Shown: piece by piece, positions 1 through 64,000 of the stretch
Numbering within the stretch: position 1 is the stretch's first letter
Layout of the letters: every line of letters begins with the position of its first letter
Assembly (NCBI GenBank): GCA_026004195.1
Contig: BPIQ01000003.1
Location: 124,001 to 188,000, forward strand
Source of the DNA: Candidatus Binatia bacterium
GTDB lineage: Bacteria; Desulfobacterota; Binatia; HRBIN30; BPIQ01
Length of the DNA: 64,000 bases
Direction of reading: 5' to 3'
The notes under the pieces: generated by a model
Database searches by the model: none
The model's input: only the letters and a program-made list of their open reading frames with translations
Told to the model about the DNA's origin: nothing
Made by a program: the position numbers and the translations under genes

Positions 1-145
1 GCGCGGTGCCCGTTCCCGGCTCTATCGGCGCTCATCCCGAACCGAGACGTGTGCCCGGACCCGTGGAGCTCCCCGGCCAAGGCGTGGAGGGAGGAGCGCG
101 CAAGCGGGGAAACAGCTCCACCCCCGAGGGCTAGCGGAGGTGCGC

Positions 146-161
146 GGCCCCGGGCGGGGCC
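146..161 (-). terminator. GC hairpin downstream of the DUF3467 gene
   Basis: A 6-bp G+C stem (GGCCCC/GGGGCC, 4-base loop) lies just past the stop of the DUF3467 gene. No T-run follows on the minus strand, so it is only a possible weak terminator or 3' stabilising hairpin. Nothing else is recognisable in the first 167 bases. Confidence 0.25.
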
Positions 162-167
162 CGCCTC

Positions 168-482
168 TCAGTGGACCACCTTGGGGAGGTCCGTCGCTTC
201 CTGGATCGGTCCGAACGTTTCCTCGTAGCGGCGGATGTTTTCCTCCATGGCCTTGAGAATCCGCTTCATGTGCTCGGGGGACGTGATGACACGCGCCCGC
301 AGGTTCGCGATCGATTGCCCGTCCGGAGAACGCTGGGGCTGCACGAAGAGGAAGTCCAGGATGAACTCCTCCTTGCGGTGGCTGATCATCATGAGGTTCG
401 AGTACACACCCACGGCGCTTTGCGGGTCCATCTGGATCGAAATGTGACGGACAGGGTTCGGGGTCTTTTCGTCCTTTGCCAT
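168..482 (-). CDS. DUF3467 family protein
   Basis: A 104-residue protein of the small DUF3467 family, whose function is not established. The central stretch SAVGVYSNLMMISHRKEEF, a beta-strand-rich core, and the later segment RARVITSPEHMKRILKAM are typical. No signal peptide or membrane segment is seen, so it should be cytoplasmic. The ATG is preceded by GAGGAG at good spacing. It starts 12 bases after the end of the upstream hydrolase gene on the same strand, so the two are probably co-transcribed. Length matches the family norm. Confidence 0.85.
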   Translation of the reverse strand: MAKDEKTPNPVRHISIQMDPQSAVGVYSNLMMISHRKEEFILDFLFVQPQRSPDGQSIANLRARVITSPEHMKRILKAMEENIRRYEETFGPIQEATDLPKVVH

Positions 483-494
483 CTCGGTTTCTCC

Positions 495-1223
495 TCACCT
501 TGCTCGAGTCCCGGAATCACCGCCGGCTCGGCAGCCGAATTCTCCTCGGCGTAGCACCTGCTCGAGAAACTCCGCCGTTTTCTCCGCGATTTCCGCGAGA
601 ACCTCCTCCGTGGTGCGCCCGGAGCGTTTGGGCACCGAAAAGGAGTGGTCCCCGCCTTCGACGACATGGAGCGTGGTCGGCGCGCGGAGCTGGGCGAGCG
701 TCCTCCGTAGCAGCTCGAGGTCGCAAAGAGAATCCCGCGTGCCGGCGAAAAAGAGCATGGGAACCTCGATGCGGAAAAGGTGGGCCGTGCGGAGGCGGTC
801 GGTCTTGCGCGGCGGGTGGAGCGGGTAGCCGAGAAAGACGAGAGCCCGGCACGGAAAGCCCTCCGCCGCGAGCAGCGAGGCCATCCGCCCGCCGAGCGAT
901 TTGCCCCCCAGGACGACGGCTTCGGGCCGGTAGCGTTCGGAGACGAAACCGGCGACGCTACGGTAAGCGTCGCGGAGAACTTCTTCCGGATCGGGCCGCG
1001 TCCCGCCCCGCTCCTTGTAGGGAAAGTTGAATTTGACCGAGAGGTAGCCCCGCCTGGCGAGAACCTCGTGCGGGACGCTCACGACCGGGTTCGCCATGTC
1101 GTTCCCCGCCCCGTGGGCGAGAAAGACGGCAGCACGCGGAGCGACCGCTTCTGGCACTCCCACGACCGCGGAGACGTCTCCGGCCGACGTCCCTACCCGG
1201 TGTCGTTCGAACCTCGCGCTCAC
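495..1223 (-). CDS. alpha/beta hydrolase, KANL3/Tex30-like (dienelactone hydrolase superfamily)
   Basis: A 242-residue single-domain alpha/beta hydrolase from a GTG start. The nucleophile elbow GGKSLGG puts Ser at about 109, Asp is in GTRDSL (about 164) and His in GGDHSF (about 193), completing the triad. The early HGAGNDM segment is the oxyanion side of this family. Substrate is unknown. The reading frame stays open far upstream, but that part is antisense to the exported-protein gene and lacks family similarity; the GTG at 1223 fits where similarity begins and has GGGA a few bases upstream. Likely co-transcribed with the DUF3467 gene and divergent from the gene at 1317. Confidence 0.8.
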   Translation of the reverse strand: MSARFERHRVGTSAGDVSAVVGVPEAVAPRAAVFLAHGAGNDMANPVVSVPHEVLARRGYLSVKFNFPYKERGGTRPDPEEVLRDAYRSVAGFVSERYRPEAVVLGGKSLGGRMASLLAAEGFPCRALVFLGYPLHPPRKTDRLRTAHLFRIEVPMLFFAGTRDSLCDLELLRRTLAQLRAPTTLHVVEGGDHSFSVPKRSGRTTEEVLAEIAEKTAEFLEQVLRRGEFGCRAGGDSGTRAR

Positions 1224-1316
1224 GCGTTCCCGAGAATACTCCGAGAGCGCCTTCGGTGCGAATCCGCGCTTTGCGAAAGTTTCGGAGGCGTGCAGGATGG
1301 ACGCGTGTCTCCCGGA

Positions 1317-3482
1317 ATGTCGGCCGTCCTGCGAGCGCTGCTGGGGCTCCTCTTTTTTCCGGCCTGGGCTCGGGCCGTCTGCGAGATTTCCGTCGCGACG
1401 GCCGACGACGTGATCGCCGCGATGTTCGCCCCCGAGAGCGGATGCGACATCGACGCCGACGGAAGAACGACGGCCGCGGACCTCGTCGCCCTTCTCCGCC
1501 TTCGATTCCCACCGCCCACCGCCACTTCCACCCCGAGCCATAGCCCGTCTCCTACGGCGACGCCTCACTTCTCGCCGGCACCCACCGGAACGGCCACCGC
1601 GACCCCCACTCCGGGGCCGACCGTCTGCTCCGAGACAGGAGGGAGCCTCGCCCTGGACGTGGAGAACCACACGGCGCGGGACCGCGTCGTCGTGCGGCTC
1701 CGGGGCCGCCGCCTCGAAGAGGTGTGCGAAGCCGGAGGGCTTGCCTCGAGTTACGACGTCGAGGTCGGTTGCGACGGAGCCGTGGCCGAGCCGTGCGCCA
1801 TCGTGGGGGGGCTTGCCCCGGGGCCCTGGCTTCACACGTTCGAGGTCACGGACCCTCCGACCGGGCAGCGACAGCACCGGACTTCCCTCGTCCTCGCGGG
1901 CGAGGTTTTTCCTGACCGACTCCGCTTCCGCGTCTTTCCGAGCGTGTTTTTCGTGACTTCGGCGGAGGACGGAGGGCCCGGCTCCCTCCGCGAGGTTCTG
2001 GGGGAAATCTCCGAGGCGCCGAAGCCGGCTCTCGTCCTGTTCGACGAGGGCGTGTTTCCGGCCGGGGTGCCTACCGTCATCCTTCTCCGGTCGCAGCTCC
2101 CTCCTCTGGCGACGGACGACGTGACGATCGACGCGATCGACGGTGCGGGAGCCCGAGGGAACCGGATCGTCGACGCCGCCGGCTTGCCGATACCCGCCCT
2201 CGTCGTCACCGGTGCCCGGAACCACATCCTCGGACTCGCGCTGCGCAACGCCGGGGGAAACGAGCGCGACGTCTTGAACCTCCGAGGACCCTCGGCGTGG
2301 GGAAACCTGCTCGAATCGCTCGTCGTGGAAGGCGCTGCGACGGCGGACGGTATCGGAGTCGACGACGGGGCAGGGTCGAGCTTCGAGACGGCCAACGTGG
2401 TCCGCGACTCGGAGGTCCGCGGGGCCGCCGACAAGGGCGTCAAAGTGACCACGGGGGCTTTCGCTCGAATCGAGCGGTCCTGGATTCACGACAACCGGAA
2501 CGGAGGCATCCAGGCGACGCTCGGCGGACACGTGCAGGCGTACCTGAACGTCGTGGACGACAACGCGGGGGCAAGCGCCCAGAACGGCCTCGCCGTGAAT
2601 CCGAGCGGCGAAGGATCGGCGGAGGCCCCTTCCGAACTCCGCGCCTGGGGGAACCTGACCCGGCGGAACGGCGCGTCGGGAGTGTCGGTCCGGGGGGCGT
2701 CGGTCGCCGAGATTCGCGACCACTACTCCGCGGTCAACGAAACCACGGGCATCCGCGTCGACGACGTAGGTGGAGTCGGGCCCACGGTGCGCGTCGAAGG
2801 CACCTCGGCCGTCTGCAACCGCGCGGACGGTGTCGCCGTTTTCGGGACGGGAACCGTCGACTTCGGCGGAGGACCGCTCGGGAGTCCGGGCGACAACGCT
2901 TTCACACAGAACAACCTGCCCGTGGATGCGAACTTCCGGAACGCGACGGGCCGGACGGTCGACGCGGTCGGGAACCAGTGGGAACACTGCGGCACGGGCC
3001 CCGTTTGCGACCACGACGAAATCCTCCGCCTCGACGTGAACGACCTCGGCCGCCCGTTCACCCGGGTCGCTCCCGCGCAAGCACATCGCCGCGGCGAAAG
3101 GCCCAGGATCCTGGGCGTCTCCCCCTCGAAGGGGCGCAAGGGAGAGTTGCTGCGCATTTTCGGCTCCGCCTTCAACGTGATCGACGGTCACTTCGCCGAG
3201 GACCGCTGCGAGGACGTGGAGGGGCGCAACCGCTGCGTGCCCCTGCGGGGCAACTGCGTGCGGATCGGAGGGGTGCCCGCACCGGTCGTGGCGGTGACGC
3301 CGACGATGCTCGTCGTGCGGTTTCCCTTTACCTGCACGGCCCCCGTGGAGCTCACCGTGACGACGGACCAGGGGCCCACCGGGCTCACGAGCGAACCCTT
3401 CCGGGTATGTACCAACTCTCCCCCGCTGCTCGAACCTCCGAGAGAAGCAGAGGCTTTTGCGTTTGGCACACATTCACGCTAG
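1317..3482 (+). CDS. exported right-handed beta-helix protein with dockerin-like motif, Pro/Thr linker and IPT/TIG domain
   Basis: A 721-residue exported protein. Residues 1-20 form a signal peptide ending PAWARA. A dockerin/EF-hand-like loop follows (CDIDADGRTTAADLVALL), then a Pro/Thr/Ser-rich linker (about 60-100). A long parallel beta-helix region with repeated short Asn/Gly turns occupies the middle (about 250-590), and an IPT/TIG-type beta-sandwich starting RILGVSPSKGRKGELLRIFG ends the chain. The probable role is surface polysaccharide binding or degradation, but no catalytic residues could be assigned. A larger in-frame opening exists upstream; the ATG at 1317 is chosen because the signal peptide begins there. 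It is divergent from the hydrolase and ends 16 bases before the next start. Confidence 0.75.
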   Translation: MSAVLRALLGLLFFPAWARAVCEISVATADDVIAAMFAPESGCDIDADGRTTAADLVALLRLRFPPPTATSTPSHSPSPTATPHFSPAPTGTATATPTPGPTVCSETGGSLALDVENHTARDRVVVRLRGRRLEEVCEAGGLASSYDVEVGCDGAVAEPCAIVGGLAPGPWLHTFEVTDPPTGQRQHRTSLVLAGEVFPDRLRFRVFPSVFFVTSAEDGGPGSLREVLGEISEAPKPALVLFDEGVFPAGVPTVILLRSQLPPLATDDVTIDAIDGAGARGNRIVDAAGLPIPALVVTGARNHILGLALRNAGGNERDVLNLRGPSAWGNLLESLVVEGAATADGIGVDDGAGSSFETANVVRDSEVRGAADKGVKVTTGAFARIERSWIHDNRNGGIQATLGGHVQAYLNVVDDNAGASAQNGLAVNPSGEGSAEAPSELRAWGNLTRRNGASGVSVRGASVAEIRDHYSAVNETTGIRVDDVGGVGPTVRVEGTSAVCNRADGVAVFGTGTVDFGGGPLGSPGDNAFTQNNLPVDANFRNATGRTVDAVGNQWEHCGTGPVCDHDEILRLDVNDLGRPFTRVAPAQAHRRGERPRILGVSPSKGRKGELLRIFGSAFNVIDGHFAEDRCEDVEGRNRCVPLRGNCVRIGGVPAPVVAVTPTMLVVRFPFTCTAPVELTVTTDQGPTGLTSEPFRVCTNSPPLLEPPREAEAFAFGTHSR

Positions 3483-3498
3483 AGCCTGCGTCGTCACC

Positions 3499-4353
3499 AT
3501 GAAGAGCCCCTGGGTGTCCGACGTCACGGAAGCGACGTTCGCGGAAGCCGTCCTCGAACGGTCGCGGCACGTCCCCGTCGTCGTGGACTTCTGGGCGCCT
3601 TGGTGCGGGCCGTGCCGATCGTTGAGCCCCGTGCTCGAGCGGCTCGCGGCCGAGCACGGCGGGGCCTTCGAGCTCGCGAAAGTGAACGTCGACGAAAACC
3701 CGGCGCTCGCCCAGGCGTTCGCCATCCAGAGCATTCCCACCGTCGTGGCTGTCCGGGACGGACAGATCGTCGCCGAGTTCGTGGGCGCCCTGCCGGAAAG
3801 CCAGGTCCGGGAATTCCTCGCGAGGCTTCTCCCGAGCGAAGCCGACAGGCTCGCGGAAACGGGGACCCGTCTCGCCGAAGAGGGAAAACACGACGAAGCG
3901 GAACGCCTTCTCCGGGAAGCCCTCGAGAAAGACCCGCGAAACGAGCTCGCGCATTTCGGTCTCGCCCTCGTCCACGTAGCCCGAGGCCAAGACGACGAAG
4001 CCCTCGCGCTCCTGCGCCGTATCGGACCCGGCCCCGTGCACGACCGGGCGGAACGGCTCGCTGCGGAAATTCGTGTTCGCCAGGGCAGCGGAGGAGACGT
4101 CGCGGCGCTTCGGAAAAAAGTCGAAGAGAATCCCGAAGACCTCGAAGCCCGATTCGAACTCGCGCAGGCGTGTGCCGGGGCGGGACTCTACGAAGAGGCG
4201 CTCCAGAACTATCTCGAGATCGTGCGTCGGAGCCGCGAATTCCGCGACGACGGCGCGCGCAAAGCGATGGTGGACCTCTTCGCGCTTCTCGGTTCGGACC
4301 ATCCCCTCACCGACCGCTACCGGTCGGAGCTCGCCAAGGTCCTTTTCCGGTAG
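3499..4353 (+). CDS. cnoX: CnoX/YbbN-type thioredoxin with TPR domain
   Basis: A 284-residue two-domain protein. Residues 1-110 are a thioredoxin fold with an intact active site WAPWCGPC (Cys36, Cys39) and the cis-proline segment SIPTVV. Residues about 115-284 are tetratricopeptide-like helices (for example HDEAERLLREALEKDPRNE). This arrangement is that of CnoX/YbbN, a chaperedoxin that holds oxidised proteins for GroEL/DnaK; here the CxxC is complete, so redox activity is plausible. The ATG at 3499 is preferred over one at 3457 that overlaps the previous gene. The next gene begins directly after its stop, suggesting one transcript. Confidence 0.85.
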   Translation: MKSPWVSDVTEATFAEAVLERSRHVPVVVDFWAPWCGPCRSLSPVLERLAAEHGGAFELAKVNVDENPALAQAFAIQSIPTVVAVRDGQIVAEFVGALPESQVREFLARLLPSEADRLAETGTRLAEEGKHDEAERLLREALEKDPRNELAHFGLALVHVARGQDDEALALLRRIGPGPVHDRAERLAAEIRVRQGSGGDVAALRKKVEENPEDLEARFELAQACAGAGLYEEALQNYLEIVRRSREFRDDGARKAMVDLFALLGSDHPLTDRYRSELAKVLFR

Positions 4354-5082
4354 ATGCCGCTTGCCGCTCTCCTGGTCGCGGCCACGCTGGCGCTCGCCGC
4401 GGGCTGCACGACGGGCAAGGCCGCGCCGCCCGACCTTTCGCTCTACCCCCGCATTCTGCCCGAGACGCTTTTCGCCTTCGCCTGGGGCGGCAAGGCATCC
4501 GACCCCCAAGCCGTGGAAGGAGTCACGGTCGCCTTCCGTCCCGACGGAGCCAGTCGGGTGTTTCGTCTTTTTGCCTGCTTCCCCCCCGAGAGGTCCTGCG
4601 ACACGCTCGAGCACTTCCACGATCTCGACGTGGGATGGCGGCCCATGGCGGGTGGCGTACTCGGAGCGTTTCGCTTGAAGCACCTCGCCTCCGACTACCG
4701 AGTCGTCGTGATCGCAGAGAGACCGGGAGAAATGGCGACCTCCCCGATCGTCGACGTTCGACCCGTTTCGCGGCCGACGCGGAGGGTGGGGAACCTCCTC
4801 GAGTTCGACGTCCGGCAGGGAGAGTTCCTCTGGCACTCGGCTCCCGACGCGGCCCTCTACGTTCTCACGGTCGACGGAGGCCGGACCCAGCCCGTGGCCG
4901 CGGGCGTCGCGACCCTGAGACGCTCGTGGCTCTACCCGCAGCTCCTCGGAATCGTCCGGCACTTCCACGACCCCGAGGCCGTGCGGCCGCTCGAGCCCGG
5001 CGAAGAGTACACGGTGCGGCTTTTCGGACTGGACCCCGACCACTGGGCGGAATTCGTCTCCGAAGCCCGCCTCGTGCCCTGA
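4354..5082 (+). CDS. putative lipoprotein of unknown function
   Basis: A 242-residue protein with a short hydrophobic leader and a lipobox LALAAGC, so it is probably lipidated at Cys19 and envelope-anchored. The mature part contains beta-strand-rich segments without a recognised domain. Its ATG follows the cnoX stop with no spacer, indicating translational coupling. I do not recognise the family. Confidence 0.6.
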   Translation: MPLAALLVAATLALAAGCTTGKAAPPDLSLYPRILPETLFAFAWGGKASDPQAVEGVTVAFRPDGASRVFRLFACFPPERSCDTLEHFHDLDVGWRPMAGGVLGAFRLKHLASDYRVVVIAERPGEMATSPIVDVRPVSRPTRRVGNLLEFDVRQGEFLWHSAPDAALYVLTVDGGRTQPVAAGVATLRRSWLYPQLLGIVRHFHDPEAVRPLEPGEEYTVRLFGLDPDHWAEFVSEARLVP

Positions 5083-5226
5083 GTCGGCTGCCGAGAACGC
5101 TGTGCCATCTCGCTCCGCGCCCCCTGCGCGGCCTGGTGAATTCGGGCGACGGCGCGCTCCGAGAAAGCTTCTCCGGCGGCCTTCGCTTCGGCCGCGGAAG
5201 GAGAATCCGTGCTACCTCCCGCGGGG

Positions 5227-5673
5227 CTAGGGTTCACGAGCTCGGAGGGGGTTGCGGACGGGGAGTTCGGGAAACAAGGAGAAGTCGCGGTCTGCCGTTA
5301 GCAGCTCGGTCACACCGTGTGCAACGCAGAGCGCCGCTACACGAGCATCGTGAACCACCGGCCCCCGCACGCGAGGCCGGCGCGCGAACCCCTCCAAAAT
5401 CGGGAGGAAGTCGTCCGTTTCGGTGAGAAGACACACGGAAGGAGAAGCAGTCCACGCCTCGATCTGCCGCCAGGCCTGGTCCGGTGTGCTAGCTCTGTCC
5501 CTCCAGATCCGCGGACTCGTCACGACGCTGAAGAACTCGTACAAGCACGGCCAGGCAATCGCCCAGGTATCGGGTCCTTCCGCGAGAGACCGCAGCAGCT
5601 CGGCGGCACGCGTGTGGTGTCGTGACTCACGGCGATGGGCGTAAACGAGGATGTTGGTGTCGACCGCGATCAT
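5227..5673 (-). CDS. vapC: VapC-like PIN-domain ribonuclease toxin
   Basis: A 148-residue PIN-domain protein starting MIAVDTNILVYAHRRES, the usual VapC opening with the first acidic metal ligand. Further acidic positions lie in LYEFFSVV, in VHDARVAALC and near the end in TADRDFS, matching the four-acid active site. VapC toxins cleave RNA, often tRNA. The start ATG overlaps the stop of the upstream antitoxin gene by four bases (ATGA), the classic coupled order. All family residues appear present, so it is probably active. Confidence 0.88.
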   Translation of the reverse strand: MIAVDTNILVYAHRRESRHHTRAAELLRSLAEGPDTWAIAWPCLYEFFSVVTSPRIWRDRASTPDQAWRQIEAWTASPSVCLLTETDDFLPILEGFARRPRVRGPVVHDARVAALCVAHGVTELLTADRDFSLFPELPVRNPLRAREP

Positions 5674-5918
5674 CTCGAGGGAGGCTCACCATAGATCTCG
5701 GCGCGGAGATCCTGCCAGGAGAGTGCCTCGAGCGGGTCCGGAGCGTCGGGATCCCCCACACTAGCGTCCGGAAGGACATAGCGTCGAGAGGGGCGCCGCT
5801 CGGACAGTACACGCCTGAGTCCCTCCTCTACGATCGCCCGTAGCGGTCGCCCTGCCTTTTTCGCGTGCCGCTTGGCGCGCTGGAGAAGCGTATCCTGTAT
5901 TTCCAGGGTCGTTTTCAC
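5670..5918 (-). CDS. vapB: VapB-like antitoxin
   Basis: An 82-residue antitoxin beginning MKTTLEIQDTLLQRAKRHAK, a ribbon-helix-helix DNA-binding N-terminus. The C-terminal half carries acidic and aromatic residues (LSWQDLRAEIYG) expected to wrap the toxin. The start is GTG at 5918. A 6+6 palindrome lies only 11 bases upstream, the expected position for autoregulation by the VapBC complex. Confidence 0.85.
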   Translation of the reverse strand: MKTTLEIQDTLLQRAKRHAKKAGRPLRAIVEEGLRRVLSERRPSRRYVLPDASVGDPDAPDPLEALSWQDLRAEIYGEPPSR

Positions 5919-5929
5919 GGTCCCATCCT

Positions 5930-5947
5930 ATACAGAATTTCCTGTAT
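5930..5947 (-). promoter_or_regulatory. palindromic operator upstream of vapBC
   Basis: ATACAG-N6-CTGTAT, a perfect 6+6 inverted repeat, sits directly upstream of the vapB GTG. A minus-strand TATAGG at its inner edge and TTGCCC just upstream (15-base spacing) could be the promoter, giving a transcript with almost no leader. Position and symmetry fit an autoregulatory site; binding is inferred. Confidence 0.55.
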
Positions 5948-6290
5948 GGGCAAGCCATACCTTGCCCGGCGGGCAGGAACGCCGAGGTTCGTCCCGATTC
6001 CCGACGGTTGTCGAGATCCGGGACCACGGAGCACCGGCTACGCGGGACGCTTTCGTCGCGCGCCGGGAAGGCTCCTAGCGCAGCTGCACCCCCGCCGGGC
6101 GAAAAGCCGCGAGGTCGGGTTGCCCCGGGGTCTCCGCAACGCCAGAACGGACGCTGGAAAGGGACGCTCGACTTGCTGCGGCTCCGAAATCCTCCGGCGG
6201 GGCGGCTCTGGCACATCGAGGTGCCGGACTGGCGACGCAGGGGGCTGGACCAAGAGAGCGGGCGGACTTAAATACCGAGGCGACCGCAAA
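5948..6290. other. intergenic region without a recognisable gene
   Basis: Divergent spacer between vapB and the phosphoesterase gene. Reading frames across it are open by GC bias only, without family-like sequence or start signals. No tRNA or strong promoter was seen. Confidence 0.5.
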
Positions 6291-6328
6291 ACCCGAGCAC
6301 GGGTCATCCGCAGCAAGGAGGTAGCTGC
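6291..6328 (+). promoter_or_regulatory. structured leader with the ribosome site in a hairpin loop
   Basis: Two consecutive hairpins precede the phosphoesterase ATG: ACCCG/CGGGT with a 4-base loop (6291-6304) and GCAGC/GCTGC (6310-6328). The second presents the whole AAGGAGGT ribosome-binding sequence (6315-6322) in its loop, 7 bases before the ATG. It may set translation efficiency; a regulatory role is inference. Confidence 0.35.
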
Positions 6329-6329
6329 C

Positions 6330-7013
6330 ATGAAGCGCGTGCTTCTCTTTTCCGGCGTACACGGGGACGCAAGCCGGCTTCACCGCATCCTGCGAGAAGC
6401 CGAAGAACGGAAGGCCGAGAGCCTCCTTTTTGCCGGCGGCATCTTGGACTCGAAGCTCGCCCCGGAAGAAAGGGCGTCCTTCCTCGTGAGCTTCTTCGAA
6501 GCGCTCGGTAAGACCTCTCGTTTCTCCGCCGTCATCCCGGGGCCGGGTGACGGGCCGCTCCGCGAGTTTCTGCGCGCGGGCCTCAACGCCGAGAACACCT
6601 TCGCGCACGTCTTTCTCGCCCACGCGAGCGCCATCCCGCACGGCGATACGGTGGTCGGAGGGCTCGGCGGCGAGCTCTCGGAAAGCGAGGACCGGGACTC
6701 CGATCCCATTCGTCACTCCCGGGTCACGAGCCAGTACTTTTTGCGCGGACTCCTCTACGCGGACAAGCCGATCAAGGTTCTCATGCTTTCCGACCCTCCT
6801 CCCGGTCCGCTCGCCGACGGCGCTGGAAGCCCGCTCGCGGAAGAGCTCGTCCACACGCTGCACCCCGAGCTCTGCGTCGTCGCAGGAACCCGGAGTCACC
6901 GGGGGACACAGGTCGTAGGTGACACCCTCGTCGTGAATCCCGGGAAGCTCTGCGAGGGCAGCGCTGCCTGGCTCGAGCGAGTTCCGGGCGAGGTGGAGTG
7001 GATCGACCTCTAG
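6330..7013 (+). CDS. calcineurin-like metallophosphoesterase superfamily protein
   Basis: A 227-residue protein starting MKRVLLFSGVHGDASRLHRI, where SGVHGD resembles the first metal-binding strand of calcineurin-like phosphoesterases (usually SDxHG, so the first Asp is Gly here). The segment ending VVNPGKLCEGSAAWLE is typical of the YfcE/MJ0936-like branch. The internal GN(H/D) and HxxH parts are weak: PGPGDG replaces GNCD and AGTRSHRG replaces the usual HTH. Metal binding, and therefore catalysis, is uncertain. The ATG has a perfect AAGGAGGT upstream; the longer open frame to 5865 is not supported. Confidence 0.65.
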   Translation: MKRVLLFSGVHGDASRLHRILREAEERKAESLLFAGGILDSKLAPEERASFLVSFFEALGKTSRFSAVIPGPGDGPLREFLRAGLNAENTFAHVFLAHASAIPHGDTVVGGLGGELSESEDRDSDPIRHSRVTSQYFLRGLLYADKPIKVLMLSDPPPGPLADGAGSPLAEELVHTLHPELCVVAGTRSHRGTQVVGDTLVVNPGKLCEGSAAWLERVPGEVEWIDL

Positions 7014-7145
7014 TCGTAGAGGCGCGGGCTCCCGAGGCGCGGTGTTGCGTGGCGCTCGTGATTCGAGCGCCGCCCGAGACCGGGCCTCGGCCGACTCTCC
7101 TCGACACCGCCCACGGATTTGTCCCGAATGCCGGTTCGGCCGATG

Positions 7146-7168
7146 AGCCCCGCCGGGGCTTGCTTTTC
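7146..7168 (+). terminator. possible terminator after the phosphoesterase gene
   Basis: AGCCCC/GGGGCT stem with a 3-base loop followed by TGCTTTT. The U-tract is weak and the site is about 130 bases past the stop, so this is tentative. Confidence 0.35.
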
Positions 7169-7171
7169 CCA

Positions 7172-7202
7172 CCCCGTCACGACGTGACGCCATTTGTCAC
7201 GC
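7172..7202. promoter_or_regulatory. palindromic motif, copy 1
   Basis: CCCCGTCAC-N3-GTGACG-N6-GTCACGC. CGTCAC and GTGACG form a 6+6 inverted repeat followed by a third GTCACGC half-site. The same arrangement with different spacer bases recurs at 11553-11583. Both copies precede beta-helix gene material, which suggests a regulator-binding site. Confidence 0.5.
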
Positions 7203-7234
7203 ACTTGGGAGCGAGAGTCGGGAAGGGAACTCCG

Positions 7235-7486
7235 ATGACGTGGAAGAGAATGGCGTGGGCCCTTGCGGGGGCTCTCGGTTTCGCGCTTCTCGCGCAGGCC
7301 CTGCCAATCATGCCCCCCGGTGCCGCAGGACAGCGATGGATCCGGCCGTTTTCCTGCGAGCCGGGGAGCGACCGCCAGCACCCTCTACGGAACCGTCCGC
7401 CGAAAAACTTGGAGGAGGAGAGAGTGCGGGCGCCGTGCGGGAATCCTGCGAAGCTCGGAATCCAGGCCGGCGGAGTTCGAGGATAG
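7235..7486 (+). pseudogene. short ORF with a signal peptide, probable gene remnant
   Basis: An 83-codon frame whose first 25 residues look like a signal peptide (basic MTWKRM, then a hydrophobic core ending ALLAQALP). The remainder is Arg/Pro-rich without fold-like pattern. It lies between the palindromic motif and the beta-helix gene and may be the 5' end of a lost exported-protein gene, or a chance frame. Confidence 0.3.
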
Positions 7487-7562
7487 GCGTGATGCGAATC
7501 AGCCGTCGAATTGCGACGCAACCTCCCGGGCTCGGCAGGCCCCGGGAGAAAAGGAGGAACCC

Positions 7563-9110
7563 ATGTCTCGATACGTGAAGGCGTTTTTTCGGAAGGCCTT
7601 TCTCGCCAGAATTTCCCTTCTGGCTTTCCTTGTCACGTTCCCGGCCGCGGCGCGGGCCGTGAGCTGCGGAGATACGATCACCGGGAGCGTCACCCTGGTG
7701 CAGAGCGACTCGATCGTCAACGAAGAGTGCGAGACAGAACCCGCCCTCACGGTGGTCGGTCCGGCACGCGTCGACCTCGGGGGCTTCAGCATCCGGTGCA
7801 AAGACGGCGGGAACGACGGCATCGTTGTGGTTGGAATTGCGGCGAGCATCCAATCCGGAGAAGTGACCGGATGCGACCGAGGTGTGGTCCTCACCAGCAC
7901 CGGGGCAGGAACGCGAAACGTGCGACACCGAGTGGTGGGAGTCGTCTCCAGCTCGAACCAGGCCGGCTTCTGGGTCCAGGATGCCAACAAGCTCCGAGTC
8001 GAGCATTGCGTGGCCAAGTCGAACGCGGGTCCGGGTTTCGGTCAGGACCAGGGATTCAACCAGATGGGGAGCCGCTATACGAGCAACCTCGCTCTCGACA
8101 ACGGTGGCCAGGGGTTCGATTTCATGGGAGGGCTCAGCTCTTCGGTGATGCGAAGGAACGTCGCCACGGGTAACGGCGGAGACGGCTTCCTCTGGCTGGG
8201 CAAGAAAAACCGGTGGACGGAAAATATCGCGTCGCGGAACACCGGTGACGGATTTCGCACGAAGCTCGATCCTTCTTCGGGGCCCCTCTTTGGCTCGACC
8301 GGCAGCCGGGACCTCCGCTTCTCGCGCAACATGAGCGTCGGCAACGGAGGTGACGGCTTCGAACTGGGCGGCGACGATGCGAAGCGGGGCGGAGCGAGGG
8401 TCTACCGCAACGTCTTCGCGGAAAACGGAAAGACCGGACTCGACCTCCAGGAAAGCAACGTCGGAGTGGTGCGTAACGTGATGGTCGGAAACCAGCAAGC
8501 CGGGATCCAGGTCGACGCAGGCGAGTCCGAAAACCGAATCCGCAACAACTTCTCCCTTGTCAACGACGGGACGGACGTCGTGGACCTCAACCCCGACTGC
8601 GGAAGCAACCGCTGGAAGAACGATACGTTCCGTTCGAGCGACGTGGCAGCAGGCGGCGAGAACGGGTGTCTCGATCAGCCTGTCGGGCCGGTCGGTCCCC
8701 GATCCGTGCGCTGCTCAGAAAACCCGTCGCCGCGATGCGAGGCCCATGCGCCAGAACCAGAGGACGAGCAGCACAAGCCCCACGCCTCCCAGCGCGGGCA
8801 CCGGTGCTGCCCCCGGGCCGATGCGGGTTCCAATGCCCCCTCCGAGGATGAACGGGCGACCTTCTCCGTCGCGTGCGAGGACCTGCAAGGTGCCCAAATT
8901 CCCCGTGAAGTGGTCGTGGCACTCCCCGCCCGCGTTCTCGTCGATGTCGGAATCGTCGAGACCCGGGAACGCAGCCTGGCCCGCAGGAGTGAGCGTGGCG
9001 CCCTCGTTCTCGCACCCGGCCTGTACCTGGAGGCCCGGCAGGAGCGTCGAAAGCCAGTCGTATGCTCCCGTCTGACACGTGTCGTCGCTGCTCGCAACCG
9101 TGCGACATGA
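7563..9110 (+). CDS. exported right-handed parallel beta-helix protein with an anomalous C-terminal extension
   Basis: Begins MSRYVKAFFRKAFLARISLL, a basic and hydrophobic signal peptide cleaved near ARAVS, with AAGGAGG upstream. Residues about 40-370 are a parallel beta-helix of NosD/pectate-lyase type with repeated NGGDGF, NTGDGF and NQQAGI turns. The family end is near residue 375 (NRWKNDTFRSSDVAAGG, then NGCLDQP); the damaged copy at 11589 stops at the equivalent place. Here no stop follows and the frame runs about 140 codons further, antisense to the neighbouring gene, with Arg/Pro-rich non-family sequence. The functional gene probably ended near 8690 and lost its stop codon or suffered an indel. 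No catalytic residues were assigned. Confidence 0.65.
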   Translation: MSRYVKAFFRKAFLARISLLAFLVTFPAAARAVSCGDTITGSVTLVQSDSIVNEECETEPALTVVGPARVDLGGFSIRCKDGGNDGIVVVGIAASIQSGEVTGCDRGVVLTSTGAGTRNVRHRVVGVVSSSNQAGFWVQDANKLRVEHCVAKSNAGPGFGQDQGFNQMGSRYTSNLALDNGGQGFDFMGGLSSSVMRRNVATGNGGDGFLWLGKKNRWTENIASRNTGDGFRTKLDPSSGPLFGSTGSRDLRFSRNMSVGNGGDGFELGGDDAKRGGARVYRNVFAENGKTGLDLQESNVGVVRNVMVGNQQAGIQVDAGESENRIRNNFSLVNDGTDVVDLNPDCGSNRWKNDTFRSSDVAAGGENGCLDQPVGPVGPRSVRCSENPSPRCEAHAPEPEDEQHKPHASQRGHRCCPRADAGSNAPSEDERATFSVACEDLQGAQIPREVVVALPARVLVDVGIVETRERSLARRSERGALVLAPGLYLEARQERRKPVVCSRLTRVVAARNRAT

Positions 9111-9603
9111 GACCACCGCCCGAATTCACGAAAGCCGCGATGGCAGCCGCGTTCGCGGCAAGTACCGAAGCCTCCGACGCATCGAGGCTGTTCGGCTCGT
9201 CGTCGTTCTCCCCGGCGATCCAGATCATCGCGGGGTTCACGTTTCCTGCCGCCAGGTCGTCGAAAGACTGCTGCATGGCCGCGGCGCCGTCGTAATAGGT
9301 AACGGTCTTGCCCAGCGCAGCCGCAGCCGAGCCGATGGCAGCACCGGGATCCCTGCTCGTCTCTGCCGAAGCGGAAGCTCCCAGCGCCGCGATGGTCCCG
9401 TCGTTCTCCGGTCGCGTCACGCCCGCAAGAATGTCCGCGACGGCTTTCTCCACGTAGAGCCACCCACCCTGGTTCGACGAGCCGTCGAAACTGCCGTGGT
9501 CCGAAAGGTCGTCTCCTCCCACGATCACGGGGCCGGCCCAGAGCGGCGCGGCCCAGAGAAGAAGGACGGCTACCGGACGAAAAGCCGACGTCGCCCAGGC
9601 CAC
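8715..9603 (-). pseudogene. exported protein with C-terminal sorting-type tail, frame-broken
   Basis: Reads from a GTG at 9603: signal peptide (VAVLLLWAAPLWAGP), then an Ala/Gly/Asp-rich domain with IWIAGENDDEPNSLDASEA and AAIAAFVNSGGGL. Near 9108-9120 the frame changes and continues in a second frame (VSCRTVASSDDTCQTGAYDW) to a tail APVPALGGVGLVLLVLWFWR plus basic residues, stopping at 8715. The two halves join in order as one protein of about 295 residues. The tail (Pro motif, one membrane segment, Arg cluster) resembles PEP-CTERM/IPTL-CTERM sorting signals. A single indel, real or an assembly error, explains the break. Function unknown. Confidence 0.6.
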
Positions 9604-9783
9604 AGGAGCCTTTATTCACCCCGTCCGGCGCGTGTCAAGGCAAGCTAGGGACGAACCGGCGTCACCGCGGAGGTCGCTGAACCCCGAGTCCTTCGGAATT
9701 TGCCCGAGGAAATGCCCCACCCTCGCTCCGGAGGCACCGGGAACTGTGGCGGCCGTGCAGACCGGATCACAGGCCCTCGAAGA

Positions 9784-10257
9784 TCAGGGTCCGTCCTCGT
9801 CTTCCGAGGATGCCTTTTTCCGGGCGTAAGCCCGGGCCACTCGCGCCAGAGCAGCGTCGAGCTCTTCGTCCCCCGTCGGCGGCAGCTCGGGCATCGGGAC
9901 GGGCTTCCGCGGAGTTTCGGGCTTTTCCCCGGCCGGCTCCGGCCAGGGAGCCGAGTCGAGCCGGAAGACGATTTTCTCGACCAGAGGGGCCCCGAGCCTC
10001 TCGTTCAGGCGCGCTCGGATCTCTTCTTTGTGGAATTCGAGCTCCTGCATCCACGCATGGCTCGACACACCCACGTGGAGAATCCCGCGCCGCACGAGCC
10101 GCGGCTGCGCGCGCCGGGCGATCCCGGGACCGACCACTTCGTCCCAGAACGACCAGAGGCGGTACGCGTCGAAATCTCCGCTCGGGTCGACCGACTGCAG
10201 GCACTTTCTCAGGACCGATGCCAAAGGCTCCGGACGAGAGCGCGATCGGCGGGCCAT
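9784..10257 (-). CDS. DUF721/DciA-like protein
   Basis: A 157-residue protein of the DUF721 (DciA-like) family: the core LWSFWDEVVGPGIARRAQPR and the beta-strand GILHVGVSSHAWMQELEFHK are its signature, followed by an acidic, proline-rich tail. DciA loads or supports the replicative helicase in many bacteria. The family otherwise binds nucleic acid through its KH-like domain, so a DNA replication role is inferred. It stands alone on the minus strand. Confidence 0.8.
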   Translation of the reverse strand: MARRSRSRPEPLASVLRKCLQSVDPSGDFDAYRLWSFWDEVVGPGIARRAQPRLVRRGILHVGVSSHAWMQELEFHKEEIRARLNERLGAPLVEKIVFRLDSAPWPEPAGEKPETPRKPVPMPELPPTGDEELDAALARVARAYARKKASSEDEDGP

Positions 10258-10413
10258 TGAAAAGGCTACCTAGCGCGAAAAGATCTCGCGAGGCAAAGGG
10301 GGACGAGAGGCCGAGCACCCGCCAGGAAAAGCGGAGAGCCTTTCCCTTGACCGCAGATGCCCCGTGAGGAAAAGTCCGGGAACCCTCGAAGCATGCGAGC
10401 AGGAGGAAGAGGC

Positions 10414-11568
10414 ATGAGTCGGAGGTCTCGCATCTTTCGGTTGCGGCGCGCGCTTCTCCTCGGGGCATTTCTCTGCCTTTACGCGGCGACCGGTCGGGGA
10501 CAAACGATCTACGGAGCAGCCCACGTCGGGCCAGACGGTCCGGCGTCCCTCTACCGTATCGACCCCGCTACGGGGGCTGCGACGCCCGTCGGGCCCATCG
10601 GCTTCGAGCGCTGCAGCGGCATGGACTTCGGTCCGACCGGGACTCTCTTTGCGACGTGCGAGCGATCGGATGGCACCGACACGCACGTACTCGTGACGGT
10701 CGACACCTCGACGGGTGCAGGCACCGAGGTGGGACCCACGGGCGTCGAAATCACCGGCTTCGGGGACACCGTGTCGGATCTTTCGTTTCGCTCGGACGGC
10801 GCGCTTTTCGCGTACCTCGAGCCGGAAGACGCCGTGGGCAGGATCGACCCGTCGACGGGTTCGGTGTCTCTCGTTCTCGGCGGCTCGGGCGTCGAATGCT
10901 GCGGGAACGGGATCGCCTTTTCGCCCGGGGAGGTTCTCTTTCACGCGAACGAGAACGCGCTTCACACGCTAGACCAGAACACGGGCGAGGCGACGGTCGT
11001 GGTGGACCTGGAGTTCTTGCCGCCGGCAGAAGGTTTTTCACGCGTGAACGCCATGGACTTCGACCCCGGAACCGGTGTTCTGTTCGCTTCCGTGGTGAGC
11101 GGGCTCGATTTCGTCGGTACCGATAATTTCCTGGCTACGATCGATCCCACGACAGGCGTCGTGAGCGTCATCGGGCCTACGCAGAGAGGACTCGATGCCA
11201 TCGCGGTGGCCCCCGCCTCCGAGCCTACGCCGGTTCGTGCGCCCGTCCTAGGGGTTTGGGGGCTCCTGACCCTTTGCCTTCTGCTCCGTCTTCCTCGGGC
11301 TGTTGCCGGCCGCCCGGAGCCCCTAGCGCCGTCGGACCGGCCATCCCGGGGCCCTGTTCGGACTACTCGCGGGGCTCGAAACGCAGCCGGAGCGGAGTTC
11401 CCGCCAAGCGCCGGCCAGGCGGGCAAAAAGGAGCGAGAGCCGGAGACCCTCGGCTGCGCCCGAGAGCACCGGAGAAGGACCCGTGCGGGCGCGAAACAGA
11501 GTGTCCGGAAGTACGAAGTCGAAATTTCACCCGGGAATTCCGAGACTTGGAGCCCCGTCACATCGTGA
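10414..11568 (+). CDS. exported beta-propeller-like protein with an internal sorting-type signal
   Basis: 384 residues from an ATG preceded by AGGAGGAAGAG. Signal peptide 1-29 is followed by repeats of the form LYRIDPATGAATPVGPIG, TVDTSTGAGTEVGPTG and TIDPTTGVVSVIGPT, typical of DUF4394 or NHL-like beta-propeller strands. Near residue 275 comes APVLGVWGLLTLCLLLRLPR, an IPTL-CTERM-like tail (Pro-Leu-Gly-x-Trp-Gly, membrane segment, Arg). Such tails normally end the protein, yet about 85 further Arg/Ser-rich residues follow here. I infer loss of the original stop near 11320. Function of the propeller is unknown. Confidence 0.65.
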   Translation: MSRRSRIFRLRRALLLGAFLCLYAATGRGQTIYGAAHVGPDGPASLYRIDPATGAATPVGPIGFERCSGMDFGPTGTLFATCERSDGTDTHVLVTVDTSTGAGTEVGPTGVEITGFGDTVSDLSFRSDGALFAYLEPEDAVGRIDPSTGSVSLVLGGSGVECCGNGIAFSPGEVLFHANENALHTLDQNTGEATVVVDLEFLPPAEGFSRVNAMDFDPGTGVLFASVVSGLDFVGTDNFLATIDPTTGVVSVIGPTQRGLDAIAVAPASEPTPVRAPVLGVWGLLTLCLLLRLPRAVAGRPEPLAPSDRPSRGPVRTTRGARNAAGAEFPPSAGQAGKKEREPETLGCAREHRRRTRAGAKQSVRKYEVEISPGNSETWSPVTS

Positions 11569-11583
11569 CGGCAAACGTCACGC
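11553..11583. promoter_or_regulatory. palindromic motif, copy 2
   Basis: Same architecture as 7172-7202: CCCCGTCAC, spacer ATC, GTGACG, spacer GCAAAC, GTCACGC. All core bases are conserved while the spacers differ, which argues for a protein-binding site and against a recent duplication. It lies just upstream of the truncated beta-helix remnant. Confidence 0.5.
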
Positions 11584-11588
11584 CATAA

Positions 11589-11948
11589 GTGGCAGGGGGG
11601 CATTTCCACCGCACTCGGGACCGCACTCGGGTAGGAGGCGCATCCCCAAAAGGACACAGGAGGAAAGTTCTGCGCAACAGAGCGGTGGGGAACGCCGGGT
11701 TCGGCGTCGAGCTCAACATCGGGAGTAGCGATTGCACTATCCAGTCCAACCAAACGCACTCCAACGGAGGGGGTATCGGTCTCCAAGCCGGCATCGCCAA
11801 CTGCCGAATCAAACGCAATGTGGCACTCGCAAATGCCGGGCCGGACATGTCGGACGGAAATGCTAGCTGCAGCACGAACACCTGGAGCGGAAACATCTTC
11901 GGGACGAGCGACGTGGCGGGGGGCGGACCGGATCCCTGCCTGCAGTAG
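11589..11948 (+). pseudogene. 5'-truncated remnant of an exported beta-helix gene
   Basis: A 119-codon frame (GTG) whose first 25 residues are not protein-like. From VLRNRAVGNAGFGVELNIG onward it matches the C-terminal beta-helix coils and end of the protein at 7563: NTWSGNIFGTSDVAGGG and DPCLQ correspond to NRWKNDTFRSSDVAAGG and NGCLDQP there. No signal peptide or N-terminal helix remains. Because the upstream palindromic motif is retained, an internal deletion joining promoter region to 3' end is likely. Confidence 0.65.
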
Positions 11949-12149
11949 GCGCGCGCCTGCAACGGAGAGACAAGCTCTCGACGTTTCACGGAGGCGGCGG
12001 GGGCCCCGGACGAGCTCCGCTGCCCTCCCCCTGAAAAGAACGCGTAGCGCGCAAAACGGGCCGACGACGCAGGAAATCCACGTGCTCGAGGCCACCCGTA
12101 TCTAGCGACCGGTCTCTGCTTCCGACTCCTTACCCACGGCGACCCGCGG

Positions 12150-12189
12150 GGCCGCAGGCTTTCAGGAAGAGGCCTGCGGCCTTTTTCTT
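12150..12189 (+). terminator. rho-independent terminator upstream of nrdJ
   Basis: A perfect 10-bp stem (GGCCGCAGGC/GCCTGCGGCC, 12-base loop) followed by TTTTTCTT on the plus strand. It closes transcription from the exported-protein patch and insulates the nrdJ promoter 30 bases downstream. Confidence 0.85.
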
Positions 12190-12219
12190 CCGCCCCCCGG
12201 AAAAAATTCCAGTGCCCCC

Positions 12220-12249
12220 TTGACACCACAGCATCTTGTGGGGCATATA
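12220..12249 (+). promoter_or_regulatory. nrdJ promoter
   Basis: Perfect -35 TTGACA at 12220-12225 with -10 candidate CATATA at 12244-12249 (18-base spacing). It is interleaved with the first NrdR box, so repressor binding would block RNA polymerase. Confidence 0.6.
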
Positions 12250-12272
12250 GGCGTCGTACACAAGATCGTGGA
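12226..12272 (+). promoter_or_regulatory. paired NrdR boxes
   Basis: Box 1 at 12226-12241 (CCACAGCATCTTGTGG) closely matches the NrdR consensus, and box 2 lies at 12257-12272 (TACACAAGATCGTGGA). Their starts are 31 bases apart, three helical turns, as in known NrdR targets. They flank the -10 region. NrdR repression of nrdJ is inferred from this pattern and the downstream gene. Confidence 0.75.
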
Positions 12273-12350
12273 TGGGAAGAGGCAGGAAAAGCCAACGGAA
12301 ACAAGAACTTAGGGGTTGCATCCCGAGACCTGCGTTGGGAGGGGCGGTGC

Positions 12351-15086
12351 ATGGCTGAGGCCATCCGGAAAAAGGAGGAACGGCGTTACGAGCCGGCCGT
12401 CGAAACGGCTCGCCCCGGCGGGAAGCTCACGGTCCGCCGGTTTTTCACGAAGCCCGGCGTCGATCCCTTCGACGAAGTCACCTGGGAACGACGCGATGCC
12501 GTGATCCACGGCGAGAAGGGCGAAGTCGTCTTCGAACAGAAGGGCGTCGAAGTTCCGGCTTCCTGGTCGCAGCTCGCGACCAACGTCGTCGTCTCGAAAT
12601 ACTTCCGCGGGCCGCTCGGGAGCCCCGAGCGGGAATCGAGCGTCCGACAGCTCATCGGGCGGGTCGTACGCACGCTCCGCGCGTGGGGAGAGGCGCAGGG
12701 ATACTTCGAGACGGCGCAGGACGCCGAGACCTTCGCGGCCGAACTCACGCATCTTCTCCTCGAACAGAAGGCCTCGTTCAACAGCCCCGTCTGGTTCAAC
12801 GTGGGCATCGAGCCCCGCCCGCAGTGCTCGGCCTGCTTCATCCTGTCGGTCGAAGACACGATGGAGTCGATCCTGAACTGGTACAGGAACGAAGGCCTCA
12901 TCTTCAAAGGTGGCTCGGGCTCCGGCGTCAACCTCTCGAAGCTCCGTTCCTCGAAGGAAAAGCTCGCGGGCGGAGGAATGGCTTCGGGGCCGGTTTCCTT
13001 CATGAAGGCGGCGGACGCTTCGGCAGGCGTGATCAAGTCGGGAGGCAAGACGCGCCGGGCGGCCAAGATGGTGATCCTCAACGTCGACCACCCGGACATC
13101 GTCGAGTTCATCCGCTGCAAGGAAGAAGAGGAGAAAAAAGCCTGGGCGCTCATCGAAGCCGGATACGACGGGTCGCTCGACGGCCCGGCTTACGGCTCGG
13201 TTTTCTTCCAGAACGCCAACAACTCGGTCCGCGTCCCGGACGAGTTCATGCGGGCCGTGGAAGAGGACGGGACGTGGCAGACTCGTTACGTGCTCACCGG
13301 CGAGGTCGCGGAGACCTACCGAGCCCGCGACCTCCTGCGAATGATCGCGGAGGCCACGTGGGTCTGCGGCGACCCGGGCATGCAGTTCGACACGACGATC
13401 AACGACTGGCACACCTGCCCGAACTCGGGCCGCATCAACGCTTCGAACCCCTGCTCCGAGTACATGCACCTCGACGACTCGGCCTGCAACCTCGCCTCCC
13501 TCAACCTGATGAAGTTCGTGAGCGAAAACGGGGAGTTCGACACGCGCGCCTTCCGTCACGCCGTCGACATCATGATCCTGGCCCAGGACATCATCGTCGA
13601 CAACTCGAGCTATCCCACGCCCGAGATCACGCGCAACGCCCGGGCCTTCCGCGAGCTCGGGCTCGGGTACGCGAATCTCGGGGCGCTTCTCATGTCGCTC
13701 GGCCTTCCCTACGACTCCGAAGCGGGGCGGCAGTACGCAGCCGCGGTCACGGCGCTTCTCACCGGCGAAGCCTACGCGCAGTCGGCGCGTATCGCACAGG
13801 CGCTGGGGCCTTTCGAGGGCTTCGCGAAAAACCGCGAGCCTATGTTGCGCGTCATCGCCAAGCACCGGGACCACGCCTACCGGATCGACTCCGCATACGT
13901 GCCGCTCGAGCTCCTCGCGAGCGCCCGCGAGGTGTGGGACGAGGCGTACGCGCTCGGAAAAGAAGCCGGCTACCGGAATTCTCAGGCGACGGTGCTCGCC
14001 CCGACGGGCACCATCGCCTTCATGATGGACTGCGACACGACGGGCATCGAGCCCGACATCGCTCTCGTCAAGTACAAAAAGCTCGTGGGCGGCGGGGTTC
14101 TCAAGATCGTCAACTCCACCGTGCCACGCGCGCTCCGGAGGCTCGGGTACGAAAGCAAGGAAATCGCCGAGATCGTCGAGTACCTCGACGAGCACGAGAC
14201 GATCGAAGGAGCTCCCCACCTGAAACCCGAGCACCTCCCCGTCTTCGACTGTGCTTTCAAGCCGGCGCGGGGCACGCGCTCGATCCACCCGCTCGGCCAC
14301 CTCCGGATGATGGGAGCCGTGCAGCCCTTCATCTCGGGCGCCATCTCGAAAACGATCAACATGCCCGAGGAAACCACGGTCGAAGAAATCATGGAGGCCT
14401 ACCGGACCGCTTGGAAGCTCGGCGTGAAGGCCGTGGCCATCTACCGCGACGGTTGCAAGCGGGTCCAGCCGCTCGTCACCGGCAAGAAAGAAAAAGCGGT
14501 CGCCCCCGAGCAGACCTTCCGGCCGGTCCGGCGCAGGCTTCCGGCCGACTGCAAGGCCATCCGGCACAAGTTCGAGATCGCCGGTCACGAGGGCTACATC
14601 CACGTGGGCTTTTTCGAGGACGGCACCCCGGGCGAGATCTTCATCAAGATGGCCAAGGAGGGGAGCACGATCTCGGGCCTCATGGACACGATCGGCATCC
14701 TCACTTCCATGGCGCTCCAGTACGGCGTGCCTCTCGAAGCGCTCGTGCAGAAGTTCAGCCACGTGCGCTACGAGCCCTCGGGGTTCACGAAAAATCCCGA
14801 AATCCCCATGGCCAAGTCGATCACGGACTACATCTTCCGGTTTCTCGGTACGCGTTTTCTCAAGCCCGAACAGAAGGCGGCTCTCGGCCTCGGGCCTGCG
14901 ATCGAGGGAGAGGTGGTTCCGTCCGGAGAGCTCGCCCCACGAACGGCTCCTGCGCCCGAACCGAAGCTCGTGGCGTTCAGCCCCCAGGCTGACGCACCGA
15001 GCTGCCCGGACTGCGGTGCGCTCATGGTGAGAAACGGAAGCTGCTACAAGTGCCTGAACTGCGGCGCCACGAGCGGTTGCTCGTAG
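12351..15086 (+). CDS. nrdJ: adenosylcobalamin-dependent ribonucleotide reductase (class II)
   Basis: A 911-residue class II ribonucleotide reductase that makes deoxyribonucleotides using vitamin B12, without oxygen dependence. The N-terminal part carries FNSPVWFNVG and GGSGSGVNLSKLRSS. NPCSEYMHLDDSACNLASLN is the substrate-site loop with an active-site Cys, and ATVLAPTGTIAFMMDCDTTG is also diagnostic. A TSCPD-type domain is followed by a C-terminal zinc-ribbon-like pair (CPDCG and CLNCG), which also holds the redox Cys tail. Length is typical of the NrdJ form with these extensions. The ATG follows GGGAGGGG. The upstream region has a terminator, a promoter and two NrdR boxes, so it is transcribed alone. 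Confidence 0.95.
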   Translation: MAEAIRKKEERRYEPAVETARPGGKLTVRRFFTKPGVDPFDEVTWERRDAVIHGEKGEVVFEQKGVEVPASWSQLATNVVVSKYFRGPLGSPERESSVRQLIGRVVRTLRAWGEAQGYFETAQDAETFAAELTHLLLEQKASFNSPVWFNVGIEPRPQCSACFILSVEDTMESILNWYRNEGLIFKGGSGSGVNLSKLRSSKEKLAGGGMASGPVSFMKAADASAGVIKSGGKTRRAAKMVILNVDHPDIVEFIRCKEEEEKKAWALIEAGYDGSLDGPAYGSVFFQNANNSVRVPDEFMRAVEEDGTWQTRYVLTGEVAETYRARDLLRMIAEATWVCGDPGMQFDTTINDWHTCPNSGRINASNPCSEYMHLDDSACNLASLNLMKFVSENGEFDTRAFRHAVDIMILAQDIIVDNSSYPTPEITRNARAFRELGLGYANLGALLMSLGLPYDSEAGRQYAAAVTALLTGEAYAQSARIAQALGPFEGFAKNREPMLRVIAKHRDHAYRIDSAYVPLELLASAREVWDEAYALGKEAGYRNSQATVLAPTGTIAFMMDCDTTGIEPDIALVKYKKLVGGGVLKIVNSTVPRALRRLGYESKEIAEIVEYLDEHETIEGAPHLKPEHLPVFDCAFKPARGTRSIHPLGHLRMMGAVQPFISGAISKTINMPEETTVEEIMEAYRTAWKLGVKAVAIYRDGCKRVQPLVTGKKEKAVAPEQTFRPVRRRLPADCKAIRHKFEIAGHEGYIHVGFFEDGTPGEIFIKMAKEGSTISGLMDTIGILTSMALQYGVPLEALVQKFSHVRYEPSGFTKNPEIPMAKSITDYIFRFLGTRFLKPEQKAALGLGPAIEGEVVPSGELAPRTAPAPEPKLVAFSPQADAPSCPDCGALMVRNGSCYKCLNCGATSGCS

Positions 15087-15236
15087 GCGAGACCCCGGCG
15101 AGAGGCCGACTTCGGAGAAGCGAGCGAACGAGACGACACGGTGGCGGAGATGGAGAAGGTCGGCGGTGGAAGCGGTCGGGACGTGGTGGCGGGAACCTTC
15201 TCCATGGTTGGGGGGTGGCGGCCGGGATGCACCGGC

Positions 15237-15260
15237 GAGGGGCGCCTTCGGGCGCCCCTC
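15237..15260. terminator. UUCG-tetraloop hairpin between convergent genes
   Basis: A perfect 10-bp stem (GAGGGGCGCC/GGCGCCCCTC) closed by the extra-stable C(UUCG)G loop, midway between nrdJ (+) and the tetR-type gene (-). No T-run follows on either strand, so it may act as a bidirectional barrier or 3'-end stabiliser. Confidence 0.5.
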
Positions 15261-15271
15261 GGGGGTGGGGC

Positions 15272-15868
15272 TCAGGCTCGGGCGCCGAGGTGCTCGAGAG
15301 CCACGTCCTTGACGTGACGGAGCAATTCCCCGGTGTCCTCGGCCGAGCTTCCGTAGACGAAGTGGTGGACGAGTAGGCCCGCGAGCATCGTCATGATCCA
15401 GGAAGCCTCGAGCTCCGCGGGCTCCTGGCTCCGGAAAATCCCTTTTCTCTGCCCCCGCTCGATCACGTCCGTCATCACCCGGCGGAAAGCCGCGTAGAGG
15501 TCGTCGATGCGGTTTACGACCTCGCCCGGTCCCTTCTGGTCTCGGAGCAGCAAGCTCAGGATGAACCGCACGGAGTAAAGGTTGTCGCGGACGAAATCGT
15601 AGAAATCGTCCATGAGCGAACAGAGCTGCGCGGGCTCGTCGAGCCCTTCGAGCTCGTCGACGCTGACGAAATAGGGCTCGAGCGCTTTCCGGAGTGCGCT
15701 CCGGAAAAGCTTTTCCTTCGTGTCGAAGTGCCAGAAAATGAGCGCCTTGCTCACCTTGGCTTCGCGAGCCACGCGCGAAAGCGACGTCTTTTCGTAACCC
15801 AGGCGGGAGAAAAGGCGGGAAGCCGTCTCGAGAATCTTCTCCCGCGTTCGCGTCTGCTCCTGGCTCAC
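15272..15868 (-). CDS. TetR-family transcriptional regulator
   Basis: 198 residues from a GTG at 15868. The N-terminal helix-turn-helix REKILETASRLFSRLGYEKT followed by SLSRVAREAKVSKALIFWHF is a standard TetR DNA-binding domain. The C-terminal half is all-helical and would bind an unknown effector. A further upstream GTG at 15919 is possible but adds 17 residues unlike the family. It is divergent from the membrane protein gene 51 bases away, a natural regulatory target. Confidence 0.85.
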   Translation of the reverse strand: MSQEQTRTREKILETASRLFSRLGYEKTSLSRVAREAKVSKALIFWHFDTKEKLFRSALRKALEPYFVSVDELEGLDEPAQLCSLMDDFYDFVRDNLYSVRFILSLLLRDQKGPGEVVNRIDDLYAAFRRVMTDVIERGQRKGIFRSQEPAELEASWIMTMLAGLLVHHFVYGSSAEDTGELLRHVKDVALEHLGARA

Positions 15869-15919
15869 GGAACGGCTCCCCGTTGGCTTCGAGGCCCCCG
15901 AAAAAGCTAAAGGACCCAC

Positions 15920-17719
15920 GTGCGGGAGTCAACGAAGACTTCGAACGTGCCCGTAGCCGCCGCCCTGGCGGCCCTTTCCTTCCTCGTCTACCTCGCGAAC
16001 CTGCGTCCCATGGGGGCCTACGACTCGATCCCGGCGCGCCTCCTCCCCCTCAGCCTCCTCCGCGAAGGGAACTTCGACCTCGACGAGTTCCCCTGGCTCC
16101 GGCGCCGGGGGTTGCCGTATTTCCTGGCAGAGGGAGAAGACGGCAGAGTTTTTTCGAAGTACCCGGTGCTCACCCCCGTTCTCCTGCTGCCCGTCGCCTA
16201 TCCTCTCCAGCTCTGGCTCGTCCGGAACGGCGTCGAGGACGAAGAAGTCGCCTTCCGGGTCGCTACCCTCGTCTTCGAGCGTGTGGGAGCGGCCCTTCTC
16301 GCCTCGCTTTCCGTGGCGCTGCTTTTCGCCGCCGCCTCGAGGATAGCTTCCCTTCGTGTGGCCCTGGCCACGAGCCTCGTCTACGCTTTCGGAACCTCGA
16401 CCTGGTCGATCTCGAGCCAGGCGCTCTGGCAACACGGGGCAGCCGAACTCGCCCTGGCCGGACTTTGCTGGACCATGGTCCGAGGACCCACGCGCGGGGG
16501 GCTTCTTCTCGCCGGTCTTTTCGCCGCGGGCGGCGTGGCTGCCAGGCCCACGATGGCCGTCTTTGCCGTGCTGGCAGTTTGGTTCGTCGCCCGCACGCGC
16601 AGGGATCTCCTCGGCTGGTTCCTTTTGTTTCCCTCGCTGCTCGCGCCACTTCTTCTCGCCTACAACCGGCACGCGACCGGCGCGCCCACGGGAGGATACC
16701 CTTTACGGCAAGCGCTCGTCCTGCCCGATCCTCTCGTCCTGCCGGCCCTTCTCCTGAGCCCCAACCGGGGGCTTTTCGTCTACACGCCCGTCACTGTCCT
16801 CACCCTCTTGGCCGTCGCGGGCCGATACCGGCGCCTCCTTCCTCCCTGGGGAGGGCCTCTGGCCCTGGGCTGCGCGCTCTACGTTCTTCCCCTTCTCTTC
16901 TGGAAAAAATGGTGGGCGGGCTGGACCTACGGCCCGCGTTTTTTCACGGACGTTCTCCCCGGGCTCGCGCTTCTTTCCCTTCCGGCAGCGCAAGGGCTCG
17001 TGACTCGCGCCCGGATGCGCCGAGCCGTCGTGGCTCTGGCTCTCTGGGGAGTGCTCGTCCAGGCTCTCGGCGTCTGGTGCGACGACGGCTCCTGGAACCG
17101 GGAGCCGGTTCCCGTCCAACGCGATCCCGCGCGGGTGTGGTCCCTCCAGGATCCCCAGATCCTGCGCGCTTTCCGGAGCGGTTGGCACGGATTCGATCTC
17201 CTTCCGCTCCTCCGCTCGACCTGGAATCGGGAAAGTCCTGCGCTCCTGCGACCCCTCGAGCCACCCGAGCTCGCACACGCACTGCGGGCGACGGGAAGGT
17301 CCGCGCGCGAACTTCTCGGCGGGTGTGCGGTCGAGCTCGAGATCGAGATCGAAAACCTGTGCGAGACGACCTGGCCCGCCTTTTCCGACTTCGCTTTTCT
17401 CGACGTGGGGCTCCTCTACCGCTGGGTCGAAAAAGCCGAGGCGACCCATCCCCTCTACGGCCAGTATCCGGTCCGCCGCGGGGCCGAGAGCGGCTTTCTC
17501 CCCTTGCCGAAAAACCTGGGCCCGCAAAAAACCCTGCGGTTCCGGAAAAAACTCCGAGCGCCGTCCGGCCGGGAAGGACTCGCTCTCGAACTCCGCCTCG
17601 TGCAGCGGCTCGACGGTCGGCGCGTGGTTCACGCGCGGCGAGGCTTCTCGCCTCTGCGACTCGAGCTTCCCGAGGGCTGCGCGGGAGCTCTCCTGGCGAG
17701 CCCGCACAGTCCGTGGTAA
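15920..17719 (+). CDS. polytopic membrane protein, glycosyltransferase-39-like
   Basis: 599 residues from GTG. The first 400 residues contain about ten hydrophobic helices, starting with PVAAALAALSFLVYLANL, and an early acidic loop after the first helix (GAYDSIPARL) as in dolichyl-phosphate-mannose-type glycosyltransferases. The C-terminal 180 residues are soluble and beta-rich. Assignment to the glycosyltransferase C superfamily is a guess from topology; no conserved catalytic Asp pair was proven. It is divergent from the TetR-type gene, which may control it. Confidence 0.5.
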   Translation: MRESTKTSNVPVAAALAALSFLVYLANLRPMGAYDSIPARLLPLSLLREGNFDLDEFPWLRRRGLPYFLAEGEDGRVFSKYPVLTPVLLLPVAYPLQLWLVRNGVEDEEVAFRVATLVFERVGAALLASLSVALLFAAASRIASLRVALATSLVYAFGTSTWSISSQALWQHGAAELALAGLCWTMVRGPTRGGLLLAGLFAAGGVAARPTMAVFAVLAVWFVARTRRDLLGWFLLFPSLLAPLLLAYNRHATGAPTGGYPLRQALVLPDPLVLPALLLSPNRGLFVYTPVTVLTLLAVAGRYRRLLPPWGGPLALGCALYVLPLLFWKKWWAGWTYGPRFFTDVLPGLALLSLPAAQGLVTRARMRRAVVALALWGVLVQALGVWCDDGSWNREPVPVQRDPARVWSLQDPQILRAFRSGWHGFDLLPLLRSTWNRESPALLRPLEPPELAHALRATGRSARELLGGCAVELEIEIENLCETTWPAFSDFAFLDVGLLYRWVEKAEATHPLYGQYPVRRGAESGFLPLPKNLGPQKTLRFRKKLRAPSGREGLALELRLVQRLDGRRVVHARRGFSPLRLELPEGCAGALLASPHSPW

Positions 17720-17843
17720 CCGGGACGCCGTCCGTGACTGCCTCCGAGTACGGTTCGGCAAAACGGGCACCCGGCTTCCCGACGGGGCAGCGAGGCTCCC
17801 GTGGGTGGTGCCTGCCCCGGGTTCGGTGGTGCCTCTCCGCGTT

Positions 17844-18848
<1,005 letters not shown>

Positions 18849-19113
18849 CGACTCCCTGAACCCCCGACACGCCGCGGAAGTTCCTAGCACGTTCCCTCGC
18901 ACGGCTTCCAGAGGGCCGAGAACGGCGGACGATTTTCCCGTTGTACGGGCCGGTACTTCGAACGGTTTTCGGCGGGAGATTCGCGGAGCCCGAAATCTCC
19001 TCGCACTACCGAGACTTTTCCCTTCCGAGCGCTTCGTGGTAGGGGTCGGGGGCCACGTTCGACGAGAGTTTCCGTTTCCGCGGAGGCTTTCTGCTTCCAT
19101 AGGAGAAACGACC

Positions 19114-19722
19114 ATGCTCGAGATCTACCACCACCCCCTTTCGACGTTCGCGCGCCGCGTTCGCATCGCGCTCCTCGAGAAGGGAATCGAGGCGGAGCTC
19201 GTCGAGGTCGACATGGCCAAGCGAGCGCACCGGAGCCCCGAGTATCTGGCTCTCAACCCTTACGGGCGCGTGCCCACGCTCGTCGAGGACGGTTTCGTCC
19301 TGTACGAATCCACCGCCATTCTCGAGTACCTCGAGGCGACCCACCCCGATCCGCCTCTCGTACCTCCGGACCCGAGGGGTCGGGCGCTCGTCGCCATGCA
19401 CATGAAGCTCTGCGACCTCCAGCTCACGCGCCAGACGGGCACGATCATCTTTCCGAAGCGCTTTCTCCCCCGCGAACGTTGGGACGAGAACGCGATGGCG
19501 CAGGCCAAAAAAGAAATCGAGCGGCACCTCGAAATTCTCGAAACTCAGATCCGCGGGAAGACCTGGATGGTCGCCGACCGCTACACGCTCGTCGAGGTGT
19601 GCTACACGCCCTTCGTCCAGTTCTTCCCGCTCATGGAAATCGAGCCGCCGCCGGGCGTCGCCGCCTGGGTGGAGCGCATGCTCGAACGACCGAGCGCGCA
19701 GGCGACGAAGCCGGCGATGTAA
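19114..19722 (+). CDS. glutathione S-transferase family protein
   Basis: 202 residues. The N-terminal thioredoxin-like domain starts MLEIYHHPLSTFARRVRIAL, with Ser in the place of the catalytic Ser/Cys, and contains NPYGRVPTLVEDG (cis-Pro) and YESTAILEYLE, the glutathione gamma-glutamyl contact. The C-terminal half is helical with YTLVEVCYTPF. It probably conjugates or reduces with glutathione; substrate unknown. AGGAGAAACGACC precedes the ATG. It is convergent with the NUDIX gene, with only 4 bases between them. Confidence 0.88.
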   Translation: MLEIYHHPLSTFARRVRIALLEKGIEAELVEVDMAKRAHRSPEYLALNPYGRVPTLVEDGFVLYESTAILEYLEATHPDPPLVPPDPRGRALVAMHMKLCDLQLTRQTGTIIFPKRFLPRERWDENAMAQAKKEIERHLEILETQIRGKTWMVADRYTLVEVCYTPFVQFFPLMEIEPPPGVAAWVERMLERPSAQATKPAM

Positions 19723-19726
19723 CTTC

Positions 19727-20161
19727 CTACCGGGTTTTCTCGGACGCGTATGCGCGGAGTCTCTCGAGAAAGGCCCGCTGCTCGGGGATCATGAGCTCGC
19801 GAGCCTTCTCGACCGGATAGAAGCGGCAGACGTCGTTCTCCCGGTCGGCGTGCAGGCATCGGCCCGCGTCGTCGATGTCGCCCGCGCTTTCCGGCGCCAC
19901 CTCGGCCCAGAAGGCGTGGACGACCTTCCCGGATTTCTGCCGGACCGTGCCCAGGTCGGCACGCACCCGCACGCGCAGGCCCGTTTCTTCCAACGTCTCG
20001 CGCACCGCCGCCGCCTCGTCGTCCTCGCCTTCTTCGACGAGACCCTTGGGGATGCCGAAAAGCGGGCGGCGGAAGGTGGCACCTCGCGGATGGACGAGCA
20101 GCACTTCGAGCCCCCGTTCGGTCTCCCGTGTCACCACGCAACCCGCCGACCGAGGCGGCAC
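19727..20161 (-). CDS. NUDIX hydrolase
   Basis: 144 residues with a complete NUDIX box: G, five residues, E, seven residues, then RETLEETG, with the preceding GIPKGLVEEGE typical of diadenosine-polyphosphate or nucleoside-diphosphate hydrolases. Substrate unknown. It lies 13 bases after the GH1 gene on the same strand, suggesting co-transcription. Confidence 0.88.
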   Translation of the reverse strand: MPPRSAGCVVTRETERGLEVLLVHPRGATFRRPLFGIPKGLVEEGEDDEAAAVRETLEETGLRVRVRADLGTVRQKSGKVVHAFWAEVAPESAGDIDDAGRCLHADRENDVCRFYPVEKARELMIPEQRAFLERLRAYASEKTR

Positions 20162-20174
20162 GGTTTTCTCGCAC

Positions 20175-21560
<1,386 letters not shown>

Positions 21561-21614
21561 TCAACCCGCCGCACGTTTGCGGACCCGAAGCGGGCCGTGG
21601 TAGAGGAGCGCGCC

Positions 21615-22998
21615 GTGAAGGCGCAAGTTCCGGGCATGCTCGGCGTCGACGAGCTCCGGGCACTGGTGCGTCAGGGGGAGATCGACACCGTGCTCGCCGT
21701 CTTCCCCGACCTCTACGGGCGGCTCGTGGGAAAGAGAATCACGGGGCGCTTTTTCTGCGAAGAAGTCCTCGAGCACGGCATGCACGCCTGCGACTACCTC
21801 CTCGCCTGCGACATGGAAATGGACCCCGTACCGGGGTACCGGTTCGCGTCGTGGGAGAAAGGGTACGGCGACATCCGCTGCGTCCCGGACCTCTCCACGC
21901 TCCGGCGGGCCGCTTGGCTCGAGCGGACGGCGCTCGTTCTCTGCGACGTCCACGACGAAAGGACCGGCGACCTCGTCGCCGTGGCTCCGCGCACCATCCT
22001 GCGCAGGCAGGTCGAACGCGCGCGGGCGGCGGGCTACGTGGCCATGGGCGGCTCGGAGCTCGAATTCTTCCTCCTGCGCGAAACCTACGAGTCGGCCCGC
22101 GAGAAGGGCTTCGACAACCTCGAACCCTTCGGGTGGTACGTCGAGGACTACCACATCCTGCAGGGGACCAAGGCCGAGCCGCTCGTCGGAGCCATCCGCC
22201 GTCACATGGAAAGCTCGGGCGTACCGGTGGAGTTCTCGAAGGGCGAGTGGGGTCCCGGGCAGCACGAAATCAACCTGCGCTACACGGAGTTCCTCGAGAT
22301 GGCCGACCGGCACGTCGTCTACAAACACGCGGCCAAGGAAATCGCAGCACGGCAGGGCCTCGCCGTGACCTTCATGGCGAAGTTCGACGACCGTCTCGCG
22401 GGGAACTCCATGCACCTGCATGCGAGCCTCTGGTCGGCCGCGGACCTCCGACCCCTTTTCGCCTCCGACGGATCCGGCTCGGGGCCGACCGACACCTTCC
22501 GCTGGTGGCTCGGGGGCCTCCTCCGTCACGCGCGCGCGGCCACGCTTCTCTTCGCGCCGTACGTGAACTCCTACAAGCGCTTTCGCGCGGGCTCTTTCGC
22601 CCCGACCAAGATCGCCTGGGCCCACGACAACCGTACGGTGGGCTTCCGCGTCGTCGGACGGGGAGCCTCGCGCCGCATCGAATGCCGAATCCCCGGAGCC
22701 GACGCGAACCCCTACCTCGCCTACGCGGCCACGTTGGCGGCGGGTCTCGACGGGATCGCCCGCAAGATCGAACCGCCCCCCGCCTTTCGGGGCGACGCCT
22801 ACCGGGCGGAGGATCTGCCCTCGGTGCCCACGAGTCTTCCCGAAGCCATCGCCGAATTCGAGGGCTTCCGCGCTCTTCCGCGAGGCGTTCGGGCCGGAGG
22901 TGGTCGAGCACCTCGTGCATTTCGCGCGGACCGAGCAGAGAAAATTCGAGGAAAGCGTGACCTCCTGGGAGCGACGGCGCTATCTCGAACGCGCCTAG
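21615..22998 (+). CDS. glutamine synthetase family protein (GlnT/PuuA-like), single-base frame break
   Basis: GTG start with GAGGAG 6 bases upstream; about 460 residues. Conserved elements are GGSELEFFLLRETYESA, the catalytic GEWGPGQHEINLRY, AGNSMHLHASLW, the ATP loop FRAGSFAPTKIAWAHDN and RIECRIPGADANPYLA. The sequence is of the gamma-glutamylamine synthetase (PuuA/GlnT) group. At 22865-22872 CTTCCGCG stands where CTCCGCG would keep frame; the reading continues in the +1 frame as FREAFGPEVVEHLVHFARTE to SWERRRYLERA and a TAG at 22996. One inserted T accounts for it, so the gene is either sequencing-damaged or a recent pseudogene. Its product probably glutamylates an amine, with the PuuD-like gene downstream. 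Confidence 0.85.
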
Positions 22999-23310
22999 GT
23001 GTGGGATCCACACACGTTGTTTCGGGTGGCATGCGCGAACTCCTAAAACCCACGCCCCGCGAGCGCTGGCGACGGTCGCCGTGGATGCGGTGGCCCACCT
23101 TGCCGATGCAGCCGAGGGGTTCGACGTCGAAGTGGAGGAGCTCGCCGGGCCTTCGGCGCTCGTAGCGGTGGGGGCTTGGAGGTCTCCAGCAGCGAAAGTC
23201 GCCCGAGGCCCAGGTGACGGAGGACCCCCGCCTCCGTGGACCCACTCTCCATGGGGATCCCGGGTGGCCTTCAAGCCCTACCCACCGACACAACGCGTTC
23301 GGGCTCCACA
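22999..23310 (-). mobile_element. internally deleted IS481-type element A
   Basis: Inverted ends: left GTGTGGGATCCACACACGTT, right complement GTGTGGAGCCCGAACGCGTT, each next to CTAG. The minus strand retains a piece of the IS481 transposase core domain, RPGELLHFDVEPLGCIGKVG then HRIHGD, which contains the first catalytic Asp in its usual LLHxD context. The N- and C-terminal parts of the transposase are missing, so it cannot move alone. Confidence 0.7.
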
Positions 23311-23532
23311 CCTAGGGGAACCGGGCTAGGGGTCAGAATTGCGTATGTGGCGTAACTGGAGTGCAACCTGGGCTTGACCTTCTCCTGGGTTCGTGGTGTA
23401 GGGCGCCGAAACGACACCGGTCGGACAGGCAGTGACCGGGCGGAGCCGATCTCTTCTCGATCATGCCGCGGCCGAGCTCGCTGGCTTGAGCGGAGGGCGC
23501 CTCCTCCGTGCACTGCGGAAAGGAGGCTGCCA

Positions 23533-24783
23533 ATGGTCGAGCGGAAAGTGTCGGCACGGAAGCGGGGACGGTACCGGGCTCGGGTGTGGTCGGTGGGGAT
23601 GGTAGCGAGCCTGTGGGCGCTGTCGGCGTTCGGGGCAGACTACGTCGTGACCACGACGGCGGACTTCCTCGACAACACTGACAACCAGTGCTCCCTGCGC
23701 GAAGCGATTCAAGAAGCGAACGACGGGCCGGATACTGACTGCGCTGGCTCACCGAGCAATGGCGACGACACCATCACCTTCAGCGTGAGCGGGACGATCG
23801 TGCTCGGCTCGACGCTGCCGGACATCGCAGATGCGGGCACGGCGGGCAAGCTCACGATTGACGGCAGTGGCCAGACCATCACCATCAGCGGGAACAACAG
23901 TGTGCTGGTGATGCGTGTTAATTCCGGCGCGGACCTCACCCTGCGCAACCTGTCCATCGCCGAAGGGAGCGCCGACTTCGGCGGCGGCATCCGCAACGAC
24001 GGTACGCTCACGATCATGAGCGCCACGCTCTCCGGGAATGTGGCGGGCGATTTTATTGCCCTTGTCGGCGGCGGCGGCGGCATCTTCAACGCTGGCTGGG
24101 CGAGCGTCATCAATAGCACTTTCTCTGACAACAAGGGCGTGCGAGGCGCCGGCATCCTGAACGTTGGCACGCTGACAATCATCAACAGTACCTTCTCCGG
24201 CAACAACGCGCCGACCACAGGCGGCGGCATCCGCAACGAAGGCACGCTGACGCTCAAGAACACCATCGTTGCCAACAGCCCGAGCGGTGGGAATTGCTCG
24301 GGCACGATCACCGATGGTGGGGGGAACCTGAGTTGGCCGGACGCGACTTGCCCCGGTATCAATCAAGACCCCACGCTCGGCCCGCTGGAGAATAACGGCG
24401 GTCCGACCCAAACCCACGCGCTCTTGGCGGGCAGCGCCGCCATCGACGCCGTCACGGACTGCACCGACACGAGCGGGAATACGATCTCGACCGACCAGCG
24501 CGGCATCTCCCGACCGCAACCCGCAGGCGGCCAGTGCGACGCGGGGGCTTACGAATTCCGACGGATAGAAGACGATACGGGCGACCGTGCCTGCAGCGAC
24601 GGGTCAGACAACGACTCCGATGGGCGCACCGACTGTGCCGACCCGGACTGCGCGACGAGCGTGCGTTGCGCGGCACCGATGCCGGCAACGGGCTGGGGCC
24701 GCAAGGTACTCTTGGTGACGCTGCTGGCCGCCTTGGGAATCCACGCCCTCTCGCTCCGCCTTGCTGCCCGCCAGCAGGGCTAG
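23533..24783 (+). CDS. exported CSLREA-motif beta-helix protein, element cargo
   Basis: 416 residues; ATG with AGGAGG 8 bases ahead. Signal peptide to about 38 (LWALSAFGAD). NQCSLREAIQEANDGPDTDC is a CSLREA domain, followed by parallel beta-helix coils (GGGIRNEGTLTLKNT, INSTFSGNNAP). ENNGGPTQTHALLAGSAAID is the choice-of-anchor Q type ending, then DGSDNDSDGRTDCADPDC, a calcium-binding DxDxDG loop, and a sorting-type tail MPATGWGRKVLLVTLLAALG with basic residues. Such proteins are cell-surface anchored; the ligand is unknown. The gene looks less GC-rich than its neighbours (by eye) and lies between two deleted IS481 copies, suggesting acquisition. Its TAG stop is part of the CTAG that bounds element B. 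Confidence 0.82.
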   Translation: MVERKVSARKRGRYRARVWSVGMVASLWALSAFGADYVVTTTADFLDNTDNQCSLREAIQEANDGPDTDCAGSPSNGDDTITFSVSGTIVLGSTLPDIADAGTAGKLTIDGSGQTITISGNNSVLVMRVNSGADLTLRNLSIAEGSADFGGGIRNDGTLTIMSATLSGNVAGDFIALVGGGGGIFNAGWASVINSTFSDNKGVRGAGILNVGTLTIINSTFSGNNAPTTGGGIRNEGTLTLKNTIVANSPSGGNCSGTITDGGGNLSWPDATCPGINQDPTLGPLENNGGPTQTHALLAGSAAIDAVTDCTDTSGNTISTDQRGISRPQPAGGQCDAGAYEFRRIEDDTGDRACSDGSDNDSDGRTDCADPDCATSVRCAAPMPATGWGRKVLLVTLLAALGIHALSLRLAARQQG

Positions 24784-25169
24784 GTGCGGGATCCACACAC
24801 GCTGTTTCGGGTCCCGAGCGTAAGGACAGTTAGGGGAGGGGTCATTCCCAGGGAGCGATGAGGTCGTCGTTCGTTGTAGTACCGAAGCCACGGCCAGAGC
24901 GCTGGGGTGCGACGGGTCCGCAGGCGCAGGGCCACGATCTGGGGGATCCGCTCCTGGGGAACCGGGCTCCGCAGCCGGCTCGGGCGCGAGGAGCGGTCGC
25001 AGAGACCCGAAGGGCTTTCCTCCCGGTAGCGCCTGTGCCACTTGCGCACGGTGGTCTCGCTCAGGTGGAAGGCCCTTGCCACCCGCCCGACCGACCAGCC
25101 CTCCTGCAGTCGCCGGATCCTGGCCACCCTACCATTCGGTGCCAGCTTTGCGTTACAATGAATTGTCAT
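24780..25169 (-). pseudogene. IS481-type transposase with the catalytic core deleted
   Basis: 129 codons. Residues 1-65 are the IS481 DNA-binding region (GWSVGRVARAFHLSETTVRK and SPSGLCDRSSRPSRL). After about residue 80 the sequence jumps to the C-terminal motif RYYNERRPHRSLG. About 200 residues with the DDE triad are missing. The frame stays open because the deletion is in phase, so a DNA-binding fragment could still be made. Confidence 0.8.
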
Positions 25170-25279
25170 TCGGGGTCCTCCTCTGGAGTGGAGTTTGTTC
25201 CTCCAACCCTATTGTCCATAGGGACCCCGGGTGGCCTTCGAGCTCTCCCCACACGACACAACGTGTTTGGACACCACAC
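24784..25279 (-). mobile_element. internally deleted IS481-type element B
   Basis: Left end GTGCGGGATCCACACACGCT, right complement GTGTGGTGTCCAAACACGTT, each beside CTAG. The minus strand encodes the transposase N-terminal helix-turn-helix domain joined directly to its last segment (YYNERRPHRSLG). The catalytic core is absent. Orientation is the same as element A. Confidence 0.75.
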
Positions 25280-25290
25280 CTAGGCACGCC

Positions 25291-25989
25291 GTGGATCGCA
25301 GGCCCCGGATCGGAATCACCTCCTATCCGAGAGAAGAGGGGGCCTTCAGCCTTCCCGAAGGCTACGTCGACGCGGTCCGCCTCGGCGGCGGCATTCCCCT
25401 CGTACTCCCGCCCGCATGGGATCGGCCGTCGGAGGTCCTCGAAGCGCTCGACGGCCTCGTGCTCGCCGGAGGCGGAGACCTCGAGCCGGCCCGTTACGGT
25501 GGGGACGACCACCCCGAGGTCTACAAGGTCCATCCCGAGCGGGACGCCTTCGAACTCGAGCTTTTGCGGTCGGCCCTCGAGCGAAAAGTCCCCGTTCTCT
25601 GCATTTGCCGGGGCATGCAGGTGCTGAACGTGCTGCGGGGCGGTACGCTCCACGTCGACATACCCGACCGTGTCGGACGCGAAGTGGTCCACCGCCTCCC
25701 GCCGCGGCGTCCGACCCGCCACCCTGTTCGCCTCGCACCGGAGAGCCGGATCGCCCGCATCGTGGGCCGCGAGGAACTCGACGTCGTATCCTGGCACCAT
25801 CAGGCCATCGACAAAGTGGGCCGAGGACTCCGGCCCGTCGCCTGGTCGGAGGACGGCCTCGTCGAAGCGTTCGAGGTCGAGGACCACCCCTGGGCACTCG
25901 CCGTGCAATGGCACCCCGAAATGCAGCTCGACGACGAGAGCCAGAGGAAACTCTTCCTCGAGTTCTGCTCGGCCGCCCGCCGCCGGTAG
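25291..25989 (+). CDS. gamma-glutamyl-gamma-aminobutyrate hydrolase family protein (PuuD-like)
   Basis: A 232-residue class I glutamine amidotransferase-like hydrolase. It starts MDRRPRIGITSYPREEG, has the nucleophile Cys106 in CICRGMQVLNVL, and the His-Glu pair in AVQWHPEMQ. PuuD-type enzymes cleave gamma-glutamyl-GABA or related gamma-glutamyl amides, the step after glutamylation by a glutamine synthetase-like enzyme. The GTG at 25291 is chosen; an in-frame upstream start would begin inside the IS481 end. Without the insertion the gene would begin 7 bases after the synthetase stop. Substrate is unproven. Confidence 0.88.
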   Translation: MDRRPRIGITSYPREEGAFSLPEGYVDAVRLGGGIPLVLPPAWDRPSEVLEALDGLVLAGGGDLEPARYGGDDHPEVYKVHPERDAFELELLRSALERKVPVLCICRGMQVLNVLRGGTLHVDIPDRVGREVVHRLPPRRPTRHPVRLAPESRIARIVGREELDVVSWHHQAIDKVGRGLRPVAWSEDGLVEAFEVEDHPWALAVQWHPEMQLDDESQRKLFLEFCSAARRR

Positions 25990-26031
25990 CGGCGCCTTGC
26001 TTTTTTTCGCGCCGTCGGGCTTCGTGGTCCC

Positions 26032-26811
26032 GTGGCCGGGCGGCTCGAGAACAAGGTAGCGCTCGTCACGGGCGCCGCGGGCGGAATCGGGAGCGCGTCG
26101 GTGCGCCTTTTCGCCCGTGAAGGCGCTTCGGTCGTCGCGGTCGACCTGGACGAAGCAAGAGGCGAGGCGCTGGTTCGGGAGATCCAGGGTTCGGGAGGAC
26201 GCGCCGCGTTTTTCCGGGCGGACGTAAGCCGCGCGCAGGACGCCCGTGCCATGGTCGAGTTCGCCGAGAGCACCTACGGGCGGCTCGACGTGCTCTTCAA
26301 CAACGCGGGCATCTTTCCCGCCGAAGACGGCTCGGTGCTCGACACTCCCGAGGAAGTCTTCGACCGCGTGCTCGCCGTGAACCTGAAGGGCGTGTTCCTC
26401 GGCTGCAAGCACGGGATCCCGGCGCTCTTGCGCTCGGGAGGTGGTTCCATCGTCAACACGGCGAGCTTCGTCGCCGTGATGGGGTCGGCGACCTCGCAGA
26501 TCGCCTACACGGCGTCGAAGGGCGCGGTACTTTCGTTGACCCGCGAGATCGCGGTCGAGTTCGCGCGGCGCAACATCCGGGCCAATGCTCTCTGCCCGGG
26601 ACCCGTCCGCACGCCGCTCCTCGCCGAACTCCTGCGCGACCCCGAGGCGCGGGCGCGCCGGCTCGTGCATCTACCGATGGGACGTCTCGCGGAGGCAGAA
26701 GAAGTGGCCCGGGCCGCTCTTTTTCTCGCCTCGGACGAGTCCTCGTACGTGAGCGGCGCGACGTTCCTCGTCGACGGGGCCGCGACGGTCGCCTACGTGA
26801 CCCCCGAGTGA
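26032..26811 (+). CDS. short-chain dehydrogenase/reductase
   Basis: 259 residues from GTG. Motifs: TGAAGGIG (NAD(P) binding), DVSRA, NNAG, the catalytic Ser region VNTASF and YTASK, and CPGPVRTPLL. The Asp after strand 2 (VDLDE) suggests NAD preference. It is likely the third gene of the glutamine synthetase-PuuD operon, possibly oxidising or reducing an amine-derived alcohol or aldehyde; the substrate is not known. Its end overlaps the convergent hslR gene. Confidence 0.9.
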   Translation: MAGRLENKVALVTGAAGGIGSASVRLFAREGASVVAVDLDEARGEALVREIQGSGGRAAFFRADVSRAQDARAMVEFAESTYGRLDVLFNNAGIFPAEDGSVLDTPEEVFDRVLAVNLKGVFLGCKHGIPALLRSGGGSIVNTASFVAVMGSATSQIAYTASKGAVLSLTREIAVEFARRNIRANALCPGPVRTPLLAELLRDPEARARRLVHLPMGRLAEAEEVARAALFLASDESSYVSGATFLVDGAATVAYVTPE

Positions 26812-27209
26812 ACTCTCGGCTCCAGCGCTCGCGCAGCCGGCGAAGATCCCGCCGTTCTTTTTTCGTGGGGCGACCCGCGGCCCTGAGCGCGGCGAGCTCC
26901 CGTCGTTCGCGCCGTTCCGAGGCGGCCCGCTCGCGGCGCTCGAGGCTCTCGGGCGTTTCCTCGTAGAGTGCCGCGGCCTCGCTGGCGGGCCCTCGCCGCA
27001 CGGCGAGGCCGCGGACGACCACGGTCCACACGTCCTCGCCGCGGCGGATCTCGAGCACGTCTCCCACGGCGACTGGCTTTGCCGGGCTTCGTCCGCGCCC
27101 CGTCGCAGCGGACCTTGCCGCCCTCGACGGCATCCGCCGCTTCCGACCGCGTGCGGAAAAACCGTGCAGCCCAGAGCCAGCGGTCGAGTCGGACCTTTCC
27201 TTCCCTCAC
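26793..27209 (-). CDS. hslR: Hsp15/HslR-like S4-domain protein, frame-broken
   Basis: Starts GTG at 27209: GKVRLDRWLWAARFFRTRSE then AADAVEGGKVRCDGARTKPG, the S4 RNA-binding fold of Hsp15, which rescues stalled 50S subunits carrying nascent chains. At 27078-27080 AAA stands where AA would continue as KPVAVGDVLEIRRGEDVWTV in the second frame, followed by the Arg/Lys/Glu-rich tail ETPESLERRERAASERRERR. One extra A restores the family. Even then no stop appears until inside the SDR gene in that frame, so a second indel near the end is possible. It is the last gene of a minus-strand unit with coaW and the acetyltransferase. Confidence 0.75.
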   Translation of the reverse strand: MREGKVRLDRWLWAARFFRTRSEAADAVEGGKVRCDGARTKPGKASRRGRRARDPPRRGRVDRGRPRPRRAARARQRGRGTLRGNAREPRAPRAGRLGTARTTGARRAQGRGSPHEKRTAGSSPAARALEPRVHSGVT

Positions 27210-27222
27210 CGTCGGGCGCTCC

Positions 27223-28053
27223 CTATCCGCCGCTCGGCGCGTCTTCTTCTTCGGCGAGGCTTTGCGCGGCCCCGATGGCCGTCGCGAACTCGGCGTGTGG
27301 CGGGATCACGAAATCCCAGGAGAGCAGTGCCTGCGTGGATCGCAGGCGTTCGACGACGGGACGCACGCGGAGAAGCTTTCCGGTGAGCACGATGCGCGAG
27401 TGCCCGAAAGCACGGGCACCGAGCACGCTCAGGGAGAGGATCACCTCGGCGACCATGTTCACGAGGGCGCGCGCCTTGTCTTCCGGACTCGCGTCGGCGG
27501 CGATCTTGCCGAAGTTGCTCGCCGTAGCTTCGGCCGGAAGGTTCCCGACGGGGCCGCCGGTGATGTCTCCCACCGTGAGGTCCACCCGGGAGAGGTCCCC
27601 GCGTGCGGCGAGCCGCTCGATCGTCTCGAGCTGGCTCACCTGGAGAAGATGCCGCGAGAGCCCGAGAAGCGTTCCCCCGCCCACACCCGTCCCACCGACG
27701 TGTTCGATGGCCCTTCCCCGAACGGAGACGAGCGCCGTACCCGTGCCCATCGAGACGACGAGTGCTTCGGAGGCACCCGCGCACAGCGCTCCTCCGCGGC
27801 CGATGGCCCGGATCTCGTCCACCTTGCGGACGGGGATGCCGAGAAGTTCGCTCCCGAGCCGCCGGGCCCCACCCCCCGTCGCCGCCACGGCCTCGATTTC
27901 CGAGAGCCTCTTCCCGTAGACGCTCACGAGCTTCCCCAGCGCGCCCGCGGCCGCGGCAAGGGGATCGTTGGCCTCGACGCTCACCACCCCGACTTCCTCG
28001 CCGAGGAAAACCGCGTCCGTCGTCGAGCCGCCGATGTCGATTCCCACGATCAC
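27223..28053 (-). CDS. coaW: type II pantothenate kinase (CoaW-like)
   Basis: 276 residues with the ASKHA fold: phosphate-1 loop GIDIGGSTTDAVFL, SMGTGTALVSV, and VGGTGVGGGTLLGL. This pattern (DIGGSTTD plus MGTGT) is that of type II pantothenate kinases, which start coenzyme A synthesis. GTG start at 28053 overlaps the stop of the upstream gene as GTGA. It probably supplies 4'-phosphopantothenate. A related BadF-type ATPase is the alternative. Confidence 0.8.
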   Translation of the reverse strand: MIVGIDIGGSTTDAVFLGEEVGVVSVEANDPLAAAAGALGKLVSVYGKRLSEIEAVAATGGGARRLGSELLGIPVRKVDEIRAIGRGGALCAGASEALVVSMGTGTALVSVRGRAIEHVGGTGVGGGTLLGLSRHLLQVSQLETIERLAARGDLSRVDLTVGDITGGPVGNLPAEATASNFGKIAADASPEDKARALVNMVAEVILSLSVLGARAFGHSRIVLTGKLLRVRPVVERLRSTQALLSWDFVIPPHAEFATAIGAAQSLAEEEDAPSGG

Positions 28054-29267
28054 GGACAACCTTCCCCTCGCGCGACGAGGTCCTTCCGGAACACCGCGAC
28101 TTTGCGCTTGCGCCCGGCGTCGTAGCCTTCCCACTTCGCCCGCGGGACGTCCTCGGGTCCGACTCGCCGGAAGCCCTCGCGCTCGAAGAACGCCTGGGCC
28201 CTCTCGGCAGCCGTACAAGCGAAGAGGTAGGCGAGCCCCCGGCTCCTGGCTTCCTTTTCGACGAAACCGAGGAGCTTGTGGCCCACCCCTTCCCCGTGGA
28301 ACCTCGTGATCGTGTAGAGCGCCACGACCTCCCCGGCCTTCTCTTCCACGTAGGGTTCCGTCCGGAGGCCGCAGATCCCGGCGAGATGGTTTCCGCCGAT
28401 CGTGGCCCCGTAGCCCTGGAAGAGGATTTCCGCGATTTCCTCGGACGAGCGCTCCTTGAGAAACCCCTCGCGTTGCCCCCGCTCGACGAGCCTGCGCACC
28501 TCGTCGAACTGGTCGATGCCGAGCGGCCCCACGCGGCAGTAGTCTTCCTTCGTGAACAGAGTTCCCGAGCCTTCGTAGGTGAAAAGTTCCCGCTCGAGTC
28601 CGTCGAGCGAGCAGAGGTTGACGGCCGCGATGCCCTCCTCGAGGGCCAGTCGCACCGCTTCGAGCGTGGCCCGGCGGGCGCCGAGCCCCATCTGTTCGGC
28701 TTCGCCGGGACGCAAGAGCGCCTCGAGCATGGCGAGGTCGAGAAACGAGAACTTCCTTCCCTGCGCGGTCCGGATGCCCCCTTCTCGCTCGCAGAAAACG
28801 ACCTTCCGAATGCCGAGCCGGCGAGCGACCCGAACCGCACACCCGGGCAGCTCTCCGCTTTCGCTCCCCAGCACCGCCACCGAAAACCGGGTCTCCCCGA
28901 GAACCGACCAGAGCGCCCGGAGCGACTCCTCGGGAAGATCCGGTTCGAGGACGCGGAACGCCTCGGGAGGCGTTTCGCCGCGCGGAAACAGTAGCGCGGC
29001 CCGTTCCGCGCCCGGCCACGGGCGCCCCCTGAGCCCCTCGAGGATTTCGCGGGGCTCCTCGCCGCCGGTCGCCCCCACCAGAAGAAGAAGCCGGGTCGAA
29101 TTCTCGAAAAGCTCCCGGGCGAGTCGCACGAGGAGCGACACGCCCGCCCCTTCCCCGAGAAGAGCCCAGGGCACGACGAGAGCGAGCGTCTTCCCCCGGA
29201 ATTCGTCGAGGTAGAACTCTTTCTCGAGGAAGAGCTCTTCGCGAGCTCCGGCCGCGGTGGACGCCAT
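28050..29267 (-). CDS. N-acetylglutamate synthase-like protein (amino-acid-kinase fold plus GNAT)
   Basis: 405 residues. N-terminal about 250 residues resemble the amino-acid kinase fold of ArgA/ArgB (DEFRGKTLALVVPWALLGEG, LCSLDGLERELFTYEGSGTL). The C-terminal about 150 residues are a GNAT acetyltransferase with the acetyl-CoA loop HGEGVGHKLLGFVEKEARSR and the tail FEREGFRRVG. That domain order matches bacterial N-acetylglutamate synthase, the first arginine step. The kinase active-site residues look degenerate, as usual in synthase-only enzymes. ATG at 29267; the much longer upstream opening is antisense. It overlaps coaW by four bases, and no other arg gene is nearby. Confidence 0.72.
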   Translation of the reverse strand: MASTAAGAREELFLEKEFYLDEFRGKTLALVVPWALLGEGAGVSLLVRLARELFENSTRLLLLVGATGGEEPREILEGLRGRPWPGAERAALLFPRGETPPEAFRVLEPDLPEESLRALWSVLGETRFSVAVLGSESGELPGCAVRVARRLGIRKVVFCEREGGIRTAQGRKFSFLDLAMLEALLRPGEAEQMGLGARRATLEAVRLALEEGIAAVNLCSLDGLERELFTYEGSGTLFTKEDYCRVGPLGIDQFDEVRRLVERGQREGFLKERSSEEIAEILFQGYGATIGGNHLAGICGLRTEPYVEEKAGEVVALYTITRFHGEGVGHKLLGFVEKEARSRGLAYLFACTAAERAQAFFEREGFRRVGPEDVPRAKWEGYDAGRKRKVAVFRKDLVARGEGCP

Positions 29268-29366
29268 CACCCGTTTTTTTAGCACAAAGAAACCCCGCGC
29301 GACGAAAGCCGCCTTTTTTCCGGAACGACGCCGCGCTAAGGTCGGGCCCCCGAGGAGGAGCAACCC

Positions 29367-30509
29367 GTGACGAAGAGTATCGAGCCGTTCAGGGTCGAAG
29401 TCGCCGAGGAAGAGCTCGCGGACCTCCGGTCCAGGCTCCGCGCCACCCGCTGGCCCGACCGGGAGGTCGTCCCCGACTGGTCGCAGGGCGTGCCTCTCGC
29501 CTACATGCAGGAGGTCTGCGCGTACTGGGCCGAGCGGTACGACTGGCGGGCACGCGAGGCCCGGCTCAACTCGTTTCCGCAGTTCCGGACGGAAATCGAC
29601 GGGCTCGGGATTCACTTTCTCCACGTTCGCTCTCCTCACGAGGGAGCCCTTCCCCTCCTCCTGACCCACGGCTGGCCGGGCTCGGTCGTGGAGTTCCTGG
29701 GCGTGATCCCTCCGCTCGTCGACCCGACCCGGGACGGTGGCGACGCGCGCGACGCCTTCCACGTCGTGGCCCCTTCGCTCCCCGGCTACGCGTTCTCCGA
29801 CAAGCCGCGGGAGCCCGGCTGGGGCGTGGAGCGCATCGCGAGAGCATGGCGCACTCTCATGGAACGGCTCGGCTACGAACGCTACGTCGCCCAGGGCGGG
29901 GACTGGGGCTCCATGGTCACGACGGCGCTCGCGCAAGAGGACCCCGAGCACTGCGTGGCGATCCACCTGAACATGCCCGTGGCGATCCCCGACCCCGAGT
30001 CCATGTCGGACCTCACCGATTTCGAAAAAGCGGCCCTCGAGTCGCTCCAGCACTACAACGACTGGGAATCGGGCTACTCGAAACTGCAGAGCACGCGCCC
30101 GCAGACCCTCGGTTACGCGCTCGTCGACTCGCCCGCCGGACAGGCCGCGTGGATTCTCGAGAAATTCTGGGCGTGGACGGACTCGGGGGGGCATCCCGAG
30201 AACGTGATCTCGCGCGACGACCTTCTCGACAACGTCATGCTCTACTGGGTCACCCGCAGCGCCGCCTCGTCGGCTCGACTTTACTGGGAGAGCTTCCGAA
30301 ACCCGAAACTCGACCCCGTCGACACACCGACCGGCTGCAGCATCTTTCCGAAAGAAATCCTCCGCACCTCTCGCCGCTGGGCGGAGCGGCGCTTTCGGAA
30401 TCTCGTGTACTGGAACGAGCTCCCGAAGGGGGGGCACTTCGCGGCTTTCGAACAGCCCGGTCTCTTCGTCCAGGAGCTGCGGGCCTGCTTCCGGGCCTTC
30501 CGGCGATAA
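29367..30509 (+). CDS. epoxide hydrolase, microsomal type
   Basis: 380 residues. The N-terminal EHN domain (FRVEVAEEELADLRSRLRAT) precedes an alpha/beta hydrolase fold with oxyanion motif HGWPGS (101-106), nucleophile Asp179 in GGDWGS and catalytic His in KGGHFAAFE. It opens epoxides to diols. No signal peptide. GTG start with GAGGAGGAG upstream. Divergent from the acetyltransferase gene. Confidence 0.92.
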   Translation: MTKSIEPFRVEVAEEELADLRSRLRATRWPDREVVPDWSQGVPLAYMQEVCAYWAERYDWRAREARLNSFPQFRTEIDGLGIHFLHVRSPHEGALPLLLTHGWPGSVVEFLGVIPPLVDPTRDGGDARDAFHVVAPSLPGYAFSDKPREPGWGVERIARAWRTLMERLGYERYVAQGGDWGSMVTTALAQEDPEHCVAIHLNMPVAIPDPESMSDLTDFEKAALESLQHYNDWESGYSKLQSTRPQTLGYALVDSPAGQAAWILEKFWAWTDSGGHPENVISRDDLLDNVMLYWVTRSAASSARLYWESFRNPKLDPVDTPTGCSIFPKEILRTSRRWAERRFRNLVYWNELPKGGHFAAFEQPGLFVQELRACFRAFRR

Positions 30510-30517
30510 ACGGGGCT

Positions 30518-31816
30518 TCAGTCCACGCTGAAGGGATTGGCGAGCAGGATCGTCTCCTCGCGGCGGGGCCCGACGGAAACGAGAATGACCCGCGTTCCCG
30601 TGAGCTCTTCGAGCCGCTGGATGTAACGCCGGGCGTTGCGGGGCAACTCGTCCAGCGTCCTTGCGCCGGTGATGGGTTCTTTCCAGCCGGGGTGTTCCTC
30701 GTAGACCGGCACCATCTCCCGGACCACCCTGGCACGCGCGGGGAACTCTTCGTAGCGCCGTCCCTCGTGCTCGTAGGCCACGCAAATGCGAATCGGGTCG
30801 ATGCCCGTGAGCACGTCGAGCTTGGTGAGCGCGAGTGCCGTCATCCCGTTGAGCCGCACGGCCTGCCGCACGACGACCGCGTCGAACCAGCCGCAGCGCC
30901 GCGGGCGGCCCGTCGTGGCACCGTATTCGTCCCCGTCGCGGCGCAGCCTCTCCCCGAGCTCGTCCCGGCATTCCGTCGGGAAGGGTCCCGACCCCACACG
31001 GGTGGTGTAGGCTTTGGCGATCCCCACCACGGTCGTGATCCGGCCCGGAGCCACGCCGGCTCCGGTGCAGGCGGCCGCGGCCACGGTGTTCGAGGAGGTC
31101 ACGAAGGGGTACGTCCCGTGGTCGACGTCGAGCATCGTGCCCTGCGCTCCCTCGAAAAGAACCCGTTTGCCCTGCCGCAGCACCCGATCGAGGTAGGCGC
31201 TCGTGTCGGTGACGAGCCCCGCGAGCTTCTCGCGGTAGCGGAGGTAGCGCTCCCGGATCGTCTCGAAGTCGAGCGCGTCCGAGCCCAGGACCGAACTCAG
31301 GTAGGCGTTTTTCTCCCGCAGCGTGCGCCGGAGCTGCTCCTCGAACGTCTCGTCGTCGAGGAGGTCGGCGAAGCGCAGTCCCGCGCGTGCCATCTTGTCT
31401 TCGTAGGCCGGCCCGATCCCCCGGCCGGTCGTACCGATCATCCCCTCGCCGCGGAGCCGCTCGCGGGCCTGATCGATGGCCCGGTGGTAGGGCATGATCA
31501 GATGCGCCCGGTCGCTCACCTTCAGGCGCGAGAGGTCCGCGAGATAACCGCGTGCCTGGAGCCGTTCGATTTCCTCGAGGAGGACCTCCGGGTCCACCAC
31601 CACGCCGTTGCCGATCACGCACACGGTACCCTCGCGCAGAACGCCGGAAGGAACCAGGTGGAGGACCAGGGGCTCGTCCCCTACCACCAGCGTGTGTCCG
31701 GCGTTGTTCCCTCCCTGGAAGCGCACGACCACGTCCGCGTACTCGGTGAAGATGTCGACGACCTTCCCCTTGCCTTCGTCGCCCCACTGGGCCCCGACCA
31801 CGACCGCGACAGGCAT
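30518..31816 (-). CDS. purA: adenylosuccinate synthetase
   Basis: 432 residues. GAQWGDEGKGKVVDIFTEYA holds the catalytic Asp and P-loop, NNAGHTLV the catalytic His, then GTTGRGIGPAYEDK and TKLDVLTG (GTP/guanine site). It converts IMP and aspartate to adenylosuccinate with GTP. Standard length. The ATG lies 8 bases after the serA stop, so it is the end of a serA-purA unit. Confidence 0.97.
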   Translation of the reverse strand: MPVAVVVGAQWGDEGKGKVVDIFTEYADVVVRFQGGNNAGHTLVVGDEPLVLHLVPSGVLREGTVCVIGNGVVVDPEVLLEEIERLQARGYLADLSRLKVSDRAHLIMPYHRAIDQARERLRGEGMIGTTGRGIGPAYEDKMARAGLRFADLLDDETFEEQLRRTLREKNAYLSSVLGSDALDFETIRERYLRYREKLAGLVTDTSAYLDRVLRQGKRVLFEGAQGTMLDVDHGTYPFVTSSNTVAAAACTGAGVAPGRITTVVGIAKAYTTRVGSGPFPTECRDELGERLRRDGDEYGATTGRPRRCGWFDAVVVRQAVRLNGMTALALTKLDVLTGIDPIRICVAYEHEGRRYEEFPARARVVREMVPVYEEHPGWKEPITGARTLDELPRNARRYIQRLEELTGTRVILVSVGPRREETILLANPFSVD

Positions 31817-31824
31817 CCCGCACC

Positions 31825-33417
31825 TCAGAGGGAAATCAGCCGCGCCGAGACCACCTGCGGGAGGCGTCTCACCTCGGCCAGCACGCTTTCCGGCACGGGC
31901 TCGTCGACGTGGACGAGCGAGATCGCCATCCCTCCGACCTGCTCGCGGCCGAGCTCGAGACGGGCGATGTTGATCTGCGCGCGTCCGAGAATCGTGCCCA
32001 CGGCACCGACGACACCCGGGACGTCCCGGTTGTGGAGGAGCAGGATGTGCCCTTCGGGCACGGCTTCGAGGTAGAAGCCGTCGATCTTGACCAAACGGGC
32101 TACGTTCCGTCCGAAGATCGCGCCCGCGACCTCGTGCGACTCCCGGGTCGTGCGGACCCGCACCGTCACGAGGTTCTGGTAACCCTTGGGCTGCGTCGTT
32201 CTCTCCTCGCGCACTTCGATGCCCCGCTCTCGCGCGAGGTGGGGCGCGTTCACGTAGTTGACGGTCCCGCTCTCGACGATCCGCGAGAGAAAACCGAAAA
32301 GGACGGAAAGGGTGATCGGCGCCACGTTGTACTCGGCCACTTCCCCGGCGTACTCCACCGTGACCTCGCGGGGGGCTCCCTGGAGGAGCTGCGCCTGGAA
32401 GCGCCCGAGGATCTCCCCGAGCCTGAGGTACGGGGAGAGCACCTCGAGCAACTCCGCACTGATCGAGGGCACGTTGACGGCGTTCTGGATGACGCCCTCG
32501 GTCAGGTATTCGACGATCTGTTTCGCTACCGCCACGGCGACGTTCACCTGAGCCTCGTCCGTCGCGGCACCGAGATGCGGCGTGGCGATCACCTGCTCGA
32601 GCTGGAGCAGCGGATGGTCGGGAGGCGGAGGCTCCTGCGCGAACACGTCGAGTGCCGCACCCGCGACCACACCGGAGCGAATCGCACGCGCGAGCGCGTC
32701 CTCGTCCACGATGCCACCCCGGGCACAGTTCACGATCCGGACCCCTCGCTTCATCTTCGCGAAGGCCTCCTCGCCGATGAGCCCCCGGGTCTCCTCGGTC
32801 AGCGGCGTGTGGATCGAGATGAAATCCGCGGTCGCGAGCAACTCGTCGAGCTCGCAGAGGTGGACCCCGAGACGGGCCGCGGTCTCCGGAGGTGTGTACG
32901 GGTCGTAGGCGACCACGCGCATCTTGAGGCCCTGCGCGCGTTCGGCGACGAGTTTTCCGATGTTGCCGAGACCGACGATGCCGAGGACTTTGTTGCACAC
33001 TTCGGTACCCACGAAACGACCCCGTTCCCAACGCCCTGCCTTCAAGGAGGCGACCGCTTGCGGAATGGAGCGGGCCGACGCGAGAAGAAGGGCGAGGGCG
33101 TGCTCGGCCGTCGTCACGTTGTTCCCCCCGGGCGTGTTCATGACCACGATCCCCCGGGACGTGGCGGCAGCGACGTCGATGTTGTCCACGCCGATGCCCG
33201 CCCTGCCGATGACGCGTAGCGAGCGCGCCCTTTCGAGCACCTCGGCCGTCACCTTGGTACCGCTGCGCACCACGAGAGCATGGTACGGCTCGATCCGCTC
33301 GGCCAACTCCTTCGGCCCGAGTCCCTCGACCTCGTCCACCTCGATCTCCGGGTGGGAGCGGAGGATTTCCAGCCCTTGCGGAGCGAGGCGGTCGGAAACC
33401 AGCACCCGGTACGCCAT
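31825..33417 (-). CDS. serA: D-3-phosphoglycerate dehydrogenase
   Basis: 530 residues, the long (type I) SerA. Substrate- and NAD-binding domain with VIGRAGIGVDNIDVAAATSR, the Rossmann loop GIVGLGNIGKLVAERAQG, catalytic NCARGGIVDEDAL and HLGAATDEAQ. An allosteric-substrate-binding domain and a C-terminal ACT domain follow (HNRDVPGVVGAVGTILGRAQ), where serine would inhibit. It commits 3-phosphoglycerate to serine. The aminotransferase gene precedes it by 6 bases. Confidence 0.96.
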   Translation of the reverse strand: MAYRVLVSDRLAPQGLEILRSHPEIEVDEVEGLGPKELAERIEPYHALVVRSGTKVTAEVLERARSLRVIGRAGIGVDNIDVAAATSRGIVVMNTPGGNNVTTAEHALALLLASARSIPQAVASLKAGRWERGRFVGTEVCNKVLGIVGLGNIGKLVAERAQGLKMRVVAYDPYTPPETAARLGVHLCELDELLATADFISIHTPLTEETRGLIGEEAFAKMKRGVRIVNCARGGIVDEDALARAIRSGVVAGAALDVFAQEPPPPDHPLLQLEQVIATPHLGAATDEAQVNVAVAVAKQIVEYLTEGVIQNAVNVPSISAELLEVLSPYLRLGEILGRFQAQLLQGAPREVTVEYAGEVAEYNVAPITLSVLFGFLSRIVESGTVNYVNAPHLARERGIEVREERTTQPKGYQNLVTVRVRTTRESHEVAGAIFGRNVARLVKIDGFYLEAVPEGHILLLHNRDVPGVVGAVGTILGRAQINIARLELGREQVGGMAISLVHVDEPVPESVLAEVRRLPQVVSARLISL

Positions 33418-33423
33418 ACCTCT

Positions 33424-34572
33424 CTACTCGGGAAGAGCCTCGAGCAGCACCTCCTCGGCGGCCGCGACTCCGCGCCCGAGCTCGATCGGGTGCCCGAAGT
33501 GCCGGAGGGCCATCTCGAGAGCCGCGACCGCCACGACGACGTCGAAGGCCCCTACGTACCCGAGGTGCGCGATCCGGACGATCTTGCCGCGGAGCCGGTC
33601 CTGCCCTCCGGCAAAAGTGACGCCCATGCGGTCTCGGAGGTACGAAACCAGCCGCCGCCCGTCCACACCGCCCGGAACGTAGATGCCCGTGGCTGCGGGG
33701 CTCGGGTGGTCCGGTGCCAGGAGCTCGAGCCCGAGCGCCCGGGCGGCCGCTCGTGTCGCACGCGCGTTCCGCTCGTGCCGGGCGAAGACCCTCTCGAGCC
33801 CTTCCTCCTCGATCATCGTCAGGGCCTCGTGCAACCCGACGACGAGGGAAATCGCCGGGGTCCAGGCCGTCGTTCCCTCCGCGAGGGCTTTTCTTTCGCG
33901 TGCCAGGTCGAAGTAGAACCGCGGCAACCGTGCCGACTCGGCTCTCTTCCAGGCTCGCGCGCTCAACGCCACGAAGGCGAGCCCGGGAGGAAGCATGAGC
34001 GCCTTCTGCGACCCGGTGACCAGAACGTCGATGCCCCAGCGGTCCATGGGTAGCTCCGTCACCCCCACGGCCGTGATCCCGTCCACCAGGAGAAGCACGT
34101 CGCGCCGGCGGGTTTTCTCGGCGACCTCGCGGACGGGGTGGAGGACGGTCGTCGAGGTCTCGCTCGCCTGCAGGAGAACCGCGCGGATGTCCGGGTTTTT
34201 CTCGAGGGCCTGCTCCACCAGCGCAGGGTCGACGGCCCTTCCCCACTCGACGCGGATCTCTTCGACCTGGACTCCGTACGCCTGGCAGATCCTCGTCCAC
34301 CGCTCCCCGAACTTGCCGCCGTTCACGACGAGTGCGCGCTCGCCGGGCGAGAGCGTGTTCGTCACGGCCGCTTCCATGGCTCCCGTGCCCGAGGAGGCGA
34401 GAACCAGGACGTCCTGCTCGGTCCCGAAAAGCTTCTTCAGCGACGCCTGGACCTCCTCGAGAATGCGGGTGAATTGCGGCGTCCGATGATGGAAAAGGGG
34501 GCGGGAGAGTGCTTGGAGGACGCGCTCGGGAACCGGGGTGGGACCCGGCGCGAGAAGGTAATGTTTGATCAT
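33424..34572 (-). CDS. class V aminotransferase, alanine-glyoxylate/serine type
   Basis: 382 residues, PLP-dependent. The catalytic Lys is in GSQKALMLPPGLAF; other markers are LLAPGPTPVPERVLQAL, HHRTPQF, ASSGTGAMEAAVTN and LVDGITAVG. The family exchanges amino groups between alanine, serine or phosphoserine and glyoxylate or pyruvate. Placed directly ahead of serA, it most likely acts as the phosphoserine aminotransferase, since class V enzymes replace SerC in several lineages; this is inference from context. ATG at 34572 with AGGAA upstream. Confidence 0.9.
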   Translation of the reverse strand: MIKHYLLAPGPTPVPERVLQALSRPLFHHRTPQFTRILEEVQASLKKLFGTEQDVLVLASSGTGAMEAAVTNTLSPGERALVVNGGKFGERWTRICQAYGVQVEEIRVEWGRAVDPALVEQALEKNPDIRAVLLQASETSTTVLHPVREVAEKTRRRDVLLLVDGITAVGVTELPMDRWGIDVLVTGSQKALMLPPGLAFVALSARAWKRAESARLPRFYFDLARERKALAEGTTAWTPAISLVVGLHEALTMIEEEGLERVFARHERNARATRAAARALGLELLAPDHPSPAATGIYVPGGVDGRRLVSYLRDRMGVTFAGGQDRLRGKIVRIAHLGYVGAFDVVVAVAALEMALRHFGHPIELGRGVAAAEEVLLEALPE

Positions 34573-34739
34573 CCCGTTCCTACGCTCCGGCGCGATTGCG
34601 GCCGTCGAGTGGCCGACGATCCCGACGCCACGCGCACACCGCCTCCCCTCCCGGGTACGAAATTCGGTCCGAGCGAGTCGGCCATCGAACCTGGTGCCCC
34701 GGGGAGTCAACGAACCGGATCTTCACGTCCGTCGAATTC

Positions 34740-35309
34740 TCAGCGGCGCTCTCCGCCTTGGATCAAGGTCATGAATTCTTGCCTGGTCTCGTGGTGGGTC
34801 CGAAACTCGCCGAGCATCGCGCTCGTGACGACCACCGAGTTCTGTTTCTCGACCCCTCGCATCCTCATGCACAGGTGTTCGGCCTTGAGCACCACGCCCA
34901 CCCCGAGAGGGTCGAGCTCGTCCATGAGCATGTTGGCGATCTGGGTCGTGAGCCGCTCCTGCACCTGCAACCTCCGGGCGTAGACCTCGACGAGCCGCGC
35001 GAGCTTGCTGATTCCGACGATCTTGTGCCGTGGGATGTAGGCGACGTAGGCCTTTCCGAAAAAGGGCAAAATGTGGTGTTCGCAGAGCGAGAAGAAATCG
35101 AGGTCTCGCAGGACGATCATCTCCTGGTAGTCTTCGCTGAAAAGCGCGCCGTTGAAGACCGACCGCGGATCTTCGCGGTAGCCCCGCGTAAGGTAAGCGA
35201 GCGAGCGCGCGACGCGCGAAGGGGTTTTCTGGAGCCCTTCCCGCTCCGGGTCTTCCCCGAGCGCGCGCAGAATCGTCCGAACGGCGTCTTCGAGTTCGAC
35301 CGTGCTCAT
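34740..35309 (-). CDS. folE: GTP cyclohydrolase I
   Basis: 189 residues. [17 protein letters not shown], the zinc ligands in [20 protein letters not shown], and [20 protein letters not shown] are diagnostic; the second half carries the GTP site ([12 protein letters not shown]). It starts tetrahydrofolate, and in queuosine producers also the deazapurine pathway, synthesis. queE is 3 kb away on the same strand. The ATG at 35309 follows AGGAAAG; the upstream GTG-type extension is not family-like. Confidence 0.96.
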
Positions 35310-35364
35310 CGGTCTTTCCTGGGCCCGCGCGTAAAATGGACCCAAAGCCGTCTTCAGGCAAGGT

Positions 35365-36399
35365 TCAGCGGCCGCGCTTTTCGACCGCTTTGACCTTCTG
35401 GTACTTGCGGTAGTCGTACCCCGTCGCCATGGCCATCAGCATGGGCTCCATCCCGCCTTCCCGCTCGCGACGGAGGATACGCAACCGGTCGAAAAACTCC
35501 TGGAAGTCCTTGTTGATCCGTTCGCGCTCGTCCATGGGGTGCAAAAAGAAGTCCTGAAGTCGCGTCACGGTGAACCGAAAGGCCGAAAAGCGAAGTTCGT
35601 TCGGAAAGGCATCCCATTCGGCGAGCGAAAGCGTCCGGAGCCCTTCGTATCCGGCCATCAGGGCTTCGAACCTCTTCAGCACGTAGCGGCCGCCCACGAA
35701 GCAGAGCGCGTTGACCGCCGTGGCGAGGTCGAAAATGAACTTCCCCCGGGAGGCTGCCTCGAAATCCAGCACGGCAACGACCTTTTCACCCTTGAAAAGA
35801 AGGTTGTCCGCGAAAAGGTCGCCGTGGATGATCCCCTTGGGGAGCTTGCCCTCGAGGTAGTGCGAGAGGTACTCCACCTCCTCGTCCAGGATCCGGATGA
35901 TTTTTTTGAGGTAGTGGGGAAGCCGGGCCCGAACGTCGCGATAAATTTCCGCGACCCTCTCGAAACTGAACCGGTTTTCGATTCCTTTCTTGTAGTTCTT
36001 GCCGACCAGGTGTAGCTCCCCCAGGACTCGGCCCACCTGCTCGAGATGGCCCGGGGTGAGGCGCTCCGCGGGAATTTGCCGTCCGTCCACGTAGCGATAC
36101 ATGGAGAGCGAACGGCCGTCGAATTCGCGCGAGTAGCGGCCTTTCCGGTCCGCCAAAGGCGCGGGGCAGGGAAAGCCGTGCTTTTTCAGGAAGAGAAGAA
36201 GGTCGATTTCGCGCTTTACTTCGAGCTCGCTCTTTACCTCGTCGATCCTGAGTAGGAATTTCCCCTTGGTGGTCTCGATCAGATAGTGCGTGTTCACCGA
36301 CCCCTCGGGGATACCCCGAACCCCTGTGACCCGAGGTAGCCCGTACTCCTCTGCGACGGCGCTGATTTCCTTCTTCGAGAGAATGGTATAGACGGCCAT
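35365..36399 (-). CDS. homoserine kinase-like phosphotransferase (ThrB2/aminoglycoside phosphotransferase fold)
   Basis: 344 residues. The choline/aminoglycoside kinase fold is clear from [16 protein letters not shown] (catalytic loop) and [19 protein letters not shown] (metal-binding). [20 protein letters not shown] at the N-terminus resembles the fructosamine-kinase-like homoserine kinases (ThrB2). No other threonine gene is adjacent, so the substrate remains open. A strong promoter with a palindromic spacer lies 42 bases upstream. Codon use looks slightly less GC-rich than neighbours (many AAG/TTT). Confidence 0.72.
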
Positions 36400-36440
36400 C
36401 CTGGATTGCCCGGTCCCCAAAAAAGAAAGAAACTCGCCAA

Positions 36441-36470
36441 CTTATAGGCGATATCGCCCGAGCAAGTCAA
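36441..36470 (-). promoter_or_regulatory. promoter with a palindromic spacer
   Basis: Minus strand: TTGACT (36465-36470), an 18-base spacer, and TATAAG (36441-36446). The spacer holds a perfect 12-base palindrome GGCGATATCGCC at 36447-36458, well placed as an operator. Confidence 0.7.
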
Positions 36471-36481
36471 GTGAAAGGGGG

Positions 36482-36512
36482 GTAGCGGTAAAAAATTACC
36501 GCTACTTTTCTT
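36482..36512. terminator. hairpin overlapping the glpD stop codon
   Basis: 10-bp stem GTAGCGGTAA/TTACCGCTAC with a 4-base loop at 36482-36505, followed by TTTTCTT on the plus strand. On the minus strand it includes the glpD TAG. It would terminate plus-strand transcription by the usual rule and stop or protect glpD mRNA less strongly. No plus-strand gene precedes it. Confidence 0.6.
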
Positions 36513-38112
36513 CCCAAAGATCGGAAATCTCGGACTTTAGAAGCTCCCGGAGCCGACAAGCCCCCGAAGGGGCCAGAAGCCCAAGCCGGGTGCGCCTCTC
36601 GAGGATATCCTCGCTCGTCATCGCAAGCTCTTCGGCATGATGGAAGAGGGCTTCGGCAAGGGTCTCCGGCCTTCCCTTCACGAGCGGCGAGAGAAGCCTG
36701 GGGTTACCGTTCACAAAGGCCAAGACATTCCGAGCCCGAGTCCCGTACCGGCTCGCAAGATGCTCGAGGAGGGACAATTCTAAAACAGAGTTATGTTCTG
36801 CCAGCTCTTCTCTCACACTCTCCGGGGGCTCTTTCCCTCCCGGCAGGGGCACCCTTGCACTTACCGAGGATGCTCTCCCCCGTCCGAGCCGCCGTAGAGC
36901 CAAGTCCACCACCTCCTGGGCAACGAGGCGGAATGTCGTGAGCTTCCCCCCTCCGAGTGAAACAAGCCCGGAAGAGCTTTCGAAAATCTTTTCTTCCCTG
37001 GACACCGCAGAAGGGTCGAGTTCTTTTTCGGGCTTCACAAGAGGGCGAAGACCCGCAAAAGAAGAAAGCACGTCCTCGGGCCCCACCTGCGCTCCCGGAA
37101 AGTATGCACGAACCGCCTCGAGCAGGTACTCCACGTCGTCGGCGTCCACCGAGACCGAATCGGGGGAGCCCTCGAAGTACGTATCCGTCGTCCCGACGAG
37201 CGTGGCGCCTTCCCACGGCAGAACGAAAACGATTCGTCCGTCCCGCGGAGAGCGAATGACCACGGCGTTCTTGTTCCCGACCCGCTCGCGGGGCAGAACG
37301 ACGTGCACCCCTTTGCTGAGCCGCAGAACCGGCTCGGCGCGCGGGTCGTCGAGGCGGCGGATCCAGTCGAGCCAGGGCCCCGTCGCGTTCACCACGACCC
37401 TGGCCGAAACGTCGAACACCTGCCCCGAAACTCGGTCCCGGAGTCTCGCTCCTACGATTTTCGGGCCCTCCTTCAGGAACCCTTCGAGAGCTACGTAGTT
37501 GACGGCGACGGCCCCGTGTTCGATGGCCGAGAGCGTCGTCTCGAGCACGAGCCGTGCGTCGTCTGTCCAGGCATCGTAGTAAAGCGCCCCTCCTCGGAGC
37601 CCCTCTGCCCGAAGCCCGGGCTCGAGAGCCAGAAGGCTGCGTACACCCAGCGGACGATGGGCCCGAATGTTCCGGAAAGCCGAAAGGAAATCGTAGGCCA
37701 GCATTCCGAGCTCGAGTCGGAAAAGTCCGATCGGGTCTCCCCGGTAGACCGGAAAGACGAACGCCAGGGGCCGCACCAGGTGGGGGGCGAGCTTTCTCAG
37801 GCGGTCCCGTTCCCGGCAAGCGCTCCGGACCAGACGGAACTCGAATCGCTCGAGATAACGAAGTCCCCCGTGGACGAGCTTCGAAGACTTACTGCTCGTC
37901 CCGCTGGCGAAGTCCCCTTTCTCGACCAGCGCCACCCTCAGGCCGCGTAGGGCGGCGTCTCGGGCAATACCCGCCCCGTTGATGCCTCCCCCGACGACCA
38001 GCAGGTCGAACTCTCCCCCCCGGAGCCTCGCGAGGAGGTTTTCGCGGGAGAGGCTACCTTCCCGGCTCTCCGGCGTCTTTACGAAGGACCGTCCCGTGCC
38101 GGCCGAACTCAT
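36502..38112 (-). CDS. glpD: glycerol-3-phosphate dehydrogenase (FAD)
   Basis: 536 residues. FAD-binding GGGINGAGIARDAALRGLRV, GTSSKSSKLVHGGLRYLERF and the later LGGGKLTTFRLVAQEVVDLA place it in GlpD/GlpA. It oxidises sn-glycerol-3-phosphate to dihydroxyacetone phosphate at the membrane, feeding electrons to quinone. The glycerol kinase gene is 8 kb away. Its ATG overlaps the queE stop as ATGA. The longer in-frame extension upstream runs antisense through queE and is rejected. Confidence 0.93.
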   Translation of the reverse strand: MSSAGTGRSFVKTPESREGSLSRENLLARLRGGEFDLLVVGGGINGAGIARDAALRGLRVALVEKGDFASGTSSKSSKLVHGGLRYLERFEFRLVRSACRERDRLRKLAPHLVRPLAFVFPVYRGDPIGLFRLELGMLAYDFLSAFRNIRAHRPLGVRSLLALEPGLRAEGLRGGALYYDAWTDDARLVLETTLSAIEHGAVAVNYVALEGFLKEGPKIVGARLRDRVSGQVFDVSARVVVNATGPWLDWIRRLDDPRAEPVLRLSKGVHVVLPRERVGNKNAVVIRSPRDGRIVFVLPWEGATLVGTTDTYFEGSPDSVSVDADDVEYLLEAVRAYFPGAQVGPEDVLSSFAGLRPLVKPEKELDPSAVSREEKIFESSSGLVSLGGGKLTTFRLVAQEVVDLALRRLGRGRASSVSARVPLPGGKEPPESVREELAEHNSVLELSLLEHLASRYGTRARNVLAFVNGNPRLLSPLVKGRPETLAEALFHHAEELAMTSEDILERRTRLGLLAPSGACRLRELLKSEISDLWEEK

Positions 38113-38861
38113 CGCCAACCCACCAGCTTGTGTACCTGCGGAGTCACACGGACATCCGCAAGCAACTTCCTTGCCACCGCGTGAAACTCGTCCAGGTAAG
38201 GAGCTCCGGCGGCGGCCTTTCCCATGGGGTCCGAAATCGGTTGGAGAAAAACGGGAATGGAAGGGTCCACTCGAGCAACGAGCGCGGCGGCCTGGAAGAA
38301 TTCCTCGCGGCTCGTCGTGCCGTCCACGGGAATTTTGACGTAGACCCGCCTTTTCCGGGCGAGTCGGAGGAAGGTTTCGTGTTCCTCCCAGAAGGGCCCC
38401 TCGCCGCTGTTCGAGGGAAGCTTGATGTCCATGCTGATCACGTCGAGAAGCTCGACGACCCGCTCGAGTGCCGACCAAAGTACGCCTGCGGTCTCGAGCA
38501 AGCAGGGAACGTCGGGCTTCGAGGCCCGGAGCCACTCCCTCAGGAAACCCGACTGTACGAGCGGCTCGCCTCCCGTGAGGGCGAGAGCGTCCACGGAAGC
38601 CGAGCCCGAGAGGAACTCCTCGACGATCTCGGAAAGTCGCGCAGCGGACAGCGGGTTCGGCGCCAGTGTTTCCCTCCCGTCCGGAAACGTGACCCGGTAT
38701 TGCGGCCCGCGTGTCAAGCTCTCCGGTGTGTCGCAATACCGGCACCGCAGGTTACACCCGGCAAAACGGACGAAAAGGTGGCGCTGCCCGAGAAGGAGGC
38801 CCTCTCCCTGGTAAGAGAGGAAAATCTCGCTCAGATACCCGGAAGATCGAGTTACCTTCAC
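38109..38861 (-). CDS. queE: 7-carboxy-7-deazaguanine synthase
   Basis: 250 residues, radical SAM. The motif CNLRCRYC sits in FVRFAGCNLRCRYCDTPES, and YQGEGLLLGQ and LTGGEPLVQSG are QueE features. It makes the deazapurine core of queuosine from the QueD product. GTG start. The gene sits between the carboxylesterase (15 bases) and glpD (overlap). Confidence 0.9.
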   Translation of the reverse strand: MKVTRSSGYLSEIFLSYQGEGLLLGQRHLFVRFAGCNLRCRYCDTPESLTRGPQYRVTFPDGRETLAPNPLSAARLSEIVEEFLSGSASVDALALTGGEPLVQSGFLREWLRASKPDVPCLLETAGVLWSALERVVELLDVISMDIKLPSNSGEGPFWEEHETFLRLARKRRVYVKIPVDGTTSREEFFQAAALVARVDPSIPVFLQPISDPMGKAAAGAPYLDEFHAVARKLLADVRVTPQVHKLVGWR

Positions 38862-38876
38862 GTCCCGATCACCGAG

Positions 38877-40694
38877 CTAGCTTTTCGAACCGGCCGTTTC
38901 CGGACACCCCATCCGCTCGTACTCCTCGTGTGGAAAACCGCGCCCGAAACCTGCCAGCTCCGCGTAAATGCTACACTTTTTTTCGAGCGAGCGCAGCCTC
39001 GGGTCGGCTCGGAAAAGCGAGAGAACCTTCGAGCGATCGAGTGCGCCGCTCTCGACGCGAAGTCCGCCTCCCTGCGGCGTATCCAAGACGAGAAAGCGCC
39101 GCTCCTCGGCGCCCGCCCAAGGAGGCCACTCCGGAAGGTCCCCCTTGCGGCCTCGACCCGGCAAGCCCTCGTAAGCAAACTCCGCCCAGTACGAGATCGT
39201 CTGCTTCGCCAGGATCCGCCTACCCTCTTCGTTCTCCCTGGTGAAAATCACGTTGGCTGCCTTGCCCAGGTCGAAATGCCCGAAAACGAACGGGATCTCG
39301 AAGCCGTGAGCCGCACCCAGGAGAAAGGCGAGATCCGCTCCCCACAGCCGCGGCTCCTCGTCCCAGTCGAACCGGTAGACGAACACCCCTCGCACACCCG
39401 AGGTGGAAAGCGCGTCGGCAGGCTCGTCGGCACCCCGGGCCTTCCACATCTTGCTCAGGTACTCCGCCACGATCTCGTAGCGCTCGCGGTCCCGGACCCG
39501 CGGAAAAATCCAGAGAACACGCCGCACCCAGCGAGGGTCGCCGAAAAGGAAAAGCTTGTTTTCGTCCCGGTTCGTACCCAGCATGACGGGGACCGGGGCG
39601 GCCGAGGTGGAAAGGGCGCGAAGGGGCGGCTCGTTCGGCAGAAGGGCTCCGTCGGCAAAGACCCGGGGCAAATCCACGAGACCGGTCGGCGGCGCCGGGC
39701 CGTAAGCGGCAAGGATCTCTTCGGCACTCTTCGACCGGAGGTAGGCGCGGATTTCCTCGGCCTCCATCCGGGAGACCTCCCGCTTCGTCCTTTCTCGGCT
39801 CCAGCCCTTCTCCTTCGCGAGAAGCGCCAGGACCACCTCGCCCGAGCTCTTCGGATGGCCCGGCGGGTGGCCGTCCTCGAGATTTTCTCCGGATTCGGGG
39901 GTCGCGAACCAGAGCCCCCCACTCTGCACGATCGCCCTCTCGAAAAGCCCCCGTGCGCGAGGGCTCAGGAGCAACGCGAAGACATTCGTCCCGCCCGCCG
40001 ACTCCCCGAACACCGTCACATTCCGCGGATCGCCGCCGAACGAAGCGATGTTCGCGCGCACCCACTCGAGCGCACGGATCAAGTCGAGGAGGGCGAAGTT
40101 TCCCGACTGCTCGAACGGGTCCGTGCTTTCGGACCGAAGAGCGGCGTGCCGGAACCATCCGAACGGCCCGAGGCGGTAGTTGAGGGTGACGACGACCACG
40201 TCCCCCGTGGAAGCCAGATTTCCTCCGTCGTAAAAAGCCCCGTGTCCTACGGTGTTCCCGCCGCCGTGGATCCACACCATCACGGGGAGTTTTGCTCGCC
40301 TGCTTTCGGCGGAGTCCGCAGCGGGCGCCCAGACGTTCAGGTAAAGACAGTCCTCGCTGCCGACCACGGTACCGGGCTTCGCGCCCTCCACGCCTCCGAA
40401 AAGGCTACCGTACTGGACACACGGGCTCGGGGCTCGCAGGCACTCTCTCACACCGGTCCACCGTGACGGCGGCAGCGGCGCGCGCCAGCGTAAACTCCCC
40501 TTGGGTGGCTCGGCGTAAGGAATGCCGAGCCAGACGTACGAACCGTAGCGGCCGCGGAAGCCCACGACCTCTCCGCTTTCCGTACTCCTCCGCGCCGCCG
40601 GCTCGGGAGCGATATGCGGCCTCGGGCCCCCGCACCCCGGCCCATGAAGAGCCGCCAAAAGAAGCACGCAGATGCGCCATTGCCGCAATCGCAT
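38877..40694 (-). CDS. type B carboxylesterase, exported
   Basis: 605 residues. An N-terminal hydrophobic leader (ICVLLLAALHGPGC) may be a signal peptide or a weak lipobox. Catalytic Ser is in FGESAGGTNV; Glu and His follow in the usual spacing (DENKLFLFG and AAHGFEIPFVFG). EDCLYLNVWAP and WIHGGGNTVG (oxyanion) are family hallmarks. It hydrolyses esters outside the cytoplasm; substrate unknown. It is probably in one transcript with queE. Confidence 0.88.
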   Translation of the reverse strand: MRLRQWRICVLLLAALHGPGCGGPRPHIAPEPAARRSTESGEVVGFRGRYGSYVWLGIPYAEPPKGSLRWRAPLPPSRWTGVRECLRAPSPCVQYGSLFGGVEGAKPGTVVGSEDCLYLNVWAPAADSAESRRAKLPVMVWIHGGGNTVGHGAFYDGGNLASTGDVVVVTLNYRLGPFGWFRHAALRSESTDPFEQSGNFALLDLIRALEWVRANIASFGGDPRNVTVFGESAGGTNVFALLLSPRARGLFERAIVQSGGLWFATPESGENLEDGHPPGHPKSSGEVVLALLAKEKGWSRERTKREVSRMEAEEIRAYLRSKSAEEILAAYGPAPPTGLVDLPRVFADGALLPNEPPLRALSTSAAPVPVMLGTNRDENKLFLFGDPRWVRRVLWIFPRVRDRERYEIVAEYLSKMWKARGADEPADALSTSGVRGVFVYRFDWDEEPRLWGADLAFLLGAAHGFEIPFVFGHFDLGKAANVIFTRENEEGRRILAKQTISYWAEFAYEGLPGRGRKGDLPEWPPWAGAEERRFLVLDTPQGGGLRVESGALDRSKVLSLFRADPRLRSLEKKCSIYAELAGFGRGFPHEEYERMGCPETAGSKS

Positions 40695-40749
40695 CGAACT
40701 CCCCCGCCCGGCTCACGGTGCCCGAAGAACACTCCACGGGCAAACGGGC

Positions 40750-41967
40750 CTACGGGGCACCTCTCTCGAGGAGCGCGATCTTGAGATCCATCACATTCGT
40801 GCCTGTCGGCCCGGGCTGAAAGAGGTCCCCGAGGAGTTCGAAAAACGTGTAAGAGTCGTTTTCCGCGAGAAAAGCGTCCGGATCGAGCCCCTTCTCGCGA
40901 GCTCGCCGCAACGTCGACCCGTCGACGAAAGCCCCGGCCGCGTCCGTGGGTCCGTCGATCCCGTCCGTTCCCGCGCTCAGCACCCGAACCGGCAAGCCGT
41001 CGATCGCGGGAGCGAGCGCGAGGGCGAACTCCTGATTGCGACCCCCTCGTCCTCGACCCCGCACTTCCACGGTGGTTTCTCCGCCTGCCAGAAGACAGAC
41101 CTTGTCTTCCCCGCTTGCGACGAGGTCGACCAACCGCCGGGCGAATTCCCCCGCCGCCCTCCGGGTGTCGCCCACGAGAGGGCTCGGCTCGACGAAAACC
41201 CTCCACCCCTTCTCCTCGGCCTTCCGCCGGGCGGCGCCGAGCGCATCGCGATTGGAGCCGACGACGATGGCTTTGCCCCGCGATGCCGCCGCCTCCCAGG
41301 GCTTGAGCGTCTCCCAGACTTGCCCCTCGCAGCCCGCCCGGACGAGCTTCGCGACGCGTTCGGGAACCCTTCCCCAGAGGCCGTAGGAATCGAACACCCA
41401 CGCCACGTCCTCGAAGGTCGACGGGTCGGCCACGCCCGGACCCGAGCCCACGACGGACGGGTCGTCACCCACGACATCCGAAAGGACGAGGCTCCACACC
41501 GAAGCTTTCGTGTGCCGCAAAAGGCCGCCTCCCTTGACTTCGGAAAGATGTTTTCGAACGGCATTGACCTGGGCGATGTCCGCCCCGGAGTCGAGCAAAA
41601 GTCGGTTCGTCTCGATTTTTTCCGCGAGCGAAAGGGGAGCACGCGGAAAGACGAAGAGACTCGACGCACCCCCACTCAGGAGCAGAAGGAGCGAAGTGTC
41701 CGGCCGGAGCGCCGCCACTCGGCGGACGACCTCGCGTGTAGCCCGGAAGCCGCGCTCGTCGGGCAGGGGATGCGAGGCGTGACGGACGTCGAACGCCCCG
41801 AGTCGTGTGTCGTGCCCGTCGGGCAGGATGGCGAATCCCCAGCCGATTCGGTCCGGCGGCAGGACCTCGAGGGATGCCCGGGCCATCGCCCCTGCGGCCT
41901 TCCCCACCGCGAGAACGCACGCCCGCTCTCCGAGGGGAACCGTTTCGCCCTCCCGACCTCGGGCCAC
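40750..41967 (-). CDS. glycerate 2-kinase (GckA/TtuD-type), start uncertain
   Basis: 405 residues from a GTG at 41967. It has the DUF4147 N-domain (LAVGKAAGAMARASLEVLP, LLSGGASSLFVFP, RKHLSEVKGGGLL) and a MOFRL domain (LLAGGETTVEVRGRGRGGRN). It phosphorylates D-glycerate to 2-phosphoglycerate. About 35 further residues of family-like sequence (LLEELFFEAVGAVEPASLVR) lie in frame just upstream, but no ATG, GTG or TTG precedes them before the dksA stop. Either a rare start codon is used or the true N-terminus has been damaged. glpD and glpK nearby give a glycerol/glycerate theme. Confidence 0.85.
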   Translation of the reverse strand: MARGREGETVPLGERACVLAVGKAAGAMARASLEVLPPDRIGWGFAILPDGHDTRLGAFDVRHASHPLPDERGFRATREVVRRVAALRPDTSLLLLLSGGASSLFVFPRAPLSLAEKIETNRLLLDSGADIAQVNAVRKHLSEVKGGGLLRHTKASVWSLVLSDVVGDDPSVVGSGPGVADPSTFEDVAWVFDSYGLWGRVPERVAKLVRAGCEGQVWETLKPWEAAASRGKAIVVGSNRDALGAARRKAEEKGWRVFVEPSPLVGDTRRAAGEFARRLVDLVASGEDKVCLLAGGETTVEVRGRGRGGRNQEFALALAPAIDGLPVRVLSAGTDGIDGPTDAAGAFVDGSTLRRAREKGLDPDAFLAENDSYTFFELLGDLFQPGPTGTNVMDLKIALLERGAP

Positions 41968-42067
41968 GGGACGGCCCCCCTCGATCCCGAGAGCGCCCCG
42001 AACGAGACTCGCCGGCTCGACCGCGCCGACAGCTTCGAAGAAAAGCTCTTCGAGAAGGGCCCGCGTC

Positions 42068-42496
42068 CTAGGAGTTCTCCTCGTCGAGATCCGTGGCGCC
42101 GAGCTTGCGGTACAGCCGATCTTCCTGCTGCACGGAGCGGGTCAGCTTGGCTTCCCGCTCTCGCTCCTGCTGGCAGCTCACGCAGAGACGGGTGAAGGGT
42201 AGCGCCTCGAGACGCCCTTGCGCGATCTCCCCTTCGCAGTCCTCGCAAATCCCGTAGGTCCCGTTCTCGATCCGTTCGAGGGCATCCTCGATGGCCTGGA
42301 GCTTTTCGCGCTCTCGGTCGCTGAGAATGAAGTGGATCTCGCGGTCGCGTTCCTCGCTCGCGAGATCGTAAGCGTCCATGGCCTCGTCCTTGCGCCCTTC
42401 CCTACCCTCGCGAAGATCCTGGTCGATCTCCCGCAGGAGCTGCTTTTTCAACTCGAGGAGCCGTTGCTTCTGGGCCTTCAGAAAAGCCTTGCGCAT
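42068..42496 (-). CDS. dksA: DksA/TraR zinc-finger transcription factor
   Basis: 142 residues. Coiled-coil N-terminal half and C4 zinc finger CEDC...CVSC in GICEDCEGEIAQGRLEALPF. The Asp-containing coiled-coil tip (DLASEERDREI) is present. It binds RNA polymerase with ppGpp to adjust rRNA and stress transcription. It lies 32 bases after rimO on the same strand; its stop is close to the glycerate kinase frame. Confidence 0.9.
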   Translation of the reverse strand: MRKAFLKAQKQRLLELKKQLLREIDQDLREGREGRKDEAMDAYDLASEERDREIHFILSDREREKLQAIEDALERIENGTYGICEDCEGEIAQGRLEALPFTRLCVSCQQEREREAKLTRSVQQEDRLYRKLGATDLDEENS

Positions 42497-42528
42497 GGGG
42501 CTACCCCCTTTCCGAAAGGGCCGCGACA

Positions 42529-43872
42529 TTAGAGAGCCGGGGCTCCCGTGTCAACACGGTCCTCGACACGCGCCCAGAGGTCGTACGTCGAGGCCCGGTC
42601 GATTCTCGCCCGGACGAAGGACCCGGGCCGCGCCGTGCCCCGAAGATAGACGACACCGTCGACTTCCGGGGCCTGGGTCGCAAGCCTCCCGTAGAGCCGT
42701 CCCCGCTCGTCCTCCCCGCAGACGAGCACCGTGACGGCGGAGCCCACCATGGCGGCATTCTGCTCGGCCGAAATCCGCGCCTGTTCCTCCACGAGCCGGC
42801 GAAGGCGTGCCCGCGCCACCTTTTTGGGGACCTGGTCGGGAAAGCTCGCCGCTTCGGTCCCCTCCTCGGCCGAGTAGGGAAAGACCCCGAGGCGATCGAA
42901 ACGGGCCTCCCGGACGAAGTCCAGGAGGATTTCGAAGTCTTCTTCGGTCTCGCCGGGGAAACCCACGAGGAACGTGGTGCGGATCGCCACGCCGGGGATT
43001 TCGTTCCGAATGCGCGCGACGAGCCGCCGGAGCGCCGCACCGCTTTTCTCCCGGCGCATCCTCCGGAGCACCCTGTCACTCGCGTGCTGCAGGGGCACGT
43101 CCACGTACGGGCACACCCTCGGTTCCTCCGCGATGGCCCGCAAAAGTTCCGTGTCGATCGCACTCGGGTAGAGGTAGAGGAGGCGGATCCAGGCGATTCC
43201 CTCCACTCTCGCGAGCTCCCGCACCAGCCGGGCGAGCCCGACCCCCTCCCGCAGGTCACGCCCGTAGGCGGTGAGGTCCTGAGCCACCAGGTTGACCTCC
43301 ACCACTCCGTCCGCGGCGAGCCGCTCCGCCTCCTCCAAAATGGAATCGAGGGGGCGGCTCCGTTGCCGGCCGCGAATCTTGGGGATGATACAGAACGAAC
43401 AACGGCGGTTGCAGCCCTCGGAAACCTTGAGATACGCGCTGAAAAAAGGCCCGGTCCTGAGCCTCGGCAGGCCGAGGTCGGGCAAGAAGTGGGCGGGACG
43501 CCCGTATCGGGAGGGCAGGTTGGGGTACCGTCCCTCGAGCAGGTCGGTCAGCCGCGGAAAATCTCCGGTCCCGAGGAACGCGTCGACTTCGGGGAGCAGG
43601 CCCGCGAGCTCGGGGCCGTAGCGCTGGGCGAGGCACCCCGTCACGACGATCTTCTTCCCGGGGTCGAGCTCCTTGTGGCGGCCGAGTTCCAGGATGGCGT
43701 CGATGGACTCTTTTTTGGCGGCCTCGACGAAAGCACAGGTGTTCACGACACAAACGTCGGCCGCAGCGGGGTCGAGAACGAACTCGGCCCCGGCCTGCGC
43801 GAGAAGCCCGAGCATGACCTCGCTGTCGACGAGGTTTTTCGGGCACCCGAGGCTCTGGAAGTAGACTTTCAT
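42529..43872 (-). CDS. rimO: ribosomal protein S12 methylthiotransferase
   Basis: 447 residues. The UPF0004 domain starts KVYFQSLGCPKNLVDSEVML; the radical SAM cluster CNRRCSFC follows in KVSEGCNRRCSFCIIPKIRG, and a C-terminal TRAM domain (VYLRGTARPGSFVRARID). It methylthiolates Asp of ribosomal protein S12. ATG at 43872 overlaps the nuclease-like gene by four bases (ATGA). Confidence 0.95.
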   Translation of the reverse strand: MKVYFQSLGCPKNLVDSEVMLGLLAQAGAEFVLDPAAADVCVVNTCAFVEAAKKESIDAILELGRHKELDPGKKIVVTGCLAQRYGPELAGLLPEVDAFLGTGDFPRLTDLLEGRYPNLPSRYGRPAHFLPDLGLPRLRTGPFFSAYLKVSEGCNRRCSFCIIPKIRGRQRSRPLDSILEEAERLAADGVVEVNLVAQDLTAYGRDLREGVGLARLVRELARVEGIAWIRLLYLYPSAIDTELLRAIAEEPRVCPYVDVPLQHASDRVLRRMRREKSGAALRRLVARIRNEIPGVAIRTTFLVGFPGETEEDFEILLDFVREARFDRLGVFPYSAEEGTEAASFPDQVPKKVARARLRRLVEEQARISAEQNAAMVGSAVTVLVCGEDERGRLYGRLATQAPEVDGVVYLRGTARPGSFVRARIDRASTYDLWARVEDRVDTGAPAL

Positions 43873-44522
43873 CCCTGCCCGAGCCCGCCACGATAACCAT
43901 TGCGAGCCCCCGGGGCAACGGAATCCCCGGCCCCCCCTTCCTGGAAACCGGCGACGAGCTCGCCCAGAGTGTCGCGGTCGACGAGAAGGCAGCCATTCGC
44001 CCGAGCCAGCTCGCGCGCGCCGCGGGTGAAGTACGACGTCGTGACCACCATGGCATCCTGGCACCCGTAGAGGGCCTTGGCGGCGACCGCTTCGGCCACG
44101 GCGTCGTTGGGAACGGGCCTCCGGTACCGCTTGACCTGACACGCGATCCGCCGCCCGTCTTTCTCGAGAACGAGATCGCACCCCTGGTCGCCGGCACCGC
44201 CGGTGCGCTCCACCCGGTACCCGTAGAAGGAGTAGAGCCGTGCCACGTAACGCTCGAAGGTTCGCCCGTCCATCCGGTCCACGTCCGCGAGCGTGAGCGC
44301 CCGAAGACGCCGCTCCTCGCGAAGCCGGCGGAGGTAGGCCCGGTAGGCGGACACCCCCCCGAGCAACACGAGCCCCAGGACCCAGAGAGGCCACGCGGGG
44401 AGCACCACCTCGAGGAACACGACGAGCAAGAGGACGAGCAAAAGGTCCCCGAGATCCCCCTTGCGAACCCTCCTTCTCCCGAAGCTCCGCCCGAACCGAA
44501 ACGGGTTGCGTCGACGCGGCAT
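43869..44522 (-). CDS. membrane-anchored Mrr-like restriction endonuclease-fold protein
   Basis: 217 residues. Basic N-terminus, then one or two membrane helices (LLLVLLLVVFLEVVLPAWPL, VLGLVLLGG), then a PD-(D/E)xK Mrr_cat domain: MDGRTFERYVARLYSFYGY, the catalytic GDQGCDLVLEKDGRRIACQV with Asp and QVK, and KALYGCQDAMVVTTSYFT. The family cleaves DNA; a membrane anchor suggests DNA uptake, defence or repair at the envelope. It precedes rimO with a four-base overlap, an unrelated pairing. Confidence 0.82.
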   Translation of the reverse strand: MPRRRNPFRFGRSFGRRRVRKGDLGDLLLVLLLVVFLEVVLPAWPLWVLGLVLLGGVSAYRAYLRRLREERRLRALTLADVDRMDGRTFERYVARLYSFYGYRVERTGGAGDQGCDLVLEKDGRRIACQVKRYRRPVPNDAVAEAVAAKALYGCQDAMVVTTSYFTRGARELARANGCLLVDRDTLGELVAGFQEGGAGDSVAPGARNGYRGGLGQG

Positions 44523-44616
44523 CGCGAGCTCCTACCTTTCTCGGGCCAGCTCCGGACGGAAGTCAAACTCCCGGGCTTTTTGCACCCCCGCCCCGGCCGC
44601 GCTAAAAGTGGCTGCC

Positions 44617-45399
44617 ATGAGGTGGGGTGTCGCGGTTGCGGTCGTGGTCGTGGCGGGCGCCTGTAGCTTTCTTTCACCCCGGGAAAGCTGGCGTGCGACC
44701 GAACGGCGCGTGGACGAGCTCACCGCGCAGGGGCGGTACCGCGAAGCGCTCGAACTCCAGCAGTGGATCGTGGCGCACGCCTTCGAGCGTGCCCCCGAGG
44801 AAGAGCAGACACCGGAAAAGGAAGCCCGACGGGTCTACCGCCTGGCCGATCTCTACGGCCGGACGGGAGATACCGTCCGCGCTCTCGAAGCCTACCGCGA
44901 AGTCTTGCGCCTCGCCCCGGACCGGCTCGAAGACGTGCTCGTCGGAATCGACCTGCTCCCGCTGCCCGAAGAAGAGCGCGACGCCATCATGGAAACGTTC
45001 GTCCGCAACGCGCTGGCCATCGAGCCAGGGCTCGTCCTGCCCGGCCAGGACTCGAGCGGATGCTGGACGTATCGGGTCGAACAGGTGCAGGTCCGCCGGA
45101 TCGTCACCCGCAACTCGCAAGAAGGTCTCGAGAAAGTCGTGACCTACGACGTCCGCCCCTGGCTCTACGACGCGCGGAACAAAACGTGGCGCCCCGAGGG
45201 CAGCTGGCGGACGGATGCAGGCTCGGAGGTACTCGGGCCGGGCCGTGTCGAGAATCCGCGTTTTCACGCGATGCTGGATGCGGACGGGGGATTTTTCGCG
45301 GAGGGCCCGATCCCGCCGTGCCACCAGGAGGCCTGGGCCGGCCCCTACGACCGGACGAGACGTCGGATTTTCGTGGCGAAGAGGCTCCCCGGGTCCTGA
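44617..45399 (+). CDS. putative lipoprotein with TPR-like repeat
   Basis: 260 residues; hydrophobic leader with lipobox VVVAGAC (Cys16). Residues 30-120 are helical and TPR-like (YREALELQQWIVAHAF, TVRALEAYREVLRLAPDRLE); the rest is beta-rich with YRVEQVQVRRIVTRNSQ. Probably an envelope scaffold protein; no family recognised. ATG at 44617, divergent from the nuclease-like gene. Confidence 0.6.
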   Translation: MRWGVAVAVVVVAGACSFLSPRESWRATERRVDELTAQGRYREALELQQWIVAHAFERAPEEEQTPEKEARRVYRLADLYGRTGDTVRALEAYREVLRLAPDRLEDVLVGIDLLPLPEEERDAIMETFVRNALAIEPGLVLPGQDSSGCWTYRVEQVQVRRIVTRNSQEGLEKVVTYDVRPWLYDARNKTWRPEGSWRTDAGSEVLGPGRVENPRFHAMLDADGGFFAEGPIPPCHQEAWAGPYDRTRRRIFVAKRLPGS

Positions 45400-45507
45400 C
45401 CGGAAGCCGGGTTGCACTCCCCGGCGGGCTCGGGCTATAAGCGCTGCGGGCCTCTGGGGGGAAGCAAGAGTACTCGGGTGCTGCGGGGCTGGCGAGGCCC
45501 GGGGGTC

Positions 45508-45993
45508 ATGAATCGCCAAGCCAAGCACCGTCAGGCGCGGGGACCGATCGTCCGGAGGCTCCGCCGAATGGGCTTCGAGGTCAAGGAAATGACCAGGGAG
45601 TCCCGTTTCGACCTGCTTTTGAACGGCCGCGTCCGGGTGGCACTCCGGGTTGCCTATCCCGGGCGCTATTCCCACACCGTGACCGTCGGCGGTCGCCGCT
45701 ACGCCTACGACTACGAAAGCTGGAATTTCAACTTCCACCGCCACGGCCGCTGGGAGGACCGCTACTGCGACGTCTTCATCTGCATCGCCAAGGATCGACG
45801 GGAAACGGACGAGATTTTCGTCATTCCGGCTCTCGCGATCAGCGGCCCCACGTTCAGTCTCCACGGCGCCGGCAAGCCCTACCGAGGCCGGTATGCCCGG
45901 TTTCTGAATCGGTGGAGCGTGCTCCACGATCTGGCGAAGACGGCGCCGCGGCGCCCGGGGACGGGGCAGTCTTCGGAAGCGGAGGTCGCGTAG
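45508..45993 (+). CDS. uncharacterised protein, possible degenerate PD-(D/E)xK fold
   Basis: 161 residues; basic, no signal peptide. The N-terminal part (IVRRLRRMGFEVKEMTRESR, then FDLLLNGRVRVALRVAYPGR) resembles small restriction-like endonucleases, where a Glu, an Asp (FDLLL) and an E-x-K follow; here the last is A-L-R, so catalysis would be lost. The similarity is only by eye. Located 58 bases ahead of glpK on the same strand. Confidence 0.45.
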   Translation: MNRQAKHRQARGPIVRRLRRMGFEVKEMTRESRFDLLLNGRVRVALRVAYPGRYSHTVTVGGRRYAYDYESWNFNFHRHGRWEDRYCDVFICIAKDRRETDEIFVIPALAISGPTFSLHGAGKPYRGRYARFLNRWSVLHDLAKTAPRRPGTGQSSEAEVA

Positions 45994-46050
45994 GCCCCGG
46001 CATCTTGCATTCTGGCCGAGAAACCGCCAAACGCCCACACCGGATTTTCC

Positions 46051-47529
46051 ATGGCACGCTTCGTCCTCGCTCTCGACCAGGGCACGACGGGATCGACCGC
46101 CCTCGTGTTCGACGAGGAAGGCAAAGTCCGGGGGCGAGCGTACTCGGAGTTCCGCCAGTTCTATCCCCGGCCCGGATGGGTCGAGCACGACCCGGAAGAA
46201 ATCTGGCGCGTCACGTTACGCGTGGCCCGGGCAGCCCTCCGAAAGGCACGAGCCCGGAAACTCGAAGCCGTGGGCATCACGAACCAGAGGGAGACGACGC
46301 TCGTCTGGAACAAGAAGACGGGAAGGCCGGTCCACCGGGCCATCGTGTGGCAGGACCGCCGTACCGCGCCGGCCTGCGAAAGCCTCCGTGCGTCGGGCCA
46401 CGAGCGAACGATCCGCGAACGAACGGGGCTCGTCATCGATCCCTATTTCTCGGCCACCAAACTCCAGTGGATTCTCGAGAACGCGCGCCGGAGCGATCGC
46501 ACGGCGTCGCTCGCCTTCGGGACCGTGGATTCCTGGCTCGTATGGAAGCTCACGGGCGGAGCGGCGCACGTGACGGACTACACGAACGCGTCGAGGACGA
46601 TGCTGTTCGACATCCACCGACTCGACTGGGACCCGGAGCTTCTCGACCTTTTCCGCGTTCCCCGAGAAATCCTACCCGACGTCGTGCCTTCGGCCGGCCC
46701 GCTCGCGACGACCTCGAAAAAAGCCGTGGGCTTCGAAGCTCCCGTTGCCGGGATCGCCGGGGACCAGCAAGCCGCTCTTTTCGGGCAGGCGTGCTACCGC
46801 GAAGGTATGGTGAAGAACACCTACGGCACCGGGTGCTTTCTCCTGATGTTCACCGGAAGGGACGCCGTACGGTCGGAACGGGGTCTCGTCACCACGCTGG
46901 CCTGCGACGAGGCCGGCAGACCTGCCTACGCCCTCGAGGGCTCCATCTTCGTCGCGGGCGCAGCGGTGCAGTGGCTCCGTGACGGTCTCGGGCTCGTTCG
47001 ACGCGCCGACGAAACCGAGAAGCTGGCCCGCAAGGTCGATTCGAGCCTCGGGGTGTACGTCGTGCCCGCCTTCGTCGGTCTCGGGGCACCGTACTGGGAG
47101 CCCGGAGCGAGGGGGGCGATCCTGGGACTCACCCGGGGGGTCCGCAGGGAGCACCTGGTGAGGGCCACGCTCGAAGCTCTGGCCTACCAGACCCGCGACG
47201 TGGTCGACACGATGGTCGCGGAGTCCGGGCGCGCGCTCGCGGGGCTGCGCGTGGACGGTGGTGCGGCGGCGAACGACTTCCTCATGCAGTTCCAGGCGGA
47301 CATCCTCGGAGTCACGGTGGACCGGCCACGGCTCGTCGAGACGACCGCGCTCGGCGCCGCTCTTCTCGCCGGCGTCGGCACGGGGCTCTGGAAGCCCGGC
47401 GAGGCCGAACGCCTCCGGAAACGCGACCGCCTCTTTCGTCCCCGGCTGCGACCCGAGGTCCGCGAGAACCTTTACGAGGGCTGGCGGCGCGCGGTGTCAG
47501 CCGTGCGGGCCCACGCCCACCACGGCTAG
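46051..47529 (+). CDS. glpK: glycerol kinase
   Basis: 492 residues, FGGY carbohydrate kinase. ALDQGTTGSTALVFDEEGKV (ATP), ITNQRETTLVWNKKTGRPVH, and GIAGDQQAALFGQACYREGM are GlpK signatures; standard length. It phosphorylates glycerol to sn-glycerol-3-phosphate, the substrate of GlpD in this window. No glycerol facilitator or regulator lies next to it. Confidence 0.96.
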   Translation: MARFVLALDQGTTGSTALVFDEEGKVRGRAYSEFRQFYPRPGWVEHDPEEIWRVTLRVARAALRKARARKLEAVGITNQRETTLVWNKKTGRPVHRAIVWQDRRTAPACESLRASGHERTIRERTGLVIDPYFSATKLQWILENARRSDRTASLAFGTVDSWLVWKLTGGAAHVTDYTNASRTMLFDIHRLDWDPELLDLFRVPREILPDVVPSAGPLATTSKKAVGFEAPVAGIAGDQQAALFGQACYREGMVKNTYGTGCFLLMFTGRDAVRSERGLVTTLACDEAGRPAYALEGSIFVAGAAVQWLRDGLGLVRRADETEKLARKVDSSLGVYVVPAFVGLGAPYWEPGARGAILGLTRGVRREHLVRATLEALAYQTRDVVDTMVAESGRALAGLRVDGGAAANDFLMQFQADILGVTVDRPRLVETTALGAALLAGVGTGLWKPGEAERLRKRDRLFRPRLRPEVRENLYEGWRRAVSAVRAHAHHG

Positions 47530-47578
47530 GGCGGTTGCGGGACCGCGGGCCGGGGTATAGACTCTCCGCCCGACGGCC

Positions 47579-47782
47579 ATGAAGGAAGGAATCCACCCCA
47601 AGTACGAGCCCGCGCGGATCGTCTGCGCGTGCGGGAACGTGATCGAGACCCGCTCGACCGTTCCGACGATCCACGTGGAGATTTGCTCGAACTGCCACCC
47701 GTTCTACACGGGCAAGCAGAAGCTCGTGGACACGGCCGGCCGGGTCGAGCGTTTCCGGCGAAAATACGGCATCGAAGAGTGA
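47579..47782 (+). CDS. rpmE: 50S ribosomal protein L31 (zinc type)
   Basis: 67 residues. Four Cys (CACG and CSNC) form the zinc-binding L31 type; [20 protein letters not shown] and [20 protein letters not shown] are diagnostic. It starts the rpmE-prfA-prmC-his run, an order common in deltaproteobacteria. Confidence 0.97.
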
Positions 47783-47844
47783 CCCTTCGAATCTCCGCCC
47801 GCCTCCTCCCCGGAATGCACGAACGCCGGCGCGGGCGGTAACCG

Positions 47845-48915
47845 ATGTTCGAGACCCTCGAGAAGCTCGAGCTGCGGTACCGGGAAGTCGAGGCCCGACT
47901 CGCCGACCCTGCCACGCTCGAGAACCCGCAAGAGCTCGGGCGGCTCGCCAAAGAGCGGGCGGAGCTCGAGGAAATCGTCGGCCTCTACCGCGAGTACAAA
48001 AAAGTTCTCGAACAGATCGAGGACACGAAGCACCTCCTCGAGGAGGGCGACCACGAGATCCGCGAGCTCGCCAAAGCCGAGCTTCCCGCGCTGCGCGCCC
48101 GAAAGGAGGCGCTCGAGGAGGAGATCAAGCTCCGTCTCGTTCCGAAGGACCCGAACGACGAAAAAAACGTGATCCTCGAGATCCGGGCCGGCACGGGAGG
48201 CGAAGAGGCGGCGCTTTTCGCCGCCGAGCTTTTCCGCATGTACAGCCGGTACGCCGAAAAGAGAGGCTGGAAGGTCGAAGTGTTGAGCGCCCATCCCACG
48301 GGCATCGGCGGCATGAAAGAAGTGATCGCCCTCGTGGAGGGCCGGGGAGCGTACAGCCGGCTCAAGTTCGAAGGTGGCGTACACCGGGTGCAGCGAGTGC
48401 CCGTGACCGAAGCGTCGGGCCGCATCCACACCTCCGCCGTCACCGTCGCCGTCCTTCCCGAGGCCGACGAGGTCGAGGTCGAGATCGACGAGGCGAAGGA
48501 CCTTCGCATCGACGTCTTCCGCTCCTCGGGCCCCGGCGGGCAGAGCGTGAACACGACGGACTCGGCCGTGCGGATCACGCACCTCCCGACCGGCCTCGTC
48601 GTCACGTGTCAGGACGAAAAATCGCAGCACAAAAACAAGGCGAAGGCACTCAAAATCCTCCGCTCCCGCCTCCTCGAGCGCGCGAGAGAAGAGCGGAAAA
48701 AAACGGAAGCCGCCACTCGTCGCAGCATGGTGGGCACGGGCGACCGGTCCGAACGCATCCGAACGTACAACTTCCCCCAGGGCAGGGTGACCGACCACAG
48801 GATCCACCTGACGCTCCACGACCTCCAGGGCGTTCTCGACGGGAACCTCGACCCCCTCCTCGACGCCCTCGCCGCCAGCGAGCGGGCACAGGCACTCGAG
48901 GCCGGGACGGCATGA
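47845..48915 (+). CDS. prfA: peptide chain release factor 1
   Basis: 356 residues. The stop-codon recognition tripeptide is PVT in [20 protein letters not shown], and the catalytic GGQ is in [20 protein letters not shown]. It recognises UAA and UAG. Its stop overlaps the prmC start (ATGA), so both are coupled. Confidence 0.98.
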
Positions 48916-49775
48916 AGCCTGCGTCGCCCAGCGTGTCCGAAGAACTCGCCCGGGCGACGCGGCGGCTTCTCGAGGCCGGCGTCGCGACGGCGCGGCTCGA
49001 CGCCGAAGTCCTCCTCCGGCACGCCTGGCAGAAAAGCGAGGCGTGGTTGCACGCCCATCCCACCGAATCCGTCCCATCCGAGATCGTGACGCGCTTCCGG
49101 GCGCTCGTGGATCGGCGGGTCCGGCGCGAACCTCTCGCCTACGTCGTCGGAGGCAAGGAGTTCTGGTCCCTCTGGTTCGAGCTGGATTCTTCGGTATTGG
49201 TTCCGAGGCCCGAAACGGAACACCTCGTCGAGGCCGCCCTCGAGCTCCTGCGCGAAACCCCGACCCCCAGGATCGTCGACGCAGGATCGGGCTCGGGGTG
49301 TATCGCCGTGGCGCTCGGCACCGAGCGGCCGGACGCCTCCCTGCTCGCCGTGGACTCGGAAGCGGACGCGCTCGCCCTCGCGGCTCGCAACGTGTCGAGG
49401 TACGGCCTCGGTGACCGGGTCCGCCTGAGCCGGGCCGACCTCCGCCACGAAGCGCTCGACGGTCCTTTCGACCTCTTCGTTTCGAATCCCCCCTACGTGC
49501 CCAGTGCCAGGATTTCCGAGCTCGACCCCGAGATCTCGCGCTGGGAGCCGCGGGTGGCCCTCGACGGCGGCGAGGACGGACTCGAGCTCTTTCGTGCCTT
49601 CGTCGCGCGGGCCGCGCGAGCCCTCGGGCCGGGGGGATCGGTGGCGCTCGAGGTCGGAGAGGGGCAGGAGCGAGCGGTGGCGGAGATTCTTTCGTCGGCC
49701 GGGTTCGAGAACGTGCAGAGCCGTTGCGACTACGCCGGGCGACCGAGAGTCCTCACGGCGCGGAAAAGGGAGTGA
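48912..49775 (+). CDS. prmC: release factor glutamine methyltransferase
   Basis: 287 residues. The SAM-binding [20 protein letters not shown] and the catalytic SNPPYVPSA are the PrmC signature; an N-terminal helical domain binds the release factor. It methylates the GGQ glutamine of RF1, whose gene it overlaps. hisD starts 3 bases after its stop. Confidence 0.96.
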
Positions 49776-49778
49776 GCG

Positions 49779-51140
49779 ATGCCCATCGAGATCCTGGAAA
49801 CCACGCAACCGGACTTCGCGGAGCGATTCGCGCGACTGCGGGAGCCCCGACCGGACGCCGAAAGCAGGCGGGAAAAGCAAGTGCGGGCCATCCTGGAGGC
49901 CGTTCGGGCCGAGGGAGACCGGGCGCTTTTGCGCTTCGCCGAGGAGTTCGACGGCACGAGACTCGCCCCCGAGCGCCTGCGCGTATCGGTCGAGGAGCTC
50001 CGCGAGGCGGAGCGGCAGCTCTCCCCGAAGGAGCGTGCGGCACTCAAGCTCGCCGCAAGACGTATCACGGGCTTTCACCGCAAACAGTTCGAACAGCAGA
50101 GGCACAAAACCTGGTCCGTACGGGACCCGGCGGGTCTCGTGCTCGGGGAAATCGTCTCCCCCCTGCGGAGGGTCGGGGTCTACGTGCCGGGAGGGCAGGC
50201 CTGCTATCCCTCGACGGCTCTCATGAACGCCATTCCGGCCCGGGTGGCGGGGGTGCGCGAAATCGTCCTGGTGACGCCGCCGCGCAAAGAAGGAGACCAC
50301 CCGGCGGTCCTGGCCGCCGCTCGGCTCGCGGGCGTAACGGAGGTCTACCGGGTCGGAGGAGCGCAAGCCATCGCGGCTCTCGCTTACGGGACGGAAACCA
50401 TCCGCAGGGTCGACAAGATCGTAGGCCCCGGCAACGCCTGGGTGCAGACGGCCAAGCGACTCGTCTACGGTACGGTGGACATCGACAAGCCGGCGGGGCC
50501 GAGCGAAATCCTGGTCGTGGCGGATCGTCGGGCGCCCGCGTCCTTCGTCGCGGCCGATCTTCTCGCGCAAGCCGAACACGGGAGCGGGGACGAGTGCGCC
50601 ATCCTCCTCTCCCCTTCGCGCCCTCTCGTCGAGGCGGTGCGAGAAGAAATCCGCCGCCAGTTGCCTCTCCTCCCCCGCCGGAAGGAAATCGCCACGGTAC
50701 TCCGCCGCCGTTCGGCGCTCGTCGTGGTTCGGTCGCTCGAGGAAGCTCTCTCGCTCGCCGAGGAGGTGAGCCCCGAGCATCTCGAGCTCCTCGTGGAAAA
50801 GCCCGAGCGGCTCCTGCCGCGCCTCAGGAACGCGGGGGCCATCTTTCTCGGCCCCTTCAGTCCGGCACCGCTCGGAGACTACCTGGCCGGGCCGAACCAC
50901 GTGCTCCCGACCGGCGGCGCGGCACGCTTTGCCTCCCCGCTCGGCGTCTCCGACTTCGTCAAACGGACCAACCTCGTCGCCGCCTCCGCGGGCGGTCTTG
51001 CGAAACTGGGCCCCGCGGTCGTAACCTTGGCCGAGCTCGAATCCTACGCGGCGCACGCGGGCGCCATTCGCTCGAGGCTCGACTCGTGGAACGAAAGAAA
51101 CGGGAAGTCCGCCCGGCGGGCAGGAAAAACCAAGGCCTGA
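49779..51140 (+). CDS. hisD: histidinol dehydrogenase
   Basis: 453 residues. [39 protein letters not shown] and [20 protein letters not shown] contain the zinc and substrate residues. It catalyses the last two oxidation steps of histidine synthesis. hisG, usually ahead of it, is not here. Confidence 0.97.
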
Positions 51141-51175
51141 GGGACGGGGCGACGCCGCAGGGTCGCCGGGCAGAG

Positions 51176-51745
51176 GTGCGCCGGACGACCCGCGAAACCG
51201 ACGTAGCCGTCGCGATCGCGATCGACGGGCGGGGAGAAGCGAAGGTGGACACGGGGGTCCCCTTCCTCGACCACATGCTCGAGATCTTCGCGCGTCACGG
51301 CTTTTTCGACCTCGAAGTCCGGGCCCGGGGCGACCTGGCCGTCGACCAGCACCACACGGTCGAGGACGTGGGCCTCGTACTCGGACAGGCGTTGCGCGAA
51401 GCGCTCGGGGAGAAGTCCGGGATCCGGCGGTTCGGGAACGCTTCCTGTCCCCTCGACGAAGCTCTCGTCGAAGCCGTCGTCGACCTGAGCGGCCGCCCCT
51501 TCCTCCGCTACGCACTCGAACTGCGGCACGAGCGCGTGGGGAGCTTCGACACGGAGCTCGTGCACGACTTCTTTCTCGCCCTGGTGAACCAGGCCCGGAT
51601 GAACCTCCACCTGGTGCAGAAGAGCGGCCGCAACCCGCACCACATCATCGAAGCCTCCTTCAAGGCGCTCGCCCGGGCTCTCGACCAGGCAACGAGCCTC
51701 GACCCTCGGGTCCAGGGGGTCCTCTCGACGAAGGGAACGCTTTGA
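51176..51745 (+). CDS. hisB: imidazoleglycerol-phosphate dehydratase
   Basis: 189 residues from GTG at 51176. The family metal motifs [15 protein letters not shown] and [16 protein letters not shown] are present, with [20 protein letters not shown]. It has no phosphatase domain. The GTG at 51176 removes about three N-terminal family residues; a GTG at 51086 would add about 30 basic residues and overlap hisD by 55 bases. The start is uncertain. Confidence 0.94.
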
Positions 51746-51767
51746 GTCCGGCCTCGGGCCTCCGGCC

Positions 51768-52401
51768 ATGACCCTACCCGGCCCCATCGTGATCGTCGAT
51801 TACGGGATGGGAAACCTGCGCTCGGTGGAAAAGGGGTTCGAGCGAGCGGGGTTTTCCGCCGTCGTCTCCCGGGATCCGGACACGATCGAGAGCGCACCCG
51901 CCGTGGTGCTCCCCGGCGTCGGCGCTTTCGGAGCGTGCATGAGGAACCTCGAGGAGTACGGGCTCGCGCGCACGGTCCGGCGCGTCGTCGAACGCGGCAC
52001 GCCCTTTCTCGGCATCTGCCTCGGGATGCAGCTTCTTTTCGAGTGGAGCGAGGAGTTCGGGCCGGTGCGCGGCCTCGGCCTCCTTCCCGGACGCGTCGTG
52101 CGCTTTCCCGCGGGCGAGCTTCCCGTCCCCCACATGGGGTGGAACTCGGCTCCGGAAAACCAAAGAGCCGTGCCGCTCCTCGACGGAGATTCCGGAAGGC
52201 GCCTACGTCTACTTCGTGCACTCCTACTACGTGGTGCCCGAAGACCCCGCGCTCACGGCCGCCACGACCGAATACGGTCTCGACTTTTCGGCCTGCGTTG
52301 CCCGCGAGAACGTCGTGGCGACGCAGTTCCACCCGGAGAAAAGCCAGCGTGTCGGGCTCCGCATCCTCGAGAACTTCGCCCGGGCGGCGCTTCGGCCATG
52401 A
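51768..52401 (+). CDS. hisH: imidazole glycerol phosphate synthase glutaminase subunit, frame-broken
   Basis: About 210 residues. [20 protein letters not shown], the nucleophile Cys in [13 protein letters not shown], then HMGWNS in one frame; after a break near 52185-52192 the sequence goes on as [20 protein letters not shown] and the catalytic [13 protein letters not shown] in another. One extra base in GGAGATT would explain it. HisH supplies ammonia to HisF. The stop overlaps the hisA ATG. Confidence 0.88.
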
Positions 52402-53174
52402 TCCGCGACTCCTCCCCTACGTCCCGGCAGCAAGAACTCCTCGTCGTCCCGGCCGTCGACGTGAAAGGAGGCCGATGCGTGCGCCTTTTGCGGGGAGAGA
52501 TGGACGCCGAGACGGTATACTTCGAAGATCCCGTGGCGGCCGCCCTGCGGTGGGCCTCGGAAGGGGCGCTCTACCTCCACGTCGTGGACCTCGACGCCGC
52601 GGTCCACGGCTCGAGCACGAACGACGACGTTCTCGCGCGGATCTGCCGCGAAGTACCGGTTCCGGTCCAGGTGGGCGGCGGCATCCGGACGGTCCGCAGG
52701 GCGCTCGAGGTTCTCGACTGGGGGGCCGACCGGGTCGTCCTCGGCACGGCTGCGCTCGAGGACCCGGAGGTCGTCGCCGAAGCCGCGCGTCGCTGCGAGG
52801 GGCGGATCGCCGTGGCCATCGACGCGCGCGGGGGCCGTGTCGCGGTGAGGGGATGGACCCGAACGAGCGACGTGCCCGCCGTCGAGCTCGCCCGGCGGGT
52901 CGAAGAGCTCGGGGCTTCGCGCATCGTGTACACGGAGATCGCGAAAGACGGGACGCTCGAAGGCGTCGACACGCGGGAAATCCGGCAGGTCGCAGAAGCC
53001 GTCCGCATTCCCGTCACCGCGTCCGGAGGCGTGGGCTCCCTCGACGACATTCGGCGGCTCCGCGACCTTCTTCCCGCGGGAGTCGATTCGGTCATCGTCG
53101 GCCGCGCCCTCTACGCCGGGGCCTTTCGGCTCGCCGACGCGCTGCGGGTCGCGAGGGGAAGCGATGCTCGCTAG
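52398..53174 (+). CDS. hisA: ProFAR isomerase
   Basis: 258 residues, TIM barrel. [20 protein letters not shown] carries the first catalytic Asp and [20 protein letters not shown] the later catalytic region, with [13 protein letters not shown] and [11 protein letters not shown] for the phosphate sites. It isomerises ProFAR to PRFAR. About 15 residues before the barrel are extra; the ATGA overlap with hisH supports this start. It overlaps hisF by 11 bases. Confidence 0.96.
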
Positions 53175-53925
53175 GCGCATCATTCCCTGCCTCGACGTGA
53201 AAGACGGCCGAGTGGTCAAGGGCGTGAACTTCGTGGGTCTCCGCGACGCGGGCGACCCCGTCGAGATCGCGCAGAGGTACGACGAAGAGGAAGCCGACGA
53301 GCTCACGTTCCTGGACATCACCGCCTCGTACGAGCGAAGAAAAATCCTGCTCGACGTGGTCGCGCGCACGGCGGAGACGGTCTTCATGCCGCTCACGGTG
53401 GGAGGCGGCGTGCGCGAAATCGAAGACGTGCGCGCGCTCCTGCGCGCCGGGGCCGACAAGGTAGCGATCAACACGGCCGCCGTCGAAAACCCTTCCTTCG
53501 TGCGGGAAGCCGCCGAGCGGTTCGGAAGCCAGTGCACCGTCGTCGCGATCGACGCGAAGCGCTCGGCGCCCGGGCGGTGGGAGGTCTACATCCACGGGGG
53601 CCGGACGCCGACCGGCATCGACGCGGTGGACTGGGCGTGCCGGATGGCGGAAGCCGGGGCGGGCGAGATCCTGCTCACGAGCATGGACCGTGACGGGACG
53701 AAACTCGGCTACGACCTCGAACTCACGCGGGCCGTGAGCCGTGCGGTGGACGTGCCGGTCATCGCGTCGGGAGGAGCGGGCACGCTCGAACACATCTACG
53801 AGGGCATCGCGGTCGGCGGTGCGCACGCCGTTCTCGCGGCCTCGATCTTCCACTACCGGGAGTACACGATCCGCGAGTGCAAGGAGTACCTGGCGGCGCG
53901 CGGCATTCCGGTGAGGCTCGCCTAG
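53164..53925 (+). CDS. hisF: imidazole glycerol phosphate synthase cyclase subunit
   Basis: 253 residues, TIM barrel. [20 protein letters not shown] (catalytic Asp), [15 protein letters not shown] and [10 protein letters not shown] are standard HisF. It joins PRFAR and ammonia to imidazole glycerol phosphate. It is the last gene of the his run and converges with the proteasome-like gene; their TAG stops share a CTAG. Confidence 0.97.
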
Positions 53926-54596
53926 CCGCGAACCGCCCCGCCTCCGGGCGGCGTCCCCGTCCGCCTCGCCCGGCCGCGCGCCGGCCGCACCCTTCGCGAA
54001 GGAGCCCCGGGACGCCCGCGCCGCGGCGGTGCCGCACGGAGACGCCGCAGCAAGATCTCCCCGCCGCAACCGGTGTCGAGCGCGATGGCCGCCTCGACCG
54101 CCCGGCGGGCGAGAAGCTCCGGGTCCCCCTCGGGATCGTAGAGCACGTGGAGCGCGCCGAGGCTGTAGTTCGCGCCCGAACCGATCGCGTAGTACTGGCG
54201 GAACTGCGTGACGCTCATGTCCGATTCGACGCAGAAAATCCCGTTCGGGTTCACGACGAGAAACGTGGAATCGAGATCCCCGAAGGGAGAGTCCTTCGAG
54301 TTGCACTGCTCGTTGACGAGCGAGTAGCGGGTGTGGAGCGCGCGCCAGAACCGGTTGAAGAAGGCGAAGATCGCCTTCGAGTCGCGCAGCTCGGGCGCAG
54401 GGCGACCCGACAGGAAGTCGTCGAAGAGGTTCTCGTAGATCCCCCAGCCCGTCGAAGCCATGAGCGCCTGGCCGATTTCCCGGATTTTGACGGCCCGGTG
54501 GTTCTGGGGCGGAACCCTGCGGGACCCGAAGCAGGTCAGAGTGTCGGTGGCGAGCACGATCTCGTTGCGTGCCCGCACGGCCACGGCCACGGACAT
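53922..54596 (-). CDS. proteasome/HslV-like Ntn-hydrolase-fold protein
   Basis: 224 residues from ATG at 54596. The N-terminus [20 protein letters not shown] has the proteasome beta-subunit layout: residue 2 is Ser (possible nucleophile after Met removal), Asp18 in ATD, Lys37 in AVKI. The C-terminal motif [17 protein letters not shown] plus [18 protein letters not shown] is also proteasome-like. Homologues such as HslV or BPH usually have Thr first. The final 40 residues are Arg/Pro-rich and probably a read-through after a frame change. It may form a protease ring or a non-proteolytic relative; no ATPase partner is nearby. Confidence 0.6.
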
Positions 54597-54684
54597 GATC
54601 GACCGGGCGAGAAGGCTAGCCCCGCTCCGGGCCTCTCGCAAGCCGTGGACCCTACGGCCCTGTCACGACTACCCCGAACGTCCA

Positions 54685-54845
54685 TGCCCCGGGCCGGTCG
54701 CGATCCGCTCCGCCGCGCGGGCGAATCCCGCCGAGGCTTCCCTACACCAACCCGCCTCCGCCCCCTCCGCGCGCAGGGCTTCGATCGCGTCCTCGAGCCG
54801 CCACTCGAGGAGGTATTTCTTCTCGCCCCGGTCGTCGATAAAGGG
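54685..54845. repeat. direct repeat copy 1 (gene 3'-end)
   Basis: About 160 bases roughly 90 percent identical, by eye, to 56834-56995, same orientation. On the minus strand it encodes [20 protein letters not shown] then LRAEGAEAG; a one-base deletion destroys the TAG that ends copy 2. The upstream frame (VFEHARSLGYESVRAAAPWE, KHPHFAEGGLREYPG) looks like more of the same unknown gene, broken by an indel. Confidence 0.6.
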
Positions 54846-55024
54846 TGTCACCCTCTGCACCCGGGTACTCCCGCAAACCGCCTTCGGCGAAGTGCGGGTG
54901 CTTCTCCCACGGCGCCGCCGCTCGCACCGACTCGTAGCCCAGCGAGCGAGCGTGCTCGAAAACACGGTACAAAAGGTGCCAGAAAACCCTCCACGAAAGC
55001 CAGCAGTATCACCGAGAGCAGCAA

Positions 55025-55592
55025 TCGCCGGCGCGCCCGAAGAAGCAGGAACACGAAAACCGGGCCGAGCCACGACACGGGAGAGCCTGGGCTCAAAGCA
55101 CACCCGCCGTCCGTGCCGCCGAGCGAAAGACGATTCTGTGCCAAGGGAGTGGGAGAAGGAGTGGGTGTCGCGGTCGCCTTCAGAACTTTTCCTACCGGAG
55201 CGAGATAGACAAAAGCCCGCGCTTCCGTGACCCCCGCATCGGGCGAAACCGGTGCGCCGGGAACGCGGAACTCGCCGACCACCGAGGGCCCATCCACCAT
55301 CAATTCATCGAAGGAAACTGAGGAACCGGATCCGCCACTCGGACCCTCTCCCTCAGGCAGCGTGCAGTTGTCCGTCGGGACGGGTTGACCGCCGGGATCA
55401 AGGGGACACGTACATGGCGCAGCGAGGCCACGCGGAAATGCCGGTAGATAGGACCCCTAGGAAAGTTACGAGGGAGAGGTACCCTCCGCGTACCAGCCGG
55501 ACTTGAGGGCGCGCCAGGTATTGCCTCGGCGGATGTTCTCCCGGCGCAGCAAAGTTTGCAAGGAGCAAGACTCTCCAATTCACGGCGGGCAA
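55025..55592 (-). pseudogene. exported-protein remnant with a MYXO-CTERM-like tail, frame-broken
   Basis: Begins with a signal peptide (YLSLVTFLGVLSTGISAWP). Near 55425-55440 the frame changes and continues with APCTCPLDPGGQPVPTDNCT, SSVSFDELMVDGPSVVGEF, a Pro/Thr linker (KATATPTPSPTP) and a tail GGCALSPGSPVSWLGPVFVF then LLLRARRR. Cys-rich start, one membrane segment and an RRR end resemble MYXO-CTERM. The frame has no stop here and runs on. Function unknown. Confidence 0.5.
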
Positions 55593-56047
55593 TCTCGAAA
55601 GGCTTCGTGCACGCAGAGGAGGACCTCGTTTGCTCTCACGCGGCCGCTACCGTCCGCGTCGCACCGGCAGCGCAGGGTCGGTGTGGGGGTGGGCGTGGGG
55701 CGCACGGTTTCCGAGAGCGGGGGAACCATTTGAAGACACACGACCACATCTCGGTCTACCACGGAAACCGGCGTGTCGATCAGGCAGCCGAACGGTGTGC
55801 AACCGCCCGTCACGGCAATGTAGTTTCCCGGAGCCACGCCCTCGAAGCGCCAATAAAACCCGCTTTCCGTGAGTTCGCCGCGGAACTCCGACTGCTCGGG
55901 AACCGGACCGAAGAGCCGAACCCCAATCCTTGAGGTGGTTATGGGGTCGCAGCACAGGTACGGGAACTCGGGGGCGCACACGGAAACCGAGAACGCCGGG
56001 GAGATCGTCGGCGCCGCAAGCTTCCAGAGCAGAAGCACCGTCACCAC
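55580..56047 (-). CDS. small exported protein with Pro/Thr linker and dockerin-like motif
   Basis: 155 residues from a GTG at 56047 (start uncertain). Leader VTVLLLWKLAAPTISPAFSV; then a Cys-containing beta-rich domain (LCCDPITTSRIGVRLFGPVP, GNYIAVTGGCTPFGC), a Pro/Thr linker (RPTPTPTPTL) and an EF-hand-like ending RCDADGSGRVRANEVLLCVH. A nearby ATG in another frame suggests a one-base indel at the true start. Same module types as the protein at 1317. Function unknown. Confidence 0.55.
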   Translation of the reverse strand: MVTVLLLWKLAAPTISPAFSVSVCAPEFPYLCCDPITTSRIGVRLFGPVPEQSEFRGELTESGFYWRFEGVAPGNYIAVTGGCTPFGCLIDTPVSVVDRDVVVCLQMVPPLSETVRPTPTPTPTLRCRCDADGSGRVRANEVLLCVHEAFRDCPP

Positions 56048-57010
56048 GATGAAGCGCCATGCGGCCGAGGGATCCCTCGTGACGAAAGAGCGGAGCCGAC
56101 AAGCGCCAAACGTGGAAGCGCGGCGGGCAATCCCCGAGCGAGCGCAAGCCCCGTAGGCTCCACGGAACGTGCGTTCGCGGGAGGTGTCACGAATGTCCGG
56201 CGAGATTGTAAAGCGTCGGGATACGCACGCGTTCCGTTCGGGGGTCTCTCCTCGGTGGTCCCCTTTCCGTCCCATGACGCGCTCCAAAAGCGGCAGTTGC
56301 TTCCCCCCGAAGCTGCTTGTCAAGAGGCACCCCTTTACGCCCACTTGCAGACCAGGCCGCTGTACGCTGCCTTTCCCATTGACGCAAGGCAAGAGCCGAA
56401 CGCTCCGCTTCCGGAACGAACAGGCATTTTCGCGTCTGCACGACACGGGCGCACCAAGGGCGCCTTTCTGGGCACCCACGGAGTCGATCTCGAGCAGATC
56501 CTCTGCAAGCGGAAGGAGTGGGTCGTAGCGCCCGACAAGACGGTGAGCTCCGAGGGCGTTCGGCTGCACGTCGAAAAGCAGCTCGGACGGCCGACCTGCG
56601 GCGGCGCGGGTCGTGGTGCGCAGGCACCTCGACCGTACCTACTCGATCGGGTAGGGACGAAGGGACCGCAGGCGCCTGGGACGCCACGGGCCGCGCGGAA
56701 GAGCCCGCTATCCTTTCGGGCGCACCGTGCAAACCAAGCCCGGACATTTCATTCGTCAAAGTGAGCGGTCATTTTCATGAGTCAGCGAAAGCCGCGGGCC
56801 TTTTGCTTGTTACGCGTACGTCGAGTGCCCAGGCCCGGGGCCGGTCGCGAGCGGCTCCGCGGCACGGGCGAATCCCGACGAGGCTCCCTACACCAACCCG
56901 GCCTCCGCCCCCTCCGCGCGCAGGGCTTCGATCGCGTCCGCAAGCCGCCACTCGAGGAGGTATTTCTTCTCGCCGCGGTCGTCGACGAAGGACGTCAGCT
57001 CCGGACCCGC
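56048..57010. other. degraded region without a convincing gene
   Basis: Between the small exported-protein gene and trxB. Open frames here are short or Arg-rich and no family was recognised. The part next to trxB (56834-56995) is copy 2 of the direct repeat. A short stretch near 56550 (VQPNALGAHRLVGRYDPLLP on the minus strand) looks protein-like but has no start. Confidence 0.4.
56834..56995. repeat. direct repeat copy 2 (gene 3'-end)
   Basis: Same sequence as 54685-54845. On the minus strand, 20 bases after the trxB stop, it reads [33 protein letters not shown] and TAG, an intact gene end with no beginning. It suggests duplication or recombination of an unidentified gene's 3' part. Confidence 0.6.
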
Positions 57011-57944
57011 TCAGGCCCCGCGGGCCTCGAGCCACCGTTCGGCGTCCATCGCCGCCATGCATCCCGTCCCCGCCGCCGTCACCGCCTGCCGGTAGACCCG
57101 GTCGACGACGTCCCCGCACGCGAACACACCGTCGACGCTCGTGCGGGTGGAGAACCCGCGCGTGACCACGTATCCCGCCTCGTCGAGTTCGAGTTGCCCG
57201 CGGAAAAGATCCGTGTTCGGCCGGTGCCCGATCGCGACGAAAACGCCCTGGCAGGGGAAATCGCTTTCTTCGCCCGTGCGCACGTCGCGCAACCTCACGC
57301 CCGAAACGCCCGTCGCGGGCTCTCCGTAGATTTCCTGGACCACGGAGTTCCACCGGAAGGCGATCTTCGGGTTCCGAAATGCCCTGTCCTGCATGATCTT
57401 CGACGCCCGAAGCTGGTCCCTCCGATGGATGACCGTCACCTTGGTGGCGAACTTGGTGAGAAAGAGCGCTTCTTCCATCGCGGAGTCCCCGCCGCCCACG
57501 ACGACGACTTCTTTGTCCGCGGAAGAAAAACCCGTCGCACGTGGCGCAAGCCGAGACCCCGTGCCCCTTGAGCCGCTCCTCGGATTCGAGTCCGAGCCAC
57601 TTGGCCGAAGCTCCGGTCGCCACGATCACGCAGAGCGCCCGGTAACTCCGCCCGCCGGCCTCGACCACGAACGGGTAACCACGGAAGTCCACGCGGGTGA
57701 CTTCTTCGGGCACGGCGTCCGTCCCGAAGCGCACGGCCTGACGCCGGAATAGCTCCATCATCTCGGGCCCCTGGATTCCGTCGGGAAACCCGGGGTAGTT
57801 TTCCACGTCGGTCGTGATGGTAAGCTGGCCCCCGGGCTGAGGCCCTTCGAAAAGGAGAGGGGAGAGAGCCGCGCGAGCCGAGTAGAGGGCGGCCGTGTAT
57901 CCTGCAGGCCCCCCGCCGATGATGACGACCTTTCGTTCTTCCAC
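57011..57944 (-). CDS. trxB: thioredoxin reductase, frame-broken
   Basis: About 311 residues. FAD loop [40 protein letters not shown], redox motif CATCDG, NADPH site [17 protein letters not shown], and the C-terminal [19 protein letters not shown]. At 57518-57525 the minus strand has CTTCCGCG where CTCCGCG would keep frame; one extra T accounts for the change from FFFRGQ to [12 protein letters not shown]. It reduces thioredoxin with NADPH; the CnoX-type protein at 3499 is one possible partner. Confidence 0.9.
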
Positions 57945-57959
57945 GGAGGCTTCACGCTA

Positions 57960-58475
57960 ATGGCCGAAAAGCAAAAGCGCAAGCGACCCGAGTGGACGCA
58001 CCTCGACTCTCTCGGCCGCGCCCGCATGGTGGACGTGGGGGAAAAGCCCGTGACCCGTCGCGTCGCCGTGGCGCGTGCGGTCGTCCGGATGCGCCCCGCG
58101 ACGTTGCGGCGCATCCGCGAAGGAAACATCGAGAAGGGGGACGCGTTCGCCGTCGCCCGTCTGGCAGGCATCCAGGCCGCCAAGCGGACGGCGGACCTGA
58201 TCCCGCTCTGCCACCCGCTTCCCCTCGAAGTCGTCCGCGTCGACCTGACACCCCGAGGCCGGGATCGGGTCGAGATCGAAAGCGAAGTGCGGGTCACGGC
58301 AAAAACCGGCGCCGAGATGGAAGCGCTCGTGGCCGCGACCGCAGCCGCACTCGCCCTCTACGACATGTGCAAGGCGGTCGACCGGGAAATGACGATCGCG
58401 GAGGTGGCACTCGTGGAGAAGTCCGGAGGTCGGAGCGGCCATTTCCGCCGCTCGGACCGCGCAGGGAACCGATGA
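57960..58475 (+). CDS. moaC: cyclic pyranopterin monophosphate synthase
   Basis: 171 residues. [40 protein letters not shown] and [20 protein letters not shown] are MoaC signatures. It closes the pterin ring in molybdenum cofactor synthesis. No other moa gene is nearby. Divergent from trxB; its stop overlaps the next gene (ATGA). Confidence 0.96.
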
Positions 58476-59723
58476 CGAGGAAGCTCCGACTCAAGCCCGG
58501 CCGCGACAAAACGGTCCGGCGAGGCCATCCCTGGATTTTTTCGGGAGCCCTCGAAGACGGACTCTCCGGATTGGAGCCCGGCGAACTCGTCGACGTCCTG
58601 GACTCGGAGGGAAAATTCCTGGGCCGCGGCTACGCCAACCCGAGGTGCACGATCGCGGTGCGGCTCCTCTCGCGAAGGGACGAGCCCGTGGACGGGGTTT
58701 TCCTCGAGCGGCGTCTCGAAGAAGCCCTGGCGCTACGGCGAGAACTCCTGCCGCCGCGCACCACCGCCTTCCGGCTCGTCCACGGAGAGGGCGACGGCCT
58801 GCCCGGGGTCGTGGCCGACCTCTACGGTGACTACCTGGTCCTCCAGATCCTCACCGCCGGGGCCGAGAAGCTGAGACCGCTTCTCGTCCCGGCGCTCGAG
58901 CGCATCGTCCGACCCCGCGGCATCTTCGAGCGCAGCACGGGAAGCGTGCGGCGCGAGGAAGGACTCGCGCAAAGGGCGGGACGGGTCGCGGGCGAAAATC
59001 CTCCCGAACTGGTCGCCGTCGAGGAAAACGGCCACCGTTTTCTCGTCGACGTGCGCGAGGGGCAGAAGACGGGCTTCTACCTCGACCAGCGTCCCAACCG
59101 CGAGCTCGTCTTTCGTCTCGCTCGAGGCCGCAGGGTCCTGAACGCTTTCTCCTACACGGGGAGCTTCGCCGTCTACGCCGGGCGTGGCGGGCGCCGCCCG
59201 CGTCGTTTCCGTGGACACCTCCGAGCGCGCCCTCGCCCTCGCCCGCCGCCACTGGGAAGAAAACGGGCTCCCCCCAGAGCTCGGGGAGTTCGTCCGCGAA
59301 GACGCGCAAGCCTACCTGCGCCGGAGGGAGGAACTCTTCGACCTTCTCGTCCTCGACCCCCCGGCGCTCGTGCAGCACCGGATCGACCTTCCGCGCGGCT
59401 CGCGCGCCTACCGGGAACTCAACCGGGCCGCCTTCGAACGCTGCGCCCCCGGGGCCTTCGTCCTCACGTTCACCTGCTCGCCCCACGTGAAGCCCGACCT
59501 TTTCCGGAAGCTCGTCGCGACGGCGGCGGCCGACGCCGGAAAGGACGTGCAGGTGCTCGCCGCGCTGGGCCCGGGCATCGATCACCCGAGCCACCTCGGC
59601 CACCCCGAAGGGGACTACCTCCACGGCCTCCTCTTGCGCATCCGCGGAAGCACATCGAAATCGCACATCGGTGCAGGGCATCCCTGCGCGGGCGGCATTG
59701 CACACGCCGGGGAATCGGGGTAG
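58472..59723 (+). CDS. RlmI-like 23S rRNA cytosine-C5 methyltransferase, frame-broken
   Basis: About 416 residues. An N-terminal PUA domain ([40 protein letters not shown]) precedes a class I methyltransferase: [16 protein letters not shown] in frame one, then, after a break near 59179-59184, [20 protein letters not shown] and [11 protein letters not shown]. One missing base near GGGCG restores it. The last 25 residues beyond GLLLRI are not family-like. Close to RlmI/RlmO; exact target unproven. Confidence 0.82.
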
Positions 59724-59748
59724 CCACGCATCGGGTCAGGGAGGACCC

Positions 59749-60432
59749 ATGGGCTTTCGCGTCAAGGATTGGCCGCGCGAGGACCGCCCGCGAGAGAAGC
59801 TCCTCGAAAAGGGGCCGGGGGCGCTTTCCGTAGCCGAGCTTCTCGCCGTCGTCCTGCGCAACGGCAGCCGACAGGAGGGAGTGGTGGAGCAGTGCCGATC
59901 CCTTCTGCGCCGGTTCGAGCACGACCTCCACCGCCTCGGGCGCGCCACGGTGGCGGAAATCCGCGAAACCCGGGGGTTCGGTCCGGTGAAAGCGGCACAA
60001 ATCCTCGCCGTCTTCGAGCTCGCGCGACGCTACGGGGAGGTGGAATTCCGTCCGGGGGCCGCCTTCCGGTCGAGCTTCGACGTCTACGCGCACTTCCGGG
60101 AGCGGCTCGCCCACGAAAAACGGGAGCGCTTCTACGCCGTCCTCCTGGACAACAAGAACCAGAAAATCCGCGAGATCCTGGTTTCCGAGGGTTCGCTCAC
60201 GGCTTCGCTGGTCCACCCGCGTGACGTCTTCGCTCCGGTCGTCCGCGAGTCGGCCGCCGCCGTCGTCTTCGTCCACAACCACCCGAGCGGCGATCCGACT
60301 CCCTCCCCCGAAGACCTGGAAGTCACGCGCCGGCTCCGGCAGGTGGGCGAACTCGTGGGGGTTCGGGTCCTCGACCACATCGTCGTCGGCCGAGGCCGGT
60401 ACGTGAGCTTCGCGGAACACGGTTACTGGTAG
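59749..60432 (+). CDS. radC: RadC/JAB-domain DNA repair-associated protein
   Basis: 227 residues. Helix-hairpin-helix region (VAEIRETRGFGPVKAAQILA) and the JAMM metal motif VHNHPSGDPTPSPEDLEVTR (HxH, then Ser and Asp). ATG preceded by AGGGAGGA. The biochemical role of RadC is not settled. Confidence 0.93.
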   Translation: MGFRVKDWPREDRPREKLLEKGPGALSVAELLAVVLRNGSRQEGVVEQCRSLLRRFEHDLHRLGRATVAEIRETRGFGPVKAAQILAVFELARRYGEVEFRPGAAFRSSFDVYAHFRERLAHEKRERFYAVLLDNKNQKIREILVSEGSLTASLVHPRDVFAPVVRESAAAVVFVHNHPSGDPTPSPEDLEVTRRLRQVGELVGVRVLDHIVVGRGRYVSFAEHGYW

Positions 60433-60603
60433 GCGCGCGGAAGAAGGAGATCACGAAGGGATCGAAAAAAACCCGAACGAAGGAGAAAAAGCGGAATGCA
60501 ACGACGGAAGAGAGTGGAGAAACGCACGAAAAGACCTCCCGAGCCCGGAGAGGCGGTCGGACCGTCGCTTGACAGCCTTCGGGGGGGGAAGTAGGTACGA
60601 GCC

Positions 60604-61017
60604 ATGTCGGTGAACAAGGCCATTCTCATAGGGAACCTCGGACGCGATCCGGAGGTCCGGTTCACGACGGGGGGACGGGCCGTGGCTCGTTTCCCTCTGG
60701 CGACCACGGAGAGGTGGACCGACGCGAACGGAAACCCCCAGGAGCGGACCGAGTGGCACAACATCGTCGTCTGGGGGAAGCAGGCGGAGACCTGCGGCCA
60801 GTACCTCTCGAAGGGCCGGCAGGTTTACGTGGAGGGAACGATCCGCACCCGGCAGTACGACGACAAGGACGGGAACCGCCGCTACATCACGGAAGTCATC
60901 GCCCGCGACGTGCGCTTCCTCGGCTCCGCACCGGGAGCGGCGCGGCCCGCGGAAGAGACCCCGTTCACGCCTCCTTCGGGCGAGACTCTCCCGGAAGAGG
61001 AAGACATCCCCTTCTGA
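60604..61017 (+). CDS. ssb: single-stranded DNA-binding protein
   Basis: 137 residues. OB-fold core ([40 protein letters not shown]) and the C-terminal partner-binding tail EEEDIPF. Slightly short for a generic SSB. A TTGACA at 60569-60574 lies 29 bases upstream but the -10 is poor. Confidence 0.96.
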
Positions 61018-61146
61018 GCTCCCGGCGCGCGCTTTCGTTGCCTCCCGGAAGCCCGGCCGTTATCATCGAGGAGTGGACGGCAGGGTGGGCGGTCGCGGCC
61101 CTTCCGATAGCCGCGCCGTGACGTGGAGAGAGGGGCGGTTTTTCCG

Positions 61147-62817
61147 ATGACCGGCAACGGAGCCTCCGGCACCCTCCGGGTCGTACCGCTCGGGGGTCTC
61201 GGCGAGATCGGCCTGAACTGTCTCGTTCTCGAGTACGAGCGAGCGGCGATCGCGATCGACTGCGGGCTCATGTTCCCCGAGCCGCACATGCTCGGCGTCG
61301 ACATCGTGATCCCCGATTTCCGCTACCTCCGGAGCCTCGGCGACTCGCTTCTCGGCTTCGTCCTCACGCACGGCCACGAGGATCACATCGGCGCCCTGCC
61401 CTTCGTCCTGCGGGAGGTCGAGGTGCCGGTCTTCGCCCCACCGATGGCGGCCGGCCTCGTGCGGGAAAAGCTCCTCGAGCACGAACTCTCGGGCCGGTGC
61501 CGGCTCGTCGAGTTCCGGCCCGGACAGCCGTGGGACCTGGGACCGTTCCGGATCGACCCGGTGCACGTGACCCACTCGACCGTGGACTCGGTCGCCCTGG
61601 CCGTGCGCACGCCGCTCGGCGTCGTCCTCCACACGGGCGACTTCAAACTCGACTACACCCCGGTCGACGGTCGACCCCCGGACCTCCACCGCCTCGCGGA
61701 GTACGGTGCCGAGGGGGTCCTGCTTCTCCTTTCCGACTCCACCAACGTCGAACGGGAAGGCTACACGCCCACCGAGCGCGCGGTCCACGCCGGGCTCGAC
61801 CGGATTTTCCGGGAGACCACGGGGAAGGTCTTTTTTTCCACGTTTTCCTCCCACATCCACCGGCTCCGGCAAGCCATCGAGCTTTCCGGCGCCTATGGCC
61901 GGCGTATCGCGGTGGTGGGGCGCGCACTCCAGGAAAGTCTCCGCATCGCCGCCGAGCTGGGTCACCTGCCCCTGGCCCCCGGCGCTTTCGTGGACCTCGA
62001 GACGGCCGCCACGATGGAACCCGGCCGGCTGACGATCCTCGCGAGCGGTAGCCAGGGTGAAGCCCTCTCCGCCCTCGCACGGATCGCCATGGACGACCAC
62101 CGACTCGTCAAGATGCTCCCGGGGGACGCCGTCGTCCTTTCCGCCCGCGTCATCCCGGGAAACGAGCGGCTCGTCGCCAACATGGTGAACCACATGTGTC
62201 GCCGGGGCGCGACGATCCACACCGAGCGGACGGCGCCGGTGCACGTCTCGGGACACGCGAGCCAGGAAGAGCTCAAGACGATGATCCGACTCCTCCGGCC
62301 GAAATACTTCGTGCCGCTCCACGGCGAATACCGCCATCTCGTCCGGCACGGAGCGCTCGCGCGCGAAATGGGTCTGCCGCCGGAAAACACGTTCGTGATC
62401 GAGAACGGGCAGGTGCTCGAGATCCGGGCGGACGGGGCCGAGCTGCGCGATCCCGTTCCCGCCGGACGGGTTTTCGTCGACGGGAAGGGCATCGGGGACG
62501 TGGGCGACATCGTGCTCCGCGACCGCCGTCACCTCTCGCGAGACGGCATCGTGCTCGCCGTGCTCGCGATCGACCAGCACACCGGAGAGATTCTCTCGGG
62601 GCCGGAACTGGTCACCCGGGGATTCGTCGCCGAGGAGAACCAGGGGGTGCTCGAGGAGGCCAAGGCGCTTCTGCTCGAGCACCTCCGGAACTCCGGCGCG
62701 GAGACCCGCACGGATTCTTTCGAGATGTCCGAGGAGGTCCGCAAGCTCCTGCGGCGCCATTTCGCGAAGACCCTCGACCGCCGGCCCGTGATCCTGCCCC
62801 TCATCCTGGAGATGTGA
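61147..62817 (+). CDS. rnj: ribonuclease J
   Basis: 556 residues. Metallo-beta-lactamase motif LTHGHEDHIGALP, LHTGDFKLDYTPVDGRPPDL, beta-CASP region with STFSSHIHRLRQAIE and the phosphate site HVSGHASQEELKTMIRLLRP. It degrades and matures RNA 5'-to-3'. ATG at 61147; an in-frame GTG at 61123 would add 8 residues. One base separates its stop from the ftsK GTG. Confidence 0.95.
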   Translation: MTGNGASGTLRVVPLGGLGEIGLNCLVLEYERAAIAIDCGLMFPEPHMLGVDIVIPDFRYLRSLGDSLLGFVLTHGHEDHIGALPFVLREVEVPVFAPPMAAGLVREKLLEHELSGRCRLVEFRPGQPWDLGPFRIDPVHVTHSTVDSVALAVRTPLGVVLHTGDFKLDYTPVDGRPPDLHRLAEYGAEGVLLLLSDSTNVEREGYTPTERAVHAGLDRIFRETTGKVFFSTFSSHIHRLRQAIELSGAYGRRIAVVGRALQESLRIAAELGHLPLAPGAFVDLETAATMEPGRLTILASGSQGEALSALARIAMDDHRLVKMLPGDAVVLSARVIPGNERLVANMVNHMCRRGATIHTERTAPVHVSGHASQEELKTMIRLLRPKYFVPLHGEYRHLVRHGALAREMGLPPENTFVIENGQVLEIRADGAELRDPVPAGRVFVDGKGIGDVGDIVLRDRRHLSRDGIVLAVLAIDQHTGEILSGPELVTRGFVAEENQGVLEEAKALLLEHLRNSGAETRTDSFEMSEEVRKLLRRHFAKTLDRRPVILPLILEM

Positions 62818-62818
62818 A

Positions 62819-64000
62819 GTGGCGCGGAAGCGAGCCAAAAAAGAGCCCGAGCGCGAGATCCGCCCGTCGGGGGGCGAAGGCTGGCTCGTCCTCGAGGAAG
62901 TGGGGGCCGTCCTCTCGACCGCGCTCGCCCTTTTTCTCTTCGCGAGCTTCCTTTCCTACCGACGCGGCAGCGTCGGCGAGAACCTGGGGGGACTTTTCGG
63001 GTACAAGCTCGCGGACGTGGCCATCCAGGCTTTCGGGCTCGCGGCTTACCTGCTCGGACCTTTCCTTCTCCTCCTGGGCTGGACTCTCATCCGGCACGGC
63101 GCGCGAGAGCTGTCCCCGGGCAGGGTGCTCGGTTGCGGGTGGTTTCTTCTCACCCTCGCCGTGGCCCTCGGTCTTGCGCTTCCGGACGCCGAGCTTCCGC
63201 ACGCAGGAGGGTTCGTCGGTGGATTCCTCGCCCACCTGCTCGCTTCGAGCCTCGGGCGGGTGGGCAGCATGCTCGCCACGGGCTCGTGCCTGGTCCTGAG
63301 TTTCGTCGTCGCCACCGGAACTCCGCTCCGGGTGCTCGGAGCCACGGCGGCGGAACTCTCCTCCCGCGCGCTCGAAAGCGCCCGGCGAGCGCTCGCACGC
63401 CGGGGCGGCGAATCTCGGGCGCAGTCCCCCGACGCCGGGAGCCGCTCCTCGCCCGCCCGCAAAGCCGAACCCGCGCGGCGGCCGAGAAGCGAGCCGCTGA
63501 TCCTCGTCGAGAAGGCGGAGACCCGCCGCCGCAAATCCGAGCCGCCTCGGCAGCAGGAGTTCCCGTTTCTCCCCGACCAAACCTACAAGCCTCCCCCCCT
63601 CGATTTTCTCGACCCGCCCCCCCTCACCGATCGCAAGGTCGACGAAGAGGCGCTCCGGCGCAGCTCCGAGATCCTCGAGGCGAAGCTCGCGGACTTCGGC
63701 ATCGAGGGGCGGGTCGTGGCGGTGCGTCCCGGTCCCGTGATCACGACGTACGAGATCGAGCCGGCGCCCGGGGTCAAGGTGAGCCGAATCGTCACGCTCT
63801 CGGACGATCTCGCGATGGCACTGCGCGCCCCCGGCATCCGCGTGCTGGCACCCGTGCCCGGCAAGGCCGTGGTGGGCATCGAGGTCGCCAACGTCCGCCG
63901 GGAACACGTCGCCCTCAGGGAACTGCTCGACAGCGAAGCTTTCCAGCGCAGCGAATCCTTGCTTTCCGTGGCGCTCGGGAAGGACGCCACGGGAAACCCG
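62819..64000 (+). CDS. ftsK: DNA translocase FtsK/SpoIIIE, 3'-truncated by the window
   Basis: 394 codons, open at the window edge. GTG start at 62819, one base after the rnj stop. N-terminal four-helix membrane domain (GAVLSTALALFLFASFLSYR, GLAAYLLGPFLLLLGWTL, LAVALGLALP, LVLSFVVATGTPLRVLG), a Pro/Arg-rich linker, then the start of the motor alpha domain (VVAVRPGPVITTYEIEPAPG, VPGKAVVGIEVANVRREHVA). It pumps chromosome termini at division. The ATPase and gamma domains lie beyond 64000. Confidence 0.93.
   Translation, partial: MARKRAKKEPEREIRPSGGEGWLVLEEVGAVLSTALALFLFASFLSYRRGSVGENLGGLFGYKLADVAIQAFGLAAYLLGPFLLLLGWTLIRHGARELSPGRVLGCGWFLLTLAVALGLALPDAELPHAGGFVGGFLAHLLASSLGRVGSMLATGSCLVLSFVVATGTPLRVLGATAAELSSRALESARRALARRGGESRAQSPDAGSRSSPARKAEPARRPRSEPLILVEKAETRRRKSEPPRQQEFPFLPDQTYKPPPLDFLDPPPLTDRKVDEEALRRSSEILEAKLADFGIEGRVVAVRPGPVITTYEIEPAPGVKVSRIVTLSDDLAMALRAPGIRVLAPVPGKAVVGIEVANVRREHVALRELLDSEAFQRSESLLSVALGKDATGNP

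Follow-up and report, generated by a model that had tools for sequence, protein, structure and literature searches.

Insertion sequences of the IS481 family that target CTAG are known from several bacteria, described here as in the accessible parts of the cited papers. IS481 of Bordetella pertussis inserts at NCTAGN and duplicates 6 bp (PMC3053399, citing Stibitz 1998). ISLxc2 of Leifsonia xyli, 1,105 bp long and present in 16 copies, also has NCTAGN as its target and ends in TGTG...GACGTTGGT (PMC2516522). TnRErm46/ISRe46 of Rhodococcus equi belongs to the IS481 family, is bounded by NCTAGN repeats, and carries cargo; it is inserted at parB, where the repeat supplies the parB stop (PMC6794481). 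The literature search, as far as the accessible texts extend, returned no account of an IS481 composite carrying a CSLREA gene.

The window analyzed here is a 64,000-nucleotide stretch from the genome of a Candidatus Binatia bacterium. Within it, 2,285 extra bases separate the stop of a glutamine synthetase (GS) gene from the start of a PuuD-like gene. From left to right, the inserted segment holds one IS481-like copy with deletions (A), a gene with CSLREA and choice-of-anchor Q domains (X), and another deleted IS481-like copy (B). The arrangement is real, but ordinary for a mobile element of a kind already known.

Architecture of the inserted segment

The features of the locus are collected in Table 1. 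As the preliminary description had noted, CTAG stands at 22995-22998 and at 25280-25283, with the GTG start of the PuuD-like gene, at 25291, seven bases past the second. With the insert taken out on paper, CCTAGG runs into CACGCC and then the GTG start, in line with the earlier proposal that deletion restores a single CTAG and a compact operon.

Table 1. Features of the GS-PuuD locus (positions in the window)
Feature	Position	Strand	Evidence
Glutamine synthetase-like gene; frame change near 22,865, last ~41 codons in other frame	21615..22998	+	Pfam Gln-synt_C, E 1.3e-88 on 21615-22872
Left outer 6-bp duplication CCTAGG; holds ancestral GS stop	22994..22999
Element A, IS481-like copy with deletions; keeps both ends and a middle transposase fragment	23000..23310	-	Repeats, protein comparison, end pattern
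CCTAGG at inner (right) end of A	23311..23316
Gene X, putative exported protein with CSLREA and choice-of-anchor Q domains and acidic double-disulfide-like tail	23533..24783	+	ORF and profile matches
GCTAGG at inner (left) end of B; stop of X on +, of transposase remnant on -	24779..24784
129-aa transposase remnant ORF (LZ_Tnp_IS481/HTH and last part of rve_3)	24780..25169	-	ORF and profile matches
Element B, IS481-like copy with deletions; keeps both ends and a transposase N-terminus joined to a C-terminal scrap	24785..25278	-	Repeats, profile and protein comparison
Right outer 6-bp duplication CCTAGG	25279..25284
PuuD-like class-I glutamine amidotransferase (Peptidase C26)	25291..25989	+	Pfam, E 1.2e-59
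Short-chain dehydrogenase/reductase (SDR), third gene of conserved order	26032..26811	+	Pfam, E 1.7e-68

The outer inverted arms (22990-23029 and 25249-25288, 40 nt) are 85% complementary. Direct repeats join the left ends of A and B (22995-23027 and 24780-24812, 33 nt, 94%) and their right ends (23241-23285 and 25208-25252, 45 nt, 82%, with a further pair of 31 nt at 87%), indicating that A and B are two short copies in the same orientation. Their ends differ by 6-14%, so they are not the product of a recent duplication. By the repeats and the genome-wide end-pattern search, two insertion sequence copies bracket a cargo gene, which is the layout of a composite transposon. An identical 13-mer shared by 23315-23327, immediately right of A, and 24956-24968, inside B, was discarded as being of the size expected by chance in such G+C-rich sequence.

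The duplicated target is better read as the 6-bp CCTAGG than as CTAG. The outer pair (CCTAGG/CCTAGG) and the pair belonging to A (CCTAGG/CCTAGG) match, whereas that of B (GCTAGG/CCTAGG) is mismatched. An intact relative in the locus L044, from another genome of the order, has GCTAGA on either side and the ends TGTAAC...GCAACA, so the duplication length for such elements is 6 bp, NCTAGN, as published for IS481, ISRe46 and ISLxc2. Both the outer pair and the pair of A take this form, which is that of the CTAG-targeting IS481 subgroup. Movement as a unit agrees with the outer pair, while A alone fits well and B alone fits poorly.

TGT is found at both outer ends and at the right end of A, and the inner left end of B reads TGC. 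Three other CTAG-flanked IS481 copies (L044, L077 and L083) share 12 invariant columns across their six ends; of these columns, the outer ends here retain 10 and 9, and each inner end retains 8. This difference is small and rests on three or four bases, and the yardstick is narrower than six ends imply, since L077 and L083 are from the same genus and have near-identical ends. A ranking by the genome's own end pattern (outer ends 0 mismatches, inner ends 2) was set aside because that pattern was built from the same ends; the gap over the 12 columns is smaller.

A and B retain different fragments of the transposase. The ORF in B scores 35.1 bits against LZ_Tnp_IS481, above the cut-off of 22.2, and 72.9 bits against NF033577 (cut-off 224), with positions 4-77 and 255-283 covered, representing fragments and not a whole protein. 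It also keeps the last 20 positions of rve_3. Its N-terminus is 40% identical to the intact L044 transposase, and the TAG that ends it comes from the left CTAG of B. One stretch of element A is 54% identical to residues 121-174 of the L044 transposase and another, in a different frame, matches residues 101-135; together they correspond to approximately residues 101-174 of the 309-aa relative in more than one frame. Judged by the DDE layout, the catalytic core is presumably missing from B and mostly missing from A. No intact IS481 transposase was found in A, in B, or in the genome (98.94% complete), where rve_3 and NF033577 matched only B. These repeats and transposase fragments confirm two deleted IS481-like copies with inverted ends around a gene for a putative exported protein, as first described, and A and B appear to be relics of the IS481 family. 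Given their differing fragments and no intact IS481 transposase found in the genome, the A-X-B unit looks dead.

The catalytic part of GS and its conserved C-terminal tail lie in different frames. The tail ends at TAG 22996-22998, and the unshifted frame continues to 23165, inside A. In relatives, the tails are in frame. The frame change is either a real lesion or an assembly error; if real, GS would read across the CTAG into A and stop at 23165. The preliminary description placed the insertion exactly at the GS stop codon, and the CTAG does hold a TAG, but with the frameshift near 22,865 it ends only the ancestral GS frame.

The cargo gene

Gene X matches the CSLREA (39.4 bits, cut-off 25) and choice-of-anchor Q (81.5 bits, cut-off 25) profiles, and its tail resembles an acidic double-disulfide repeat at 36.1 bits, under the cut-off of 41. 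No Pfam family matched X. Its N-terminus reads, by eye, as a putative signal peptide, and its stop is the TAG of CTAG 24780-24783. The X leader is present at a single place in the genome; three other partial X matches were found, two of them in one 647-aa frame at 352 kb of contig C3 and one at the end of contig C4.

Matches to X at 1e-20 or better occur in 30 of 145 genomes of the class, including the present one, so X is of a kind common in the class. The G+C content over X (0.64-0.67) is near that of its surroundings, leaving no foreign mark on it. Searches of viral contigs returned one weak match to the tail, and plasmids gave 18 records, all below 60%. In the 29 other class genomes, the X homologs stand elsewhere. 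One order-level relative (G006) has 13 X matches over several contigs, a possible expansion of CSLREA-type surface proteins.

The uninterrupted operon in related genomes

The PuuD loci of 29 relatives were compared, 15 of which (11 order-level and 4 class-level genomes) have GS upstream. The 58 genomes searched included none of the same genus or family, the nearest relatives being order-level. SDR lies downstream of PuuD in all 15 loci with GS upstream, and the remaining 14 of the 29 have neither GS nor SDR inside the stretch compared. Neither X nor the transposase was matched in any of the 29 loci, including all 15 with GS beside PuuD. The GS-PuuD-SDR order of these 15 supports the earlier view that an IS481-type segment at CTAG parts an operon.

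In 11 of the 15 junctions, including all seven in which GS is 72-75% identical, PuuD has an in-frame start no more than 35 bp from the GS stop; the gap is ~140-355 bp in three, and one holds an assembly gap of Ns. The search for an uninterrupted junction proposed in the preliminary description found compact spacing in these 11, and X or transposase between the genes in none of 15. Its companion expectation, that intact loci carry CTAG at the synthetase stop, held in part: this was so in 2 of the 15 relatives, neither of them among the seven closest. The missing CTAG weighs little, because the relatives are only order-level and the stop codon varies among them.

Other copies of the element

The genome searched spans 3,632,936 bases in 6 contigs and is 98.94% complete. 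At up to 3 mismatches, the end pattern found five ends, four at this locus and one at C4:137516, with none for a reversed control pattern; as the pattern was drawn from these same ends, the count is informative and the scores are not. C4:137516 was considered as a third full element and rejected: the genome-wide search revealed no right end at that site, leaving a solo left end. Of the other copies to be searched for according to the preliminary description, the present genome yielded this solo end and no second A-X-B. The solo left end follows GCTAGC, and by eye a CTAG ~280 bp on is the stop of an acyl-CoA dehydrogenase-like ORF.

The end pattern gave no match in the genome-contig collection or in viral contigs, collections from which records of the present genome may be omitted. 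A protein scan of the genome-contig collection for other carriers of the element produced 108 stretches matching the peptide pattern, with no relative confirmed among them, and the plasmid search returned five records, all below 60% identity and covering at most 63% of the query. In the phylum, 41 of 395 genomes match in the IS481 survey at 1e-60. The CTAG pair stands at both ends in 2 (L077 and L083) of 30 fetched loci (L076-L105), and other IS481 subgroups in this survey target elsewhere. The intact copy in L044 (1413-2451) has a perfect GCTAGA duplication, the left CTAG of which is the stop of a 59-aa ORF.

CTAG sites and stop codons

In 264 kb of the genome (the window plus L066-L075), CTAG is counted 68 times where trinucleotide frequencies predict 223, ~0.3 of expectation or an approximately 3-fold depletion. 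By a home-made gene caller that got the GS region wrong, the 63 CTAG sites lying outside the locus divide into 17 stops of called genes, 13 sites inside genes, and 33 between genes, so that 50 of 63 are intergenic or at called stops, though non-coding bases make up 17% of the 264 kb by the same caller.

A related insertion sequence from a different genus, with matches in 21 of 149 genomes and CTAG at 35 of 56 ends, provided a test of stop-codon preference. In this set, an ORF of at least 60 aa is closed by 10 of the 35 CTAG-bearing ends, compared with 42 of the 114 background sides; at 100 aa the counts are 8 of 35 and 25 of 114, with no enrichment of stops at either length. The depletion of CTAG, the share of stops in the background, and the lack of enrichment together indicate that CTAG preference alone explains landing at a stop.

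The locus neatly illustrates how an insertion sequence can settle at gene ends without harm when its four-letter target is scarce within genes. A general testable prediction for CTAG-targeting elements follows, and both the principle and a cargo-bearing precedent are already published. We consider it improbable that CTAG-targeting IS481 composites act as low-damage gene-delivery units. On that reading, the depletion of CTAG inside genes would tend to steer them to gene ends and intergenic sites, the stop would be regenerated, and an operon would acquire an extra cistron, for instance one for a surface protein, with no gene broken.

Origin of the insertion

The preferred account, with a rough probability of 0.65, is that a composite transposon-like A-X-B, made up of two CTAG-targeting IS481-family copies around a surface-protein gene, entered the GS-PuuD-SDR operon at a CCTAGG containing the GS stop. 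Transposition of A-X-B as one unit is favoured, though not proven. It is suggested by the identical outer 6-mers next to the unequal pair of B, by outer ends that score above the inner ones, by 15 of 15 relatives free of X and transposase between GS and PuuD, by the single occurrence of the X leader, and by X homologs that stand elsewhere in the 29 other class genomes. Against it, the flanks of A match equally well, and A alone could be the insertion; the inner and outer ends differ by few bases, A and B diverge at their ends, the nearest relatives are order-level and lack CTAG at the GS stop, and the genome yielded no second A-X-B. The claim that a complete insertion history can be read from the locus was overstated, as the CCTAGG/CCTAGG flanks of A fit a single-copy insertion equally and the steps cannot be ordered for certain.

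Under the preferred account, A-X-B would have moved whole, probably by the copy-and-paste route proposed for IS481 elements. Duplication of 6 bp on insertion would have regenerated the stop with no coding sequence lost. Both insertion sequence copies would then, or already, have carried large and different internal deletions, removing the transposase and fixing the insertion. The move would have preceded the deletions, unless the transposase acted from elsewhere. The insertion may also affect the expression of PuuD and SDR.

Stepwise assembly in place, whereby one insertion sequence entered at the GS stop (CCTAGG) and X with the second copy joined later through insertion sequence recombination, is fairly unlikely, even though it predicts both the perfect flanks of A and the perfect outer pair, and A and B share one orientation. 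A circle carrying X and one insertion sequence would give equal inner 6-mers, yet CCTAGG and GCTAGG differ by one base, which is not decisive.

Two independent insertions, at the GS stop and at the X stop, around an X already lying between GS and PuuD would accord with the frequent use of CTAG as a stop in this genome (17/63 sites by the home-made caller). They would also accord with the position of B, exactly at the X stop and 7 bp upstream of PuuD, an arrangement that would result from a native X-PuuD junction as well. This history is distinctly unlikely: X is absent from the GS-PuuD junctions of 15 of 15 relatives, so it would have had to arrive anyway, and the duplication belonging to B is mismatched.

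A dedicated stop-codon-targeting transposon recognizing gene ends beyond CTAG is very improbable, for although GS, X, and the 59-aa ORF beside the L044 copy all end at a target CTAG and TnRErm46 at parB is a published case as far as the accessible text goes (PMC6794481), the other-genus test weakened it, and the third site in this genome, C4:137516, is not a recognizable gene stop.

Comparison with known systems

In the accessible parts of the reports, B. pertussis IS481 shares the family, target, and duplication length with A-X-B, but is a simple insertion sequence with no cargo in the reported case (PMC3053399). ISLxc2 shares the IS481 family, NCTAGN, and the end type with A and B, while no composite is described for it there (PMC2516522). 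In ISRe46 and ISLxc2, as in B, the transposase stop TAG lies inside the duplicated target (PMC6794481, PMC2516522). The L044 copy, from the same order, resembles A and B in its related transposase, its 6-bp NCTAGN duplication, and its site at the stop codon of a short ORF, but is single, intact, and cargo-free.

TnRErm46 resembles A-X-B in its IS481-family transposase, its cargo, NCTAGN, and TGT ends with CGTTG at 16-20. It differs in being an active, 6.9-kb element with one transposase at one end, whereas in the present unit two decayed copies flank one gene, with no intact transposase. As described in the accessible text, TnRErm46 is a published precedent for a cargo-bearing IS481-family unit at a gene stop (PMC6794481).
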